Below, one piece after another: positions 1 to 62,128 of a DNA stretch of 62,128 nucleotides. The notes below the pieces were generated by a model. The model worked only from the letters and a program-made list of their open reading frames with translations. It did not search any database and was not told where the DNA came from. Position numbers and translations under genes: made by a program. The first letter of the stretch is position 1. Every line of letters begins with the position of its first letter. Source of the stretch: Chthonomonadaceae bacterium (GTDB lineage Bacteria; Armatimonadota; Chthonomonadetes; Chthonomonadales; Chthonomonadaceae); the NCBI GenBank assembly GCA_027450145.1, contig DAIDKH010000016.1, positions 1 through 62,128 on the forward strand, written 5' to 3'.

Positions 1-391
1 CCGGATCATCGGCGAGAAGGAACCGAAGAGGCTGCCTTGTCAACATCTCCTCGTACACGGCAGTAATTTGATGTGGAAGCGGCTCAACCTGCGACGTATG
101 AACAGCCAGAACAGGATCAAATAGGTAAGCGAGGTGAATTCGGTTTGCCTCCGCCACGAGCCGAAATTTAGATCCGTTGCCATCGAAGCTCCATGGCAGG
201 CCCTCCTGGGCCAGGCTTAGCCGTTCTTCATCGGAACGGTATAACACAATCGTCGCCGGTCGCCCGTCCGTAGTTTTGTACGTGAGATCTATAGCCGCAT
301 TGCCATACCAGGTCACGCCGATTACTGTCACGAGCTGATCTGGCACAACCCCTTTGACGACTGCATTCGCTTGCAGATCCTCCAATAGCAT
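1..391 (-). CDS. DUF3883/SNF2-type helicase, N-terminal part (runs off the left edge)
   Basis: The minus strand from 391 to the window edge encodes about 130 residues starting MLLEDLQANAVVKG. It includes LTYKTTDGRPA, WSFDGNG, HLAYLFDPVLAVHTS and PLPHQITAVYEEM, and ends RFLLADD. This matches, from memory, the N-terminus of large SNF2-like helicases carrying a C-terminal DUF3883 domain; the next expected residues are the Walker A motif (DDPGAGKT), just outside the window. An in-frame TAA lies 12 bases before the ATG, so this is the only possible ATG start, and GCGAGG upstream serves as ribosome binding site. Such proteins occur alone or in DNA-defence islands; the deciding neighbours are outside the window. 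The function (ATP-dependent nucleic acid remodelling) is known only for the fold. Confidence 0.8.
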   Translation of the reverse strand, partial: MLLEDLQANAVVKGVVPDQLVTVIGVTWYGNAAIDLTYKTTDGRPATIVLYRSDEERLSLAQEGLPWSFDGNGSKFRLVAEANRIHLAYLFDPVLAVHTSQVEPLPHQITAVYEEMLTRQPLRFLLADDP

Positions 392-630
392 CGGTAACCT
401 CGCTTAGTTGCGCTGCCTGCCGCACCGGTTAGCAGCCATTTTGGTAATATGCGGACACACGATATTTTAGCCCTTCACCAGCTATTTTGGCACGGTGGTT
501 TCGTGCTTCGGTGTAGCGGGTGGAATATTAGCAGCGCGGGGGGCCGATGGAATGGGGTTGGCCGACGAACGGGGCGGGGGACGAACGTGATGACGATGCG
601 GGCGGGGATGCATGCGAACGGGGCGGTTTG

Positions 631-705
631 CGAACGGGGTTGGATTACAAATGCAATCGCCGACGAATGGGGTTGGATCACGAATGCAAACGCTCACGAA
701 CGGGG
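631..705. repeat. 33-bp tandem repeat, about 2.3 units
   Basis: Unit one (631-663) and unit two (664-696) both follow CGAAYGGGGTTGGAT then a variable stretch with ATGCAA, differing at about 7 of 33 positions. A third unit begins CGAACGGGGTTG at 697 and then turns into a hairpin. Isolated CGAACGGGG cores also occur at 566 and 615, so the array decays leftwards with core spacings of 49, 16, 33 and 33 bases. Confidence 0.7.
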
Positions 706-968
706 TTGAAACCCCGTTCTGATATGCGAAAGCCCACGTTGTGGGCTAGATGCAATAGCCTGCCAGGCCTGCGCTTGGTAGCTGCCATCGCCGGCCGGAC
801 CTGCGCTTGGTAGCTGCCATCGCCGGCATAACCCCCCGTCAGGCGCGCCCTCTCGCAGCCCGCTTGTGCGGGCTTCGCGTATCAGCGCGGGGTTTCAACC
901 CCGTGCGTACAACCCAACGCGCACAACGCCGTGGGCGTACCGATGTGCGTAGCCACCGCCGTGGCTAC
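699..968. repeat. Cluster of five perfect palindromic hairpins (REP-like)
   Basis: Perfect stems read directly: 699-718 (AACGGGGT, loop TGAA), 731-747 (AGCCCAC, loop GTT), 857-874 (AGCCCGC, loop TTGT), 888-903 (CGGGGTT, loop TC) and 949-968 (GTAGCCAC, loop CGCC). Two share a GGGGTT/AACCCC core and two an AGCCC/GGGCT core, so they form at least two related classes. The arrangement resembles repetitive extragenic palindromes or the remains of a miniature element. Any transcription-stopping role for the rhamnosidase gene, which ends at 1003, is inference. Confidence 0.7.
768..826. repeat. 27-bp direct repeat, two copies, period 32
   Basis: Copies at 768-794 and 800-826 are identical (CCTGCGCTTGG... 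ending CATCGCCGG), separated by CCGGA. It sits between the second and third hairpins of the cluster. Confidence 0.85.
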
Positions 969-1002
969 GACCCTATTAGGCCGTTCCTGTTAGGAGGGGT
1001 GG

Positions 1003-4000
1003 TCAATCAAACCGGACGATGTCCGATTTGAAAGTCCAATTGCCGGACCCTACTACGCGGGTCATTCCATTTGGTGTAGTTACCGTGGCCGTTGTGTTCG
1101 CCGGTATGGTGACGTGCATGGTGACCGTGTTGCCAAGGCGCTTCCAGTTGGAAATAATAAGCCCGTGAGGGGAGTTGAAGCGACAGTGGACCCACTTGAG
1201 GTGTCCCAGAAAATGTGGATGAATGATGATGTGAGCAAATCCGGGGTGTGCGGGATCGTAGTTGATGCCTGCCAGGGTCTGATAGAACCAGGCGTCGACG
1301 TTACCGGCTTGTATGAGAAGTGCCTCGCTGTTCATTCCAGGTCCTCGTGTATCATAATCCCACCGCTCCCAGATTGTTTGAGCGCCCTTTGAGATCATGT
1401 AGCCCCAACTGGGACGGGTTGTTTGGGTGACGAGGCGCCAGGCGACATCGGCCCGGCCACAATTTGTGAGTACCTGCATTAGCCATTGATTTCCAATGAG
1501 CCCCACCGTGAGGTGGTCATGATGGGTCACTACAATATCCCGAACCAGATTGTCGACTATCCGTTGTTTCAGCGCTGCATTAGACGGTAGAAGGCCGAAG
1601 GCGAGGGGGAGTACGAATGAACATTGGGTGCCGCTGGTGAACGTGCAGGTTGAAGCATGAAAGAAGCGCTTCATAAAGGCTTTGTAGAGTGCGTCGCCCA
1701 TTGTCATCCACATTGATGTGTCTTTGGCATACCCAAATCGCTTGGCGGCTCGCTGCATAATACGAACGTTATTATATTCGTATGCCGTTGCCACGAGATC
1801 CAGCGGTGTCATGCCGAAATCGCTGATTTTGCCGCCGATGGTGTATGTGTCGCACCAGTCCCCATAGCCAACACCGGTTAATGTGCCATCAGGCCTTCCA
1901 TGAATTCGCGACATGGCGAGTACCCACCGCTTCATGGCGTCATAGTTACGGTGCTCAAGTCGATTGTCGGCATAGAAGCCCGTATACCAATCGGGGATAA
2001 TAGTGAAAACACTTGGCCATTCAACACCCTGCCCGGCCTGCCAATACATCGACACATCTGGTATGGTGCCGTCCGGGCGCTGAGACCGACGAACGTCATC
2101 CATCCACTTCGTGTAGAAGGCGGCAACGTCATAGTTGTAAGCTTCACTCTCACTGTCCTTGGCAGGATCGCCCATCCATGGCATTCGTTCATCGCGATCT
2201 GGGTCCAACGGCGCACTTCGCAGAAACATCTTCATTGTCGCGCACATTGCCTGGTGAATCTTGTTTACAAGAGAGTCTGAACAGGCAAAGCTTCCAACCT
2301 GTGGCACGTCTGTATGCTCAACAAGCCCCAGGAAGTTGTGAACGGTGGGTTTGCCAGGGAAGCCGGTGACCTGTACACGACGGTAGCCCTGCCCTTTGAA
2401 TATTGGATTCCAGGTTTCACTGCCAGTGCCCGCAAAGGTGTACAGGTCGGTTGCCAACGCCGAACGATTGTCAGCAGTTTTCAGGTATCCATTCGGCAGC
2501 AGACTGTATGCACTGGTCATATGGACCGTGGCGCCTCGCGCGCCATGAGCATTAAGGCGAACAGTACCGTAAAACGTGTGCCCCATATCTACTTCGTAAA
2601 CGCCTTTTCGTGGCGACGATATTGCGATAGGGTGTATCTCGCGTGTGATCCGCATGGGCTGGATCATTTGAGACTCTAACCGCCCGCCCGGCGCACTCAT
2701 AATGTTAGCTGCGGACCAGATGCCCGGTGCCTCCACGAACCCCGGGCGCGACCACCGTGGCATCGCGCGTCGTGCGTCGTAGGTCTCACCGTCATATTCG
2801 TTATTCGCCCTGATCGGCCCCTTATCCGTCACCTGCCAGCGTGAGTCACTCACCAGGGTCTGACGGGTACCGTTTTTGTAGGTGATCTCGAGCTGAAATA
2901 GCAGACGGGGGAGACCAAAGTTGACGGCGCTTAGCCTGGGTGGGTAAAACCGGCCGTTGCCAAGAATAACGCCTACTGCGTTTGTACCAGGATGAAGGAG
3001 CTTCGTGACATCGAGCGTTACGTAGTAGTCGGCCTTTCTGTAATCCGATAGCGCCGGATCCATTACATCATTGGATGCTGGCCTGCCATTGACATAGACG
3101 TAGGAGAAACCGAGCCCGCAGACATAGGCAACCGCCCGCGCAATGTGCGAATGCACCACGAACACGCGCCGCAGGTATCGTGCCGGCAGGGGCGGATGAG
3201 CTGCGAGGTCGCCTTGAGCGAGATCACCCCATGGCTGCATACCATCTGGCCCCATTTCTTGGGCTGCCTTCCACATACTGCTTTGGCCGGCTGGCATTGG
3301 CCAACGCAATGGCAGGGTACGTGAAACCTTCCAGAAGGAGTTGCTGTGCAGGACTGTCATTCCCCCATCCGCATACGCAACCTTTAAGGCAGCAATGACA
3401 CCCGCCGGATTGGGCGCCGAACCAATATTACGAGCTATCAGCGCAATCGAATTGCTACCTGCGTGTAAATACCGCAATAGATCTATCCGCAGGGGTTGGT
3501 ACCAGTCAGATCCACCACCAGCTCGGCGTCCGTTCACATAAAGGGAGAATTCGTTGTCAACGGTCCCCACAAACACCGCCCGTTTGATTGTGCGGTTTTT
3601 TGGTACGTTCAGTTTCACTAGAAAGTACCGCGTACCTAGGGGCGCTGCGGTACTAGCGAGTCCATTCTCTGGAGACCAAATCCAATCCGAGCCATTAAGC
3701 AACGAAAGGCTCGCCAGATGATTAGGCAACTCTTTGCCAATCCAACTACCTTTCCAGTCTTTGCTGCTTAAAAGCCCCATGGAAAAACGAGAGGGTCGGC
3801 TCCAACGTGATTGGGCCCCGTTACGACCCCAGACCTTCACGCTCCACCAGCATTCCATGCGCGACTTCAGTGCTGCGCCCCTGTACGGCACCAGGGTGGA
3901 GCGTGAGCTGGAAATCTTGCCCGTATCCCACAGGTTGCCCACTCGTTTTGCAAGTAGAGAGGGAGACGAGGCGACTAGAATCCGGTAAGCAGTCTGCTCG

Positions 4001-4284
4001 TAGTTCACACTATGTGCCGATTCCTGCCAGCTTAGCCTTGGTGAGAGTACGTCGATTCCTCGCGGGTTCTTGAGGTACTCGCAAGTCATGCCGTGGATGG
4101 CGACTGGTGCGGAACTTGCACGATGGACGCTGGAGTTTGCGGCGACACCGTAAGAGGAAGCCATCAGGAACAAAACTGCCAAGGTAGAGCGTCGAACCGC
4201 CGTCGAGCCGATGTGTTTGCGAACAAGCGAGATTAGTTGCATGATTCCAGCCATTCGATGTCGTTTAAGAATTGTTTGGGGCAT
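1003..4284 (-). CDS. Secreted alpha-L-rhamnosidase (GH78 family)
   Basis: Likely hydrolyses terminal alpha-L-rhamnose from plant glycosides or pectin-type polysaccharides outside the cytoplasm. The product of about 1093 residues has a long basic N-terminus and a hydrophobic signal segment (LAVLFLMASSYGVAA). Then follow the GH78 N-terminal fibronectin-like region (LKNPRGIDVLSPRLSW), beta-sandwich domains, the helical catalytic domain with DPDRDERMPWMGD and GDWCDTY, and a C-terminal beta-sandwich. The open frame extends to a GTG at 4326 inside the upstream gene. I prefer ATG 4284 (MPQTILKRHR), preceded by AGGT; ATG 4242 (MQLISLV) would give a more standard signal peptide. It lies 29 bases after the PhyH gene on the same strand, so the two are probably cotranscribed, with the divergent AraC gene as candidate regulator. 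Confidence 0.9.
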   Translation of the reverse strand: MPQTILKRHRMAGIMQLISLVRKHIGSTAVRRSTLAVLFLMASSYGVAANSSVHRASSAPVAIHGMTCEYLKNPRGIDVLSPRLSWQESAHSVNYEQTAYRILVASSPSLLAKRVGNLWDTGKISSSRSTLVPYRGAALKSRMECWWSVKVWGRNGAQSRWSRPSRFSMGLLSSKDWKGSWIGKELPNHLASLSLLNGSDWIWSPENGLASTAAPLGTRYFLVKLNVPKNRTIKRAVFVGTVDNEFSLYVNGRRAGGGSDWYQPLRIDLLRYLHAGSNSIALIARNIGSAPNPAGVIAALKVAYADGGMTVLHSNSFWKVSRTLPLRWPMPAGQSSMWKAAQEMGPDGMQPWGDLAQGDLAAHPPLPARYLRRVFVVHSHIARAVAYVCGLGFSYVYVNGRPASNDVMDPALSDYRKADYYVTLDVTKLLHPGTNAVGVILGNGRFYPPRLSAVNFGLPRLLFQLEITYKNGTRQTLVSDSRWQVTDKGPIRANNEYDGETYDARRAMPRWSRPGFVEAPGIWSAANIMSAPGGRLESQMIQPMRITREIHPIAISSPRKGVYEVDMGHTFYGTVRLNAHGARGATVHMTSAYSLLPNGYLKTADNRSALATDLYTFAGTGSETWNPIFKGQGYRRVQVTGFPGKPTVHNFLGLVEHTDVPQVGSFACSDSLVNKIHQAMCATMKMFLRSAPLDPDRDERMPWMGDPAKDSESEAYNYDVAAFYTKWMDDVRRSQRPDGTIPDVSMYWQAGQGVEWPSVFTIIPDWYTGFYADNRLEHRNYDAMKRWVLAMSRIHGRPDGTLTGVGYGDWCDTYTIGGKISDFGMTPLDLVATAYEYNNVRIMQRAAKRFGYAKDTSMWMTMGDALYKAFMKRFFHASTCTFTSGTQCSFVLPLAFGLLPSNAALKQRIVDNLVRDIVVTHHDHLTVGLIGNQWLMQVLTNCGRADVAWRLVTQTTRPSWGYMISKGAQTIWERWDYDTRGPGMNSEALLIQAGNVDAWFYQTLAGINYDPAHPGFAHIIIHPHFLGHLKWVHCRFNSPHGLIISNWKRLGNTVTMHVTIPANTTATVTTPNGMTRVVGSGNWTFKSDIVRFD

Positions 4285-4313
4285 AGACCTGGAGGTAGGA
4301 ATATGGCCGCAGA

Positions 4314-5108
4314 CTAGGCGCGCCACACTAGAGGGTTGATTACATCGTCATCGAGAATATCTCCCACTTGGAGCGATGTGAAATACTCGGCAGGCAGTAC
4401 GTTCCGAATACCATTAAAAGTGGAACCGTCCGGCATGTACGCGCAGGTCATGGCCCTTCGGGGCTGATTAGTCATATTGGCTCCGGCACCGTGGGCGGTA
4501 AGACCGTTATGCAAAACTGCGGTACCTGCAGGAGCAGGGCAGCCAACTGATCGGATTTCCCGCCACTGCGGATAGAGCTTGAAAAGATCAGCCTGGTTGT
4601 GCCCTATGCCGGTGTTTTGGTGCGTTGCCGTTTTGTGCGTACCGGGTAGATAGTAAAGGCAGCCGTTATCACGGGTTGCGTCATCCAGCGCGATCCAGAT
4701 AGAGATTGCGTCACGTGACGAAAATGACCAGTACGGGTTGTCGAGGTGCCAGGCAGTAGGATTGCCAAACGGCGGCTTAAATAACGCTTGATCGTGCCAT
4801 ATTCTTATTCCATCAACACCCGCAAGTGTTGCAGCGAGTTTTCCCAAACGCTCATCCAGCATCAGCTGCCTCATTCCAGGATGGGAATCTGCCAGCTTTA
4901 TGCATTGTGTGAAGACTTGAGCGTAGTAGGCGTCTGGATCCCCCTGGTTGTTCAGGCCGGTACTAACATCTGCGAGCCGCTGATCTACGGCTTCCTGAGT
5001 GGTTTTCTGCCAGTGCCTCAATTCCTCGCCCTCTAGAAACCCCTCAAGCACTACAAAGCCATTCTCGCGGTAAAACGTGATCTGTTCGTCAGTCAATTTG
5101 GTGTTCAT
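4314..5108 (-). CDS. Phytanoyl-CoA dioxygenase (PhyH) family protein
   Basis: A 264-residue cytoplasmic non-heme Fe(II)/2-oxoglutarate oxygenase. The iron triad is visible as H121-x-D123 (WHLDNPYWS) and distal H206 (LTAHGAG). An arginine about 11 residues later (QPRRAM) is suited to binding 2-oxoglutarate. The length fits the family. The substrate cannot be read from sequence; bacterial PhyH proteins next to glycosidases are often annotated only at family level. It is the first gene of a leftward pair with the GH78 rhamnosidase and is divergent from an AraC activator. Confidence 0.88.
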   Translation of the reverse strand: MNTKLTDEQITFYRENGFVVLEGFLEGEELRHWQKTTQEAVDQRLADVSTGLNNQGDPDAYYAQVFTQCIKLADSHPGMRQLMLDERLGKLAATLAGVDGIRIWHDQALFKPPFGNPTAWHLDNPYWSFSSRDAISIWIALDDATRDNGCLYYLPGTHKTATHQNTGIGHNQADLFKLYPQWREIRSVGCPAPAGTAVLHNGLTAHGAGANMTNQPRRAMTCAYMPDGSTFNGIRNVLPAEYFTSLQVGDILDDDVINPLVWRA

Positions 5109-5234
5109 TGAGATTGCCCGTTGCCTCCGTTGCGCCGATTAAAAACCTCGTGTATTCCGCTTAACCCAAGCAGAGTCTAACGCCGTGCAGTGGTGCCGGC
5201 AGCCGCTCCAGTTCTTGTATTATAAGGCAACAAA

Positions 5235-6185
5235 ATGGGTATAACCATATCAGAAATGGCGATTATATTGTCAAATATGGTAGCTTGTGTTATGCAACCT
5301 ACTCCAACGCATTCCCAGATTGTGTACTTCAACGATTTAGCCACACCCTTGGGAAAAATAACCACACTGGGGATTATATCAAAAGGGACAGGTACGGACA
5401 GAGCTACTCTGCGGCAATACAGAAGCTACGCAATCGTTTACTTCTTGGATGGCACTGGGCAGTACCGAGACGCCAATGGCTTTCGTCGTACCATCGTTAC
5501 TGGCGACCTGGTTCTAGTAACCCCAGACTTAGCGCACCAGTATACTACTAGACCGGGCCACTATTGGGACGAATGCCATATCTCTTTTGAGGGACCGCTT
5601 TTTGACCTCTGTCGAGCCACTGGTCTGTTAAACGAAAGTCGTCCGATAATTCACCTGGAGCCAGTGCAGTATTGGCTCGGTAGGATGCGGGCAGTAATTC
5701 AGTCACCGTCATCTCAATCTATAAGCGAGAAGTGCGCCGAGATTACCCGTCTGCTCTCGCTGCTCACGGACATTTTCCTCGATCCTGATGAGAATGCCCA
5801 TGCAACACGCAGTAATGCGGCGCTGTATGCTGCAAAATCGATGCTGGATGCCAATCTCGAACAGGAGCTGGACCTACAACAGATGGCTAAGGATTTAGGT
5901 CTCACCTACGAGACATTCCGCAAGGGCTTTCGGAAGGTCTATGGAGTTGCCCCGGCACAATACCGTGCCCAACGTCGAATGACGGCGGCCTGCCATCTGT
6001 TGGTTACAACGAACACAACGCATGAACGCATAGCCGAGTACCTGGGGTTTGCCGACGAATTCCACTTCTCAAAGCGCTTTCGGCAGCTGGTAGGCATGTC
6101 GCCCAAGGAGTACCGCCGACAGGGCGTTGTGAGTGTGCACAACCACCCATCCGCAGCCGTAGACGTTTCCGTTCATGATAGGTAA
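5235..6185 (+). CDS. AraC family transcriptional regulator
   Basis: 316 residues. The N-terminal cupin-like sensing region (YAIVYFLDGTGQYRD, GDLVLVTPDLAHQY) is typical of sugar-responsive AraC proteins. It is followed by a C-terminal double helix-turn-helix: LDLQQMAKDLGLTYETF, then HERIAEYLGFADEFHFSK and GMSPKEYRR. ATG 5235 has AAGG seven bases upstream. The cupin could also begin at ATG 5292 (MQPTPTHSQ), which lacks a clear Shine-Dalgarno sequence. It is transcribed divergently from the PhyH/rhamnosidase pair, which makes that pair the probable target; the effector is presumably a rhamnose-derived compound, by inference. Confidence 0.9.
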   Translation: MGITISEMAIILSNMVACVMQPTPTHSQIVYFNDLATPLGKITTLGIISKGTGTDRATLRQYRSYAIVYFLDGTGQYRDANGFRRTIVTGDLVLVTPDLAHQYTTRPGHYWDECHISFEGPLFDLCRATGLLNESRPIIHLEPVQYWLGRMRAVIQSPSSQSISEKCAEITRLLSLLTDIFLDPDENAHATRSNAALYAAKSMLDANLEQELDLQQMAKDLGLTYETFRKGFRKVYGVAPAQYRAQRRMTAACHLLVTTNTTHERIAEYLGFADEFHFSKRFRQLVGMSPKEYRRQGVVSVHNHPSAAVDVSVHDR

Positions 6186-6217
6186 GTTTCCAGGAAGCTC
6201 AACGGCTGTTGTCGTGC

Positions 6218-6598
6218 CTAATCAAGTCGGTATAGCCGGCTTGAGATGCTAATTGAATTGCCATCGGGGTCCTTGGCATTGGCGTAGTCATAGCCGTTCG
6301 CATGATGTGTACTCCCGAAATCGAGCCCTAGCTCAGATGCTGCCGCTTTAAATGCATTCACATCATTCACCGAGAAGACGAGCTTTACCGATGCCTGCCC
6401 TAATCGTACTGCTTTTCCCGCCTTGTGGATTAAAAGGCTGGCGCCATTGGCACCAGCCTGCAATTCAACCAAATCGCCTGCAGCCTCGCCAACTGGGGTA
6501 AATCCAAAGTAGGTTTGATAAAACTTCACGAGACGCTGCACGTCTTTTGAATAGATCACAATCATATTAAGCGCAGGCGACGTGGATGTAATTCCCAC
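6218..6598 (-). CDS. Glyoxalase/bleomycin-resistance (VOC) superfamily protein
   Basis: 126 residues of the vicinal oxygen chelate fold: beta-alpha-beta-beta-beta repeats with LNMIVIYSKDVQRLVKFYQ at the start and KDPDGNSISI at the end. The open frame runs to 6655, but GTG 6598 (MGITSTSPALNMIVIYS) has GGGAG eight bases upstream, and VOC proteins usually begin just before such a strand, so I use 6598. Typical metal ligands are not all evident, so enzymatic activity is uncertain. It is convergent with the AraC gene. Confidence 0.8.
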   Translation of the reverse strand: MGITSTSPALNMIVIYSKDVQRLVKFYQTYFGFTPVGEAAGDLVELQAGANGASLLIHKAGKAVRLGQASVKLVFSVNDVNAFKAAASELGLDFGSTHHANGYDYANAKDPDGNSISISSRLYRLD

Positions 6599-6701
6599 AC
6601 TGTTTCTCCCATGAAGGTATAAAACCGATCGACCAAATCTACTTAGCGCGGCCACTTAATGCGAAAAGTCGATTACGTCTCCGATGCACCTAGGCAGCAG
6701 G

Positions 6702-7139
6702 TTATCGAGCCGCTCGCGCAAAGATAATATAATCGGTATCGGGAACTGTACCACCGCTATTCCTGATGTAGCCGGCAATCTCACCGCGATGATAGGCATT
6801 GTGGACCCACAACTGCCTCATAATCTGTGCGACTGTGGACGAAGACGCCGTGCCAGTGCTTGTCGTGTATTCGATTACGGTTTCATTACGTAAATCCTTT
6901 GGTAAGCTATGGTACAGGTTAGCAATTTGGGTGATTGCCTCCTCGCACGCAGTCAGGTCCCATGATGGTCTAACTGTGCAGTCTGGTGCTTTTCCTGCGA
7001 GCCTATTACCCCACACAAGATTGGCTGCTAGCACATGTGCGAATGCACTGTTCGCCTCCTCAATGCCCGCGCCTCTAAGTACCTCGAGGGTAATTGAATT
7101 TGCCCATGTTTGGTAGGCGGCAAACTCCTCCATCTCCAT
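6702..7139 (-). CDS. DinB superfamily protein (four-helix bundle)
   Basis: 145 residues. The family's metal-binding histidines are visible: one in the second helix region (FAHVLAANLVW) and the pair in WVHNAYHRGEIAGYIR near the C-terminus. DinB/YfiT proteins are putative metal-dependent thiol transferases or hydrolases; no substrate can be read. The start has AAGGAG eleven bases upstream. It is one of three DinB-fold genes in this window; they are diverged rather than recent duplicates. Confidence 0.85.
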   Translation of the reverse strand: MEMEEFAAYQTWANSITLEVLRGAGIEEANSAFAHVLAANLVWGNRLAGKAPDCTVRPSWDLTACEEAITQIANLYHSLPKDLRNETVIEYTTSTGTASSSTVAQIMRQLWVHNAYHRGEIAGYIRNSGGTVPDTDYIIFARAAR

Positions 7140-7573
7140 TATCCGCGTACTCCTTTTTGGTCGTGTGAACGAGACAATCGCTACCTAAACCCGGTTTTAG
7201 GATCGAGATTAGAGGGTAACGATGTGTCTGCGGGTGCCTCAACATGATTATTATAGAACCTTATTGATTGCGGCACACAACTGCAATCACCGTACCAGAA
7301 TGTGCATCGCGGCAAAGTTTGGGTCTCCAACGAAAATAGGGGGCAAATGCGGAACCGTACGAGGTTTTAACGACCGTGTGCCACCGACCATTGCGCGTGA
7401 CCCGCGACTGGCGCAATTCATCCTTTTTGGGCGTTTTACGAGAGATATTAATTAAGGTACAATGGCGGTATGCACGAATAAACTCGCAGCCCGCTGGGTG
7501 GTTGATCACTTTATTAACGATTAGTCCACTGCCCAGGGCCACGTGACGAGCTAAACGAGAAGGAGACTTATCA
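7140..7573. other. Intergenic region carrying the ppdK promoter and leader
   Basis: Separates the leftward DinB gene from rightward ppdK. It contains a sigma70-like promoter (7435-7463) and then an untranslated leader of about 100 bases. In the leader CTGGG and CCCAG segments could pair loosely. The frames crossing the region on the minus strand run antisense into ppdK and look non-coding. No riboswitch class was recognised. Confidence 0.5.
7435..7463 (+). promoter_or_regulatory. Sigma70-type promoter for ppdK
   Basis: -35 TTTACG (7435-7440), 17-base spacer, -10 TACAAT (7458-7463). Transcription would start near 7470, about 100 bases before ppdK. Confidence 0.6.
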
Positions 7574-10264
7574 ATGACCGCTGTTGCACCAAAGCGCGTC
7601 TGGCTATTCGAGGAGGGAAATGCGAAGCAGCGCGACCTACTCGGGGGCAAGGGCGCAAACCTGTGTGAGATGTCCAATATTGGACTTCCCGTTCCTCCTG
7701 GTTTCACCATTACTACCGAAACCTGCAACGCCTACTACGCCGAAGGCCGCAAGTTACCGGCCGGCTTGATGGACGATGTTCACAAGGCGCTTGCACACGT
7801 AGAAAAGAAGATGAACCGCACATTTGGCGGAAGTAAGCTACCGTTACTGGTTTCGGTACGGTCGGGCGCGAAGTTCTCGATGCCCGGAATGATGGATACC
7901 GTTTTAAACCTTGGTCTCAACGAAACGACTCTTAAGGCGCTAATCGAAGAGACTAACGATCCGCGGTTTGTTTACGACGCCTATCGCCGATTTATTATGA
8001 TGTTCTCCGATGTTGCGCTGGACGTGAGTAAACACGAGTTCGACGAGAAGATATTGAAGGCCTATAAACATGAAAAGGGTTACACAAACGACCTCGACCT
8101 CACGGCGGATGACTGGAAGCTAATATCCGAGAAGTTTCTTGCCCACGTTAAGGCCAAGGCTGGTCGCGACTTCCCGTCAGATCCCTACGAACAACTGCAG
8201 CTGGCAATCGAGGCTGTGTTTAAGTCTTGGCAGAATGATCGCGCAATCGTGTATCGCCGTACCGAAAAGATCCCGGACAATATCGGAACCGCCGTCAACG
8301 TTCAAAGCATGGTTTACGGTAATGCAGGTGACGACTGCGGCACAGGTGTCGCATTTACCCGCGATCCATCCACAGGGGAAAACGCCATGTTTGGCGAGTA
8401 CCTGATGAATGCGCAGGGCGAGGACGTTGTTGCTGGTGTAAGAACGCCCGTACCCATCTCGGAACTTGCAAAGCAAAATCCGGAGGTTTACAAGCAATTC
8501 CTGGAGATTTCCAGTAAGCTTGAGCATCATTACAAGGATATGCAGGATCTGGAATTCACCATTGAGCATGGCAAACTGTTCATGCTGCAGTGCCGAGTTG
8601 GCAAGCGCACTGGACCTGCTGCCGTAAAAATCGCTGTTGATATGGTGAAAGAGGGCCTCATCACTGAGGAAGAAGCTGTTATGCGTATAACGGGTGCGCA
8701 TGTGGATCAGCTCCTTCATCCCCGTATTGATCCTGATGCTCTTAAGGCGGCAACAGTACTTGCTTCGGGCCTGGCGGCCTCGCCGGGTGCAGCTGTGGGT
8801 AAAGCTGTCTTCGATGCCGACACCGCGGCGGAGCATGGTGTGCACGGCGGTGCAGGTGAGAAAGTCATTCTCGTCCGTGACGAGACAAATCCAGATGATG
8901 TGCACGGAATGCTCGCTTCCCAGGGTGTGCTTACAGCGCGCGGCGGCAAAACATCGCACGCAGCCGTTGTTGCCCGAGGCTTCGGAATTCCTTGTGTTGC
9001 CGGCGCAGAAGCACTTGCCGTAAGCGCAGAACATAGAACGTTAACCGTTGGAGACGTGGTGGTGAAAGAGGGCGATATTATCACCCTCGATGGTTCAACT
9101 GGTAAGGTCTACGTTGGCGCATTGCCCCTGATCGCTCCAGAGGTAAGCGGTGCGTTTGGTGAACTCATGGTTTGGGCCGACAGAATTCGCACGATGAACG
9201 TTCGCGCCAACGCGGACAATCCGCGAGATGCGAAACAAGCCCTGGAACTAGGGGCCGAAGGAATTGGGCTCTGCCGAACCGAGCATATGTTCTTCGAGCA
9301 GGAAAGACTTCCCATCGTACAGGAGATGATCCTCGCACACGATGAGGCTACCCGCGAGAACGCCCTGAACAGGCTGCTTCCAATACAGCAGAAGGACTTC
9401 GAGGGTATCTTCGAGGTAATGGCCGGCAAGCCGGTGACCATTCGCCTCATCGACCCACCCCTTCACGAATTCCTCCCAAGCCACGATACGCTTCTGGCGG
9501 AAGTCACGGAACTTCGCGTTCGCGGCAACAATCCAGATGAACTTGCCAAGAAAGAGGCTCTCATGCAGGCCGTTGAAGGAATGCGTGAGGCTAACCCAAT
9601 GATGGGACTGCGCGGATGCCGCCTGTCCATCGTCTTTCCAGGCATTGTTGCCATGCAGACCCGTGCCATCCTGCAGGCGGCCGCAGCGGTGAAGAAGCGA
9701 GGTCTCGACGTACATCCAGAGATCATGATCCCGCTAGTAGGGCATGTCAATGAGCTCAAAACCGTGCGCACCAGCCTTGAAAAGGTTGCTAAGGACGTCA
9801 TTGCGAATGCTGGCGTTGAACTCAACTACATGTTCGGTACAATGATCGAGATCCCAAGGGCCACCCTTATCGCAGATCAGCTAGCCGATCCTGAAAATGG
9901 TAATGCCGCATTCTTCAGCTTTGGAACCAACGACCTCACACAGATGACCTTTGGGTTTAGCCGTGATGACGCCGGGAAGTTCCTGGTTCCGTACGTCGAC
10001 AACAAAATCCTTCCCACTGACCCATTTGATACCATTGATCAGGAGGGTGTAGGCGCGCTAATGAAGATGGCCGTGGCTTCCGCACGAAAAATACGCCCAG
10101 GCATCAAACTTGGGATCTGTGGCGAGCATGGCGGTGAACCAGAGTCCGTGAAGTTCTGCTACCACATCGGTCTTAACTATGTAAGCTGTTCACCGTTCCG
10201 CGTGCCGGTAGCTCGGTTAGCGGCGGCCCAGGCTACTCTGCAGGGTGCTGAACGCGATAAGTAG
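7574..10264 (+). CDS. ppdK: Pyruvate, phosphate dikinase
   Basis: Interconverts pyruvate, ATP and phosphate with PEP, AMP and pyrophosphate, linking glycolysis and gluconeogenesis in the cytoplasm. The 896 residues match the usual length of about 880-900. Visible are the N-terminal ATP-grasp domain (LGGKGANLCEM, PLLVSVRSGA), the swivelling phosphohistidine domain (GGKTSHAAVVARG, catalytic H462), and the C-terminal PEP/pyruvate TIM barrel with EGIGLCRTEHMF, SFGTNDLTQM and the catalytic Cys in GICGEHGGEP (C849). AAGGAG lies nine bases before the ATG. It is monocistronic: promoter upstream, hairpin terminator directly downstream. Confidence 0.98.
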   Translation: MTAVAPKRVWLFEEGNAKQRDLLGGKGANLCEMSNIGLPVPPGFTITTETCNAYYAEGRKLPAGLMDDVHKALAHVEKKMNRTFGGSKLPLLVSVRSGAKFSMPGMMDTVLNLGLNETTLKALIEETNDPRFVYDAYRRFIMMFSDVALDVSKHEFDEKILKAYKHEKGYTNDLDLTADDWKLISEKFLAHVKAKAGRDFPSDPYEQLQLAIEAVFKSWQNDRAIVYRRTEKIPDNIGTAVNVQSMVYGNAGDDCGTGVAFTRDPSTGENAMFGEYLMNAQGEDVVAGVRTPVPISELAKQNPEVYKQFLEISSKLEHHYKDMQDLEFTIEHGKLFMLQCRVGKRTGPAAVKIAVDMVKEGLITEEEAVMRITGAHVDQLLHPRIDPDALKAATVLASGLAASPGAAVGKAVFDADTAAEHGVHGGAGEKVILVRDETNPDDVHGMLASQGVLTARGGKTSHAAVVARGFGIPCVAGAEALAVSAEHRTLTVGDVVVKEGDIITLDGSTGKVYVGALPLIAPEVSGAFGELMVWADRIRTMNVRANADNPRDAKQALELGAEGIGLCRTEHMFFEQERLPIVQEMILAHDEATRENALNRLLPIQQKDFEGIFEVMAGKPVTIRLIDPPLHEFLPSHDTLLAEVTELRVRGNNPDELAKKEALMQAVEGMREANPMMGLRGCRLSIVFPGIVAMQTRAILQAAAAVKKRGLDVHPEIMIPLVGHVNELKTVRTSLEKVAKDVIANAGVELNYMFGTMIEIPRATLIADQLADPENGNAAFFSFGTNDLTQMTFGFSRDDAGKFLVPYVDNKILPTDPFDTIDQEGVGALMKMAVASARKIRPGIKLGICGEHGGEPESVKFCYHIGLNYVSCSPFRVPVARLAAAQATLQGAERDK

Positions 10265-10309
10265 GGAAGAGGTTCGGCTATCTAGCCGCTTGTAAGCGGT
10301 CACAACCTT

Positions 10310-10340
10310 AAGGGAGAGGGGCAAGACGCACCTCTCCCTT
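10310..10340 (+). terminator. Terminator-like hairpin after ppdK
   Basis: Perfect 10-bp stem AAGGGAGAGG / CCTCTCCCTT with an 11-base loop, 46 bases after the ppdK stop. The T run after it is short, so it may also act as a 3'-end stabiliser. Confidence 0.65.
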
Positions 10341-10421
10341 TCATCGGTTACCTTCATTCATCAGCAATCATAGCACCCGGCGGGCGCGCACATTCGTTGC
10401 TGCGGTGCGATAGGAATCGCC

Positions 10422-11252
10422 ATGAGAATATCAATCGCGGGCTTCAGTGTTCACGGTCTGCTGGCTAGCGGCTGCATAGACATATTCGGATACCTTGAGT
10501 CTTGCAGGTACCGGTATGGCCTGGATACCGCAGACTTGTGGAATGGTATGTTGGGTGGACTCGACCCAGCACGGATTCAACTTATTAAGCAGGGGCTACA
10601 GGAGCGCGAACTCACGGTCGTTAACTACCACGCCGACGGTGTACACGTATGGGATGACGACGAATACGTGCGGGAGGCGAATTATCGCGGTGCGTTGGAG
10701 CATCTTAGAACCGCCGCTGAGCTGGGCGCTAAAACGGTACGCATAGATACAGGCGGCAGATTAGAGAAAATGACACCTGCCCAGCTTGAAATTGTCGCGG
10801 CTCGGTACCGTGAGTATTGTATATTTGGTGCAAACCATGGGTTCAAAGTTGGCCCCGAAAACCATTGGGGGTTTTCTCTCCTACTAGAAAATATGCAGGA
10901 CCTGGTGCAGGCGGTGAAGCACGATGACTATGGCATTCTACTGCATGTGGGGCACTGGGAACAAGGGGATCCTGTAGAAGGGGATAAAGCAATGGCACAG
11001 TATGCAGTTCACACACATGTCGATGCCCGAATAACCAAAGAGTGCCTCCTTGACCGCATGACATTGCTTGTAGACAATGGCTATAAGGGATGTTGGGGTG
11101 TGGAACACCACAGCGCGCACAACGAGTACGTGGAAATTGGCTACCAACTGGCGGCGGTTAGGAGAGCCTGCACGTTGCTTAGCCAGGCGCGTGAGGCAAC
11201 TCCTTACGGTGGAAACCCCTTACTTACCGCCGAACAGGAACGGCGAGTATGA
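10422..11252 (+). CDS. Sugar phosphate isomerase/epimerase family protein (xylose isomerase-like TIM barrel)
   Basis: 276 residues with the AP-endonuclease-2/xylose-isomerase-like barrel. Likely metal and active-site residues sit in GPENHWG, HVGHWEQGD, HTHVDAR and the late strand WGVEHH. The start codon has AGGAA seven bases upstream. Members isomerise or epimerise sugars, inositols or keto acids; the substrate is not readable. It stands alone between two terminators, after ppdK and before the DinB/hydrolase pair. Confidence 0.82.
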   Translation: MRISIAGFSVHGLLASGCIDIFGYLESCRYRYGLDTADLWNGMLGGLDPARIQLIKQGLQERELTVVNYHADGVHVWDDDEYVREANYRGALEHLRTAAELGAKTVRIDTGGRLEKMTPAQLEIVAARYREYCIFGANHGFKVGPENHWGFSLLLENMQDLVQAVKHDDYGILLHVGHWEQGDPVEGDKAMAQYAVHTHVDARITKECLLDRMTLLVDNGYKGCWGVEHHSAHNEYVEIGYQLAAVRRACTLLSQAREATPYGGNPLLTAEQERRV

Positions 11253-11370
11253 GCTTAACCGAAAATTAACAGGATTTTAATGTTCCCATAACATTCGGGT
11301 GTAATCATAATAACGCGCTCACTCTCCGAGCGACGATCACCCTTTGTTTTTAGTTCGAAGTAATGCAGTA

Positions 11371-11404
11371 GCCGGCCGTCGTTCCGATGGTCGGCACTTT
11401 TTTT
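11371..11404 (+). terminator. Rho-independent terminator
   Basis: 11-bp stem (GCCGGCCGTCG with CGATGGTCGGC, two or more G-U pairs), 3-base loop TTC, then seven T. It lies 119 bases after the isomerase stop and before the next rightward gene. Confidence 0.85.
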
Positions 11405-11491
11405 GTGAGATGAACTCTTGGGCCGTAATGACGTCGAGGCTTTCGCGCGGGTATCATTTAATAGTACAGCAAGTCAAGGAGATTTTGAAGT

Positions 11492-11968
11492 ATGACCACT
11501 TGTCCGTTTGACCCTCGAGCTTTTCTTGTATCTGGCATCGAAAAAGGTGCTGCACGTCTAAAGGCCGATCTATTGGCCATTCCCGCTGCTGCTGCCGTGA
11601 CCGCCCAAGCCGAGGGAGCTCGCACACCGGTAAATATTGTCGCGGAGTGCGGAGTGCTTTCTGGTTATCTTGCCGAAAAGTTGAGGGATCACAGTTACAC
11701 ACTAGATCACGATCTTATGGTAGAGACAACACAAAAATACGATACCGTGGATGCGGCATTGCATTGCCTGGCGGACGGCACCAGCAAACTGGTATCGGCC
11801 ATTCAAACATTGGACGAGCATTCGCTGCAGGCAGAGGTTGACCTGTTTGGGCGAAAGTGGTCGCTGTTTGAGCTTTGTGCTCTCAACATCACTCATCTAT
11901 CGTATCACGATGGACAGCTTAATTATATCCAGATGCTTAACGGCGATGCCGAGAACCACTGGGGTTAA
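11492..11968 (+). CDS. DinB superfamily protein
   Basis: 158 residues, predicted four-helix bundle. The conserved C-terminal pair of histidines is seen in NITHLSYHDGQLNYIQ, and the protein ends NHWG, a terminus common in DinB_2-like proteins. The first metal histidine is less clear (VAECGVLSGYLAEKL carries no His), so the metal site may be incomplete. AAGGAG lies 12 bases upstream. Its stop is three bases before the start of the cysteine hydrolase gene, so the two are translationally coupled. Confidence 0.75.
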   Translation: MTTCPFDPRAFLVSGIEKGAARLKADLLAIPAAAAVTAQAEGARTPVNIVAECGVLSGYLAEKLRDHSYTLDHDLMVETTQKYDTVDAALHCLADGTSKLVSAIQTLDEHSLQAEVDLFGRKWSLFELCALNITHLSYHDGQLNYIQMLNGDAENHWG

Positions 11969-11971
11969 CAA

Positions 11972-12772
11972 GTGACCAGCAGCGAGACGCACCTGCTTAT
12001 TGTTGATCCCCAAGAGGACTTTTGCAATCCTCATACCGGTGCACTCTACGTTCCCGGTGCCGAGCACGACATGGAGCGTCTCGCCTCACTTATCGACCGA
12101 TTAGGGCGCAGCCTGACGCGCATAGACGTAACGTTGGACAGCCACCATGCTGTGCACGTTTTCTTTGGACACTTTTGGCAAGACCCAGCAGGTAATCCTC
12201 CTCCGCCCTTCACAACGATCTCCTATGCCCAGGTGGAAGCCGGAGTGTGGAGAACGAGGTGGCCAGAGCACTCTGACGTAGCAGCTGAATACACGCGCGC
12301 TCTGGAGGCAACCCAGAAATACCGTCTTACCATTTGGCCAACGCACTGTCTGTTGGGTAGCCGAGGCGCACTGGTCTATTCACCGCTCTTTCAGGCGCTG
12401 CAGTCATGGGAACGAGCGACGGGCAAGAGTGTGGTCTATCGCCTAAAGGGCGAGCATCCGTTCACCGAACATTACAGCGCCGTGAAGGCCGAAGTGCCCG
12501 TGGACGATGATCCTGGCACACTTGCGGATACAGCGTGGACATCGTCTCTAACCGATTGCGACACGTTGTTGCTCGCGGGGGAAGCGCTCTCTCACTGTTT
12601 CATGAGTACCGTGAGTGATCTTGCCGACCTACATCCAGAGACCGCATCGAGGTTCACAATTCTAACTGATTTAACCAGCTCCATTCCAGGCTTTGAACCG
12701 GAGTGCGAACGATTCCTAGCGGACATGGAAACGAGGTCCGCCCGCCTTTTAACGAGCACCGACCTCCGTTAG
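11972..12772 (+). CDS. Cysteine hydrolase (isochorismatase/nicotinamidase-like)
   Basis: 266 residues starting at GTG. The catalytic triad of the nicotinamidase fold is visible: Asp12 (LLIVDPQEDF), Lys159 (YRLKGEHP) and nucleophile Cys209 (GEALSHCFMST). D56/H58 and H62 (TLDSHHAVHVFF) suit a metal site, and the substrate-loop signature WPTHCLLGS resembles the WPxHC of nicotinamidases. It is longer than PncA (about 210), with a central insert. A role in nicotinamide deamidation is plausible but unproven. Confidence 0.85.
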   Translation: MTSSETHLLIVDPQEDFCNPHTGALYVPGAEHDMERLASLIDRLGRSLTRIDVTLDSHHAVHVFFGHFWQDPAGNPPPPFTTISYAQVEAGVWRTRWPEHSDVAAEYTRALEATQKYRLTIWPTHCLLGSRGALVYSPLFQALQSWERATGKSVVYRLKGEHPFTEHYSAVKAEVPVDDDPGTLADTAWTSSLTDCDTLLLAGEALSHCFMSTVSDLADLHPETASRFTILTDLTSSIPGFEPECERFLADMETRSARLLTSTDLR

Positions 12773-12817
12773 GTATTACCTCGGCAAAGACGAGCTAACG
12801 TGTTGCACAAGTCCCAA

Positions 12818-13024
12818 CTACTTTCGCGCAGATCTTACAACATTTTCTACTAGTATAACTGCGACGCCAAGAGCAAAAATAGGGGCACGCCACTCCGCAA
12901 TGGCGGTTATATGCGCGCAGGCGAATGCCATAATCAATACCCAGATTATGGAGGCAATTGCGAGACTCCCATCGTCTACGAATAGCCCAATAAACTCCTT
13001 GACTGCTTCGTTTATTGTGTTCAA
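12818..13024 (-). CDS. Small two-helix membrane protein
   Basis: 68 residues, unrecognised. Two hydrophobic segments are visible (LAIASIIWVLIMAFACAHI and IFALGVAVILVENVV), joined by a short polar loop. Its ATG overlaps the stop of the upstream multi-helix membrane protein by four bases, so it is translationally coupled and probably a subunit or accessory of it. Confidence 0.6.
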   Translation of the reverse strand: MNTINEAVKEFIGLFVDDGSLAIASIIWVLIMAFACAHITAIAEWRAPIFALGVAVILVENVVRSARK

Positions 13025-13779
13025 TTCGCTACCTCCGTTTCCGGTTGTGGTACGCGCGTGTAGCTTCTAGTGATGGAGACAGCGATGAGCGAGGCCACTA
13101 GAAAGACCGTTGCCAAAGCAAATAGCGATTCATCCTTGCCGGGCCAAGCCATGCCAGAACCCTCACCAATCCAGAATGTACCAAAGGAAGTGAGTATAAC
13201 GCCCACCGCGTATTTTAGTGTATTTTCTGGTATTCGCGTTAGTGGCTTGTGAATGGCGATACCCAGAGAGATAACGACCAAACCAGCTGCGAGTGCTCCT
13301 GCCGAAGCAGGTATCAACATTCCGTTGGCTCCAGTGGCTATGACGATGAACACAACCTCCAAACCCTCAAGTACCACTGCCTTAAATGCTGTTACAACAG
13401 CTACTCCGTCAAGAGTGCTTGCAGGGCCAACTGCTCCGCTGAGTTTGATCCTGGTCTTCTCGTAAGCGGCAGCTTCGTCATGAAGGCTTATTTTCCCACC
13501 GGCCCGCAGTACTGCTTTTCGAAGCCATCTAATCCCAAACAGCAGTAGAAGCACGCCAATTACAAGTTGAAGGGTGTGTAAAGGGATGTGATTGAGGGCT
13601 GGACCAAATATTCCGACCATAAGCACTAGCAGGGCGACACCACCGAATGTGCCGTACATCGCAGATTTCCAACCGCGAATCGTTCCAACCGCGAGAACAA
13701 TGGTGAGTGCTTCCACAAATTCGACCATTGATGCCAGGAACGACGCAATGAGGGCCGGGCCAGCATGAGTCCATGTCAT
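13021..13779 (-). CDS. Multi-pass membrane protein with paired E-x-x-E motifs (FTR1/GDT1-like)
   Basis: 252 residues with about seven predicted transmembrane segments. Two internally similar halves each begin with an acidic helix: EFVEALTIVLAVG near residue 20 and LEGLEVVFIVIATG near residue 140. This double E-x-x-E layout recalls the REGLE motif of FTR1 iron permeases and the repeats of cation/Ca-Mn transporters of the GDT1 type, although the arginine of FTR1 is absent. A metal-cation transporter is the best inference. It is coupled to the 68-residue membrane protein downstream. Confidence 0.65.
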   Translation of the reverse strand: MTWTHAGPALIASFLASMVEFVEALTIVLAVGTIRGWKSAMYGTFGGVALLVLMVGIFGPALNHIPLHTLQLVIGVLLLLFGIRWLRKAVLRAGGKISLHDEAAAYEKTRIKLSGAVGPASTLDGVAVVTAFKAVVLEGLEVVFIVIATGANGMLIPASAGALAAGLVVISLGIAIHKPLTRIPENTLKYAVGVILTSFGTFWIGEGSGMAWPGKDESLFALATVFLVASLIAVSITRSYTRVPQPETEVAN

Positions 13780-13891
13780 GGTTCCGATCTCCTATTCTTT
13801 GCAAAGACTCTAATTTTAATTGGATTCTACCTCAAGGACTTGGATCAATACTGAGAATAGTCTAATAAAACGAGGAATGGTATACCGCAAG

Positions 13892-14884
13892 CTACAGCTC
13901 TATCGTCGGTTCATTAGGACGTAACAGCACGTTCGTTTCGGTGTCACTAAGGTTGGTCACGGGGGTTCTTAGGAGTTGATCGGTGTGGATTGCAGATGTG
14001 GAAGAGGCGCGTAACAGGGTAGCCGCCTCGGTAGTCGCGCGAATGTGCTCCATAAGTATGGGGAGACATTCCGCCGCCGCACGGCGAACCACGGATGAAC
14101 GGTCATACTGAGCGGCCTGTTCAACTACCCACACGGCACTGGTATCCCCGGTCTGTTCAAGGCATTTCAGAGCTGCGAGCTTTAATTCCCAGTCACCTTT
14201 GTCCACGATGTTTACAATCGCATTACGCTGCGCCTTGTCGAAGTACTTTGCATCACTGGACTTGGTCTGCGGTAGTAAAGTCAAGAGCGCGCGGCGCGTG
14301 ATATATTTCATCCGAGTGTCACGAAACTCGAGATACGTTTGCGCCAGGACCCCGCATGCACGAGGCTCATTGGATTTCAAAAGCGATTCCACTGCTGCAT
14401 TAATCGAACGCCCGTCCATTACGGAATTGCCGCCAATGTAGGCAAATATCCACCACATTCCGCCAAATAGGTGGGATGAATTGAACAATGTAACAGTATA
14501 GATACCCAAGAAGACCGCAGCAAAGATCATTTTGCGTCGACGTTGCAGGCGCACCTTGAGCAATGCTGCCGACAGTTGCCTCATGTATCTTTTGGTCTCA
14601 CTGTCGTCGGTTTGATACGGGCTCCTCACGTCCTGATAGACTCTCGTTGGGGCCTTGTTAGACAGCGTTTGTGTTGGCCGTGCTTTTGCTACCGCTGCAG
14701 ATCGCAGGGAGGATTGAATGCTGGTGAGGTGCGCTAGCGCTTCTAGGTAAAGTGAGGACGATGGGTCCGCCAGTACGTCCTCAACAGAAGCCTCGCTCCC
14801 GGCGTCGGATATTCTACTGGCAGCATAGTTGTTCGTCACGTCGAACTTATCGTCGTACTTGTCTGAAGAGGAAAGCCGTTGCAT
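13892..14884 (-). CDS. Membrane-anchored HEAT-repeat-like protein
   Basis: 330 residues, no enzyme recognised. The N-terminal 115 residues are polar and low in order. One or two hydrophobic segments follow (MIFAAVFLGIYTVTLFNSS, GGMWWIFAYIGG), preceded by a basic patch (VRLQRRRK). The remainder shows helical-pair repeats of HEAT/PBS type (DWELKLAALKCLEQTGDTSAVWVVEQAAQ, VVRRAAAECLPILM). Such domains are scaffolds for protein contacts. There is no clear Shine-Dalgarno sequence at the ATG. The gene is isolated, with a gap on its 5' side. Confidence 0.6.
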   Translation of the reverse strand: MQRLSSSDKYDDKFDVTNNYAASRISDAGSEASVEDVLADPSSSLYLEALAHLTSIQSSLRSAAVAKARPTQTLSNKAPTRVYQDVRSPYQTDDSETKRYMRQLSAALLKVRLQRRRKMIFAAVFLGIYTVTLFNSSHLFGGMWWIFAYIGGNSVMDGRSINAAVESLLKSNEPRACGVLAQTYLEFRDTRMKYITRRALLTLLPQTKSSDAKYFDKAQRNAIVNIVDKGDWELKLAALKCLEQTGDTSAVWVVEQAAQYDRSSVVRRAAAECLPILMEHIRATTEAATLLRASSTSAIHTDQLLRTPVTNLSDTETNVLLRPNEPTIEL

Positions 14885-15254
14885 ATTAAATTGTACGACA
14901 TTCCGCTACAAAAGGATGCGCCACGCCTCAGTAGCAGCACACAAGCAGTAGGGTATTGGGCCCCTTGGTCCGGTCGTTGCGGGCAGATAAGCAGGATGCT
15001 GTATGACACGGCTTTTAATGAACTCTTGGTCCATTTGACCACTTTGTGCAGTTTAGAAGTATCAAGTAACCCCTGGTGCTTAGAAGAGTGCGGCATCGTT
15101 AAGCTTGGCTGTTGGTAAGGGCAACCGTATGGTCGCTCATCGAACTACTTGCAGCTAACTGCCTGTTCGCTAACGATCGGGTAGTTGCAAAGGTGCGAGG
15201 TACAATTCTAATTGTCTTGTAGTATAGACATTTTACAATTTGAGGTACTCATTA
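14885..15254. other. Divergent intergenic region
   Basis: Lies between the leftward HEAT protein and the rightward acetyltransferase. A possible rightward promoter is TTGTCT - 16 bases - TACAAT (-10 at 15234-15239), but it sits so close to the gene that the message would be nearly leaderless. No credible gene was seen. Confidence 0.4.
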
Positions 15255-15752
15255 TTGGCCATTGAGCATAACCAGAACAGCGGCTCAATCGAAGTTCTCG
15301 TAGTTGATACCGCTGAGGCAAAGGCGAACTGTCTTGCCATTCGCTTCGAGGTCTTTGTAGATGAACAGCACGTTCCGGTCGAAGAGGAAGTGGATGCATT
15401 CGACGACTCGGCTATTCACTTTCTTGCTGTAACCGCGGAACAAGAGGATCCTGTGGGCACAGCACGGATGTTGACGCGTGCAGATGGCAAGGTAAAAGTG
15501 GGCCGCGTTGCAGTACTGCAGAAGTTCAGGCGCAGAGGCGTAGGTACAGCCATCATGAGTGCTGTTGAGAGGTATGCACGAACTCACGGTACGAGTAAGT
15601 TGGTACTGGATGCCCAGCTTCAAGCAATCCCATTTTATGAGGCTATTGGATATAACGCCTTTGGACCCGTGTTTCTCGACGCGGGAATTGAACACAGATC
15701 CATGGAAAAGGTGTTGACAAACGCTGACTACCAGAGTGTGAGTGAGCAGTAG
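15255..15752 (+). CDS. GNAT family N-acetyltransferase
   Basis: 165 residues of the GNAT fold. It contains RFEVFVDEQHVPVEEEVDAFD, as in the YjcF/ElaA-like branch. The acetyl-CoA pyrophosphate loop is in VGRVAVLQKFRRRGVGTAIM (Q/R-x-x-G-x-G/A), and the C-terminal FYEAIGYNAFG is present. The frame opens at TTG 15240. I prefer TTG 15255 (MAIEHNQNSG), which has GAGG nine bases upstream. The substrate is unknown. Confidence 0.85.
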   Translation: MAIEHNQNSGSIEVLVVDTAEAKANCLAIRFEVFVDEQHVPVEEEVDAFDDSAIHFLAVTAEQEDPVGTARMLTRADGKVKVGRVAVLQKFRRRGVGTAIMSAVERYARTHGTSKLVLDAQLQAIPFYEAIGYNAFGPVFLDAGIEHRSMEKVLTNADYQSVSEQ

Positions 15753-15824
15753 CGGTACGACGTCACCTTGGATCTTACATTATGTTTAACTTTATCGCTG
15801 TACTAATGCGCGAATTGCTACAAC

Positions 15825-15995
15825 CTACGCGGATGGCGCTACTAGCCTGTCATCCTGCCGGACATAGCCAAGCTCGGCAAGCATATCTTCCGCATCGATT
15901 TCAAGTAGTTCTGCAACGGCCTTTACAAAATCTGCGGACGGTCCGTTAGAGAGCTCGACTTCAGAGCTCTTCCAGTCAATCTGATTGCTTTCCAT
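15825..15995 (-). CDS. Small acidic protein, 56 residues
   Basis: Begins MESNQIDWKSSEVELSNGP with AGGAGC nine bases before ATG 15995; the frame itself extends to 16016. It has an acidic helical middle (DFVKAVAELLEIDAEDMLAELGYV). No family recognised. The good ribosome binding site and balanced composition favour a real gene. It lies 250 bases after the two zinc-ribbon membrane proteins on the same strand. Confidence 0.5.
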   Translation of the reverse strand: MESNQIDWKSSEVELSNGPSADFVKAVAELLEIDAEDMLAELGYVRQDDRLVAPSA

Positions 15996-16246
15996 AAGCT
16001 GCTCCTGACCGTGCAATAATGGAGAATTACACTGCGCTGTGTCATCTCTATTTGAACTCTAGAAGTATATCACCTGACGCAAAAGGGAGTCAAGCAACAC
16101 TCCTTAGATATTTCTACCATAACTGCGCAGGCTGTCAAGCTAGTAATTCCCTTTGGTTAATTAGCAAAATCGCGAACTTCAATGCAAGGTTTAGTTGATA
16201 GTCGCTTAAAACCGTAGTGATCTACCTAAAAAAACTGCCGCTGATA

Positions 16247-16801
16247 TCAAAGGTTAAAAAGTACGAGAATAAAAAGCACGATGCAAATGCCTATAGGAAC
16301 CAGGTACCACGGCCGTGTGACAACAATAATGCTGTCTGTGTGCGCCGTACGGCTTAGCATTCGCAGTCCCAGAATGCTCATGAGAGGTACGGCGGCAACT
16401 CCGGCGATAAAGACTAGGAAGACAATTAAGGCTCCAACTGTAGGTATGGCTGTTTTGACCAAGTCGTTAACAAAAAAAGTGAAAGCCAGTACTCCAATTA
16501 TAAGTGAAAACCAGATTGAACACCACGCAGCAATCCACTCCAATCGATTATCGGCCTTGGCAAAAACTCGGGACTGCTTCGATGTGGAGGAATTCTGCAT
16601 GTAAGTGCTGCGAACTGTCTGATATTGTTGATCAACAGCATTGGCGATACCTGGTATAGATTGCGGAGGTATCGGAACTGCAGCGGCACGTGAACTGTGA
16701 TGCAACATGGCAAAATGCTGTTGGCATTTTGGACACACGAACGCATCTGGCTGTGCAATATTGCCGCATCTGGGGCACGCCTTGTTGTGTAGGTTCACCA
16801 T
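16247..16801 (-). CDS. Zinc-ribbon membrane protein
   Basis: 184 residues. An N-terminal zinc ribbon (CPRCG ... CPKCQ, cysteines at 9, 12, 23 and 26) is followed by a Ser/Pro-rich linker. Then come three to four hydrophobic segments: AWCSIWFSLIIGVLAFTFFV, VGALIVFLVFIAGVAAVPL and YLVPIGICIVLFILVL. Cytoplasmic zinc-ribbon tethered to a membrane domain is a common unassigned bacterial architecture. GAGGA precedes the ATG. It shares this layout, and a WIAAW-type entry to the first helix, with the gene upstream, so they are paralogues. Confidence 0.7.
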   Translation of the reverse strand: MVNLHNKACPRCGNIAQPDAFVCPKCQQHFAMLHHSSRAAAVPIPPQSIPGIANAVDQQYQTVRSTYMQNSSTSKQSRVFAKADNRLEWIAAWCSIWFSLIIGVLAFTFFVNDLVKTAIPTVGALIVFLVFIAGVAAVPLMSILGLRMLSRTAHTDSIIVVTRPWYLVPIGICIVLFILVLFNL

Positions 16802-16896
16802 CGCTTATCTTCCTCTACGTTGACCCTCACAGTGTTGATAAGTATTATGCACAAATCTAGGGCCGTTAATTGGAAATCGCGATCTAGAGCAAATAA

Positions 16897-17553
16897 CTAC
16901 TGCGTGGGGCGGTCGTTATTGAAGTACCTTGGCGGTGGAATGTAGGTCTGTTGCTGTGCGATGGGCGGTTGCTGCACCGCAAACGGATCTATGCTGCCGA
17001 CGGGCACAAAAAACAGGTAGATGCTGGTGACGCTCAAAATCATTAGAGGTACCAGCCACAATCCACGCTCTTGCATTTGATGTCGCATTGCAATTTCGGA
17101 TGTTAGGAACAACCTGCGCAATTTAAGGGCGTGGTACAGTGGAAAGGTTGAAATCAGAGCGTCTATTAGACCTAAGTATAGTAACTGGTTGAGTGCGAAA
17201 TATGGGAGCCGCACAATTATAGCCGTTAAAAGCACAACAAAGATGACGCCTGCGGACAGCCATATCCAGTTTGCGATCCACGCAGCTACCCATTCGGTTA
17301 GATCGTGAGGTTCCAGTATCACCGGCCAACCGCGTGGTTCGTTGGTTGTTGCGATTCCCGGTTCCGGTAGAGCCACGGCAACGGGCGTCGGTTGCTGCGG
17401 TTGATATACCTGCGGGTTGGGCATATTAATAGGGGGTGTGGGCGCCTGAGCAGCGGACCCGAGTGTTAACCCGCACTTTGGGCAGGTCGCCATGGATAGC
17501 GGGGAGACATTCCCGCATCTGCTGCAAGTACGTGAACCGGTGTTTCCTAGCAA
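16897..17553 (-). CDS. Zinc-ribbon membrane protein (paralogue)
   Basis: 218 residues. TTG start with GGAGG eight bases upstream. Zinc ribbon CSRCG ... CPKCG at residues 10-27, a Pro/Gln-rich linker (about 30-70), LTEWVAAWIANWIWLSAGVIFVV leading into the membrane, further hydrophobic stretches (LLYLGLIDALISTFPLYH, GLWLVPLMILSVTSIYLFF), and a polar Pro/Gln-rich tail. It is the first gene of a leftward group with the 184-residue paralogue (95-base gap) and possibly the 56-residue protein. Function unknown. Confidence 0.7.
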   Translation of the reverse strand: MLGNTGSRTCSRCGNVSPLSMATCPKCGLTLGSAAQAPTPPINMPNPQVYQPQQPTPVAVALPEPGIATTNEPRGWPVILEPHDLTEWVAAWIANWIWLSAGVIFVVLLTAIIVRLPYFALNQLLYLGLIDALISTFPLYHALKLRRLFLTSEIAMRHQMQERGLWLVPLMILSVTSIYLFFVPVGSIDPFAVQQPPIAQQQTYIPPPRYFNNDRPTQ

Positions 17554-17947
17554 GTGTAATCCTCCGTTGAAGAATTTGGACCGGTGTTACAAAAATGATT
17601 TTTACGTCCATCAATCAGGCACTACGCATACAAATGATCTATTACACGATTTGTCGTCGTTCACCTTCTTTTTTATGACAAGGTATTGTATTGCAGGTTG
17701 CGTTGGTTAATTGCACAACTTTTGCAGGGCCACAGTTACGCTGCAAACATCCTGGTGAGGCTAACGCCGCTACGAATTGGTGTAACTGCGCAATCCTAGG
17801 CGGATATCTTGCTCGAGGAGAGAAGGTTTGAGCCTGCATAGTAACTAAATAATTTGATATCTTGACGGATTGGACGGCATGTCGCGCTGATCTAGTGGCG
17901 CATTGGCATGAGTAGCAGACCAGCATCGACCAAGGAGACAACTTACG
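17554..17947. other. Divergent intergenic region before the esterase gene
   Basis: 394 bases without a convincing gene. TTGACG at 17862-17867 could be a rightward -35 box, but no good -10 follows at standard distance. No riboswitch consensus was recognised. Confidence 0.35.
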
Positions 17948-19768
17948 GTGAAGCGTCGCGATTTTATTAAGGCTGCCGCATGCGGAGCAGCAGTCACGTC
18001 CACAGCTGCATGCGCTCAGGGGACCGCAACATCCCAGCAACAGGCGGAATTCAACGCCCCTCTACAGATTACCCAGCCGCCCTATAGTGTTCCACCAGAA
18101 CTTCAGGCTCAACCTGGTGTCCCACGCGGCCAGGTGTTCAGTTTTAACATGAGCAACTCGCGCTATTTCCCCGGGGCTTCTCGTACGATCAGCGTATATA
18201 TTCCCGCTCAATACCAGGCGAACCACGCAGCCTGCGTGATGGTTATGCTCGATAACCTTATGGTATCACCGACAATATGCGATAACCTTATTCACCAAAA
18301 TGAAATGCCGATTACCATCTGTATTGGGCTGCAATCAGGCACGGTTGGGGCTTTATCACCGCAATTATCCGCGAGAATTAATCGCAGCTTCGAATTTGAC
18401 AGCATCACATCCGAGCTCGCAGAATTTATTCTGGAAGAGTTGTTACCTGCCGTGCAACAACACAAAACACCGGGTGGACTGCCTATCAAGCTCTCAACCA
18501 ATCCCGACGACCGTGCGATCACAGGCGGAAGTACCGGTGCTATCGGGGCGTTCAATGTCGCATGGCGACGGCCCGATGCGTTTCATCGCGTATTCGCGTG
18601 GAGTACGACAATGGTTGGCATGCGCGGGGCAGACCAGTATGTGACTTTGGTGCGTAAAACTGAACCCAAGCCATTACGTGTGTTCGTGCTTGACGGGTTT
18701 CGAGACGAATGGTGGGGCGGCCCGCAATTTGGCGACTGGTGGCTCGCCAACCTTGCGCTGCAACGTGCGCTGTCATATGCGGGTTACGAGGTCAATCACG
18801 TTTGGGGCGATTGGGGACACTGCGATGCCCCAAGCATTAATTTCTTTCCTCAAGCAGTTCGTTGGCTGTGGAAAGACTGGCCAAAACCCATAATGTCCGG
18901 CGCTCCCGGGAATTCCGTGATCGCTGATATAGTGCTTTCCGACGAGGGCTGGCGAACGCTTTATAATCCCGCCAGAACCGGCGCTCCCGGCCTAGGTCAT
19001 ACCTTCGCCGAATTTGCAGGCATTGCCAGCGACGCGCAAGGGGCTCTCTATTTGCTTTCTCCGGCTAATGGAGTCGTGTATCGAATGAATGAAGATGGCT
19101 CTCGCAGTGAGTTTACCAAGGCTCATTCCTCTAGTTGTTGTATGACCTTTGGACATGATGGTCAACTGTACGTCAGCGAGCCTGGGTTACATAGGGTGAT
19201 TGCAGTAGATAACAACGGAAAGTTACGTGTGGTCGCACATGATATGGATGTCTGTGGGCTTGCGGCTTCAGCGAACGGCGTCTATGCAGTAGAAGAATCG
19301 GCACCTAGCGAGAAGGAAACCCGGATCTGGCTGTTGGCGGCTGGTGTTGCCCCCAGATTGGTCCTTCAGTCAAGCACACCACTGGAGCGAGCCTCGGTGA
19401 CATGGGATGGTGCATGGCTGTTTGTTTCGGAGCGGGATTCACACAAGGCATGGAGCTTTAGGATATCTGATGGCGGCATCTTGACGGATGGCGAGCCGTT
19501 TTATTGGTTTCATCAGCCTGATGAAGCTGGAGGCAGCGGCATTTCCCAGGTCTGTTTCGATCGTGCAGGTTGGGGCTATGCATCGACGAAAATAGGGCTA
19601 CAGGTGTTCAGCACGGCCGGCGGTGAGGGCGGTCTGGTCTGGGCGATACTTCCTGTAAGCCAGGCTAATCTAACGGGCGTCTGTTTTGGAGGCACCAACA
19701 GGCAGACGTTGTATGTGAGTACAGAAAACGAGGTTTTTGCTCGTAAGATGAGAGCTATTGGTGCCTAG
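17948..19768 (+). CDS. Exported esterase-like domain fused to an SMP-30/gluconolactonase-type beta-propeller
   Basis: 606 residues, GTG start with AAGGAG nine or ten bases upstream. The N-terminus MKRRDFIKAA is a twin-arginine signal, so export in folded form is likely. Residues about 60-310 form an alpha/beta-hydrolase of the enterochelin-esterase-like type: nucleophile Ser195 in TGGSTGAIG and His291 in GDWGHCDAP. Residues about 325-606 read as a beta-propeller (GIASDAQGALYLLSP, GHDGQLYVSEPG, VCFGGTNRQTLYVS). The two activities could be sequential ester or lactone hydrolysis of a carbohydrate substrate; that is inference. Confidence 0.8.
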   Translation: MKRRDFIKAAACGAAVTSTAACAQGTATSQQQAEFNAPLQITQPPYSVPPELQAQPGVPRGQVFSFNMSNSRYFPGASRTISVYIPAQYQANHAACVMVMLDNLMVSPTICDNLIHQNEMPITICIGLQSGTVGALSPQLSARINRSFEFDSITSELAEFILEELLPAVQQHKTPGGLPIKLSTNPDDRAITGGSTGAIGAFNVAWRRPDAFHRVFAWSTTMVGMRGADQYVTLVRKTEPKPLRVFVLDGFRDEWWGGPQFGDWWLANLALQRALSYAGYEVNHVWGDWGHCDAPSINFFPQAVRWLWKDWPKPIMSGAPGNSVIADIVLSDEGWRTLYNPARTGAPGLGHTFAEFAGIASDAQGALYLLSPANGVVYRMNEDGSRSEFTKAHSSSCCMTFGHDGQLYVSEPGLHRVIAVDNNGKLRVVAHDMDVCGLAASANGVYAVEESAPSEKETRIWLLAAGVAPRLVLQSSTPLERASVTWDGAWLFVSERDSHKAWSFRISDGGILTDGEPFYWFHQPDEAGGSGISQVCFDRAGWGYASTKIGLQVFSTAGGEGGLVWAILPVSQANLTGVCFGGTNRQTLYVSTENEVFARKMRAIGA

Positions 19769-19868
19769 TTGTGTAAATTGTGAAACCTGCAGTAACTTGA
19801 GCAAGTAGAACATTTGCGACTGCAGACCTCAATTTGTGTTCGCCAATATTTGACTTGAGGAGTATATC

Positions 19869-20354
19869 GTGATTGAGGAATATATCCAGGAAGCTATAGG
19901 TTTTTACACACACGCGAGCGAGCGATTAGAGAAAAATCTCGCGAGTACCTCAGAGGATCGACTACATTGGTCGCCTTCCGCAACGGCCAGGTCGCCGCTG
20001 GCTATAGCCGTTCATTGTGGGCTTGCTGTAAAGGGGATGACGAAGTCCCTCAAGGGAGTCGAGGAGCCATCACCGGAAATGTCGCCTGCAGATATGGACA
20101 ATTGGCTTCGAGAGCAGGAAAAGGCAGTGACCACTCGTGACCAGGCGTTAGCGCTGTTGCATGAAGCGAACGATGAGCATATTTCATGGCTTAGAACCAT
20201 TACTCCTGATGTGTTGTCGGGGACGACGAACCTGGGATTTGGTCCGATGCCTACTAAATTAGTCATTCACATTGTTGCCGGTCACCTTCACGACCATGCG
20301 GCACAAATTGAGTACATTCAAACCATTTACGGCGATCGCGAGTGGCGCATGTAA
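19869..20354 (+). CDS. DinB superfamily protein
   Basis: 161 residues from GTG with GAGGAG eight bases upstream. Metal-type histidines are visible: H49 (AIAVHCGLAVKG) and the C-terminal pair in IVAGHLHDHAAQIEYIQTIYG. It is the most canonical of the three DinB-fold proteins here. It is convergent with clpB, with a shared hairpin between them. Confidence 0.85.
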   Translation: MIEEYIQEAIGFYTHASERLEKNLASTSEDRLHWSPSATARSPLAIAVHCGLAVKGMTKSLKGVEEPSPEMSPADMDNWLREQEKAVTTRDQALALLHEANDEHISWLRTITPDVLSGTTNLGFGPMPTKLVIHIVAGHLHDHAAQIEYIQTIYGDREWRM

Positions 20355-20381
20355 CGGTAATCTACCCTGGTTGTATCAAAT

Positions 20382-20414
20382 AGACGCCAGGAGGCAATCG
20401 CCTTCCTGACGTCT
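20382..20414. terminator. Bidirectional hairpin between dinB and clpB
   Basis: AGACG-C-CAGGAGG ... CCTTCCTG-A-CGTCT can fold as a long imperfect stem between the convergent stops at 20354 and 20422. T-rich runs on both sides are short. Confidence 0.55.
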
Positions 20415-20421
20415 GTTTATG

Positions 20422-23049
20422 TTAGTTGAGTTGCGTTACAGTCTCGGCGTTGGGCGCAACAGTTTGAAACGTGAGCAAGCCTTCTGGACCGGCATCCACC
20501 AAAATGGTGTCTCCTTCGTGGTACTCACCACCCAGCAATCCACGGGCAAGTGCATCTGCCACCTTGCGCTGAATCACACGCTTGAGGGGGCGCGCTCCAT
20601 ATACTGGATCAAAACCTTCCGTTGCTATCCAATCAACGGCCTTTTCAGTCACTCTTAATGTGATCTTACGCTCCGCCAAGCGCGCGCGAAGAACGTCTAG
20701 CTGAATGTCTACAATGTGGCCGATCTGTTCACGGCTGAGAGACTTGAACATGATGATCTCGTCTAGCCTGTTTAGGAACTCCGGCCTGAAATGAGCTTGT
20801 ACCGCTGACATGACCTCCATCTTCATTTTGTCGGGGTCGAACAGGGCAAGTTCCCGGATAATGTCGCTGCCGATATTGCTGGTCATGATGATGATGGTGT
20901 TCTTAAAATCAACTGTACGCCCCTGCCCATCTGTGAGCCTGCCATCATCCAAAAGCTGTAATAGCGCATTAAAAACGTCCGGGTGCGCTTTTTCAACTTC
21001 ATCAAACAGAACGACTGAGTAGGGCTTTCGTCGCACTGTTTCCGTTAGCTGACCACCTTCATCGTAGCCAACATAGCCGGGAGGCGCGCCAATGAGCTTG
21101 GAAACAGCGTGCTTTTCCATGTATTCGCTCATGTCGATACGCACCATGGCTCGCTCGTCATCGAACAAGAACTCCGCAAGGGCACGAGCAAGTTCCGTTT
21201 TGCCTACTCCGGTTGGTCCAAGGAAGAGGAAACTTCCAATAGGGCGTGCGGCATCTGAGAGACCCGACCTGGAGCGACGCACTGCATTGGCAACGGCGAT
21301 GATAGCATCGTCCTGCCCGACAACTCGATCATGCAACCGTTCCTCCATCTGGAGAAGCTTGTGCATCTCGCCCTCAAGCAAACGACTAACGGGAATGCCC
21401 GTCCATTTGCCTACTATCTCAGCAATATCATCGGCGGTAACTTCTTCTTTAAGCAGTGGCTCACCGTCGCCCTGAACTTCCTGAAGCGCCTGCTGCTGCT
21501 GTTCAAGCTGACGAGCAAGTGTATGGAGCGTACCATACTGAAGTTCGGCTGCCTTACCTAGGTCACCGTCTCGCTCCGCTGCCTCGGCCGCTAAGCGTGT
21601 CTGTTCTATCTCCTGCTTCGTTTTGCTTATTTTGGCGATGACTCGCTTTTCGTTCTCCCACCGAGCCTTCAAATGACTCGCCTGCTCGTGAAGTTCGCTC
21701 AACTCCTGTTCAAGCTTTGATTTTCGTTCTATTCCAGCTTCATCAGTCTCTCTTGAGAGAGCGACTTTTTCAATCTCCAGCTGCCGAATACGACGCTCGA
21801 CCATATCGATTTCGGCAGGCATCGAGTCGATTTCTATTCTCAGCCTTGAAGCTGCTTCGTCCACCAGATCGACGGCTTTATCAGGCAGGAAGCGATCGGC
21901 AATATATCGGTGTGACAGCACTGCTGCAGAAACTAGGGCGCTATCCATAATGCGAATACCATGGTGTACCTCGTACTTTTCCTTAAGGCCGCGCAAAATG
22001 GCTATAGTTGCCTCGACGGAAGGCTCGTCGACCATGATTGGCTGAAACCGCCGCTCCAAGGCCGCGTCTTTCTCAATGTGTTTTCTATACTCGTCTAGTG
22101 TGGTGGCGCCAACGCACCGCAGTTCTCCGCGAGCAAGCATGGGCTTAAGCATATTGGAGGCGTCCATTGCGCCCTCTGCGGCGCCTGCGCCAACTATGGT
22201 GTGCATCTCGTCGATGAAGAGGATAACGTCACCCTGGGCCTCTTTGACTTCTGCAAGCACTGCCTTGAGCCGTTCTTCAAATTCACCTCGGTATTTGGCA
22301 CCTGCAATAAGCGAACCCATATCTAGAGCGACGACACGCTTGTCTTTCAGCCCTTCTGGTATGTCACCTTCGACGATGCGCTGTGATAGCCCCTCTACAA
22401 TTGCCGTTTTGCCTACGCCCGGTTCGCCAATGAGTACAGGGTTATTTTTGGTTCGCCTCGAAAGCACCTGGATTACGCGCCGAATCTCCTCATCGCGGCC
22501 TATTACTGGGTCGAGTCTCTGTTTTCGTGCAGCCTCTGTAAGGTCACGGCCGTACCGTTCGAGAGCCTGATACTTGTCCTCGGGATTCTGGTCGGTTACG
22601 CGTTGGTTACCGCGCAATTCACGTAGCGCCTGCAAAACCCTGTCTTGTGTTATGCGATGTGTTTTAAGAATTCCAGCAAGCGGTTCCTGCCTGTCGGCAG
22701 TAATTGCAATTAGCATGTGCTCTGTGCTTACGAACTCGTCCGCCATGCGCTCAGATTCGGAGAATGCTGCCTGAATTACCTGCTGCAATCGCGTGGACAG
22801 TCGTGAAGCGAGTTCCGCCGATCCCGAAACCGTTGGCAGACGTGCCAGTTCACTGGCAATCTGTTGCGTTAGCAGTGCGGTATTCACATCCATTTTCTGC
22901 AGCAACGGAACCGTGACGCCATCTGATTGACTCAGCAGCGCAAACAAAAGATGTTCTACGTCAACCTGAACGTTGTGGTTTTTTAATGCCGCTTGCTGTG
23001 CGTCTGACAGAGCCTCCTGGGCTCTCATCGTCAGCTTGTCCATTCTCAT
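20422..23049 (-). CDS. clpB: ATP-dependent chaperone ClpB
   Basis: Hsp100 disaggregase that works with DnaK to rescue aggregated proteins. 875 residues, close to the family norm of about 860. The Clp N-domain repeats start [14 protein letters not shown]. First AAA+ module Walker A is GEPGVGKT (208-215), with the FIDEMHT Walker B. The long middle coiled coil follows ([20 protein letters not shown]), then the second AAA+ Walker [12 protein letters not shown] (around 610) with LFDEVEKAH, and finally the D2 small domain. No CIRCE (HrcA) inverted repeat was seen upstream. A TATAAT lies 74 bases before the start (23123-23128, minus strand) without a strong -35. Confidence 0.98.
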
Positions 23050-23264
23050 TGCATATATCTCCCGAGTTTACTCATTAATTACCATACTTAGTTGTACTAT
23101 TGTTATTTTACTTTAGTGCAGTATTATAAAGTTCCGGTATTATTCGATGGAAGGTGTCCCATTTTGCGACATCGCATTCCCAAATCACGAGCCAGCTGAA
23201 TTACGGCAAGCGTTCGATAATCCTGTTCCTATCCATTGTGAACTGCACAGTTACGACGAGAATT

Positions 23265-24083
23265 CTATGGGAGATCTGTGTCCCCATAGATTACAGGGCA
23301 TACCTCGTGCCTGTGCAGGTACTTGGCAACCCAAGTATCCGGTTTGGGAGCAGACTTTTCCGTGCGCATATGTATCGCGAGGCTAATTCTAGCCCCGGTT
23401 GATATGTTAGGATTACTGCCATGGAACAGCAGTTGATGATGTAGACTAACCCCTCCCGCAGGGAGTATGTCAAGTACCTCCGTCCACTGCTCGCCGTGCG
23501 GAATATGGATAGAGGCTCGAATTGCTTCCTGGTTTTGTGCGAAAAAGTCGCCGCCGGGCAGCATGCCCCATCGGTGTGAACCACGGACGAAAACCATCGG
23601 CCCCGCATCCTCGGTTACGTCGCTTAGCGCCAGCCACGCAGTAAATAGTTGACTGGACTCCTGCCAGTCACTCCAATATGACTTGTCCTGATGCCAGCCG
23701 ACGGTGGTTGCAGCTTGCGTGCTCGCAATGGTTCCTGGTTTTACAAGACCCTGAACCCACCAAACTTGCACCATTTGTGCGCCCAGTGCCGCTGCTGCCA
23801 GCTCGCCTAAACGGGAATTGGCCAGGGCATCGCGTAGCGCGTAGCTCGCTAGCTGCGGCTGTTCAATTTTTGTGAGAGCGGTGGGGCTAACAGTGTGCGA
23901 CCAACCAGACGCAGGCTCCTCACCCGTGTCGGAAATTCCATCCCGGACACTCATAAGCCCGACTCTGGCGCGGTTTACCATCTCAGCGTCGAGCAATGGC
24001 GTGGGGTAGATGAGAAATCCATCTTGATTGAACTCATTAAAGAGCCGATCAGCTTCTATCACGCTTAGATTCTTATTCGTCAT
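23265..24083 (-). CDS. Phytanoyl-CoA dioxygenase (PhyH) family protein
   Basis: 272 residues, Fe(II)/2-oxoglutarate oxygenase fold. Iron ligands H131-x-D133 (GWHQDKSYW) and H221 (LLFHGSNPN) are present, with SNPNISTGARIS supplying the 2-oxoglutarate arginine. The frame extends to 24137, but ATG 24083 (MTNKNLSVIEADRLF) has GAGGT eight bases upstream. It overlaps the end of the mannosidase gene by 11 bases, so translation is coupled. This is the second PhyH gene in the window adjacent to a glycosidase; the two are distant homologues. Confidence 0.87.
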   Translation of the reverse strand: MTNKNLSVIEADRLFNEFNQDGFLIYPTPLLDAEMVNRARVGLMSVRDGISDTGEEPASGWSHTVSPTALTKIEQPQLASYALRDALANSRLGELAAAALGAQMVQVWWVQGLVKPGTIASTQAATTVGWHQDKSYWSDWQESSQLFTAWLALSDVTEDAGPMVFVRGSHRWGMLPGGDFFAQNQEAIRASIHIPHGEQWTEVLDILPAGGVSLHHQLLFHGSNPNISTGARISLAIHMRTEKSAPKPDTWVAKYLHRHEVCPVIYGDTDLP

Positions 24084-26073
24084 TGCATTCACCTCGGGAT
24101 TCGTAAGGCGTTTTAGGTTCAGTTGAGTTGCCGGCATTGTGGAATACCTTCTGTAGTTCGAGGGCAGCAGGCTTCGGCCTCCCCAGAAAATCTACGATTG
24201 AAGTATTTGCTGGGCAAGGAAAACTGTCGTGTCCCATCCAAACCAGAAATCCACCACATTTTGGAAAGCGGCCCTTACAGGCCGAAGCAGCGATCACTAG
24301 CGCTTTTGCTTGACGTTCCTGGCTCCAATCAACGTATTCGGCAAGGTTCGCGGGGGGACGTCCATGCTGTGCGACGAACTCAGGCTCTTCAATCCACCAC
24401 GACATGCGGCGCCACAAGGGGTTCTCCTCATTACATGGCATAGTCGACAGGCTGTCGGCTGCCCAGGTAATGATGTCGATGGGGGAAGCGCCTGGCGCCC
24501 CAGTTTCCGACCGAAAAAGGGCGTCGTCCTGGCTCCAATACTCCGCCCATTCTGACTCAGTTGCCCAAAGCTTCCATGGGCCATGAACATCCCAGTGAAC
24601 CGATTTGCCAAAATCTCTTGATTCCGCGGTAAACGTGGGGCCGCTAGAGGATGTGGGCAGGAATCGCCTAGAGGGATCCAGTGCGCTTACTACCGCTTTA
24701 CATGCTGCTATAAGCGGGTGCGCGCCAGAAACCGGTCTACCGCCGCCTGTTTTGCTACCATCCGCTCCACCTTGCAATTCATTGCCGCCGCACCAGATGA
24801 TCAAGGATGGATGGTGCTGCCTTCGCTCAACATAAGATCGCGTGATGGACGCCAACGCCTCAATAGATGCCGGATCTTCTGGTGGCCAATTTTCGAGGCC
24901 AGACGACGACAATGGCAACTCCTGCCAAACAAGCAGACCAAGCTCGTCGCAGATATTGTAGAACACTTCCTTTTCCAGAAAACCACCGCCCCACACGCGA
25001 AGAAGATTACAGCCCATATCTCGGTACCCTGTGAGAAGGCTGCGGTATTGTTCATCGGTGACGTCTGCAAAGTTGGGACGAATGGGAGTCCAGTTTACGC
25101 CCTGTAAAAAGGTAGGAACACCGTTGATACAGCATATCCATGGATCTGCATCCTTAGGGCTATCGTCGCAACTAGCCCACTCTACAGATCTGAAGCCAAC
25201 TTGGTGCTCTATAGAGTCCTCCTCGAGATCGCTGTGCATTATAAATGAGCACCTGAGGGTGTAAATCGGTTGTTCTCCGTTCCCATTACAAGTCCATTTA
25301 TCTACCAAAAGATGCTGCCAACGGACACCTGCGGCTATTTCCTGAGAGGTGGCGACATCGTGGTGTACAACTGTATCACCGCGATTAAGCGACAAATAAA
25401 CTAGTGAGCCTTCAGGAACTGATGCCCGGACAAACAGGTCACCCTGTCCGTCTGTTAGGGTGGCGTAGCACCGAAATTCTTTAATTATCGCTTCATCGTG
25501 AACCAGTAGTTTTATGTCGTCCCATATGCCAGTTTGAACAAGTCGGGCGGTCCAGTCCCACGTGTAATTGAACCTCGGCTTCCAGTCTGTCATCTGGGAG
25601 GTGTACCCGAACTGGCCTAACCATCGAGGAGGACAGTCGAAGACAATCTGCAACCTGCAATCTACAGTCTCTCCGTCGAACGGAATGGTGAACCTTTGCG
25701 GGAGGTGAGAGGACTTAAAAGCTCCAATTTGTACACCGTTTGCATATATCCATCCGGCGTAGTCCAGACCGTCGCAGATTAGTTCGTGCATCGAAGAAGG
25801 TTTGAACCATGTGGATGGAATCACGGTTGAAAAGATCCAGTGCCTGTTCTCTACCCACTCGCATTTCCTTGCGTTAAGGCCAGTGTTCCAGTCGTCAATC
25901 ACTACAGCACGAAGTAATGCGCTTTGTACTGAACCTGGAACTTGAGCGGGAATTTCCGAAATCTCAGCCTGTGAGGTCATGCCGGTTTCCAGCGTGTTTG
26001 CAAACCGCCAAAAGTAGGGGGTCCAGCCTGATATTTTCCAGTTGAGTTTTGACAGATCATGCAATGTCTTCAT
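24073..26073 (-). CDS. GH2 beta-mannosidase-like glycosidase
   Basis: 666 residues with no signal peptide, so probably cytoplasmic. The N-terminal sugar-binding jelly roll (VPGSVQSALL, LICDGLDYAGWIYANG) and immunoglobulin-like domain are followed by the TIM barrel. The acid/base Glu432 is in IIWCGGNELQGG and the nucleophile Glu523 in FRSETGAPG. It is shorter than typical beta-mannosidases (about 820), apparently ending soon after the barrel without the C-terminal beta domains. Likely acts on mannosyl oligosaccharides; exact specificity is not readable. It is cotranscribed with the overlapping PhyH gene. Confidence 0.88.
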   Translation of the reverse strand: MKTLHDLSKLNWKISGWTPYFWRFANTLETGMTSQAEISEIPAQVPGSVQSALLRAVVIDDWNTGLNARKCEWVENRHWIFSTVIPSTWFKPSSMHELICDGLDYAGWIYANGVQIGAFKSSHLPQRFTIPFDGETVDCRLQIVFDCPPRWLGQFGYTSQMTDWKPRFNYTWDWTARLVQTGIWDDIKLLVHDEAIIKEFRCYATLTDGQGDLFVRASVPEGSLVYLSLNRGDTVVHHDVATSQEIAAGVRWQHLLVDKWTCNGNGEQPIYTLRCSFIMHSDLEEDSIEHQVGFRSVEWASCDDSPKDADPWICCINGVPTFLQGVNWTPIRPNFADVTDEQYRSLLTGYRDMGCNLLRVWGGGFLEKEVFYNICDELGLLVWQELPLSSSGLENWPPEDPASIEALASITRSYVERRQHHPSLIIWCGGNELQGGADGSKTGGGRPVSGAHPLIAACKAVVSALDPSRRFLPTSSSGPTFTAESRDFGKSVHWDVHGPWKLWATESEWAEYWSQDDALFRSETGAPGASPIDIITWAADSLSTMPCNEENPLWRRMSWWIEEPEFVAQHGRPPANLAEYVDWSQERQAKALVIAASACKGRFPKCGGFLVWMGHDSFPCPANTSIVDFLGRPKPAALELQKVFHNAGNSTEPKTPYESRGECNDE

Positions 26074-26451
26074 TTTGTTACCACAACTTTTATTAATGGC
26101 TTAATCCAATTGGGTCCCGGCGGTAAACCGCGCCAACGAGTTTGGCGATCGGTCATCAAAACTTTTGGAAAACCATGTGCGTCGTGCAGATATCTTATTC
26201 GTTATTTACCGTATATCCTTTAATAAAGTGCAACTGTCAACGTTGCAAGGCAGTCGTCGGCGGTGGGCGCACGCGTGTTCAACATCCAATCAATGTTTGT
26301 CGATCAAATAATAACCCGTCCCTAATTATGGCCGCTAATGGTTGTCGCGATCTGCAGGTTATTTCGCTTGCAAGTTATGTTATTTATCACTATCAACGTC
26401 GCGACTGCCTGTGCTGTCGGCTATTGATATCGGTGAATTAAACCTGCTACA
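26074..26451. other. Divergent intergenic region
   Basis: Between the leftward mannosidase and rightward dacA. It contains small inverted repeats (CGCCAA/TTGGCG around 26132-26148) and a strong promoter-like sequence at its right end, listed separately. No credible gene. Confidence 0.4.
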
Positions 26452-26453
26452 AT
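26424..26453 (+). promoter_or_regulatory. Sigma70-type promoter overlapping the dacA start
   Basis: TTGATA (26424-26429), 18-base spacer, TACAAT (26448-26453). The -10 box shares two bases with the first ATG of dacA, so if it is used, translation must start further in. Confidence 0.5.
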
Positions 26454-27819
26454 GGCCCACCCGGTCATCCTAACTACGCCAACCAGGAGATCTAAAATCA
26501 AATCCCAACTGCACTCAATATTACGCCAAGCTGTCAATCTAGTGGCAGTCATCACCCCGGTCATTGCTCTATCCCTCTCCGCAGCAGCTGCAAAACCTGC
26601 CCATCCCGCTCACGCACGTCCCTTCGTGCCGCTTCCGCCGCCGGTTGTAAGAAGCCGAGGAGCAATATTGATTGATGCCGAATCTGGGCGCGTATTGTGG
26701 GCGCATAACCCCAATCGCGAGCTTCCTATGGCAAGCACGACAAAATTGATGACTGCAATATTGTTTTGTGAACGCGTTGCTCCTAATACGATTGTGGTTG
26801 CTGGCGCCGATGCCGCCAATACTCACGAGTGTTCGATGCATCTCAAGGTTGGTGAGAAGGTGACTGCTCACGACTTGCTCCGCGCCATGTTGTTACGATC
26901 AGCTAATGACAGTGCCGTAGCCGCTGCAGACGCGGCAGCAGGAAGCGTTCCGGCGTTTGTCAAGCTAATGAACGAACGTGCTAAACAGATGGGATGTACG
27001 CGAACGCACTTTACTAACCCGGATGGCCTTCCCAACCCCGACCACTACACAACTGCCCATGATTTGGCGATTATTGCCGCTGCCGCTATGCGAGTGCCGC
27101 GAATTCGAAACGTTGTGAAACTCCTAAAGGCGCGAATTCATCGGTCTATCGATAAGCAAGATGAGATAATGGTAAATCACACTCATTTTGTAGGGCACTT
27201 TCCGGGAGCTGATGGCGTCAAGACTGGTTGGACGGATGCCGCAGGTCATTGCCTGGTAGGATCTGATACTCGGGGCGGTTGGGAATTGATTTCGGTGGTT
27301 CTACATAGTCCCAATTTCGTTAAAGAGACAGAGAGCATTATGGACTATGGCTTCCACAACTTCGAACGCAAGGAGGTTGCCCCTGCAGGTGCAACGCTTA
27401 CCACCTACCGTGTCGAAGGTGGTGTACGCCCTGTTGTGAGTGCAGTAACTCCATTACCGGTCTACGTCGTTGTTTCCAAAGCGGATAAACAACCCATTAA
27501 ATTCTATCCGCAGCCCGGTACGCTTCACGCACCAATCGATAAGGGCGGTCCGGTTGCCGTAGGTGAATTTATGCAGGGCAACACGCAGCTTGCAACCACA
27601 ATATTGGATGCAGCGTCCACTGTAGATATCCCGCCTGTAGCGGCCAAGGGCCCAACAATGGCGGAAGCTGTTCGATTATTGCTTACAACAGCGCTTGTTC
27701 TGGTATTCTTGGTGTATGGAATTAGAATTACCTCGGCTGCACAAAGCGCTCGCCGACGCCGGCGTGGCATCGAGGCGGGCCTGCGAGGCGATGATCGCTC
27801 AGGGCCGCGTTACCGTTAA
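26452..27819 (+). CDS. dacA: D-alanyl-D-alanine carboxypeptidase (S11, PBP5-like)
   Basis: Trims the terminal D-Ala from peptidoglycan stem peptides in the periplasm. 455 residues. An N-terminal hydrophobic export segment with basic start is followed by the penicillin-binding motifs Ser95-x-x-Lys98 (MASTTKLM), Ser150-x-Asn152 (RSANDSAV) and Lys257-Thr-Gly (VKTGWTD). A beta domain follows, then a C-terminal anchor (LLLTTALVLVFLVYG, about 406-420) and a basic tail. The chosen ATG has no Shine-Dalgarno sequence and overlaps a -10 box; GTG 26542 is an alternative. The 3' 104 bases overlap the pseudouridine synthase gene in another frame. Confidence 0.92.
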   Translation: MAHPVILTTPTRRSKIKSQLHSILRQAVNLVAVITPVIALSLSAAAAKPAHPAHARPFVPLPPPVVRSRGAILIDAESGRVLWAHNPNRELPMASTTKLMTAILFCERVAPNTIVVAGADAANTHECSMHLKVGEKVTAHDLLRAMLLRSANDSAVAAADAAAGSVPAFVKLMNERAKQMGCTRTHFTNPDGLPNPDHYTTAHDLAIIAAAAMRVPRIRNVVKLLKARIHRSIDKQDEIMVNHTHFVGHFPGADGVKTGWTDAAGHCLVGSDTRGGWELISVVLHSPNFVKETESIMDYGFHNFERKEVAPAGATLTTYRVEGGVRPVVSAVTPLPVYVVVSKADKQPIKFYPQPGTLHAPIDKGGPVAVGEFMQGNTQLATTILDAASTVDIPPVAAKGPTMAEAVRLLLTTALVLVFLVYGIRITSAAQSARRRRRGIEAGLRGDDRSGPRYR

Positions 27820-28522
27820 CGGAAAGCGTGTCGACCAGCAGGGAATGCGGATCAACCCAGCTACCGACCAAGTTCGGGTGGATGGGGGCCTGATCGTTAT
27901 GGATGCCCCTGCAGCCCCAGTTTATATCATGGTGAACAAGCCGGTGGGATGCCACTCTACCGTATCTGATCGGCATGCATCGTTCACCGTGATGGATTTG
28001 GTGCAGGAATTAGGAACCAGGGTTTACCCTGTGGGGAGACTGGATGCACTAACCTCTGGTCTTTTGTTGATGACTAATGACGGTGACTTCGCCTATAAAG
28101 TCACTCACCCTCGCTACCACGTTCCGCGAACCTACAGGGTGCGAGCACGAGGGTTTGTAACCCGTGAAACTGCTACGCGACTAGCTGAGGGTATTGAGCT
28201 GACAGACGGTATGACGCTTCCTGCAGAGGTGAAGTACATTGATTATGACCCCGCTACTGCTTGCACAATCATTGAGATCACCATATATGAGGGGCGCAAC
28301 CGGCAGGTTCGCCGCATGTTTCAGGCTGTGGGGCACCCTGTAAAGGAGTTGTCTAGAATTGCATTTGGGAGCCTGTTGTTGCGCGATCTGGCTTCGGGAA
28401 CATGGCGTAAATTGAGACCGCCCGAGGTTAGTTCTCTTCTCAACGAGGCAACAACCACTTCCAACTCTCCAGGTACGCAACCAGCAAATGACCGCCGAAA
28501 GGGGTCAAAGCCGCGATCATGA
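27716..28522 (+). CDS. rluB: Pseudouridine synthase of the RsuA/RluB family
   Basis: Isomerises a uridine in rRNA. 268 residues: an N-terminal S4 RNA-binding domain (LHKALADAGVASRRACEAMIAQGRVTVNG), then the catalytic domain with Asp110 in GRLDALTSGLLLMTNDG, and the RsuA-family signature YEGRNRQVRRMF. RluB (23S) is more likely than RsuA from length and general resemblance, but this is not certain. ATG 27716 lies inside dacA's last codons (a 104-base overlap). The stop overlaps the next gene by ATGA. Confidence 0.88.
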   Translation: MELELPRLHKALADAGVASRRACEAMIAQGRVTVNGKRVDQQGMRINPATDQVRVDGGLIVMDAPAAPVYIMVNKPVGCHSTVSDRHASFTVMDLVQELGTRVYPVGRLDALTSGLLLMTNDGDFAYKVTHPRYHVPRTYRVRARGFVTRETATRLAEGIELTDGMTLPAEVKYIDYDPATACTIIEITIYEGRNRQVRRMFQAVGHPVKELSRIAFGSLLLRDLASGTWRKLRPPEVSSLLNEATTTSNSPGTQPANDRRKGSKPRS

Positions 28523-29415
28523 AGTGGTTACCCCTGGCGATTGCTATACTGGTAGTTTACGGCTGTACACCTCCTCGACGCTCCAATATCGGCGCGAAAA
28601 GGTCAAGTTCGGCCACTCACTTAGTGGATGCAACAGGTAAAACGGTGACCCTTTCAGCCTATCCCCAACGGATCGTTTCTGCTGCACCAAGTATCACGGA
28701 GACCATATACAGCCTAGGCGCGCAGAATCGCCTGGTACTCGATACTACCTCATGTAAGTACCCGCCTGCGGCTGCGCTTAAACCACACTTCAACGCTGTC
28801 AGTGCGGATGTCGAACCCATCCTGGCTGCAAACCCTGATCTTGTCATCTGTGTGGCCGGGGAAGACTCGCGTCTGCTACCTGGGCTTCTAAAGGCGGGAG
28901 TACCAGTAGTGCAGGTCAAGGCATCCAGCCTGAAGGATGTCTATCAAAGCATTCAAATTATTGGACAGGCTGTGGGACTTACACAGGCGGCTGTTAACCT
29001 TAACCAGGAGATTGCGAGCCGCATACACAATGTGGAGGCGCGTGTGAGGGGATTGAAGCGTCCCACTGTGCTAATGGTCTATTCATCCAATCCAATCTAC
29101 ACAACAGGTCCTCAGTCCTTTATTAGCGACATCGTACGCGCTGCTGGTGGAGAGAATGTGGTAACAAGCGAACCTCCTGGTGATGTTTTGTCATCCGAAC
29201 AGGCGGTCGCGTTGCATCCACAGGTGATAATATGCGATCCGGGTGTAGCTGTACAACTCACGAATATGCCCGGCTGGAAGCAATCAGTTCCAGCCGTCAT
29301 GAACCACCGATTCTATTCCGACGACAACCTGAACCGACCCGGGCCGTCGCTGGCTGCCGCCTGTGAGCGCTTGGCAGCGTGGTTGCATCCGAATCGACGC
29401 GGTGCAGGCTCTTAA
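28519..29415 (+). CDS. Lipoprotein periplasmic substrate-binding protein (BtuF/FecB-like)
   Basis: 298 residues. The signal peptide ends in lipobox VVYGC (Cys16), so it is a membrane-anchored lipoprotein. Features of the metal-chelate/cobalamin binding class are DATGKTVTLSAYPQRIVSAAPSITETIYSLGA at the start, VSADVEPILAANPDLVI, and the final YSDDNLNRPGPSLAAACERLA. The long connecting helix of class III binding proteins is evident. No permease or ATPase gene is adjacent, so it must pair with a transporter elsewhere. It overlaps rluB by four bases and is the last gene of the dacA operon. Confidence 0.85.
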   Translation: MKWLPLAIAILVVYGCTPPRRSNIGAKRSSSATHLVDATGKTVTLSAYPQRIVSAAPSITETIYSLGAQNRLVLDTTSCKYPPAAALKPHFNAVSADVEPILAANPDLVICVAGEDSRLLPGLLKAGVPVVQVKASSLKDVYQSIQIIGQAVGLTQAAVNLNQEIASRIHNVEARVRGLKRPTVLMVYSSNPIYTTGPQSFISDIVRAAGGENVVTSEPPGDVLSSEQAVALHPQVIICDPGVAVQLTNMPGWKQSVPAVMNHRFYSDDNLNRPGPSLAAACERLAAWLHPNRRGAGS

Positions 29416-29560
29416 CGTTCTTCCGTGTAAATAACAACGCCATTTTTTGTACGAGCCAATAACGACTTGCATGCCTGTTTTTCCGTACTATATTCATTAA
29501 TCTTTGCTGTAGTTCTGGTTTCTAAGTGTTAAACTTCACTGCGAGAAGGAAGAGGGATCC

Positions 29561-31027
29561 ATGAACACGAAGTTATCGTATTTGGTCGCTGTGTCACTTG
29601 CCGCGGCCACAGGGCATGCCGCGGTCGCACAAGGAGCTCCTGTGACTTTGAAAGTGAATGCTGGCAAAGTGTTGCAAACTGTTAGTCCCACTATGTTTGG
29701 AATTAATACCGCCGTGTGGGACAAGAACCTGGATGAGCCATATACAATCAACCGAATACGACAGATGGGAATAGGGATACTAAGGTTTCCCGGAGGGTCG
29801 ACTTCCGATGGGTACCATTGGGAAGCAGGAATAAACGGCAAGAACGGCAGGCCGTCGCATCCCAATTTTGATGATTTTGCGCAGGTTGCAAAGGGAGCCG
29901 ATACGCAGGCGATGATCACCGTGAACTATGGAAGCGGTACAGCCTCGGAAGCGGCGGCCTGGGTAAAGTATTCCAATATAACTCGACATTATGGATTTAA
30001 GTACTGGGAGATTGGAAACGAGTGCTACGGAGGTTGGGAAGAAGACAAACACAAAATACCGCATGATCCCTACACGTACGCCTCCGAAGCTGCTAAGTAC
30101 ATCACCGAGATGAAAGCCGCAGACCCTACAATTAAGGTGGGTGTGGTGGTGGAAACCGGAGAAGACGCGTACGCGAATAATAAGGACCATGCCGCAATTA
30201 ACCCTGTTACCGGAGTGACGCATTACGGTTGGACTCCAGTGGTGCTGAGTACCATGAAAGCTCTGCATGTGTTACCGGATTTTCTCATTTACCATAGGTA
30301 CGAGCAGGCACCTCACCACGAATCCGACGCTGCTTTGTTGCAGGATGCCAAAACCTGGAATAAGGATGCGGCTAATCTTGAGATGATGAAGCGCGATTAT
30401 CTAGGTTCCGCAGGTAAAAAGATTCAAATTGTCTGTACTGAGAACAACTCCGTTTACAGTAACCCGGGCAAGCAGACGACTAGCCTCGTAAATGCTTTGT
30501 ACCTTGCAGACAGTGTAGGTAACTTGTTGAAATCGCCCTTCAGAACCTGGATTTGGTGGGACCTGCGCAACGGTGTAGACACAAGTAATAACCTTAGTTC
30601 TAGCCTATATGGATGGCGGCCATATGGTGACTACGGTGTTCTACAATTGAATCGCGATGAATACCCCACGTTCTACGCGTTTAGAATGCTGAAGCATTTT
30701 GCAAGAGGAGGGGACCGCATAGTGGACGCAGTCAGCAGTACCGATATGGTAGGTGCCTTTGCGTGTTTGCGAAAAAACGGGGATTTGGCCCTCCTGCTCA
30801 TTAATAAAAGTCCCAATAACATTCTAAGGGATCATGTTGAACTGCGCGCATTTAAACCCGTTGGTGGCGCGACAGAATACTTTTACGGCATACCACAGGA
30901 CGATGCCGCAAAGAACGGAAAACCTGAACACGGCGTCCAACGGAAGGCATTTAATGCCTCAGGTGCGGAGTTCTCCATCAGCCTGCAGCCGTACTCTCTC
31001 ACTACCGTCGTGTTGCATGAGCGCTAA
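29561..31027 (+). CDS. Secreted alpha-L-arabinofuranosidase-like glycosidase (GH51-type)
   Basis: 488 residues with signal peptide (YLVAVSLAAATGHAAVAQ). The TIM-barrel motif ILRFPGGSTSDGYHWEAGI, acid/base Glu154 in YWEIGNECYGG and nucleophile Glu294 in VCTENNS fit clan A family 51 enzymes. A C-terminal beta domain with ALLLINKSPNN follows. Probably releases arabinose from plant hemicellulose outside the cytoplasm. The start has AGGAAG/GAGGG upstream. It stands alone, 145 bases after the dacA operon and upstream of the infC promoter. Confidence 0.88.
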   Translation: MNTKLSYLVAVSLAAATGHAAVAQGAPVTLKVNAGKVLQTVSPTMFGINTAVWDKNLDEPYTINRIRQMGIGILRFPGGSTSDGYHWEAGINGKNGRPSHPNFDDFAQVAKGADTQAMITVNYGSGTASEAAAWVKYSNITRHYGFKYWEIGNECYGGWEEDKHKIPHDPYTYASEAAKYITEMKAADPTIKVGVVVETGEDAYANNKDHAAINPVTGVTHYGWTPVVLSTMKALHVLPDFLIYHRYEQAPHHESDAALLQDAKTWNKDAANLEMMKRDYLGSAGKKIQIVCTENNSVYSNPGKQTTSLVNALYLADSVGNLLKSPFRTWIWWDLRNGVDTSNNLSSSLYGWRPYGDYGVLQLNRDEYPTFYAFRMLKHFARGGDRIVDAVSSTDMVGAFACLRKNGDLALLLINKSPNNILRDHVELRAFKPVGGATEYFYGIPQDDAAKNGKPEHGVQRKAFNASGAEFSISLQPYSLTTVVLHER

Positions 31028-31095
31028 ATTACGTTGGGTGCAACTACAGGGCAGTGGCAGCATGCTACTCTGCAGGTATTTGCCTGAGCGGTTGC

Positions 31096-31125
31096 TTGAC
31101 AAGAGTTTAGACCGAACTGTATACT
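31096..31125 (+). promoter_or_regulatory. Sigma70 promoter of the infC operon
   Basis: Consensus TTGACA (31096-31101), 18-base spacer, TATACT (31120-31125). A leader of about 80 bases precedes infC. Confidence 0.8.
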
Positions 31126-31209
31126 ATATGCCTGTGTGAGGTGACGTGTACAATTTCCAGATGCACGGGCAATATCGTCAGTGCACTTTTACTAGTACAG
31201 GGGTGACCT

Positions 31210-31740
31210 ATCAACAAAGATTTTCGCGTTAACGAGCAAATATTGCGTGGTACCAAGGACGTTCGAGTACGTGACGTCCGCCTGATCGATGAAACTGGCC
31301 AGGCTCTTGGAATTGTGAGTGCACGAGATGCACTTGCCATGGCAGTTGAAAAGGGTCTCGATCTCATTGAAGTGGCTGCTACCGCTCAGCCTCCAGTCTG
31401 TCGCATAGGTGATTACGGCAAGATAAAGTATGAGCAGGGCAAACGAGAGCGCGAGCAGCACAAAAAACAGCGCCAGCAAGAGTTGAAGGGTATCAAGATG
31501 CGACCCGTTACTGCTGAGCATGATTTTATGGTTCGAGTTAAGCACGCTCTGGAGTTCATTGAAAAGGGTGATAAAGTCAAGATCACCATTCAGTTCAAGG
31601 CGCGAGAAATTACACATCCAGAAATTGCGCGAAAACTGATGGACAGGATGACCGAAGCGCTTGCGGAGAAGACGGTCGTAGAAAAGCCCGCATCCATTGA
31701 GGGCAAATTTATGACAATGATCGTAAGCCCAAAATCTTAA
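31210..31740 (+). CDS. infC: Translation initiation factor IF-3
   Basis: Binds the 30S subunit and checks start codons and initiator tRNA. The longest frame with a standard start begins at TTG 31243 (MRGTKDVRVRD). That omits the conserved IF-3 N-terminus. The in-frame codons before it read ATC AAC AAA GAT TTT and encode INKDFRVNEQILRG, the canonical IF-3 opening, with GGGGTG six or so bases before the ATC. I therefore call ATC 31210 as the start, giving 176 residues. Rare infC starts (ATT in E. coli, ATC in Myxococcus) are the basis of IF-3 autoregulation. First gene of infC-rpmI-rplT-pheS-pheT. Confidence 0.95.
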   Translation: MNKDFRVNEQILRGTKDVRVRDVRLIDETGQALGIVSARDALAMAVEKGLDLIEVAATAQPPVCRIGDYGKIKYEQGKREREQHKKQRQQELKGIKMRPVTAEHDFMVRVKHALEFIEKGDKVKITIQFKAREITHPEIARKLMDRMTEALAEKTVVEKPASIEGKFMTMIVSPKS

Positions 31741-31770
31741 TCCGCAGATGCGGATTCACAAGGCAAAACA

Positions 31771-31986
31771 ATGAAAGCAAAAGTGAAAGTCAAGCTGAAA
31801 ACCCGCAAGACTGCGGCTAAGCGGTTCTCGGTAACGGGGACCGGCAAACTTATGCATGGTAAAACCGGCTTGAACCACCTAATGCGTAAAAAAGACCACA
31901 ATCGTCGCCGAAATCTACTCGCAGACACTACGCTTGATAAGGGCAACGAAGTGCGCATTTCGCACATGATGGGCGAAGGCCACTAG
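31771..31986 (+). CDS. rpmI: 50S ribosomal protein L35
   Basis: 71 residues, highly basic, with the L35 signatures KTRKTAAKRFSVTGTGK and KKDHNRRRNL. It lies 30 bases after infC in the classic order. The N-terminus is slightly longer than in E. coli. Confidence 0.97.
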   Translation: MKAKVKVKLKTRKTAAKRFSVTGTGKLMHGKTGLNHLMRKKDHNRRRNLLADTTLDKGNEVRISHMMGEGH

Positions 31987-32070
31987 GCCCATAGTTCTTA
32001 CTGCAGTCACCTGCACCAATCTGGTTAGGCCCGCAGGTAGCAGGGATATGCAACCAAAGGAGAGAATTTT

Positions 32071-32451
32071 ATGCCGCGCGTAAAACGTGGCCTTATGACC
32101 CACAAGCGTCACAAAAAGGTGCTTGAAAAGGCTAAGGGATATTGGGGTGGTAAGCGCAATCTGTTCAAGACTGCTCATGAACAGATGCTTAAGTCCGGCA
32201 ACTACGCATATAGAGATCGACGCAACCGCAAGCGGGACTTTCGTCGCTTGTGGATTACGCGTATTAGCGCGGGCTGCAGGGCTCAGGGAATGCAGTATTG
32301 TAGGTTTATCGCTGGTCTTACACGCGCAGGTATCGAACTAGATCGTAAGGTTATGGCTGAAATGGCCGTGTCAGATACACAGTCGTTTAATCAGCTCGTC
32401 GCTCTTGCGGCGAGCGCCCTTAAATCTGGAGAAGCCACCCCGGCCGCCTAG
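32071..32451 (+). CDS. rplT: 50S ribosomal protein L20
   Basis: 126 residues. Starts [16 protein letters not shown] and contains [30 protein letters not shown] and [18 protein letters not shown], all L20 hallmarks. AAGGAGAG lies before the ATG. Binds 23S rRNA early in assembly; in other bacteria it represses this operon. The short Ala-rich C-terminal tail is unremarkable. Confidence 0.98.
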
Positions 32452-32551
32452 CTGCCATAACTACTTTCATATGAATTCGCTCTGTGCTACCGCTTCTCCT
32501 CTTTAGGCGGCAGTACGGGGCGATTTGCTTTTAGATCCCCAGGAGACGGCT

Positions 32552-33550
32552 GTGACCGACCCAATAAACGAGATGTTAACTACGGCGCTGACGTCAGTTT
32601 CGGCTGCACGAAACAGCGCAGAACTTACTGAACTGGAAACGCAGTTCCTCGGCAGAAACAAGGGCCTTAATGAGTTAAAGCGAGAGATCGCCAAGCTGCC
32701 GAAGGAAGAGCGGCCATCGTTTGGTTCGCGAATAAATGACGCGGCTGCACTTTTGGAACGAGAGTTTGCCAAGAGGAAGACAGAGCTCAAATCAGGGGAA
32801 CTGAACGAGCGGATTCGCCTTGAAACAATCGACGTCACCCTTCCAGGCACTGAACTGCCAATGGGTAGGCTTCATCCTCTCAGCACGACCACTCTGGATA
32901 TAAAGGCAACCCTGGGTGGTATGGGATTTGAGTTTGTTGACGGGCCGGAACTAGAGGACTATAAGTACAATTTTGAGGTTCTGAACTATCCTGAGGATCA
33001 CCCTGCCATGGATGAACAGAACTCATTCTTCATAACTCCCTCTAAGCTGTTGCGTACACAAACGACCGCACTTCAGGGTCGCGTGATGGGCGAACGTCGA
33101 CCACCGTTTAGGATCGCTACGGTCGGCCGCTGCTACCGGTATGAGGCTGTCGATGCTACCCATCACCATACGTTTCATCAGGTTGATGTATTCATGGTAG
33201 ATGAAAAGATCAGTATGGCGGACCTTAAGGGTACTTTGGGCACCTTTGCACGCAGCATGTTCGGAGGAGACACGACAGTACGGTTTAGGCCAGATTTCTT
33301 TCCGTTTGTCGAACCTGGAGTAGACTATTCCATCTCATGGAAAATGCCAGATGGGCGCATAAGGTGGCTGGAGTTAGGTGGAGCTGGATTAATCCATCCG
33401 TCCATTCTGCGTGCTCACGGCATTGATTCGGAACGGTATAGTGGCTTCGCCTTCGGCCTAGGTGTTGAGCGAATTCATATGCTTCGCCACGGAGTAAGTG
33501 ACTTGCGCCTTTACCTTGACAACGATCTCCGATTCCTAGAACAGTTTTAG
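32552..33550 (+). CDS. pheS: Phenylalanyl-tRNA synthetase alpha subunit
   Basis: 332 residues from GTG 32552, which has AGGAG eight bases upstream; the frame opens earlier at TTG 32525 but without support. It has an N-terminal coiled-coil arm, then class II motifs: HPLSTTTLDIKATLGGMGFEF, motif 2 around TVGRCYRYEAVDATHHHTFHQVD, and motif 3 GFAFGLGVERIHMLRHG. It forms the (alpha-beta)2 enzyme with PheT, 15 bases downstream. Confidence 0.97.
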   Translation: MTDPINEMLTTALTSVSAARNSAELTELETQFLGRNKGLNELKREIAKLPKEERPSFGSRINDAAALLEREFAKRKTELKSGELNERIRLETIDVTLPGTELPMGRLHPLSTTTLDIKATLGGMGFEFVDGPELEDYKYNFEVLNYPEDHPAMDEQNSFFITPSKLLRTQTTALQGRVMGERRPPFRIATVGRCYRYEAVDATHHHTFHQVDVFMVDEKISMADLKGTLGTFARSMFGGDTTVRFRPDFFPFVEPGVDYSISWKMPDGRIRWLELGGAGLIHPSILRAHGIDSERYSGFAFGLGVERIHMLRHGVSDLRLYLDNDLRFLEQF

Positions 33551-33565
33551 CGAGGGAGTAGGTTA

Positions 33566-35656
33566 ATGCAAGTTCCATTTGAATGGCTAAAGAGCTTTTG
33601 TGATCCCGGCGTCGAAGTTGAGGATATTGCTCAGCGACTAACGATGGGAGGACTTGAGGTTGAGGGTATACAACACGAGGCGACCGAAGATCAGCCTGTT
33701 GTGCCCGTACTCGACGTGTATATAACACCGAACCGCGGAGACTGCCTATCTATTCTGGGTGCAGCCCGCGAAGTTTCAGCCTTGTACGATGTTCCACTTC
33801 AAATGCCAAAGTACGCGGCGTCTTGCAAGGGGGGGGTGGTAGACAGTGCTGCGATGGTATCTGTTGAGGATCCACTGCTATGCCCGCGGTATGCGGCTCG
33901 CGTTATTCGTGGAGTAAAAGTTGGGCCATCTCCCTTGTGGATGCAGCGAAGATTGATTGCCTGCGGCCAGCGTCCGATCAACTGCGTTGTAGATGTCACA
34001 AACTACGTCATGCTTGAGCTGGGACAGCCGCTGCATGCATTTGATTTGAAGAAGCTTGCAGGCGAGCAGATAGTCGTACGTTTGGCGCGGGATGGTGAAT
34101 CTCTCACAACCCTAGATGGTAACGCACGAGTTCTACCAGCCGGTACACTCGTCATCGCCGATGCCATTCGGCCTGTTGCCGTTGCAGGCGTAATGGGAGG
34201 TGAAAACTCGGAGGTCACTGAACTTACCGAGGACATACTGCTGGAAGCGGCCCACTTTCAACCGCTTTCCGTACGTAGGACGGCACGAAACCTGGGAATG
34301 CGAAGTGAGGCATCCTACCGATTTGAGCGATTCGTGGACCCCGAACTGGTGTTGACTGCACTGGACAGGGCCTGTCAGCTTTTAGAGGATATGGGTCTTC
34401 CTCCTGCCCTGGACGGACATATCGATGTTCGTGCAGCCGAACCGAAAGAGCGCAGTGTAGCGATAAGAGTGAGTAGAACGTCTGCCCTTTTAGGTCTATC
34501 AGTCTCCCTGCCGGACGTTGTTGAATGCCTACGAAGGCTGGGTATTACCACGCAGGTAACCGATGGTAACGACAAGCTAGTTGCTCTTATACCCAGCTAC
34601 AGGCCCGATTTAATGCTGGAAGAGGATCTGGTTGAGGAGGTGGGGCGCATCTATGGGTACGAAAAGATTCCGGAGACGCTCCCACATTCCGTCGCGATAA
34701 ATGGTGGCGACAACGCGAACGGAGAAGCGCGTACGCTCGTTCGGCGCACGCTCGCGGCATGTGGTCTGCAGGAGGTTGTTTGCCACAGTCTTACGGGACC
34801 CAGAGCATGGGATACTCCATCTGAGGCGGTGGACACAGTATTGGTGCGCAATGTACTTTCGGCGGAAGTCAGTCGCCTACGGCGTTCTCTTGTTCCTGGT
34901 TTGCTAGAAACGGCCCGTAAAAACCTGGCATTTGGTCGAGCGCACATGGGACTATTTGAGATTGGTGCAGTTTGGCATCTTCAGGATGGCGAGCCGGTTG
35001 AAAAATCGTCTGTTGCGTGTCTATTGGTGGGGTCGCTTACTCCATCGTCGTGGAGGCGCACAAGTGAGAACAGCGACTTCTACACGATACGAGCCGTGGC
35101 TGGTCGCCTATTACAGGCATTCGGAAAGCTGTCCCTTCAAATCGAGCCGCTTAGTCATGATTTAGCAATGTCCCTCACGCGCTTTCACCCGGGTCGCTCG
35201 GGCCACATTGTCGTGAACGGCGTAGAAATCGGTATCATTGGAGAGCTGCATCCTGCGATGGCGGAACAGTTGGGGTTCAGAGAGCGTGTTTATTTCTTTG
35301 AGCTGGATGGTGATTTTCTAGTCTCAAACTCTGCAACCATCGGACAGTTTGTCGCACTACCGCGCTTCCCAAGCGTCAACCGCGATATCGCGCCCCGCAT
35401 ACCGGAAGCGCTGTCCTATTCAACGGTGGAAAGGGCCGTTCTACACGCTGGCTGCGACCTTCTTGCAGGAGTGCGTTTAACGGATTTGTATACGGGTGAA
35501 CATATAGCGAAAGGCTTCAAGAGCCTTACCTTGTCGCTAAGCCTTCGCAGCCCGGAACACACCCTCAGTGACGTGGAAATTGAGAATGCCGTCGAACAGG
35601 TTCGCCAGTCACTAAGATCCTCGTGCAGCGCGACATTTGCGGGAGATCCCGTTTGA
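33566..35656 (+). CDS. pheT: Phenylalanyl-tRNA synthetase beta subunit, lacking the tRNA-binding OB domain
   Basis: 696 residues, about 100 shorter than common bacterial PheT. It opens with the normal MQVPFEWLKSFCDP (B1) but passes from GLEVEGIQH directly to VVPVLDVYITPNRGDCLSILG. The EMAP/Trbp111-like OB domain (B2) that normally lies between is reduced to about 10 residues. The B3/B4 editing region (RPINCVVDVTNYVMLELGQPLHAFD), the B5 domain, the catalytic-like core and the C-terminal anticodon-binding B8 domain (FPSVNRDIAPRIPE ... AEHTLSDVE-like) are intact. It follows pheS by 15 bases with GGGAG/TAGG upstream. Confidence 0.95.
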   Translation: MQVPFEWLKSFCDPGVEVEDIAQRLTMGGLEVEGIQHEATEDQPVVPVLDVYITPNRGDCLSILGAAREVSALYDVPLQMPKYAASCKGGVVDSAAMVSVEDPLLCPRYAARVIRGVKVGPSPLWMQRRLIACGQRPINCVVDVTNYVMLELGQPLHAFDLKKLAGEQIVVRLARDGESLTTLDGNARVLPAGTLVIADAIRPVAVAGVMGGENSEVTELTEDILLEAAHFQPLSVRRTARNLGMRSEASYRFERFVDPELVLTALDRACQLLEDMGLPPALDGHIDVRAAEPKERSVAIRVSRTSALLGLSVSLPDVVECLRRLGITTQVTDGNDKLVALIPSYRPDLMLEEDLVEEVGRIYGYEKIPETLPHSVAINGGDNANGEARTLVRRTLAACGLQEVVCHSLTGPRAWDTPSEAVDTVLVRNVLSAEVSRLRRSLVPGLLETARKNLAFGRAHMGLFEIGAVWHLQDGEPVEKSSVACLLVGSLTPSSWRRTSENSDFYTIRAVAGRLLQAFGKLSLQIEPLSHDLAMSLTRFHPGRSGHIVVNGVEIGIIGELHPAMAEQLGFRERVYFFELDGDFLVSNSATIGQFVALPRFPSVNRDIAPRIPEALSYSTVERAVLHAGCDLLAGVRLTDLYTGEHIAKGFKSLTLSLSLRSPEHTLSDVEIENAVEQVRQSLRSSCSATFAGDPV

Positions 35657-36217
35657 GTTTACGGCTTGAATTTGCTATTTAGTATGAATGCTGGCATGGC
35701 TAATTCCTGGAAGAGGATGCGGAGTAAGTTGATATACAATCTTCCATTTCCCATGCCAGCCGTTGTTTGCTAGCATAGAATTCTGCTTCTTAGAAGTCAA
35801 CTACCCAACCTCGCTCGGAAGTCGGTTTTGCGAACGGTAAGGCCCGTGGCATATTGATGCGTGTCATGGTGTACCCCAAGCCTCATCTATCTAATCTGGT
35901 TCAACATTCGATAAAGATGGTCAGTCCTCGCCTGAGTGACCAGAGAATTGATCCTCCGGTTGGCGGATTTACACCGTGCTCGCAAACACCAGTACCTTCC
36001 ATTTCGTCAGAAAGATAAAGAAATTTGGCTGAGTGGCAGTTGGCGTGACTGTATCGTTTCAGGTTTGGTAGATGTATACAGCCCTTTGATATTAAGCCGT
36101 TGTACCCATTCCACACCAATTTGGTTAATGCTTCAGTCCAATAATATATTAATATTAATATGTTTATATAGTTGTTCGTGATTGAAGCTGTAGGGCAAAG
36201 CCTACGGGAGGCTTTTG
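35657..36217. other. Intergenic region between pheT and the efflux operon
   Basis: 561 bases, no convincing gene. It holds a nested hairpin (35690-35760), then an unremarkable stretch. A very AT-rich tract follows at about 36137-36172 (TATTAATATTAATATG type), and finally a small GTAGG/CCTAC hairpin at 36190-36205 directly before the GGGAGG ribosome site of the TolC-type gene. Confidence 0.5.
35690..35760 (+). other. Nested inverted repeat after pheT
   Basis: Perfect 10-bp outer arms GCTGGCATGG (35690-35699) and CCATGCCAGC (35751-35760), with an inner GGAAGA (35709-35714) / TCTTCC (35740-35745) pair. The 71-base structure starts 34 bases after the pheT stop. There is no T run, so it may be an RNA stabiliser or operator rather than a terminator. 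Confidence 0.55.
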
Positions 36218-37624
36218 ATGAATTGTCGATCCGCACGCAGGAGCCTGAATTTATCCATACTTGTTGCCATTGCTTTACTTCTTTCTCAACCTTTGATGGC
36301 AGAACACAGTCCTGCAACGAATAGTCCAGTTATTCTCAAGGCGCCAGATCAAAATAATGACAGCGACAGTGAACTCCAGATAATAACACTTAAAGAAGCA
36401 ATTACCGAAGCGCTAAATAACAACCAGCGAATCCGCGCTGCTGCTGGGTTGCTAAACGCTGCTGCAGACGACGTGCGTCGCAACAGGGCGAAGCTTTATG
36501 GTGAGCTTAATGTTTCGCTGTCGTTTCAGGCTCTCAATGACAAGCAACTGTTACGTCCATTGGCTGGCCCGGTTTCCCCCTCTGCCATAGGGCAACTACC
36601 ATTTGCTCAGTATCAGCTGCACTCCGGTGTTACCTACAGTTATCCTTTATATACGGGCGGCAAGTTGGCATATCAGATTGGCATTTCAAAAGACGCTGCG
36701 GAGCTTGCGCGCCTGGTGTTAGCCAACTCCAGCTCCGACGTCGTCTTTAACGTGACCTCCTTGTATGTCGAGGCAGTCGCACTTCAAAAGCAGTGTACTG
36801 CAATTGATGCAGAGTTGCAGGAACTCTCGTCAACTGAAAATCATATCCGCGTAGCCGTAGGCATTGGCAAGATAGCCGGAGTCGATCTTCTAAAAGTAAC
36901 GGATAGAATTGAAGAGGCTCGAGCCCAACGTGCAACTGTTACCTCGCGACAAACCCGTATACTCGCCATGTTATCCGCTGTCCTCGGCCGAAATGATGTC
37001 GGTATGGTAAAGCCCCGCGATCTGCCTGACTCTCTTCCTGAGCTTACCGCGACGCACGGGCAGCTACTAGCCAAAGCCGCCAAATCATTTAGAGTTCTAT
37101 CTTCTGCAGCTAATGTTGATCAGGCACAGACAGCGGTTAAGTTAACGCAGTCAGACCTTATGCCGTCGGTACAACTGCAGATGAGCTATTTTGAACACAC
37201 CAACCCTAATTATCCCTTAAACTCTCAAGACACATGGCTTGTTGGAGTGCAGGTTGCCTTGCCGCTAATGGACGGGGGAGAACGGCGAGCCGTCGTTGCA
37301 GCCGCGAAAGACAAGCTTGCCGCTGCACGGGCGCAGGATCTGCAATCGCGCTTGGATACTATTGCAGAGCTAACAGCGGCACTCGCCGCATGGGATGCCG
37401 CGCATCAACAGGTGACAGCAACTGAGGCCCAGGTGAAGGCGGCAGACGAGGTTGCAAGGATCGAGCAATTGCGATACGAAACCGGGGCAGGAAACATAGA
37501 GGATCTATTGCGCGCACGTACGCGACAAACTTCTGCACAGAGCAACTGCATTGAAGCGGTTGCACAGGTGTTCATTGCCGCCGCAGAGATTAACCACGTT
37601 GTAAGCGCGGAGGTGGTTAAATGA
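36218..37624 (+). CDS. TolC-like outer membrane efflux protein
   Basis: 468 residues from ATG 36218 (a TTG precedes it). Signal peptide LNLSILVAIALLLSQPLMA. The outer membrane efflux protein repeats are visible as ITLKEAITEALNNNQRIRAA and, in the second half, VQLQMSYFEHTNP and DTWLVGVQVALPLMDGGER. The second half ends in a long alpha-helical barrel segment (EVARIEQLRYETGAGNIEDLLRARTRQTSAQ). It is the exit duct of the efflux system and presence of this protein implies an outer membrane. The stop overlaps the next gene by ATGA. Confidence 0.92.
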   Translation: MNCRSARRSLNLSILVAIALLLSQPLMAEHSPATNSPVILKAPDQNNDSDSELQIITLKEAITEALNNNQRIRAAAGLLNAAADDVRRNRAKLYGELNVSLSFQALNDKQLLRPLAGPVSPSAIGQLPFAQYQLHSGVTYSYPLYTGGKLAYQIGISKDAAELARLVLANSSSDVVFNVTSLYVEAVALQKQCTAIDAELQELSSTENHIRVAVGIGKIAGVDLLKVTDRIEEARAQRATVTSRQTRILAMLSAVLGRNDVGMVKPRDLPDSLPELTATHGQLLAKAAKSFRVLSSAANVDQAQTAVKLTQSDLMPSVQLQMSYFEHTNPNYPLNSQDTWLVGVQVALPLMDGGERRAVVAAAKDKLAAARAQDLQSRLDTIAELTAALAAWDAAHQQVTATEAQVKAADEVARIEQLRYETGAGNIEDLLRARTRQTSAQSNCIEAVAQVFIAAAEINHVVSAEVVK

Positions 37625-39117
37625 ACCAGAGATTGAAACGGATAGTAGTGCTGCTAGTAGTCGTTTTTATTATAGTCGGGTTGGTGCGGCTGAGATCCCT
37701 GCGCGTTAGACAGCTCGCGTCAGAACCCACAGCAGTAATCGCACCATTGTCGGTTCATGTGGCGAAGGTGCGCATGGGAATTCTTACCGATACCGTTGAT
37801 GAATTAGGACAGGTTAAGACGCAGACAGAATCGACGATTTCGCCGCAGGTTTTGGCACGGTGCCTAGCAGTTTACAAGCGGGAGGGGGATACCGTTCATA
37901 AGGGCGAGATTATCGCCAAACTGGATTCAACGGAACTTGAGCAGATAGCAGCTGCCAGCCGGGATCAGTATATGGGGGGGCGAGCGTCTGCAGCCGCCGC
38001 GGGTAGCCTGGTACAGCAGGCTCGGGAGGATTACGTCGCGCGGCTATCCGACTTAGATGGCGCGCGGAGCGCTGTCGCTGCACAGGTTGCGGAGGCTGCC
38101 GCAGCTGCACAGAACGTTCAGGGCGCCAGGGCACAGGTGAGCGCCTTGCGCGCTACGTTGTTGTCGGCAAAAGTGGCCGCTGTTACGCAAGATGCGCGAA
38201 CCGAGCGCGACAAGATACTGTATGCTAACCAGGCTATTTCTAGGGAGCAGTACGAGGCATCTCTAGCCGCGCGGGCTTTGGCGCGTTCAACTGTAACCTC
38301 CCTAAGTAGTCAGATCGAAGCAGCACAAGCATCTGTAGCCGCCTCGGAAAGTCGAGCAGCAGCTGTTGAGCAGGCGGTAGCAGGTGCGCGTTCCAAGGTA
38401 TCTGCTTTAACTGCGGCGGCATCGGTAGCTAAGGCACGCATAGTTAGCCAGGCAAAATCTGCGGTGGCTGTGAACCAACAGGCAAGGGGATTGGCCAATT
38501 CTTTACGTACCGCCGAAACGAGAGTTAAGTACGCCACTTTACGGGCACCGTACGACGGTATTGTGACTGCACGACTTGCAGAACCCGGCGATCTAATCGG
38601 TCCGGGCCAGCCCGTGGTCAGGGTACAAAAACCTGGAATGGTCCGGGTCATCGTTAACGTTCCGCAAGAGCTCACTTCCGTTGCTCATGTAGGCAACCTT
38701 ATGACGCTAGTTTTGGATGGTGAGAGCATGAACGTTGCAATCAGTCGTATCTTTCCTGCGCTGAGCCAGGCTCACCAACTAACCGTAGAGGCTGATCTAC
38801 CTCGGGTGCCGTTTGGGCTCCGCAGTGGCTCTACACTATCGGTGCGAGTGCATGTTAAGTCACAGTTTGGCAAGATTGTGCCCGTGGACTCTGTACTTAG
38901 CGGGGATAATGGGACAGTTATTTTCTGTGTCCACGCGGGCAACCTGCAGATGGTACCGGTTAAAGTTGTCTCGCAACAAGGTGGTGAGTATCTGGTTACC
39001 GGATCCCTAAACGCAAACGACAATGTCGTGGTGGGGCAGCAGGCACAGCTCATGACCATGTACAGCGGTGAGAAGGTCTCTGCGTTGTCACTTGGAGACG
39101 GCAATGAGAATAGTTGA
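37621..39117 (+). CDS. RND efflux periplasmic adaptor (HlyD/MFP family)
   Basis: 498 residues. An uncleaved or signal N-terminal helix (IVVLLVVVFIIVGLV) is followed by a biotinyl-lipoyl half motif (GDTVHKGEIIAKLDSTEL). A long Ala/Gln-rich coiled-coil hairpin spans about 115-300, longer than in AcrA. The second lipoyl half and barrel domain read LRAPYDGIVTARLAEPGDLIGPGQPV. Bridges the RND pump and the TolC-type duct. Overlaps both neighbouring genes (4 bases upstream, 14 bases downstream). Confidence 0.92.
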   Translation: MNQRLKRIVVLLVVVFIIVGLVRLRSLRVRQLASEPTAVIAPLSVHVAKVRMGILTDTVDELGQVKTQTESTISPQVLARCLAVYKREGDTVHKGEIIAKLDSTELEQIAAASRDQYMGGRASAAAAGSLVQQAREDYVARLSDLDGARSAVAAQVAEAAAAAQNVQGARAQVSALRATLLSAKVAAVTQDARTERDKILYANQAISREQYEASLAARALARSTVTSLSSQIEAAQASVAASESRAAAVEQAVAGARSKVSALTAAASVAKARIVSQAKSAVAVNQQARGLANSLRTAETRVKYATLRAPYDGIVTARLAEPGDLIGPGQPVVRVQKPGMVRVIVNVPQELTSVAHVGNLMTLVLDGESMNVAISRIFPALSQAHQLTVEADLPRVPFGLRSGSTLSVRVHVKSQFGKIVPVDSVLSGDNGTVIFCVHAGNLQMVPVKVVSQQGGEYLVTGSLNANDNVVVGQQAQLMTMYSGEKVSALSLGDGNENS

Positions 39118-42100
39118 TAAGCTGCTGCACAAGCCCCACCTGGTGATGTCCCTCATACTCCTGGGTGCATTTGTTGGGTTCTTGGGCTGGCAGCGCATGC
39201 CCGTTAACCTGTTTCCAGATTCCGAGAGGCCGCAAGTTGCGGTAGTGACCGTTTATGCAGGTGCTGACGCATCAGACGTTGAGACAGATGTGAGCCAACC
39301 GATAGAACGAGAACTGGCCACCATTGAGGACGTTAGACGGGTAACGTCGGTTAGTAAAGATGAAGTAAGCTCAGTTGTTGTGGAATTTCAGTACAGTAAA
39401 GGTCTGGAATCTGCTGCCACTGATGTCGCAAATGCTCTTTCGAAGGTATCGTCGCGCTTGCCTCGTAATGCACAGCCCCCAATGTTGTTTAAGATTTCTT
39501 CTGCCACACCTTCCGTCATAACTCTGGCGCTGCGACCTCGCCATGGTTCTCCGCTGGACCTTTCAATGGTGCGGCAACTCGCTGATAATGAGATTAAGGA
39601 CAGGTTGTTACGTGTGCCGAATGTCTCGAACGTGGAAGTGTTCGGTGGTCACGAGCCCATTCTCCGTATAACCGTTGACTCGGTCAAAATGGCACGATAT
39701 TCTCTAACACCACCGCGCATTCAAGCAGCGCTGGAAGCCTACAACAGTAACCGGCCTTTGGGATTGGTGATAAGTAATAGGACGCATTATCTTCTCAAAC
39801 AGCAAGGCGAATTTGCGAGCCTAAACGATGTGCGAAATATAGTGATCGCACATGAGGCTGATGGAGATGTCCACCTTCGTGACGTCGCAGAAGTTACACG
39901 CTCGGTGCCGGATGCGCAGAGTTCCTATCATGCGGATGGTCAACCAGCAATTGCAATTAACATCCAACGGTCTCCAACCGGCCATGCGCTAGATACATAC
40001 AATAGCGTTTTAGCCTGTTTGCCGCAGTTAGAACGCGACTACCCAAACATCCGTTTTTCTGCACCGGATAACCAGGGTGAGCTCATAAAGCTGTCCGTAA
40101 GCAACATGCAGGATGCTCTTCGAGATGCGATTGTGATGACCGTTCTCGTCATCTTTGTATTTCTTGCGGACATTCCTTTAATGCTATTGGCAGCAATTTC
40201 CATTCCGTTCACGTACCTTTTGACGTTCGCCGTAATGTGGCTGATGGGTTACGAGTTCAATATTGTGACTCTTACTGCAGTAATTGTGGCAGTTGGCATG
40301 CTGTTAGATGACGCGATCGTTGTACTTGAAAACATCGAACGTCATCACAGTGAACTGGGAAAAGATGTCCGGGAGGCCACAGTGGGCGGTACCGAGGAAG
40401 TGATGCTCGCGGTATTTTCCGGTACGTACGCTACGCTTATGGTTCTGCTGCCGATAATCTTCATAGGGGGCTATGTTCAAACAGTTTTACGACCGATGGC
40501 CGTTACCGTGTCTATAGCATTGCTAGCTTCTTATATAGTATCCATCACCGTGATACCATTGCTCGCACCCGTGCTTCTGCGCAAAGCTCACGGTCGTCGA
40601 CGCACCTTGGTCGAGCGAACAGTAAAGCTGTTCGACAAACATATCGTATCGCGTCTGCGCGACGGCTACGTTTCCGTTGTCACCTCTGCCATTCGTCGCC
40701 CATGGCTATTTATACCGCCTGCAATGATTGCCCTGGTGCTCTCATTACGTCAGCTGCCCGTCATAGGGCGTGATTTGATGCCGCCAATGGATACCGGCAT
40801 CATCAAGGCCTCGGTGCAGATGTACTCCAACACGTCGCTCGCGAACACCAGTAGCGCCGTTGCTGCTATGGAGAAGCTAATTCGCTCGCATCCAGAGGTG
40901 GTCTCTGTATCTTCTACCATTGGAACCGAACCTGGCGTTATTTCGTTTGGCACCGGACGAACGCCTCAGCAGTGCGATATGACTATACATTTGACGGACC
41001 GATTTCATCGAAAGACAACAATTTGGGAACTCGAGAATGAGATTCGCCGGCAGATGCGCAGTGTGCCTGGTGTACAGTTTGCGGACGTTTTTGACTATGG
41101 TGCAACACCCCTGTCTACTGTGGGGGCTCCCGTGGACATAATGATTTCCGGGCCAGATATGCCTGTTCTGTCCGATTTGGCAGCGAATATCTCACATAGA
41201 CTGGAAGCAAACGTTCGAGGTCTCACATCGGTGCGTACTTCTTGGAACCTCGAGTCCCGTGAGCTACAATTTCACTTCGTGCCTGAACGCGCTGCTCTCT
41301 ACGGCGTTTCGCCTCTCGATTTGGCTAGCCAGATACAGGGCGGCCTCCACGGTCTGCCAGCCTCTACGTATCGCGTCGCTGGAGAGGAAGGGCTGCCGCT
41401 GTGGCTGCAGTTTGCGAGCTACGATCGGTCATCAATAGCCGCGCTACAAGGCTATCGTGTGCAGACGCCTCACGGCGCAATACCCCTTGCGGATTTTGGT
41501 GAGATAAGTACCGCTAATGTGCCCACGATTATTTCGCGGCAGTCGCTGCAGCGCACAATTGATATTCGTGCATTTAGAGCAAAGACACCTATAACGCAGT
41601 TGCAGAGTCAGATAGAGAAGCAGCTGAGTTCCATTCGGCTACCGCGTGGATATACCATTAGCTACGAAGGTGAACAGAAGTTAATGGAAACGTCCTTTGT
41701 TCGATTAATGAGTGCACTCGGAATTGGCGTGTTTCTACTATATTTCTCGCTGGTCCCTGCATTTCGGTCATGGTTACATCCGGTGATAATCATGGTTGCT
41801 ATTCCATTTGGGATAATTGGTGCAGCTTGGGGACTTATGTTGGCAGGGTTACACAGTTCGATGCCTTCTATGATGGGAATGATATTGCTATCAGGCATTG
41901 TGGTCAAAAACTCCATTCTCCTAATCGACTTCATTGAAGAAGCAAGGTCGTCGGGTAAAAGTGTGGATGAAGCGTTGGTGGGAAGTGTAGTGGTACGCAC
42001 ACGACCAATTCTAATGACCGCTGTTGGCACCTCGATAGGTATGGTGCCGGTTGCTATGGGATGGGCAATCGGTCTTGAGCGACTGGCCGGCCTCGGGACG

Positions 42101-42229
42101 GTTGCAATTGCCGGCTTGCTCGTTTCCACTATCTTCACACTCGTCTATGTACCGGTCTTCTACAAAATCGTGGAGTCGCTTAAAGCCCGGTTTGAACATA
42201 GTGCGCACACGACTGAAAGAGGTAGCTAA
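39104..42229 (+). CDS. RND superfamily efflux pump (AcrB/MdtB-like)
   Basis: 1041 residues. ATG 39104 (MRIVDKLLHKPHLVMS) has GGAGA eight bases upstream; the longer frame from 39068 is inside the adaptor gene. Hallmarks are the first transmembrane helix, porter-domain motif GADASDVETDVSQPIERELATIEDV, twelve transmembrane segments, and the proton-relay pair Asp402-Asp403 in LLDDAIVVLENIERH. PVAMGWAIG appears in the last bundle. Proton-driven export of drugs or other amphiphiles; the paired Asp in helix 4 fits HAE1-type rather than heavy-metal pumps. Substrate unknown. Confidence 0.93.
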   Translation: MRIVDKLLHKPHLVMSLILLGAFVGFLGWQRMPVNLFPDSERPQVAVVTVYAGADASDVETDVSQPIERELATIEDVRRVTSVSKDEVSSVVVEFQYSKGLESAATDVANALSKVSSRLPRNAQPPMLFKISSATPSVITLALRPRHGSPLDLSMVRQLADNEIKDRLLRVPNVSNVEVFGGHEPILRITVDSVKMARYSLTPPRIQAALEAYNSNRPLGLVISNRTHYLLKQQGEFASLNDVRNIVIAHEADGDVHLRDVAEVTRSVPDAQSSYHADGQPAIAINIQRSPTGHALDTYNSVLACLPQLERDYPNIRFSAPDNQGELIKLSVSNMQDALRDAIVMTVLVIFVFLADIPLMLLAAISIPFTYLLTFAVMWLMGYEFNIVTLTAVIVAVGMLLDDAIVVLENIERHHSELGKDVREATVGGTEEVMLAVFSGTYATLMVLLPIIFIGGYVQTVLRPMAVTVSIALLASYIVSITVIPLLAPVLLRKAHGRRRTLVERTVKLFDKHIVSRLRDGYVSVVTSAIRRPWLFIPPAMIALVLSLRQLPVIGRDLMPPMDTGIIKASVQMYSNTSLANTSSAVAAMEKLIRSHPEVVSVSSTIGTEPGVISFGTGRTPQQCDMTIHLTDRFHRKTTIWELENEIRRQMRSVPGVQFADVFDYGATPLSTVGAPVDIMISGPDMPVLSDLAANISHRLEANVRGLTSVRTSWNLESRELQFHFVPERAALYGVSPLDLASQIQGGLHGLPASTYRVAGEEGLPLWLQFASYDRSSIAALQGYRVQTPHGAIPLADFGEISTANVPTIISRQSLQRTIDIRAFRAKTPITQLQSQIEKQLSSIRLPRGYTISYEGEQKLMETSFVRLMSALGIGVFLLYFSLVPAFRSWLHPVIIMVAIPFGIIGAAWGLMLAGLHSSMPSMMGMILLSGIVVKNSILLIDFIEEARSSGKSVDEALVGSVVVRTRPILMTAVGTSIGMVPVAMGWAIGLERLAGLGTVAIAGLLVSTIFTLVYVPVFYKIVESLKARFEHSAHTTERGS

Positions 42230-42372
42230 ATTCTGTTTATCGTGGAATAACGAGACTTGCGTGGTGCATTACACGCCGTAGGGTGTAATACCTGTCGATT
42301 GTACAAATCACCGAAACGGGCCAATCAACCATTTCGTAGGGTCATTGATATTGTTGAGAAATGGAGAATACA

Positions 42373-42696
42373 GTGATGATTGTAACCACGAGCGGCGAAA
42401 TAGCGGGGGCGACAATTTCGGAATACCTAGGTATCGTCCGTGGTATTGTTGTTCGCACACCCAACATCGGTCAGGGGTTGATGGGCGGCCTCGAGTCTGT
42501 TCTTGGCGGCCGTAACCAAACTTTTAGCGGGATTTGTGAACAGGCGCGCGCCGAGGCAACGGATGCGATGGTTCAACACGCTCAGGGTTTGGGAGCTCAC
42601 GCAATAATCGCTATGCGTTACGACTCGACTGAATTGCAGGCCGGCATGACCGAGGTACTGGCGTATGGCACTGCCGTAACCCTGAACGGGAAGTAA
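42373..42696 (+). CDS. YbjQ family protein
   Basis: About 107 residues, member of the YbjQ (UPF0145) family often listed as putative heavy-metal-binding. Visible are the TISEYLGIVRGIVVRTPN core, GGRNQTFSGICEQARAEATDAMVQHAQGLGAHAIIAMRYD, and the final AYGTAV strand. The open frame starts at ATG 42361, but GTG 42373 (then ATG) has GGAG six bases upstream and better fits family length. The function is not established; the proteins form oligomeric rings. Confidence 0.87.
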   Translation: MMIVTTSGEIAGATISEYLGIVRGIVVRTPNIGQGLMGGLESVLGGRNQTFSGICEQARAEATDAMVQHAQGLGAHAIIAMRYDSTELQAGMTEVLAYGTAVTLNGK

Positions 42697-42711
42697 TTAG
42701 CTGATGATGAA

Positions 42712-42751
42712 ACGGTGGAGTTTCAGACTCTCTGGTCTTAATCTCCACTGT
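42712..42751 (+). terminator. Branched hairpin after the ybjQ-like gene
   Basis: 9-bp outer stem ACGGTGGAG / CTCCACTGT with an inner AGAC/GTCT stem, 16 bases after the stop. No T run follows, so the terminator role is tentative. Confidence 0.4.
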
Positions 42752-42858
42752 CGATACCTGGCATACGACAGTAAATAGTGAGGCAGCAACCGTCTTAGAT
42801 ACATTGAAGACTGTTGATGCGACCACTAATTCGAGGACCCAACCGGAGGAATTAAGAG

Positions 42859-42930
42859 AGCGGGAGACGAGGTTCGAACTCGCGACTTCTTCCTTGGCAA
42901 GGAAGCGCTCTACCACTGAGCTACTCCCGC
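42859..42930 (-). tRNA. tRNA-Gly (anticodon GCC)
   Basis: The minus strand reads GCGGGAG at the 5' end pairing with CTCCCGC. The D arm is AGCTCAGTGGTAGAGC, the anticodon stem-loop CTTCCTTGCCAAGGAAG with GCC, and the T arm GCGAGTTCGAACCTCGT. 72 bases including the discriminator T; CCA is not encoded. It lies 15 bases downstream of tRNA-Leu, so they share a transcript. Confidence 0.97.
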
Positions 42931-42945
42931 ACATTAATCAAACGA

Positions 42946-43026
42946 TGGGCAAGAGGGGAGTTGAACCCCTACGCCTTGCGGCACTGGAACCTAAATCCAG
43001 CGTGTCTGCCATTCCACCACTCGCCC
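42946..43026 (-). tRNA. tRNA-Leu (anticodon UAG)
   Basis: The minus strand shows acceptor GGGCGAG / CTTGCCC, D arm TGGAATGGCAGACA, anticodon stem-loop CTGGATTTAGGTTCCAG with TAG, a long class II variable arm (TGCCGCAAGGCG) and T arm GGGGTTCAACTCCCC. Discriminator A; CCA not encoded. A strong promoter lies just upstream (43077-43106). Confidence 0.97.
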
Positions 43027-43076
43027 AAATTGCAGGACGTCTTGTCCGGCAGTATCGCGTGGCCGCCCGATGCAAT

Positions 43077-43106
43077 AATATATCATGCACAATATCCCTG
43101 TGTCAA
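43077..43106 (-). promoter_or_regulatory. Sigma70 promoter for the tRNA-Leu/tRNA-Gly transcript
   Basis: On the minus strand: consensus TTGACA (43106-43101), 18-base spacer, TATATT (43082-43077). It sits between the regulator gene's stop and tRNA-Leu, giving a leader of about 45 bases. Confidence 0.8.
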
Positions 43107-43155
43107 GGATGGTTTCCAATTTTGTTCGATCCTACAGGCCTAAGGACCGTTCATT

Positions 43156-46100
43156 TCACTGCCGTGCCTTTGGGGCCGTACACTGCTGATCTAGCATGTT
43201 AAGGTAAATTGAGAACAATCGGCCGATATCTGAAGAGTTTATTAGTTGAACGTCTTTCGCCCTAAGTAACGCAATGTCTACTCGTTCCTGACCAATATGC
43301 TGTTCTGCGCTCGCAATCAACTGTTGATGTTCACGCGCCAAATCGTGCGGGGGGTGAATTTCACCTATATTTCGTAATTGATCTGCCAAAGCGAGTACAG
43401 TTACGGCCGAGTCGTAATCTTCCATAGCCACCATAGCCTTTCCCAGAAGCTCGAACATGTCGTAGTTGCTACCGATATCCGTTCGTGGAGGCAGCCAGTG
43501 AAGACTTTGGGCCTGCTTTAATGATTGGCGCAGGAGTACTGCGTCCGAGGCACGTGTACTCGCCAAAATCAAATATAGATAACAGGTCAAGTTGAACCTG
43601 TCATCGTTCCAAATGTTAAGCTCAGCTAATAGGAATTTAAACTGCTCACTCGCTGTATGATAGTTATCAGCGTTCAATTCTGTGACAGCCAGGGCAAGAC
43701 CTGCACGCCATTTGTGCCATGACACGTCAACTGTTGTGATCGCCTGAATTGCACCATATAAAATCCTTGCAGAAGTGACATCCTCATCGCGCAATGCAGC
43801 CTGGCATAGATCTGCGATGCATTCCGCAACCAGAATTTCATCGCCCTCGTTTCGCGCTTCAAAGAGGCATTCTAGCAGTAGCTGTTTTGCAGTACGGCGT
43901 GTGCCCGAGGACAGCTGTACACATGCTCTTAAGTTCTTGCAATAAATGGCATTAACGGTGCGCTGCAATCTCTTGTGTAGGAGTTCTGCCTCTAAGTATA
44001 ATGCTTCGGCTTCGGCAAACTGACCCAATTCACATTTCACCGCCGCAATATTCATGAGGTTAGTCGCCATTCCGCGCGGGTCGTTAATTAACCGATATGT
44101 GGCTAATGCAGGTGTGTAGTATTGGCTAATGGCACTGCTTCGATGGCCCCTGGCCCATTCTAAATTCCCGCGAACCGTCTGGACTCTCGCTGCATTGCGG
44201 AGATCGCCGATGCTGTGCGACTTGCGCCACGCCTGTCTCAGGCACGCTTCCGACTCTTCATACAGCCTGGCTCTGTAGTATTCATGGGCCATTAAACTCA
44301 ACGTTAGTGCTTCGTGGTACTCGTCACCGCACTCATTAGCAACAGCGAGACACTTTTCGCCCATCGCCAACTTTTGTTCAGTGCATAAATTCTCGCGCAA
44401 CACAGAGAGATAGGCCAGCATCGGTTCGTGATACCGGCCACGGATCGCACTCATTGTTTGCGATGCTCGTTCCACGAGGTCGTCTGCGTCGGTTGTGTCA
44501 CCACGGGCGATGGCGATTTTAAGAAGCGCAAGTTGAACCTTAATTAACGCATTCGGTAAATCAGCAGAAAGCGTTGAAGCGTTTAGCGCCGTCAATACAG
44601 AACGTGCAAAGGTGAGGTAACCACGAGATTCCCAGAACGCCGTTAGGTTCCATGCGATTTCTGTAAGGCTATCGAGTCGTGCAGGGTCTTGTGGTTCTTC
44701 GGATATCTCGTTTGTAAGGATGGCCACGTAATTCGTATGCTCAGTCTCCAACCGATCCAGCCATAGTGCCTGATGATGCCCACGTAGCTCCGAGGCTGCC
44801 AGCGTTGAGAAAGATCGCAACACCTCAATGAATTGCGACATGGCCTGCTTGTAGCATGCGCTTGTTACCAGCTTATTGCGTACGAAAAGTTTTACGGGTT
44901 CTTGCAGTACATAACATGTCTCGCCTGCAGAGTTCACCATACGAACCAGTGACCAGTCGGTTAGCGAATACAGTGCCCGAGCAACCTGACTGGGATTCGT
45001 GCCAGCCTGTTCGGCGATGCTGCCCAAATGTTCGAGATGGAATGGCCCGGCAAAAAGCGCCAAATACCCTAATAAGGATTTTTCTTGTTCGTTGAGCAAG
45101 TTGTACGTCCACTCAATTAAAGCGTTCATAGTTCGGTGACGCATCGGACGTGTGGAGTCCTGCAAATCAAGTTCAGTAAGGGCATTCGCTGCAATATTAG
45201 ATGATAGGGCTGATAGTGACAGGTGTGCCGTTCGTGCCGCAGCCATCTCAATTGCAAGTGGAATTCCCTCTAGTTTTTGGCAGATACTTACGATCTCCAG
45301 AATATTGTCCTCACAGACCCGAAACTCCCCGTCTGCCATCGACGCCCGCTCTATAAAGAGCTTAACGGCGGAAGAGTTACTCACAATGCTCTCTAGTGAA
45401 GAGGTATCCTCAGCGGGTAGCGAGAGCGGATGGACCCTAAGTCGCCATTCCTCCGCTATCCCCAGCGGTCGGCGACTGGTAGAGAGAATACGGATGAGTG
45501 GTAGCTTCCCCAGCAAACTCTTGATCACTGCGGCGGCGTCCTCGATAATCTGTTCACAGTTATCAAAGATCAGCACAGCCGCTTTACCGGATAGGCTGCT
45601 GACAATGCGCTGCTCTGGTTCCGCACTGTGGTCATCGAACAGACCTAGAGCGCGAATGGCTGCAGGTAAAATTTGATTGAATTCTGACACGGATGCCAGT
45701 TCAATAATATAAACAGGGATGCCCAATACGCGAGGTATTTGGTGCGCTGCTTCTATCGCCAACCTGGTTTTACCAACCCCTCCGCTACCGGTAAGCGTAA
45801 TAAGGCGATGCTGCTTTAACTTGGCGCAAATCACCCGCAACTCATTCTCGCGGCCGTATATGGTAGGCATGGCACCTGGCATCATTGTGAACGTCGCAGC
45901 GGCAGGCGAGCATATTGTCGGTGTCCCGATTTCGTATGGATCATGAGCGGTGGTTTGAGCGAAGGCGGCGAGTTGCTTGATATCGCTGCCAACATCAAGG
46001 TTTAGGTCGCGTAAGATACGTGCTCTAAAAGTACGGTAAGCAACGAGCGCATGGAGACTGTCGCCAGTGGATATATGGCATTCCATCAGCATACGCATCA

Positions 46101-46659
46101 GGTTTTCATCATAGGGATCCACCTGCAAACCCCAATCCAGCGTATCAATGGCGACGCCAAATTTGCCGGAAGACATCTGCATCGTTGCAAGTCTTCTAAC
46201 ACAGGTGATGATGTTGGTCTCTAACCTGGAGCGCTGCGCAAGCACCCACGGAATTTCGCAGCCCGGCATTAATTCCCCGTTGTATAGTTTAGTGGCACTA
46301 TGCAGTGCAAGTTCAGAACCTTCGATGGAGATCGACATGAGTTGAAGGGCATCGCACGAACATACCGCCGCATCAAGTGAAACCACTCTGCTGCCGGTTT
46401 GTGTCAAGGCAGTTCTATATTCGCCCAGCGCAGTGCGGACGTAACTAAGATTAAGACGCAAATTGGCAAGAGCCTGCTGTTCCGTGCTATTGGGCCACAG
46501 TGTTCCTGCAAGCCAGGATCGGTCTACAGTCTCTCCTGCACGAATGGCGAGTATGCCCAGTAGCCAGCGCAAATTTCGCGAGCGCCAAGAAGTAACCTCA
46601 CGGCCGTTGATTAGGAGGCGAAAATTCCCTAGTAGTTGCAAGTGGACGGGTTTTAACAT
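43156..46659 (-). CDS. BTAD (SARP-type) transcriptional regulator with STAND/NB-ARC-like NTPase and TPR repeats
   Basis: 1167 residues from ATG 46659, with GGAGAG upstream. Residues 5-90 form an OmpR-like winged helix (LQLLGNFRLLINGREV ... NLRLNLSYVRTAL). Residues 95-235 form a bacterial transcriptional activation domain (YNGELMPGCEIPWVLAQR, VDPYDENLMRMLMECH). An NTPase follows with Walker A GSGGVGKTRL (291-300), Walker B AVLIFDNCEQ (Asp367) and LSTSRRPLGI. The C-terminal half is TPR-like helical repeats. Such proteins are ATP-switched activators in Actinobacteria and Chloroflexi. Its gene directly follows fliP on the same strand (311-base gap with a TATAAT-like -10), so it may be expressed separately. 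Target genes are unknown. Confidence 0.9.
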   Translation of the reverse strand: MLKPVHLQLLGNFRLLINGREVTSWRSRNLRWLLGILAIRAGETVDRSWLAGTLWPNSTEQQALANLRLNLSYVRTALGEYRTALTQTGSRVVSLDAAVCSCDALQLMSISIEGSELALHSATKLYNGELMPGCEIPWVLAQRSRLETNIITCVRRLATMQMSSGKFGVAIDTLDWGLQVDPYDENLMRMLMECHISTGDSLHALVAYRTFRARILRDLNLDVGSDIKQLAAFAQTTAHDPYEIGTPTICSPAAATFTMMPGAMPTIYGRENELRVICAKLKQHRLITLTGSGGVGKTRLAIEAAHQIPRVLGIPVYIIELASVSEFNQILPAAIRALGLFDDHSAEPEQRIVSSLSGKAAVLIFDNCEQIIEDAAAVIKSLLGKLPLIRILSTSRRPLGIAEEWRLRVHPLSLPAEDTSSLESIVSNSSAVKLFIERASMADGEFRVCEDNILEIVSICQKLEGIPLAIEMAAARTAHLSLSALSSNIAANALTELDLQDSTRPMRHRTMNALIEWTYNLLNEQEKSLLGYLALFAGPFHLEHLGSIAEQAGTNPSQVARALYSLTDWSLVRMVNSAGETCYVLQEPVKLFVRNKLVTSACYKQAMSQFIEVLRSFSTLAASELRGHHQALWLDRLETEHTNYVAILTNEISEEPQDPARLDSLTEIAWNLTAFWESRGYLTFARSVLTALNASTLSADLPNALIKVQLALLKIAIARGDTTDADDLVERASQTMSAIRGRYHEPMLAYLSVLRENLCTEQKLAMGEKCLAVANECGDEYHEALTLSLMAHEYYRARLYEESEACLRQAWRKSHSIGDLRNAARVQTVRGNLEWARGHRSSAISQYYTPALATYRLINDPRGMATNLMNIAAVKCELGQFAEAEALYLEAELLHKRLQRTVNAIYCKNLRACVQLSSGTRRTAKQLLLECLFEARNEGDEILVAECIADLCQAALRDEDVTSARILYGAIQAITTVDVSWHKWRAGLALAVTELNADNYHTASEQFKFLLAELNIWNDDRFNLTCYLYLILASTRASDAVLLRQSLKQAQSLHWLPPRTDIGSNYDMFELLGKAMVAMEDYDSAVTVLALADQLRNIGEIHPPHDLAREHQQLIASAEQHIGQERVDIALLRAKDVQLINSSDIGRLFSIYLNMLDQQCTAPKARQ

Positions 46660-46970
46660 TAAGTCTCTCCACACTTACGAACAGGAAAATGGACGCACAA
46701 TTTCATTCTAACTCTGCAAATAAAAATGCCGTCACTACTATTATATAGAAAGATAAGACGCTACTGTGCGTGATTCGGTGAATTGTGGCTGAAATATGTG
46801 ATGTTCGCGGGTTGTACCACGTTTGTATGTAATCGCGGTGCAGAAGGTTCTTTTGACCAAAGTCGAGGCGGGGAGAGAAGGGGTTCGAGTATGACGAGGA
46901 TGTGCAGATACAAGGCGTTAGTACTGGTCCGGGGCATGACACATGACCACGGACCAGCCTTGACGAAGAG
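46660..46970. other. Gap between fliP and the regulator gene
   Basis: 311 bases. On the minus strand a TATAAT hexamer lies about 70-80 bases before the regulator start (around 46735-46745), without a clear -35. No credible gene on either strand. Confidence 0.35.
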
Positions 46971-47783
46971 TCATCTAAATCCTCTTACCAAACTGCCAAT
47001 TAGTAATGCCCAACCGTTAGCAAGCACGAACAGCAATAGTTTTGCGGGCAACGAAACCACAACCGGTGGCAACATCATCATGCCCATGCTCATGAGCGTG
47101 GAGGCAACTACCAGGTCAATCACCATAAATGGAAGGTAGATGTAGAAACCGATGATAAATGCTGTTTTCATCTCACTTGTAAGGAACGCCGGAACCAACG
47201 TTACCATACTGACGTTGTCCGCAGTCTTTGGCATTGGCGAATGCGAGATGGATATGAAAAACGTCAGGTCACTCTTGTAGGTTTGTCGGATCATGAATGA
47301 TCGTAGGGGCGTCTCCGCTCTATCCAGTGCAGTGGAGAACCCGATCTGCTTGTGCATATACGGTTCGTAGGCAGTATTGTCAATCGCCCGAAGAGTGGGC
47401 TGCATTATGAAAAGCGTAAGAAACAGCGCAAGACCAATAAGTACCTGATTGGGTGGAATTTGTGGCGTTCCCAGCGCACTTCGCAGAATGCTAAACACGA
47501 TTACGATACGAGTAAATGCTGTCGTCATGATAATGATGGATGGCGCCAGGGTAAGTACTGTCATCAACATCAGAATCTGAAGTGTTACTGCTACCTGTTT
47601 TGGGTTGTGCGAGGATCCCATGCCCAGTTGAACACTTGGTATCGGCAGATCTGCTGCCAACGCTGCGTGTTGCATCAGCATGCAAACTGAGCTGAGTGCC
47701 AGCGTCAAAAGCGCCAATCGCAGGATCCGTGATCGTATGAGCTGGCGCAGACCTTCTTTCACCCTTGCAGTGAAAATCATCAA
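46971..47783 (-). CDS. fliP: Flagellar type III export protein FliP
   Basis: 270 residues, inner-membrane component of the export gate. Cleavable signal peptide (ILRLALLTLALSSVCMLMQHAALA), as known for FliP. The family core reads LTLAPSIIIMTTAFTRIVIVFSILRSALGTPQIPPNQVLIGLALFLT, and the second half contains IGFYIYLPFMVIDLVVASTLMSMGMMMLPPV. The start is two bases after the fliO stop. fliQ, fliR, flhB and flhA are not in the window. Confidence 0.97.
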   Translation of the reverse strand: MMIFTARVKEGLRQLIRSRILRLALLTLALSSVCMLMQHAALAADLPIPSVQLGMGSSHNPKQVAVTLQILMLMTVLTLAPSIIIMTTAFTRIVIVFSILRSALGTPQIPPNQVLIGLALFLTLFIMQPTLRAIDNTAYEPYMHKQIGFSTALDRAETPLRSFMIRQTYKSDLTFFISISHSPMPKTADNVSMVTLVPAFLTSEMKTAFIIGFYIYLPFMVIDLVVASTLMSMGMMMLPPVVVSLPAKLLLFVLANGWALLIGSLVRGFR

Positions 47784-47785
47784 AT

Positions 47786-48760
47786 TTACAGTGCCCCCTC
47801 TACCTCGGCAACTGTTCGCAGCCGTTGCATAGATCGTGTTACGGCACTTCCGGCCGCAGCTACCGCTTCACCCAGGTCTCCCATGATTGCACTGGATGGA
47901 AGTTCGGCTGCGGCAAAATCTACGCCGTCGAGATCCATGGCAGCAGCACGCATGAGAGCTCGAAAATCGCTATCGTTCTCGTGGCCCTGCTCCTGGAATT
48001 CGGTAATTAGAGCAACACTCGATCCACTGACACCCAATAGCAGTAATTTGCCGCGAACTTCTACCAATGCCAGGCAGCTGTTGCCGAGCGGAGTACTCTC
48101 CACCAGTCGGATATTGCAACCGCTAGCATTTACCGGCTGCTTTTTGGCGAACATTGACTTCGTGATCGCAGCCACCATGCTTCCGGAATGTCGTGGAGTG
48201 GCAGTAGACTTGGGAAGAGTTTGCAGTGATAAATTCGGCGTGCTGCTGATTGCGAGCTTTTGTTGAAGTCGCTTAATAAGCTGCAAAGCGCCTACAATGA
48301 TAAACAGCACAGGAAGAAGGTAAACCAGCATTGAAACACCCTGTCCAACGGTGCGCATGGGACTGGCAATTGGCTTATCGTTACCCGCATTGGTGTCCTG
48401 TCTGGTAAGCGCTATCGGGCTAGACGAACTCAGACTGGCACTACCTTGCGCGTGTGCTGCCGCCGTGCTGCGAGTTGTCGCGCGCAGTTGATTGTGGGGT
48501 AGGAAGGCTGTTCTCTCATTGTGGAGACCTGCCTCGTGCAGTGCGCGTCGATGAGCACGCTCCGTGCGCATGCGCCATCGGTAAATCCAGCGCTGCCGCC
48601 ATTTAGCTCGCCACGTTTGACCACGAGCTGTGGAAAGCGCTGTGGGCGTTGGTTGTAGTGTACTATTTGTGTTGGCGATAACCTGCGCATGGGCACCTAC
48701 ACCCATCAGGCAGATGACACTAAGCGTAGCGGCTGCGAATGTCGTTCGTCTGGAGATCAT
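47786..48760 (-). CDS. fliO: FliO-like flagellar assembly protein with long periplasmic region
   Basis: 324 residues. Signal-like N-terminus, then an Arg/Trp-rich stretch (TWRAKWRQRWIYRWRMRTER, about residues 49-68) and a Ser/Ala-rich linker. A single transmembrane helix follows (MLVYLLPVLFIIVGALQLI, about 150), then the FliO cytoplasmic beta domain (IRLVESTPLGNSCLALVEVRGKLLLLGVSGSSVALI). FliO helps FliP assemble. The family is usually 100-230 residues, so the N-terminal extension is unusual. It sits six bases after fliY and two before fliP. Confidence 0.85.
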   Translation of the reverse strand: MISRRTTFAAATLSVICLMGVGAHAQVIANTNSTLQPTPTALSTARGQTWRAKWRQRWIYRWRMRTERAHRRALHEAGLHNERTAFLPHNQLRATTRSTAAAHAQGSASLSSSSPIALTRQDTNAGNDKPIASPMRTVGQGVSMLVYLLPVLFIIVGALQLIKRLQQKLAISSTPNLSLQTLPKSTATPRHSGSMVAAITKSMFAKKQPVNASGCNIRLVESTPLGNSCLALVEVRGKLLLLGVSGSSVALITEFQEQGHENDSDFRALMRAAAMDLDGVDFAAAELPSSAIMGDLGEAVAAAGSAVTRSMQRLRTVAEVEGAL

Positions 48761-48766
48761 GGCAAC

Positions 48767-49753
48767 CTACCTTCCCCGGCCTAAGCCAGCAACTCTTTCG
48801 ACAGGGCTTATGATTTCTGTTACCCTAATTCCAAAGTTGTCCTCAATAACCACTACCTCGCCTTTCGCGATCAATCGGCCGTTCACGAGTAGGTCCACTG
48901 GCTCACCCGCCACTCGATCCAACTCGACAATGGAGCCCGATGACAGTTCAAGGACATCCTTAATGAGCATCCGCACACGCCCTAACTCTACAGTTACATC
49001 AAGTGGTATGTCTAGGATCATATCAAGGCCGCGCGGCATCCCAATATCCTGGCTAGATGTCGCATTGGTGGGTGCGGCCGCTGTTGAAGGAGCTCCAGGT
49101 ACGGGATTATCGAGACCAGATGTGAGATCACCCAGCATTGCTGCAAGCTCATCCTGATCTAGCAACTGATCACCGGACGATTGCTGAGCATCGGCCGGTA
49201 CCAGCACACGAGCCATATCTGGCGTCATGAAGAGAGTCAGCTGGGTGTCGGATAGGTCGTTGATTGTAAAGGAGAATGTAATCTCCACTGCGGATCCGCT
49301 CATGGCAAAGACAGGCGGAAGGCTTAACGTACCCAGGTGGCTGTTGCAGGTCTCAAGTTCCAGTGTTTCGCCAATCTGATTCCCTATGACCGTGCCGAGC
49401 CCTCGAGCCACGCCTGTCATGGCGGTTTCTAGTGCGGGAATCTGGTCGTCCGCAACCTGGTCAGGAGGATTGGCGCCACTGTTTCCAGAGATCAGGTCGA
49501 GCATCAACGCTGCGGTCTCTTCTGATACAACGAAAAGGCTCTCGCTAGTAAGTAAATTATTAAAATGGAACTGCGAGCAAAGAACGGACTGCTCTCGCGT
49601 CAACAGCTCTTGAATGGGCACTTCACGGACAACTGGCGACTCTAGGATCGTTTCGTGGTTTAGCTGCTCAGCGAACGCCAGCGCCAGCCCGGGACAATAG
49701 TCAGCAATTTGTGATTGAATGCCCTCAAGTTCAACAGGTGTAATATCCGGCAT
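48767..49753 (-). CDS. fliN: Flagellar motor switch protein FliY/FliN
   Basis: 328 residues from ATG 49753 (MPDITPVELEGIQSQ), with GGAGG seven bases upstream; the longer frame overlaps fliM. The N-terminal two thirds is a CheC-like phosphatase domain (FVVSEETAALMLDLISG, QIPALETAMTGVARGLGTVIG), as in FliY. The C-terminal SpoA domain is complete (LDMILDIPLDVTVELGRVRMLIKDVLELSSGSIVELDRVAGEPVDLLVNG). It forms the C-ring with FliM and may dephosphorylate CheY. The full CheC catalytic pair (D/S-x-x-x-E-x-x-N) is not clear. Confidence 0.95.
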   Translation of the reverse strand: MPDITPVELEGIQSQIADYCPGLALAFAEQLNHETILESPVVREVPIQELLTREQSVLCSQFHFNNLLTSESLFVVSEETAALMLDLISGNSGANPPDQVADDQIPALETAMTGVARGLGTVIGNQIGETLELETCNSHLGTLSLPPVFAMSGSAVEITFSFTINDLSDTQLTLFMTPDMARVLVPADAQQSSGDQLLDQDELAAMLGDLTSGLDNPVPGAPSTAAAPTNATSSQDIGMPRGLDMILDIPLDVTVELGRVRMLIKDVLELSSGSIVELDRVAGEPVDLLVNGRLIAKGEVVVIEDNFGIRVTEIISPVERVAGLGRGR

Positions 49754-49778
49754 GAATTCCTCCAGAATTGTAGATCGG

Positions 49779-50876
49779 TTACGCGGTACGGCGGTGTCTG
49801 GTACCAGGCGCGGCACCTGCATCGGTGTCATTACTGCGGTGGCTTATGTATATGGCCAGTTTTTTGCCCCGAATACCGGGTTTGCCTCGGAACTTGGTGC
49901 GGTTGTCTACCATGACGTCCACATCTTCGTGCTGTTCGCGATCCAGCTTCACCACGTCGCCGACCTTCATGTTCAACAGGTCGGTCACCGAGAACATGGT
50001 GCTACCCAGCTTTACAGAAAGCTCTATCGATGTGCGCTCTAGGCGTTTTGCAAGTACACCGGCATGTTTGCCAGTATTTTTCTTTATGCTGCTTGAGAAC
50101 CAACGTTGAGCACTTAGTTTCGTGGTGATAGGTTTGAGTAGCAAGTAGGGGATACAGATCGACATTGCACCGCGAAGGTCTCCCACTTTTATTTCAAAGA
50201 GGATTGATACTACAACGTCGTTAGGAGGCACTATCTGCACAAACTGAGCCTGTGTCTCCATGGACTCTCTCTTGGTGGTAAACTGCGCGATTCCTTCCCA
50301 GGCAGTGTGGAAATCCTTCAGCGCTCGATTGATGATCGACTCGGTCAGTGCTTTTTCGATGTCTGTCAGCACGCTGGTGTTCTTCACCATGCTGCCTGGC
50401 CCACCAAGAAGCCTATCGATCATGGAGAGAATTACATTAAACTCGACTTCAAGCAGTGCCTGCCCCGCGAGTGGCGCCATGCTAAATATGTTGATGATGC
50501 TGCTGGTGAGGGATCGAATGTACTCATCGTATGGAACTTGTTCAACGCTGACTAGATCGACGTGTACAGGTACGCGTAGGTAGGCAGAAAGTGATGAGGC
50601 GAACAAGCGCGCAAATGTTTCATGCAGCATCTGCAACGTTCGTAACTGATCCTTGGCAAATTTATCGGGACGACGAAAGTCATAGATTTCATATGCGATA
50701 GGCGTCTTGTTGTCTCGGCGTGCTGCCGTCGGAGCGGGTGGCGCCGATGCGCCAGTCGTCGCAGCGGATGCGCTTGTTCGAACAGGCTCTGGGGCTGCGC
50801 CAGGGGATTCGCCACCGTCGCCGCTAAGGGAAGCCAACAGCGCCTCTATCTCAACCTGGGAGAGAATTTCTGCCAC
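49779..50876 (-). CDS. fliM: Flagellar motor switch protein FliM
   Basis: 365 residues from GTG 50876, whose first residues (AEILSQVEIEALLASL) are the CheY-binding motif expected at the FliM N-terminus, with GAGG eight bases upstream. The longer frame to 50948 adds unrelated residues. A Ser/Ala/Pro linker is followed by the middle CheC-like domain (YDFRRPDKFAKDQLRTLQMLHETFARLFASSLSAYLR) and the C-terminal SpoA domain (VTDLLNMKVGDVVKLDREQHEDVDVMVDNRTKFRGKPG). First gene of fliM-fliY-fliO-fliP. Confidence 0.97.
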   Translation of the reverse strand: MAEILSQVEIEALLASLSGDGGESPGAAPEPVRTSASAATTGASAPPAPTAARRDNKTPIAYEIYDFRRPDKFAKDQLRTLQMLHETFARLFASSLSAYLRVPVHVDLVSVEQVPYDEYIRSLTSSIINIFSMAPLAGQALLEVEFNVILSMIDRLLGGPGSMVKNTSVLTDIEKALTESIINRALKDFHTAWEGIAQFTTKRESMETQAQFVQIVPPNDVVVSILFEIKVGDLRGAMSICIPYLLLKPITTKLSAQRWFSSSIKKNTGKHAGVLAKRLERTSIELSVKLGSTMFSVTDLLNMKVGDVVKLDREQHEDVDVMVDNRTKFRGKPGIRGKKLAIYISHRSNDTDAGAAPGTRHRRTA

Positions 50877-51216
50877 GAGTTCTTCCTCTACTTTTGCACT
50901 ATGCGCCGGCTTAAGGTGCTGGAGCCGCACCGGCTTACGAGTTACCAAGCGGATGTCGATGTTCTACGACACCTTTTATCCCTACTCATTATTGGCCGAA
51001 CACGAGGGTATCTTCAGGCAAATTTACGAGGTGATATGTGGCCCAATAAATGGAACTGCAACATTTGTGATGTTTCGTGGTCCCTGCGGGGCAGCAACTC
51101 TCGAATACTTGCTGCGGCAGAGTATTATTTCATTGTGCGTGATCAACCGAGGAAGATCGCGCTGGCAGTAATCAGGCAGTTATTTGCCTACAGCGGTTGA
51201 AACAAGGATAATTGCA
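50877..51216. other. Divergent gap between fliM and sbcD
   Basis: 340 bases. No obvious promoter consensus. It contains one protein-like small frame (50959-51171, +), listed separately at low confidence. Confidence 0.35.
50959..51171 (+). CDS. Possible small ORF, 70 residues
   Basis: ATG 50959 opens MFYDTFYPYSLLAEHEGIF and ends CVINRGRSRWQ. The composition looks protein-like (balanced hydrophobics, few stretches of Arg or Ser), unlike most shadow frames here. There is only a weak ribosome site (GCGGATG), and no family is recognised. It sits between the divergent fliM and sbcD genes. Equally likely to be a chance frame. Confidence 0.22.
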   Translation: MFYDTFYPYSLLAEHEGIFRQIYEVICGPINGTATFVMFRGPCGAATLEYLLRQSIISLCVINRGRSRWQ

Positions 51217-52464
51217 ATGAGCAATTCTGTGCGTATCATGCACTTTGCAGATACACATTTCGGCGTTGAAAACTATGGTAGGCTTGATGTATCGACTGGT
51301 ATCCATTCGCGCCTGGTGGACCTACGAAGGTCCCTGGGACGAGCGGTGGAACTCGCGTTGAAAGCCGACGTGGACTGCGCATTGTTTGCGGGCGACGCGT
51401 TTCATCTGCAGGCCCCTCGTCCAACGGAGCAACGTGAATTTGCGGACGCTCTTCGCCCGTTGATGGAGGCACGCATTCCCATCGTCTTAGTTACCGGCAA
51501 CCATGACATGCCAACCGCCAGGGGACGAGCGGCCAGTGTCGATATTTATAGAGCTCTTCGCGTACCTGGCGTGACTGTTGCCGATACACCTTCTGTATTT
51601 CAGGTTCCATGTCGTCGAGTATCCTTGGCTGTTGCTGCGCTACCATACATGGCCCAGTTGCATGGTACCGTCGAGCGGGGCAGCACACCGAAGAACCGGC
51701 AGAATTCCGGGATGGCATTGTACCGGAAGACTCTTCAAGAACTCGAGCAGGCAGTAGACGTGTCGATCAAGTGCCCGGTGGTGCTTTTGGGCCATATATT
51801 GGTCGAAGGCGCGATACTGTCGCCCTGGCAGCATGGTTCGTCAACTCATTTTTACGAACCAACCCTCACTGTGAAGGAGTTACAGCGTGGTCCCTGGGAC
51901 TATGTCGCCCTTGGTCATTTACATCGATATCAGGTAGTGTCTCATGGTAGCTTCCCGCCAGTAGTTTATTCTGGCAGCGTTGATCGGATCGACATTATGG
52001 AGGCCGGTGAGGCACGCGGGTTTGTTATTGCTGAGTTAAATCGCGGTAACGCGACGCATAGGTTTGTAGAAGTCGACGTTTGCCGCCCCATGTTTCAGAT
52101 GGAAGTTGAAGCGAAGGGTAGCAATCCCACTGCCGCGGTTCTAAATGAAATTGCCGAGCACGATCTGCGAGGTGCGATTATTCGGCTAACAATTTCATGC
52201 GATCATGGCAGGCGCGGCTTGGTAGACGAGTCCAAAGTACGCGCTGCTCTAGCCACTGCGCAAGACGTGTCAATAGTTTACCAATCGATAACCGCTGAAG
52301 TATATGCCGACCGCATGCAGCTTCAACCCTCGGATGCCCGATCTCAACTAGAAGCGTATTTAAACCGGCCGGATTTGCGTAGCCGTAAGCACAATCTTAT
52401 GCAGGCAGCAGAGCCATTACTTGCGCAGGTGACCGCAGAACTCGACGAGAAGGATTTGGCTTAG
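51217..52464 (+). CDS. sbcD: Nuclease SbcCD subunit D (Mre11 family)
   Basis: 415 residues from ATG 51217 (AAGGA upstream); the frame opens at 51184 without support. Metallophosphoesterase motifs in order: D12-x-H14 (HFADTHFG), FAGDAFHL, VTGNHDMP, LGHILVEGA and the terminal GHLHRYQ. Removes hairpins and protein-blocked ends from DNA with SbcC. Its stop TAG shares a base with the GTG start of sbcC. Confidence 0.95.
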   Translation: MSNSVRIMHFADTHFGVENYGRLDVSTGIHSRLVDLRRSLGRAVELALKADVDCALFAGDAFHLQAPRPTEQREFADALRPLMEARIPIVLVTGNHDMPTARGRAASVDIYRALRVPGVTVADTPSVFQVPCRRVSLAVAALPYMAQLHGTVERGSTPKNRQNSGMALYRKTLQELEQAVDVSIKCPVVLLGHILVEGAILSPWQHGSSTHFYEPTLTVKELQRGPWDYVALGHLHRYQVVSHGSFPPVVYSGSVDRIDIMEAGEARGFVIAELNRGNATHRFVEVDVCRPMFQMEVEAKGSNPTAAVLNEIAEHDLRGAIIRLTISCDHGRRGLVDESKVRAALATAQDVSIVYQSITAEVYADRMQLQPSDARSQLEAYLNRPDLRSRKHNLMQAAEPLLAQVTAELDEKDLA

Positions 52465-55058
52465 TGATTCCGGTGGAACTTACGCTTAAGAATTTCATGA
52501 GTTACGGCGAACGACCTGAAACTTTGTCGTTTCAGGATTTTCATACTGCGTGCTTGTCTGGCGACAACGGGAACGGAAAGAGCGCTCTTCTCGATGCAAT
52601 TACGTGGGCATTGTGGGGGCGAACGCGTATTGCTGGGTCGGCGGTAACCGGCGACGAGGCCCTTATTCGAACGGGTGCCGACGAGATGGCCGTGCGGTTT
52701 GAATTTGAAGCCGATCACAAGCGATACCGTATTATAAAACGACTAAAGCGTGGCCAATCAACGCTAAAACCTGCTCTTGTTCTAACGGTTTCGACTCTGC
52801 AGGAGGACGGCACATGGAAAAAACTAGGTGCGTTGCAGGGGAGTGTTCAGAAGCGTATTGACAAAATTGTTGGTATGAGCTTCGAAGTGTTTGTGCAAAG
52901 TGCTTATCTTCTGCAGGGTCGATGGGACATGTTTTCTCGTAACTCACCTGCTCGACGACGGGCTCTCCTTAGTGAAGCGTTTGGTCTAAGTGTCTACGAA
53001 CGGCTATGTAATGCTGCTGCGGATGAGACGCGGCGCTGTCGTAAAGATATTTCCCGGCTAGAAGGGTTATTGCGTAAGGTAGATACCAATAGCGCAACGG
53101 TGCCTCGTCTGGTCTCGTTAAAGCAGGTTGCGGAACTTGCAGTCGCGGAAGCCGCCCGTTCACTTGCGGTTTGTGAGGAGCAGGTCGCCAGACTAAATAC
53201 AGAGACCGTTCGCAATAACCAGATACTTTCCCGTAGGCTTCACTTAACGCAGCAGCTGCGCATCCATTCCGAACAGTACAACGAAATAAACCGGAGTTTA
53301 ACTGATCTGCAGCGCGAGCTTAATCAGATGCGGGCAGTTGTGAGTGCACGCGAAGCAGTAGAGCGAGATTTTCATTTGTTGCAGCAGCTCATTGCTCAGC
53401 GCGACACAATAGCGGCCATGGTTATCGAACGAACCCGTTGCGAAGCTGAGCTTGACGAGGCTCGGGGCAGGTTGCAACATGAGGAGGACAAACTTCTTGC
53501 CGAAATACAATTGGCTGAGGCTGAATTAGAAGCCAACAAAAAGGAGTCGGGACGAGTCATCGAAATTGATGCTCGACTTGCCGATCTTACTCGGGAGCTT
53601 CAAGTGACCGAGGCGCATGCAAGCGAGCTTGCAATGCTTAAGGCTCAGCTCGACGACGTTGAGCAACAGTTTGAGCAGGTGAGGGGGCGTCATGACCTCC
53701 TAAAGCAGCAACTTAGTGACTTCGAGCAGATAATGGCGGCTGCTATCCGGCAGAATCGCTGCGTAGAGTGTGAAATGCAGCTGGATCAGGCACATTTGAG
53801 AAGTTTAGTAGAAAGGCAAAAGCGACGCCACGGAGAGATGGCTTCCGAAATTGAGATGTTGCGAACTCGTGGCGTTCGATTGTCGCACGAAAAGCGCGCT
53901 TTGGTTGCCAGCGTTGCCGTTGCGGCAGATGCGGTAAACGAAGCTGCGCGACTTCAAGGTGCATTGGCTGAACAGAAGATGCAGCGGCGTAACCTTCAGG
54001 CCCTTGCGGAAGCATACGACGCCAGCACCGTAAAGTTGGCGACCCTAAAAGCTCGGCATAAGTCAGGTGATTTTGGACCGGCGTTGCGGATTAAGGTGCG
54101 CCAATTAGAGGGTGAACATCAGAGACTAAGCACACTTGCAACTCAGCTTCAGGATGTGCAGGCGCAAATCACTCAACTTGAACCGGCCCGCGATCGTTAC
54201 CAGCAGTTTTCACAGGCTGGGTCGCGCCTAACCGAACTGGCGGCCGAAGAAGAAAAGAAGCGTACGCAATTGTCGGAGATCGACAACCGTATCTCGGTAT
54301 TGAACAAGGAGTTGGCGGATATTTCCGAGCCAGAACTATCGGAGGACTCTGCCCTCACTCTTCAGCAATTCCAAAAGGACGCAGAGTCTGCGCAGAGAGA
54401 ACTACACGAAAAGCAACTGCGGCTGGCATCTGTAGAGGTTGAGCTTAAGGCGGCGGAGCAGGCTGCCCTGGAAGCTGCTGAAATAAGGCAGGAAATTGCC
54501 ACTGTATCAGAACAACTTGCGCTTAATTCCACGCTCGCTCAAGTATTTGGCGCAGATGGTATTCCGTTCAGCATTCTTACGGAACTTGTTTCAAAGCTTC
54601 AGAGCCTTGCTAATGCGTTATTGGCCTCCCTTTCAGCCGGCCGACTTTCGGTGGAGCTGTTGATGGAAAAAGCAGCGCGAACAATCTCTCGTGATGGAGC
54701 TGTGCTGGAAATACTGGTTAACGATGGCGCCGGCAGTCGACCGTACGAACTCTTCAGCGGCGGTGAGGCGTTTCGTGTAAACTTTGCTCTAAGGCTTGCA
54801 CTCTCTAAACTGCTCGCAAGTGTTGCCGGTGTTTCACTCAGCACACTTTTTATAGATGAGGGATTCGGGTCACAGGATGGGTCTGGCCGACAGCGCATTG
54901 TGGAGATGCTCCGCACGATTGAACAGGAATTTTCAAAGGTAGTTGTCATCACGCATGTGGATGAAATTAAGGACTCATTTTCCACGCGCATAGAGGTCAC
55001 CCGTGATTTGGATGGCTCGCACATCGCCTTGGTGAACTCCCAGGGCATGGGCCGGTAA
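52464..55058 (+). CDS. sbcC: Nuclease SbcCD subunit C (Rad50-like ATPase)
   Basis: 864 residues, GTG start overlapping the sbcD stop by one base. N-terminal Walker A GDNGNGKSALLDAITWALWG. Two long coiled-coil arms flank the zinc hook Cys433-x-x-Cys436 (RCVECEMQ). The C-terminal ABC signature is LFSGGEAFRVNFALRLALSK, with Walker B LFIDEGFGSQD. Clamps DNA as the SMC-like partner of SbcD. Its arms are somewhat shorter than in E. coli SbcC (1048 residues). Confidence 0.96.
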   Translation: MIPVELTLKNFMSYGERPETLSFQDFHTACLSGDNGNGKSALLDAITWALWGRTRIAGSAVTGDEALIRTGADEMAVRFEFEADHKRYRIIKRLKRGQSTLKPALVLTVSTLQEDGTWKKLGALQGSVQKRIDKIVGMSFEVFVQSAYLLQGRWDMFSRNSPARRRALLSEAFGLSVYERLCNAAADETRRCRKDISRLEGLLRKVDTNSATVPRLVSLKQVAELAVAEAARSLAVCEEQVARLNTETVRNNQILSRRLHLTQQLRIHSEQYNEINRSLTDLQRELNQMRAVVSAREAVERDFHLLQQLIAQRDTIAAMVIERTRCEAELDEARGRLQHEEDKLLAEIQLAEAELEANKKESGRVIEIDARLADLTRELQVTEAHASELAMLKAQLDDVEQQFEQVRGRHDLLKQQLSDFEQIMAAAIRQNRCVECEMQLDQAHLRSLVERQKRRHGEMASEIEMLRTRGVRLSHEKRALVASVAVAADAVNEAARLQGALAEQKMQRRNLQALAEAYDASTVKLATLKARHKSGDFGPALRIKVRQLEGEHQRLSTLATQLQDVQAQITQLEPARDRYQQFSQAGSRLTELAAEEEKKRTQLSEIDNRISVLNKELADISEPELSEDSALTLQQFQKDAESAQRELHEKQLRLASVEVELKAAEQAALEAAEIRQEIATVSEQLALNSTLAQVFGADGIPFSILTELVSKLQSLANALLASLSAGRLSVELLMEKAARTISRDGAVLEILVNDGAGSRPYELFSGGEAFRVNFALRLALSKLLASVAGVSLSTLFIDEGFGSQDGSGRQRIVEMLRTIEQEFSKVVVITHVDEIKDSFSTRIEVTRDLDGSHIALVNSQGMGR

Positions 55059-55104
55059 GGTATTATAAGTAGACCACAGTGAAATCAGTTTGGCTCGGGT
55101 TCTT

Positions 55105-55437
55105 ATGCAATCAATTTCAACGATCTTACTAGCGCAGGTCTCGTTACCAGGTGTTGACCTGCCAGAAGCAGATCTGGAAGCCGACGATCGTGCGGTAGAC
55201 AGTACCAGTCACTGGATCGTGGTGGTATATGACAACGATTTTAACACGGTTGACCAGGTGATCCGCATTTTAGTTGCGGCTACACGATGCTCATTAACAG
55301 AGGCTGAAATCGAAACGTGGGAAATCCACCATCTTGGTAAATCGGTAGTTCACCATGGCGATCGATCGGAGTGTGAAAGGGCGGCTGGCATTATTCGGAC
55401 AATTGGTATACGAGTTGAAGTGGTCGAGGAGTCGTGA
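55105..55437 (+). CDS. clpS: ATP-dependent Clp protease adaptor ClpS
   Basis: About 110 residues from ATG 55105 (frame open from TTG 55090). The ClpS core is clear: HWIVVVYDNDFNTVDQVIRILVAAT, with the ND pair that lines the N-degron pocket. The helix SLTEAEIETWEIHHLGKSVVHHG and strand GIRVEVVEE complete it. Delivers N-end rule substrates to ClpAP/ClpCP. No clpA or clpC is adjacent. The N-terminal tail that inserts into the AAA+ pore is about 35 residues and acidic. Confidence 0.85.
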   Translation: MQSISTILLAQVSLPGVDLPEADLEADDRAVDSTSHWIVVVYDNDFNTVDQVIRILVAATRCSLTEAEIETWEIHHLGKSVVHHGDRSECERAAGIIRTIGIRVEVVEES

Positions 55438-55520
55438 GCCAAACAAACGGGTGCAATACAACTTGCGGGGAACTAAACTAGGTGGGCACGAGAAAAGCGA
55501 GAGATCTGGCGGGAATACCT

Positions 55521-58166
55521 ATGACTTTTGCCGCGCGGAGGAATCCTGATAGCGACATCAGGCTGGACGCGTTAGTGAACGCCGACGAGGTTGCTGCCTA
55601 CCTTCAAACCGAGCGCGAGTCACTTATACAGCGTATATTACAGCCTGCGGGTTTACCGGCTGGCGGCTTTGCGATGGCACATGCATTCTCGGACCTAATG
55701 GACCGAGTTATAAGACGACTGTTTCACATCGCATGTGCGAAACACAACGTCGATGCCGCGTCCCTACCGGTATCCCTGGCTGCCACTGGAGGATACGGTC
55801 GGCGAGAACTTAGTCCGTTCTCGGATATCGATATCACGTTTATTCCCCAGCGTGATGGCGATACGCGAACCGACAAGGTAATACGTGACCTGTTTGCCCT
55901 CCTAATGGATGTGGGTAACACGCGCTGTGGCCTGGAAGTAGGTTACGCATACCGTCTGTTTGAGGACTGTACCAACCTTGACCATCAAACGGCAAGTGGA
56001 TTGCTCGATGCAAGATTTATTGCAGGGAGCGAGCGCTTGTTCATACAGTTTGAAGATGCGTACTGGACCGGGTTTAATGCCACAGATTTTATTTTCACCA
56101 AGCTGGATGAACGCCGTCAGATACTAAGAAAATGGGGTGACACTCCGCTGCAGGTAGAACCCAATCTTAAAGAGGGCCCTGGCGGATTGAGAGACATCCA
56201 GACGATGGTGTGGTTAATTCAGGCACGTCAGCATCTTACTGCCGCCAGAGTTCGCGGTGACAGGGCGTGGGAGGCGATTTCCCGCGAAATGGAGCTGAGC
56301 CCCGAGATCTGTGCTGGCCTGGGTTCAGCTAAGGAACGCATTCTACAGGTTCGTAATTGCCTTCATGCCTCCGCTTCTGCAGAACGTGACCAGCTGGTGG
56401 TTACCCGTCAGGAGGAGATTGCTGAACTTCTAGGTTACATACCTGATGACAACGCACCACCGCTTGAGCGGCTTATGGCGGACGTGTATAAGCACCTGAA
56501 ACTTATTCGCCGTGTGGCACGGCAGACGATGGAGCATATTGAGAACTGTCGCCTTATTGTAGGGGTTGGGCTGGATTGCAGGCGTAGAAAGTTGGTGCCT
56601 GCAAATGAAGCATTAACCAGCGACGATCCTACGTGGCTGCTGTGGGCATGTGAACTGGCCCAAAAGTATGAACTAGATTTCAGTCGATCATTAGAAAACC
56701 TGGCTATCGATCTGGTGGGGCAGGGCGCATGCACTCACGATGATGCCACTGCGGCTCAATGTTTTACACGGATTTTAAGTAGTGTGGGCAAGGTCTACCC
56801 CGCTCTTCAGCGGATGGCAGACCTGTCCATTTTAGAGTGGTACGTGCCAGAGTTTCGTGGCCTAATGAACCTCATTCCTTACGATCCCGCGCATGACTAT
56901 ACTGTGGGCCAGCACACTCTCTTTGTGATTCGCAACATTGAGGCAATCTTGTCGTGGACGGCAATGGATGGCGAGGAGGCGGTTGAGTTTCGGCAGGTAC
57001 TTGAGGAACTGCCGCATCCAGAGCGCCTAATGTTGGCGGCCCTTGTTCATGACTGCGGTAAAGCAAACCCTGAAGTACCCCACGCGGAGAGCGGTGAAAT
57101 TCTCGCACGTACTATAGCACAGCGTCTAGGCTGGGATGCAGCAGCGTGTGAGGACGTTGCATTCCTGGTGAAACACCACCTGCTCATGGCGGAAACATCG
57201 CGCCTTCGAGATTTGAATCTTGACATCACAATAAGCGATTTTTGCAAGGTCGTAAGTGATGAAGACCGGTTGAACATGCTTTACCTGTTGACGTATGCGG
57301 ACACGCGTGCCGTGGGTAATGGTGTTTGGACCTCGGTAAAGGGGAAGTTTCTTCGTGAACTTTGGCTGCGGGCCGGGGCGATGCTCTACACGCCTGAAAG
57401 CGGAGACATGGAGGACAAAGCCCTGATGCGGGCACAACGAAGGCTGCATCGCGACCTCACTCTGCAAAACCTCCCACCAGATGCCGTTAGCGAACATATT
57501 GCGGCAATGCCAGCCGGCTACCTGCTTAACCAACCACCCAACCGCATTGCCGTTCATATTGGCTTTGTCGATCGCGTGAGGAAGGGAGAGGTAATCGCGG
57601 ATTTTCAGGATGAACCCCGTGCTGCATACACCGAGCTCACCGTAGTGGCTCCCGACAGTCCCGGACTACTTAGCCGCATCGCAGGTGTTCTCTATCACGC
57701 GGGCGTAGTTGTTCACGGTGCGCAAGTTGCTACACGCGTAACCGAAACAGACCGTATTGCGCTTGATATTCTTTGGATTGAACACCGGGGCAGGCAGCTC
57801 CTACTTGGTAAGCAGAAGGAGGTGCGCGCCAACTTGTTAAAGGCACTCTCTCCAGGTGGGCAGATCGTCATCCCCACTGAGCGTCCTCCCAGGCCCGTTG
57901 AATTGATCAATATTAGAAATGATATTTCGGAAGCTCACACAGTTATAGAAACAGCTGGGCCAGATGAGCAGGGAGCTCTGTATTGGCCTTCAGCTGCAAT
58001 TGCTCGACTTGGATGGGACGTCGTAAGTGCTCGAAGCAGTACCTGGCAAGGCGCGGTGAGGGCCGTGTTCTATGTAAGGGGATTGCGAGATGTACCCGAA
58101 CGCTCGGCAAGGGAGCGCCTGTTACGGGCACTCGAAGGTGCCGAAGCTGGCCAATTGCACGAATAG
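55521..58166 (+). CDS. glnD: [Protein-PII] uridylyltransferase / uridylyl-removing enzyme
   Basis: Senses glutamine and adds or removes UMP on PII to control nitrogen assimilation. 881 residues from ATG 55521 (GCGGGA upstream), or 894 from GTG 55482. Nucleotidyltransferase motif ATGGYGRRELSPFSDIDI (about 88-105). The GlnD-specific EGPGGLRDIQTMVWL follows. HD domain His-Asp in ALVHDCGKANPEVPHA (about 508). Two C-terminal ACT domains (YTELTVVAPDSPGLLSRIAGVL; then HTVIETAGPDEQGALYWPSAAI) complete the standard order. It follows clpS by 83 bases. Confidence 0.95.
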   Translation: MTFAARRNPDSDIRLDALVNADEVAAYLQTERESLIQRILQPAGLPAGGFAMAHAFSDLMDRVIRRLFHIACAKHNVDAASLPVSLAATGGYGRRELSPFSDIDITFIPQRDGDTRTDKVIRDLFALLMDVGNTRCGLEVGYAYRLFEDCTNLDHQTASGLLDARFIAGSERLFIQFEDAYWTGFNATDFIFTKLDERRQILRKWGDTPLQVEPNLKEGPGGLRDIQTMVWLIQARQHLTAARVRGDRAWEAISREMELSPEICAGLGSAKERILQVRNCLHASASAERDQLVVTRQEEIAELLGYIPDDNAPPLERLMADVYKHLKLIRRVARQTMEHIENCRLIVGVGLDCRRRKLVPANEALTSDDPTWLLWACELAQKYELDFSRSLENLAIDLVGQGACTHDDATAAQCFTRILSSVGKVYPALQRMADLSILEWYVPEFRGLMNLIPYDPAHDYTVGQHTLFVIRNIEAILSWTAMDGEEAVEFRQVLEELPHPERLMLAALVHDCGKANPEVPHAESGEILARTIAQRLGWDAAACEDVAFLVKHHLLMAETSRLRDLNLDITISDFCKVVSDEDRLNMLYLLTYADTRAVGNGVWTSVKGKFLRELWLRAGAMLYTPESGDMEDKALMRAQRRLHRDLTLQNLPPDAVSEHIAAMPAGYLLNQPPNRIAVHIGFVDRVRKGEVIADFQDEPRAAYTELTVVAPDSPGLLSRIAGVLYHAGVVVHGAQVATRVTETDRIALDILWIEHRGRQLLLGKQKEVRANLLKALSPGGQIVIPTERPPRPVELINIRNDISEAHTVIETAGPDEQGALYWPSAAIARLGWDVVSARSSTWQGAVRAVFYVRGLRDVPERSARERLLRALEGAEAGQLHE

Positions 58167-58220
58167 CCGATCTAGATTACACCATTTACTTGCTGAAACA
58201 CATTTTCCGGAGGGAGTGCC

Positions 58221-59780
58221 ATGTTTACGCCGTTTCAGAACGAATATCCGTATGCCAATTTCTCTGAGGACCGCCCTAAGAGAAAGATGGAAGAGGCCAT
58301 CAACCTGATTAGTGGCCAATCTACACGCGTATGCCCACTAGTCATAGGTGGACGACGCATCGAAACGGTGGATCAGCGAGTAGTTAGAAACCCTGCGCGG
58401 TTCTCGCAAGCTCTTGGCACTGTGTGCCAAGCTCCACTTGAGATGGCCGACGTGGCAGTTAAGGCCGCCACCGATGCATTTCCTTCCTGGTCCAAGCTCA
58501 CTGCTGCCGAGCGCGCTCGCTATTTTGTTGCAGCAGCGGCTATTTTACGACGGCGCATTTACGAATTCTCGGCAGCCATGGTGTTAGAATCGAGTAAAAG
58601 TTGGCTAGAAGCGTATGCCGACGCCGCCGAAGCAATCGATTTTCTAGAGTTTTACGCACGTGAGGCTGTGAGATGGCAGCAACCAGGTGGAACTACCCCA
58701 TTCCCCGGTGAAGAAAACGAGGTGCTGCAGATTCCTCTGGGCGTTGGAGTTGTGATCGCGCCATGGAATTTTCCACTCGCAATTCTTGCAGGAATGACTG
58801 CGGCTGCGGCAGTTACTGGTAACACTGTGGTGATGAAACCTGCTGAACAAACGTCAATTATCGCCAGCAGGTTTATGGAGCTACTGGAGCTTGCGGGCCT
58901 ACCACCTGGCGTTGTAAATTACTTACCGGGGCCAGGTGAGTCTGTTGGCGCGGCCCTCGTCGAGCACCCTTCGGTTCGTTTCATCTCATTCACTGGCAGT
59001 CGTGAAGTTGGCATTCAGATCCATGCAAAGGCGGCGGTAGTACAGCCGGGGCAAAAGTGGATTAAGCGCACCGTTCTGGAAATGGGTGGTAAAGATGCGA
59101 TAATCGTTGATCAGGGCGTGAACCTGGATGTCGTGGCTGCCGAAGTCGTGGCTAGTGCGTTCGGCTTCCAGGGGCAAAAGTGTTCGGCCTGTTCCAGGCT
59201 CATCGCGCATTCGGCGGTTTACGACGAGCTGCTGATAAAGGTTGTGGAACGAACGCGTAAGCTGGTAGTGGGAGATCCTGCTCAATATGGCGTGCAGATG
59301 GGGGCCGTTATAGATCGCGAGGCGTACACCAAGATCCTTAACTATGTAACAATTGGCCAGCAGGAGGGGCGAATCGTGATGGGGGGAGCTGATCGCGAGA
59401 CACAGGATCAAACTGGCTGGTTTGTGCATCCTGTCATATTCGCTGATGTGGCGCCTTCGGCTCGAATAGCCTGCGAGGAAATTTTCGGACCAGTGTTAAG
59501 CTGCATTAGGGCCGAGAGCTGGGATAACGCGATAGAAATTGCTAACTCTACCGACTATGGCCTCACAGGTGCGGCGTTTTCATATAACCGCTCGCACCTA
59601 GAACAGGCACGCCGTGAATTTCATGTGGGTAATCTCTACCTAAACCGAAAATGTACCGGCGCGTTGGTTGATGTTCAACCCTTCGGCGGGTTCAACATGT
59701 CTGGCACCGATAGCAAAGCCGGTGGCCGCGAGTACCTGGGTCACTTTTTACAGGCAAAATCAATTTCAGAACGATGGTAA
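58221..59780 (+). CDS. rocA: Delta-1-pyrroline-5-carboxylate dehydrogenase
   Basis: Oxidises glutamate semialdehyde to glutamate, the second step of proline (and arginine) breakdown. 519 residues, the typical length of stand-alone P5C dehydrogenases. NAD-binding PWNFPLAILAGMTAAAAVTGNTVVMKPAEQT, general base Glu287 (VLEMGGKDAI), catalytic Cys321 in GFQGQKCSACSR (the P5CDH signature), and C-terminal PFGGFNMSGTDSKAGG. GGAGGGAG lies seven bases before the ATG. Proline dehydrogenase is not in the window. Confidence 0.95.
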   Translation: MFTPFQNEYPYANFSEDRPKRKMEEAINLISGQSTRVCPLVIGGRRIETVDQRVVRNPARFSQALGTVCQAPLEMADVAVKAATDAFPSWSKLTAAERARYFVAAAAILRRRIYEFSAAMVLESSKSWLEAYADAAEAIDFLEFYAREAVRWQQPGGTTPFPGEENEVLQIPLGVGVVIAPWNFPLAILAGMTAAAAVTGNTVVMKPAEQTSIIASRFMELLELAGLPPGVVNYLPGPGESVGAALVEHPSVRFISFTGSREVGIQIHAKAAVVQPGQKWIKRTVLEMGGKDAIIVDQGVNLDVVAAEVVASAFGFQGQKCSACSRLIAHSAVYDELLIKVVERTRKLVVGDPAQYGVQMGAVIDREAYTKILNYVTIGQQEGRIVMGGADRETQDQTGWFVHPVIFADVAPSARIACEEIFGPVLSCIRAESWDNAIEIANSTDYGLTGAAFSYNRSHLEQARREFHVGNLYLNRKCTGALVDVQPFGGFNMSGTDSKAGGREYLGHFLQAKSISERW

Positions 59781-59789
59781 GGAATCGAT

Positions 59790-60905
59790 ATGCAGGTTGC
59801 TGTAATAGGCCTGGGGGTTGCCGGTGCGTCTACGTGCCGGCAGCTCGCCAGCCGTGGACATAAAGTATCGGGTTTCGAACAGTTCACCATTGGGTCCGAT
59901 CGTGCAAGTTCTTTCGGTGAATCACGAATCATCAGGTACACCTACCCAGATCCATTCTATACGACTCTCATGGCGAAGGCCTATGCCCTGTGGGGCGAGA
60001 TACAGGCCGAGGCCAGACAGGAGCTTCTAGTTCAAACAGGGGTCCTGATTATTGGCCCGCAGCACCTGCCGGCAATGGAGCAGGTGTCCTCGAGCTTAAT
60101 GTCGTTGGGCATTGACTATAAAGTACTGACTCCCGATGAATGCAGCGCCGTTGCATCTGGGGTTCACCTACAGCGTAATGAGGTAGCTATCCATCAGCCG
60201 GCGGGTGGCTTTTTGCGTGCCACTCGCTGCCTAAAGGCAATTTGTGCCCAAGCTGAGGCCAGTGGTGCTGTTCTACTTGAAAATATCGCGGTGCGCCACA
60301 TTGAAGATGGCACCGATTGCGTGAGACTTGTCTTCGATGATGGCAGCAGTAGAACATTCGACAAGGTAGTCGTCGCCGCCGGACCTTGGATTACCAAAAT
60401 TCTGCCTAACACAATACCGGCAACCGTCACGCGGCAGGAAATTGCTTACTTCAAGATAGATTTTGATGCAGCTTTATTCGCTCCAGACCGTATGCCCGTT
60501 TGGATAGATCTAAAAACGCTAACATACGGATTTCCCTTGGATGGAGTTATAGACGGAGTAAAAGTTGCCTCTCACAAGACTGGCATTCAGGTTGATCCTG
60601 ACGAACCTCACAAGAAACCAGACTCCCTGTACCAACAAGAGTTGGCATTTGAGGCCCAACGGCGGCTTCCAGGTCTGTCTGGTAAAGTTATAAAATCGCA
60701 GGTGTGCATGTATACAAACACCCCAGACGAAGACTTTGTACTCGACTGGGTACCCGGTAGCGACCATGTGTTCATCGTGAGTGGCTGCTCAGGACACGGA
60801 TTCAAGTTTGCCCCCCTGCTAGGGGAGATCGCTGCGGCATGCGTGTGTCACCAGGCTCCGGGTTGTGATATGTCGCGCTTCTCGCTGGCTCGCTTTCACA
60901 ACTAG
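59790..60905 (+). CDS. solA: Sarcosine / N-methyl amino acid oxidase family flavoprotein
   Basis: 371 residues. FAD dinucleotide-binding motif VIGLGVAGASTCRQLASRG is followed by the monomeric sarcosine oxidase/N-methyltryptophan oxidase pattern. Cys306 in QVCMYTNTPDED matches the covalent flavin-linking cysteine of that family, and GCSGHGFKFAPLLGE is the C-terminal flavin contact. Produces hydrogen peroxide and an aldehyde from N-methyl amino acids. It lies 9 bases after the P5C dehydrogenase gene, so the pair may act in one amino acid catabolic route. The symbol is tentative; it could be sarcosine-specific (soxA). Confidence 0.87.
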   Translation: MQVAVIGLGVAGASTCRQLASRGHKVSGFEQFTIGSDRASSFGESRIIRYTYPDPFYTTLMAKAYALWGEIQAEARQELLVQTGVLIIGPQHLPAMEQVSSSLMSLGIDYKVLTPDECSAVASGVHLQRNEVAIHQPAGGFLRATRCLKAICAQAEASGAVLLENIAVRHIEDGTDCVRLVFDDGSSRTFDKVVVAAGPWITKILPNTIPATVTRQEIAYFKIDFDAALFAPDRMPVWIDLKTLTYGFPLDGVIDGVKVASHKTGIQVDPDEPHKKPDSLYQQELAFEAQRRLPGLSGKVIKSQVCMYTNTPDEDFVLDWVPGSDHVFIVSGCSGHGFKFAPLLGEIAAACVCHQAPGCDMSRFSLARFHN

Positions 60906-61533
60906 CCCCAGTAACGTAAGCTCGTGTGAGAAGGAAGCCTAGATGGCGACAGCAGGACACCTGCAATCACCGGTTTAATAATTACCCGTAATGTTTGATT
61001 GACCCGAACGGTGTTTTTACCAGGCGCCTTGGTACCTACCTGCAGTACAAACATTTACGAACTACCAGTATTTGGTGTGAGAGATCACCTCAAGTTTTAT
61101 CTGAACACCGTTGGCTGAATTTTGGCTACATTACCCATTTCCGTGCTTCTCACAGTAGTGACGAATGTCATGTCATCAGGTGCTGGTGACTGGGCACCGT
61201 ACCTCGTCTGCTGTATATTTACACAACCCTGCAACTCTCGGGTAGTCTCACCTGACTACGCTACCGATGAATGTGCAGCAAAAGGCCGCCAGTAGAACAG
61301 ACATAACTATTTGAATGCAATTGGTTTGATGGAAAACGCATTGTGTATTGCCATTTTAAGCTTGAATAAACTGAAATCTGATTTGTTATTTGTAATTGTA
61401 GTAATTCACTTGTGCATCCGCCGTTAGTAGGATGTGCAAAAACTGCTTGTACGGTACACTCGGTACCAAGAGAGGGCTCTTTTCGTTCAGGATTGTCCTC
61501 TCTGGATCGAGCTCTTATACGAAGGAGTCCGAC
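60906..61533. other. Gap before the transhydrogenase gene
   Basis: 628 bases. Contains GGTGC/GCACC (about 61170-61196) and, close to the gene, a 7-bp AGAGAGG / CCTCTCT hairpin (61469-61475 with 61497-61503). A promoter is not clear. Frames crossing the region look non-coding. Confidence 0.4.
61469..61503 (+). other. Leader hairpin before the transhydrogenase gene
   Basis: Perfect 7-bp stem AGAGAGG / CCTCTCT with a 21-base loop, ending 30 bases before the ATG and upstream of the GAAGGAG ribosome site. Could be a 5'-end stabiliser or attenuator. Confidence 0.35.
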
Positions 61534-62128
61534 ATGCGAATCGGAGTACCCAAGGAGTCCTATGCTACTGAGAGACGCGTTGCCCTTGTGCCTGCGGCAA
61601 TTGCGCCGCTCAAAAAGGCAGGGGCAGACGTCCTGGTTGAATCTGGCGCAGGCGTTGAAAGCGGTGTGTTGGATCATGCATTTGCAGAAGCGGGCGCGAC
61701 TATCATTTCAGCTCGCGATGAACTGTTTAAGAATGCCGACATACTTGTTCAGGTTAGAGGATTAGGCGCTAATCCTGACGGATGGAAAGCCGATCTTGAT
61801 TTGATGCACGAGGGGCAGCTGCTCGTTGCTACAATGGATGCTCTGGCAGCACCTGATCCGCTGAAACAAGCGATGGCAAAGGGTATTACTGCGTTTGCAT
61901 TGGACATGGTACCGCGCATATCGCGCGCACAAGCCATGGATGTGCTTTCCTCTCAGTCTAACTTGGCCGGTTACTGCGCTGTTCTGTTGGGGGCAAATGC
62001 GCTGCCAAAAATAATGCCCATGTTGATGACTGCTGCAGGGACCATTACACCTGCGAAGGTGCTGGTGATGGGCGCCGGCGTTGCCGGTTTGCAGTCGATC
62101 GCAACGGCTCGCAGGTTAGGAGCGGTAG
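61534..62128 (+). CDS. pntA: NAD(P) transhydrogenase alpha subunit, N-terminal part (runs off the right edge)
   Basis: About 198 residues to the window end. Begins MRIGVPKESYATERRVALVPAA, followed by LFKNADILVQVRGL, ALDMVPRISRAQAMDVLSSQSNLAGY and the NAD-binding KVLVMGAGVAGLQSIATARRLGA. This is the alanine dehydrogenase/PNT N-terminal domain. RISRAQ-x-MD-x-LSSQ favours transhydrogenase over alanine dehydrogenase. GAAGGAG lies before the ATG. The enzyme couples proton flow to hydride transfer between NADH and NADP; the rest of the operon is outside. Confidence 0.93.
   Translation, partial: MRIGVPKESYATERRVALVPAAIAPLKKAGADVLVESGAGVESGVLDHAFAEAGATIISARDELFKNADILVQVRGLGANPDGWKADLDLMHEGQLLVATMDALAAPDPLKQAMAKGITAFALDMVPRISRAQAMDVLSSQSNLAGYCAVLLGANALPKIMPMLMTAAGTITPAKVLVMGAGVAGLQSIATARRLGAV

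Follow-up and report, generated by a model that had tools for sequence, protein, structure and literature searches.

Judged from sequence and comparison, translation of infC, which encodes initiation factor IF-3, almost certainly begins at ATC 31210 in the window (the whole stretch of 62,128 nucleotides analysed here, from a Chthonomonadaceae MAG), and the joint reading, that it begins there under an E. coli-like IF3 feedback, is very likely. That IF3 autocontrol operates at this infC is, taken by itself and by analogy, probable. Non-AUG infC starts are already in print (PMC5472188, PMC13009471): infC starts with ATT in E. coli and with ATC in Streptomyces and is autoregulated (PMC5472188), and that of S. 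aureus starts with AUA, has a predicted extended Shine-Dalgarno (SD) sequence and was detected by Ribo-Ret (PMC13009471). The start in the window is a further case of this known non-canonical infC start and is ordinary in kind; what the analysis adds is a phylum-wide count of infC starts and a lead to ACG starts.

The infC start region of the window

The features around the start are as follows.

31200..31206, + strand: Shine-Dalgarno sequence GGGGTGA, with one G-U pair, 6 nt from the last G of the GGAGG equivalent (31203) to ATC
31204..31206, + strand: in-frame stop TGA inside the SD, read from the sequence
31210..31212, + strand: ATC, proposed start codon, from the in-frame stop close upstream, the SD and AUH at the same codon in relatives
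31210..31740, + strand: infC, IF-3, 176 aa, stop TAA at 31738-31740; TIGR00168 192.8 bits; IF3_N and IF3_C
31243..31245, + strand: TTG, rival start (165 aa) of ATG/GTG/TTG gene callers, judged to be internal Leu codon 12

Positions 31199-31245 read A GGGG TGA CCT ATC AAC AAA GAT TTT CGC GTT AAC GAG CAA ATA TTG. The TGA lies in frame two codons before ATC and thus excludes an in-frame start further upstream. Between this TGA and TTG 31243 no in-frame ATG, GTG or TTG was found, and the AUH codons (AUC, AUA or AUU) in frame there are ATC 31210 and ATA 31240. TTG 31243, 11 codons into infC, is the first in-frame ATG/GTG/TTG, and the open reading frame based on it has 165 instead of 176 aa, so the 11-residue loss that the initial annotation had ascribed to ATG/GTG/TTG-based calls is exact.

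Profile search identified a complete IF-3 in frame 31210-31740 (TIGR00168, 192.8 bits against a cut-off of 60), with both PF05198 (IF3_N) and PF00707 (IF3_C) above their gathering scores in the product. The TIGR00168 score was 192.8 bits for the ATC form and 193.3 bits for the TTG form, and Pfam likewise expressed no preference. The family HMMs are blind to the choice of start because the matched stretches begin at residues 15-17, and support for ATC therefore comes from the relatives and the SD.

Pairing of the 17 nt at −20 to −4 of ATC with the 16S tail yielded −10.7 kcal mol−1; of 3000 random 17-mers drawn from the window, 66 did as well or better. Among the 34 other non-overlapping long ORFs of the window, each allowed its best canonical start, a single one had an SD as strong as that of infC. 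The stretch upstream of TTG 31243 reached −2.2 kcal mol−1, matched or bettered by 2537 of the 3000 random 17-mers. For these energies the 16S tail GGATCACCTCCTTT was taken from a same-genus genome (G011), whose 16S ends in GGATCACCTCCTTTCT, and no 16S match was found in the window's own assembly. Two own-genome matches to GGNTCACCTCCTTN as the 16S tail, with GGGTCACC as the anti-SD, were rejected, as Rfam found no rRNA there; GGGTCACC was also discarded as the anti-SD of the organism, given an own genome without a 16S match and the GGATCACCTCCTTTCT of G011.

As in non-canonical infC starts of the E. coli type, a canonical codon is absent and an AUH codon stands at the conserved N-terminus, with an SD at the proper distance from it. 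The sequence, the relatives and the SD all bear out the initial annotation's view that ATC 31210 restores the IF-3 opening INKDFRVNEQ, and the coordinates and bases it gave for this start agree with our reading. Its statement that GGGGTG (31200-31205) 'directly' precedes ATC was right as to spacing and slightly loose in wording, since ACCT separates the two.

Start codons in the family and the phylum

The family sample comprised 17 genomes including the window's own, of which 14 others had a readable N-terminus and were compared. The nearest named genomes were two MAGs labelled 'bacterium', followed by Chthonomonadaceae, Chthonomonas and Armatimonadetes MAGs. At the start position the 14 relatives carry ATC (9), ATA (3) or ATT (2) and never ATG, so that the alignment of N-termini and start codons proposed at the outset placed an AUH triplet at the same codon in every readable family member. 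At codon 12, the TTG of the window, they carry TTG (5), CTG (5), CTA (3) or TTA (1). In codons 2-11, 64 of 140 places depart from the window. Of these differences 51 are silent and 13 alter the residue; since only 15 of the 90 possible single changes in these codons are silent (75 are other), this excess indicates coding constraint. By this measure, the stretch of 11 codons that ATC opens and ATA closes behaves as coding DNA.

Across the phylum, infC was present in 273 of 291 genomes. Start regions of 247 genomes were read, of which 244, from 43 families, were usable; G010, G014 and G178 were left out as their N-terminus was missing (matches from query residues 59, 13 and 51; contig edges). 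Candidates were all in-frame ATG, GTG, TTG, ATT, ATC, ATA and CTG codons in an interval opening at the upstream stop (or at −40 codons) and ending four codons short of the conserved Asn; of these, the one with the best SD at 4-11 nt was picked. This SD rule was written after some starts had been viewed (among them those at 35 of 80 named loci plus the window) and was first applied to 155 of 157 loci; some assemblies occur both as a named (L) locus and as a G genome (L002 and G011, for example).

The picks were ATA in 134 genomes, ATC in 71, ATT in 27, GTG in 2, TTG in 2, CTG in 1, ATG in 1 and none in 6. Thus, AUC, AUA or AUU was picked in 232 of the 244 genomes and in 39 of the 43 families, and in the wrong-frame control AUH made up 57 and 52% of the cases with a pick, against 232 of 238 in frame. 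In 184 of the 244 the interval contained no canonical codon; counted here are G217 and G218, both misanchored, as well as three genomes with ACG. The six rows without a pick are G217 and G218 (ATA by eye), G190 at a contig edge, and G020, G248 and G249, which carry ACG.

Canonical codons, and in one genome CTG, were picked in some members of the phylum, so the weak infC start does not hold throughout. In G009, which belongs to the same family as the window, a GTG three codons before its ATC overlaps the SD of that ATC and is picked by the rule; GTG was also picked in G177 (f18), CTG beside an ATA in G237, and an ATG 30 codons before Asn in G239. In the f44 genomes L204 (G274) and L205 (G275), both with TTG as the pick, infC apparently starts at TTG, or at a CTG two codons earlier; a loss of the AUH start in this family is possible.

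The neighbouring rplT and rpmI served as controls, at loci long enough for both genes (21 and 20 families). The canonical codon closest to where the start was expected was ATG in 91 and GTG in 1 of 92 rplT loci, and ATG in 86, GTG in 10 and TTG in 3 of 99 rpmI loci. This control shows that a canonical codon is available there, and it misses some true rpmI starts: in the window, the GTG closest to that position stands downstream of rpmI's own ATG 31771. The SD rule picked 88 ATG, 1 GTG and 3 AUH in the 92 rplT loci, and 72 ATG, 10 GTG, 8 CTG, 2 TTG and 7 AUH in the 99 rpmI loci; its AUH picks in these genes indicate that the rule carries some error.

A literature search for Armatimonadetes together with initiation codon found no paper. 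An arXiv survey by Gvozdjak and Samanta of genes preferring non-AUG starts reportedly names infC.

Candidate ACG starts in other families

In L190 (G248), L276 (G249) and L143 (G020), the interval that opens at the in-frame stop and ends four codons short of Asn contains neither NTG nor AUH. In G248 and G249 (both f39) the frame runs TGA-NNN-NNN-ACG from its stop, and it is devoid of AUH and NTG as far as the conserved Asn; in G020 (f5), known from a single contig of 3,589 bases, an ACG follows GGAGG at 7 nt, and the first AUH or NTG of the frame is a GTG immediately preceding Asn. In the 109 genomes whose SD contains an in-frame TGA, the place of this ACG is taken by ATA in 71, ATC in 21 and ATT in 4 (96 of 109); the other 13 hold the two ACG of G248 and G249 and 11 other codons, five of these 11 being from the window's family, where ATC stands one codon nearer. 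G248 and G249 differ at 14% of 177 nt of the gene start and at 22 of 100 upstream bases, and ACG is present in both.

The gene preceding infC in G248 is thrS, as judged by a C-terminal fragment (HGTP_anticodon; best NCBIfam match thrS, 82.4 bits, below the whole-protein cut-off), and its stop TGA lies inside the infC SD. The preceding-gene fragment of G249 resembles it by eye and likewise ends in a TGA inside the infC SD. In f39, reinitiation after thrS could aid a weak ACG start.

Genes for tRNA-Met with a CAT anticodon and a GGG/CCC anticodon stem are present in G248, G249 and G020; with this anticodon in all three, reading of ACG would involve a mismatch at the middle position. A match to GGGCTCGTAACCC in G248 and G247, considered as the anticodon stem of an initiator tRNA whose CGU anticodon could read ACG, was dropped when ARAGORN found no tRNA in the G248 locus L339; L332, a different G247 match, also contained no tRNA.

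It is tentatively suggested, at slightly less than even confidence, that what selection preserves on infC in Armatimonadota is the weakness of the start rather than AUH, and that the codon has drifted to ACG in two families. None of the literature matches listed concerned a bacterial infC with an ACG start, which is weak evidence of absence. If true, a bacterial chromosome would here naturally carry a gene that starts at ACG.

Operon context, autocontrol and alternative readings

The gene order in the window is infC-rpmI-rplT-pheS-pheT, with the following features around infC.

31096..31125, + strand: predicted sigma-70-type promoter TTGACA-18-TATACT (11 of 12), from the promoter scan
31771..31986, + strand: rpmI (L35), ATG start; TIGR00001 65.1 bits
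32071..32451, + strand: rplT (L20), ATG start; TIGR01032 152.4 bits
32525..33550, + strand: pheS, from the TTG of the ORF list; TIGR00468 286.3 bits
33566..35656, + strand: pheT; TIGR00472 604.3 bits

For pheS, GTG 32552 behind AGGAGA appears a likelier start than TTG 32525. The gene upstream of infC (29561-31027) has a weak arabinosylfuranosidase match (45.8 bits against a cut-off of 625), and no thrS match was found in it. We take the E. coli order to be thrS-infC-rpmI-rplT-pheS-pheT and do not regard it as a defining feature of the mechanism.

The promoter scan found two promoter-like sites against a mean of 1.7 in shuffles and is thus not significant alone; the hexamers of 31096-31125 are the same in L002 and L003, and similar ones precede L005-L009 by eye. 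The predicted promoter suggests that infC may be the first gene of a separate transcript, whose leader would measure about 78 nt. A hairpin, TGCAC...GTGCA (31162-31185), occurs in the infC leaders of the window, L002 and L003, with no compensating changes visible among the three, and different hairpins are predicted in the leaders of L004 and L006. A small frame from GTG 31146 to TAA 31232 overlaps the infC SD and start. Leader folds were not significantly stable (z = −1.38 for 31132-31225 and z = +0.27 for 31132-31260). No Rfam family at E ≤ 1, including the L20 leader of the Bacillus infC operon type, was found in 31028-31260, and at gathering score the whole window yielded two tRNAs only.

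By analogy with E. coli, where infC autoregulation is well established, a CAU initiator tRNA would read AUC with a third-position mismatch, the strong SD would keep the infC mRNA on the 30S subunit, and IF3 would destabilise the mismatched initiation complex. Scarce IF3 would then allow infC to be translated and plentiful IF3 would repress it, a negative feedback. A strong SD plus a weak codon, kept on infC over most of the phylum, is what such feedback would need, and retention of a weak start on infC, beside an rplT with ATG or GTG in 92 of 92 loci, fits E. coli-like IF3 autocontrol, in keeping with the autoregulatory circuit that the initial annotation proposed. In an alignment to chain 8jsg_A, the window's IF-3 has Glu at the position that we take to be E. 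coli Arg116, a residue implicated in IF3 fidelity; its discrimination need not equal that of E. coli.

Other starts for IF-3 were weighed against ATC 31210. Initiation at TTG 31243, with the preceding 33 nt as leader, would have in its favour that this is the first in-frame ATG/GTG/TTG and that the 11 residues are not needed for a match to either IF-3 domain; its SD of merely −2.2 kcal mol−1, its replacement by CTG, CTA or TTA in 9 of 14 relatives and the coding-like evolution of those 33 nt make it highly improbable. ATA 31240 is also an in-frame AUH codon, yet it adjoins TTG 31243 and shares the poor upstream stretch (−2.2 kcal mol−1), and the coding constraint on the codons before it leaves this start with next to no probability.

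Two further explanations concern what the start is for. The ATC start could be real but merely hold IF3 expression low, IF3-dependent feedback being unimportant in the lineage: non-canonical starts alone cut yield in reporters of cvfC1, ccpN and citZ (PMC13009471). A weak SD could achieve the same, yet the SD is strong and 39 of 43 families retain AUH; moreover, a strong SD with a weak codon would, by E. coli precedent, make initiation IF3-sensitive, and the low-expression explanation is considered unlikely. Still less probable, and quite remote, is modulation of infC initiation by the GTG 31146-TAA 31232 frame, in the +1 frame behind GAGGTGAC. Although the frame is open and GAGGTGAC identical in the window, L002 and L003 (by eye), GAGGTGAC is absent at the corresponding place in 8 other aligned leaders, it would stand as an SD only 4 nt from GTG, and the changes between the window and L003 are silent and replacing alike.

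With initiation at ATC 31210 under E. coli-like feedback as the preferred reading, the window can be set beside known systems. E. coli infC (AUU, IF3 translational autocontrol) likewise has an AUH start on the IF-3 gene and is likewise followed by rpmI, rplT and pheST, whereas the window has AUC instead of AUU, lacks an adjoining upstream thrS and has its own predicted promoter, and its feedback is proposed by analogy. Streptomyces infC, in a different phylum, shares the ATC start and the same misannotation problem (PMC5472188). In S. aureus, AUH also stands behind a strong SD, but there the codon is AUA and was detected experimentally, and the window has AUC; among the literature consulted, this is the nearest experimentally observed parallel (PMC13009471).

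The proposed start corrects the N-terminus of an essential factor, which ATG/GTG/TTG gene callers clip by 11 residues, and would add a little-studied phylum to those with an IF3-sensitive start. Moreover, the phylum offers a natural series of start codons (AUA, AUC, AUU, rarely GUG or UUG, and possibly ACG) before SD sites, which may be useful for asking what IF3 selects against.
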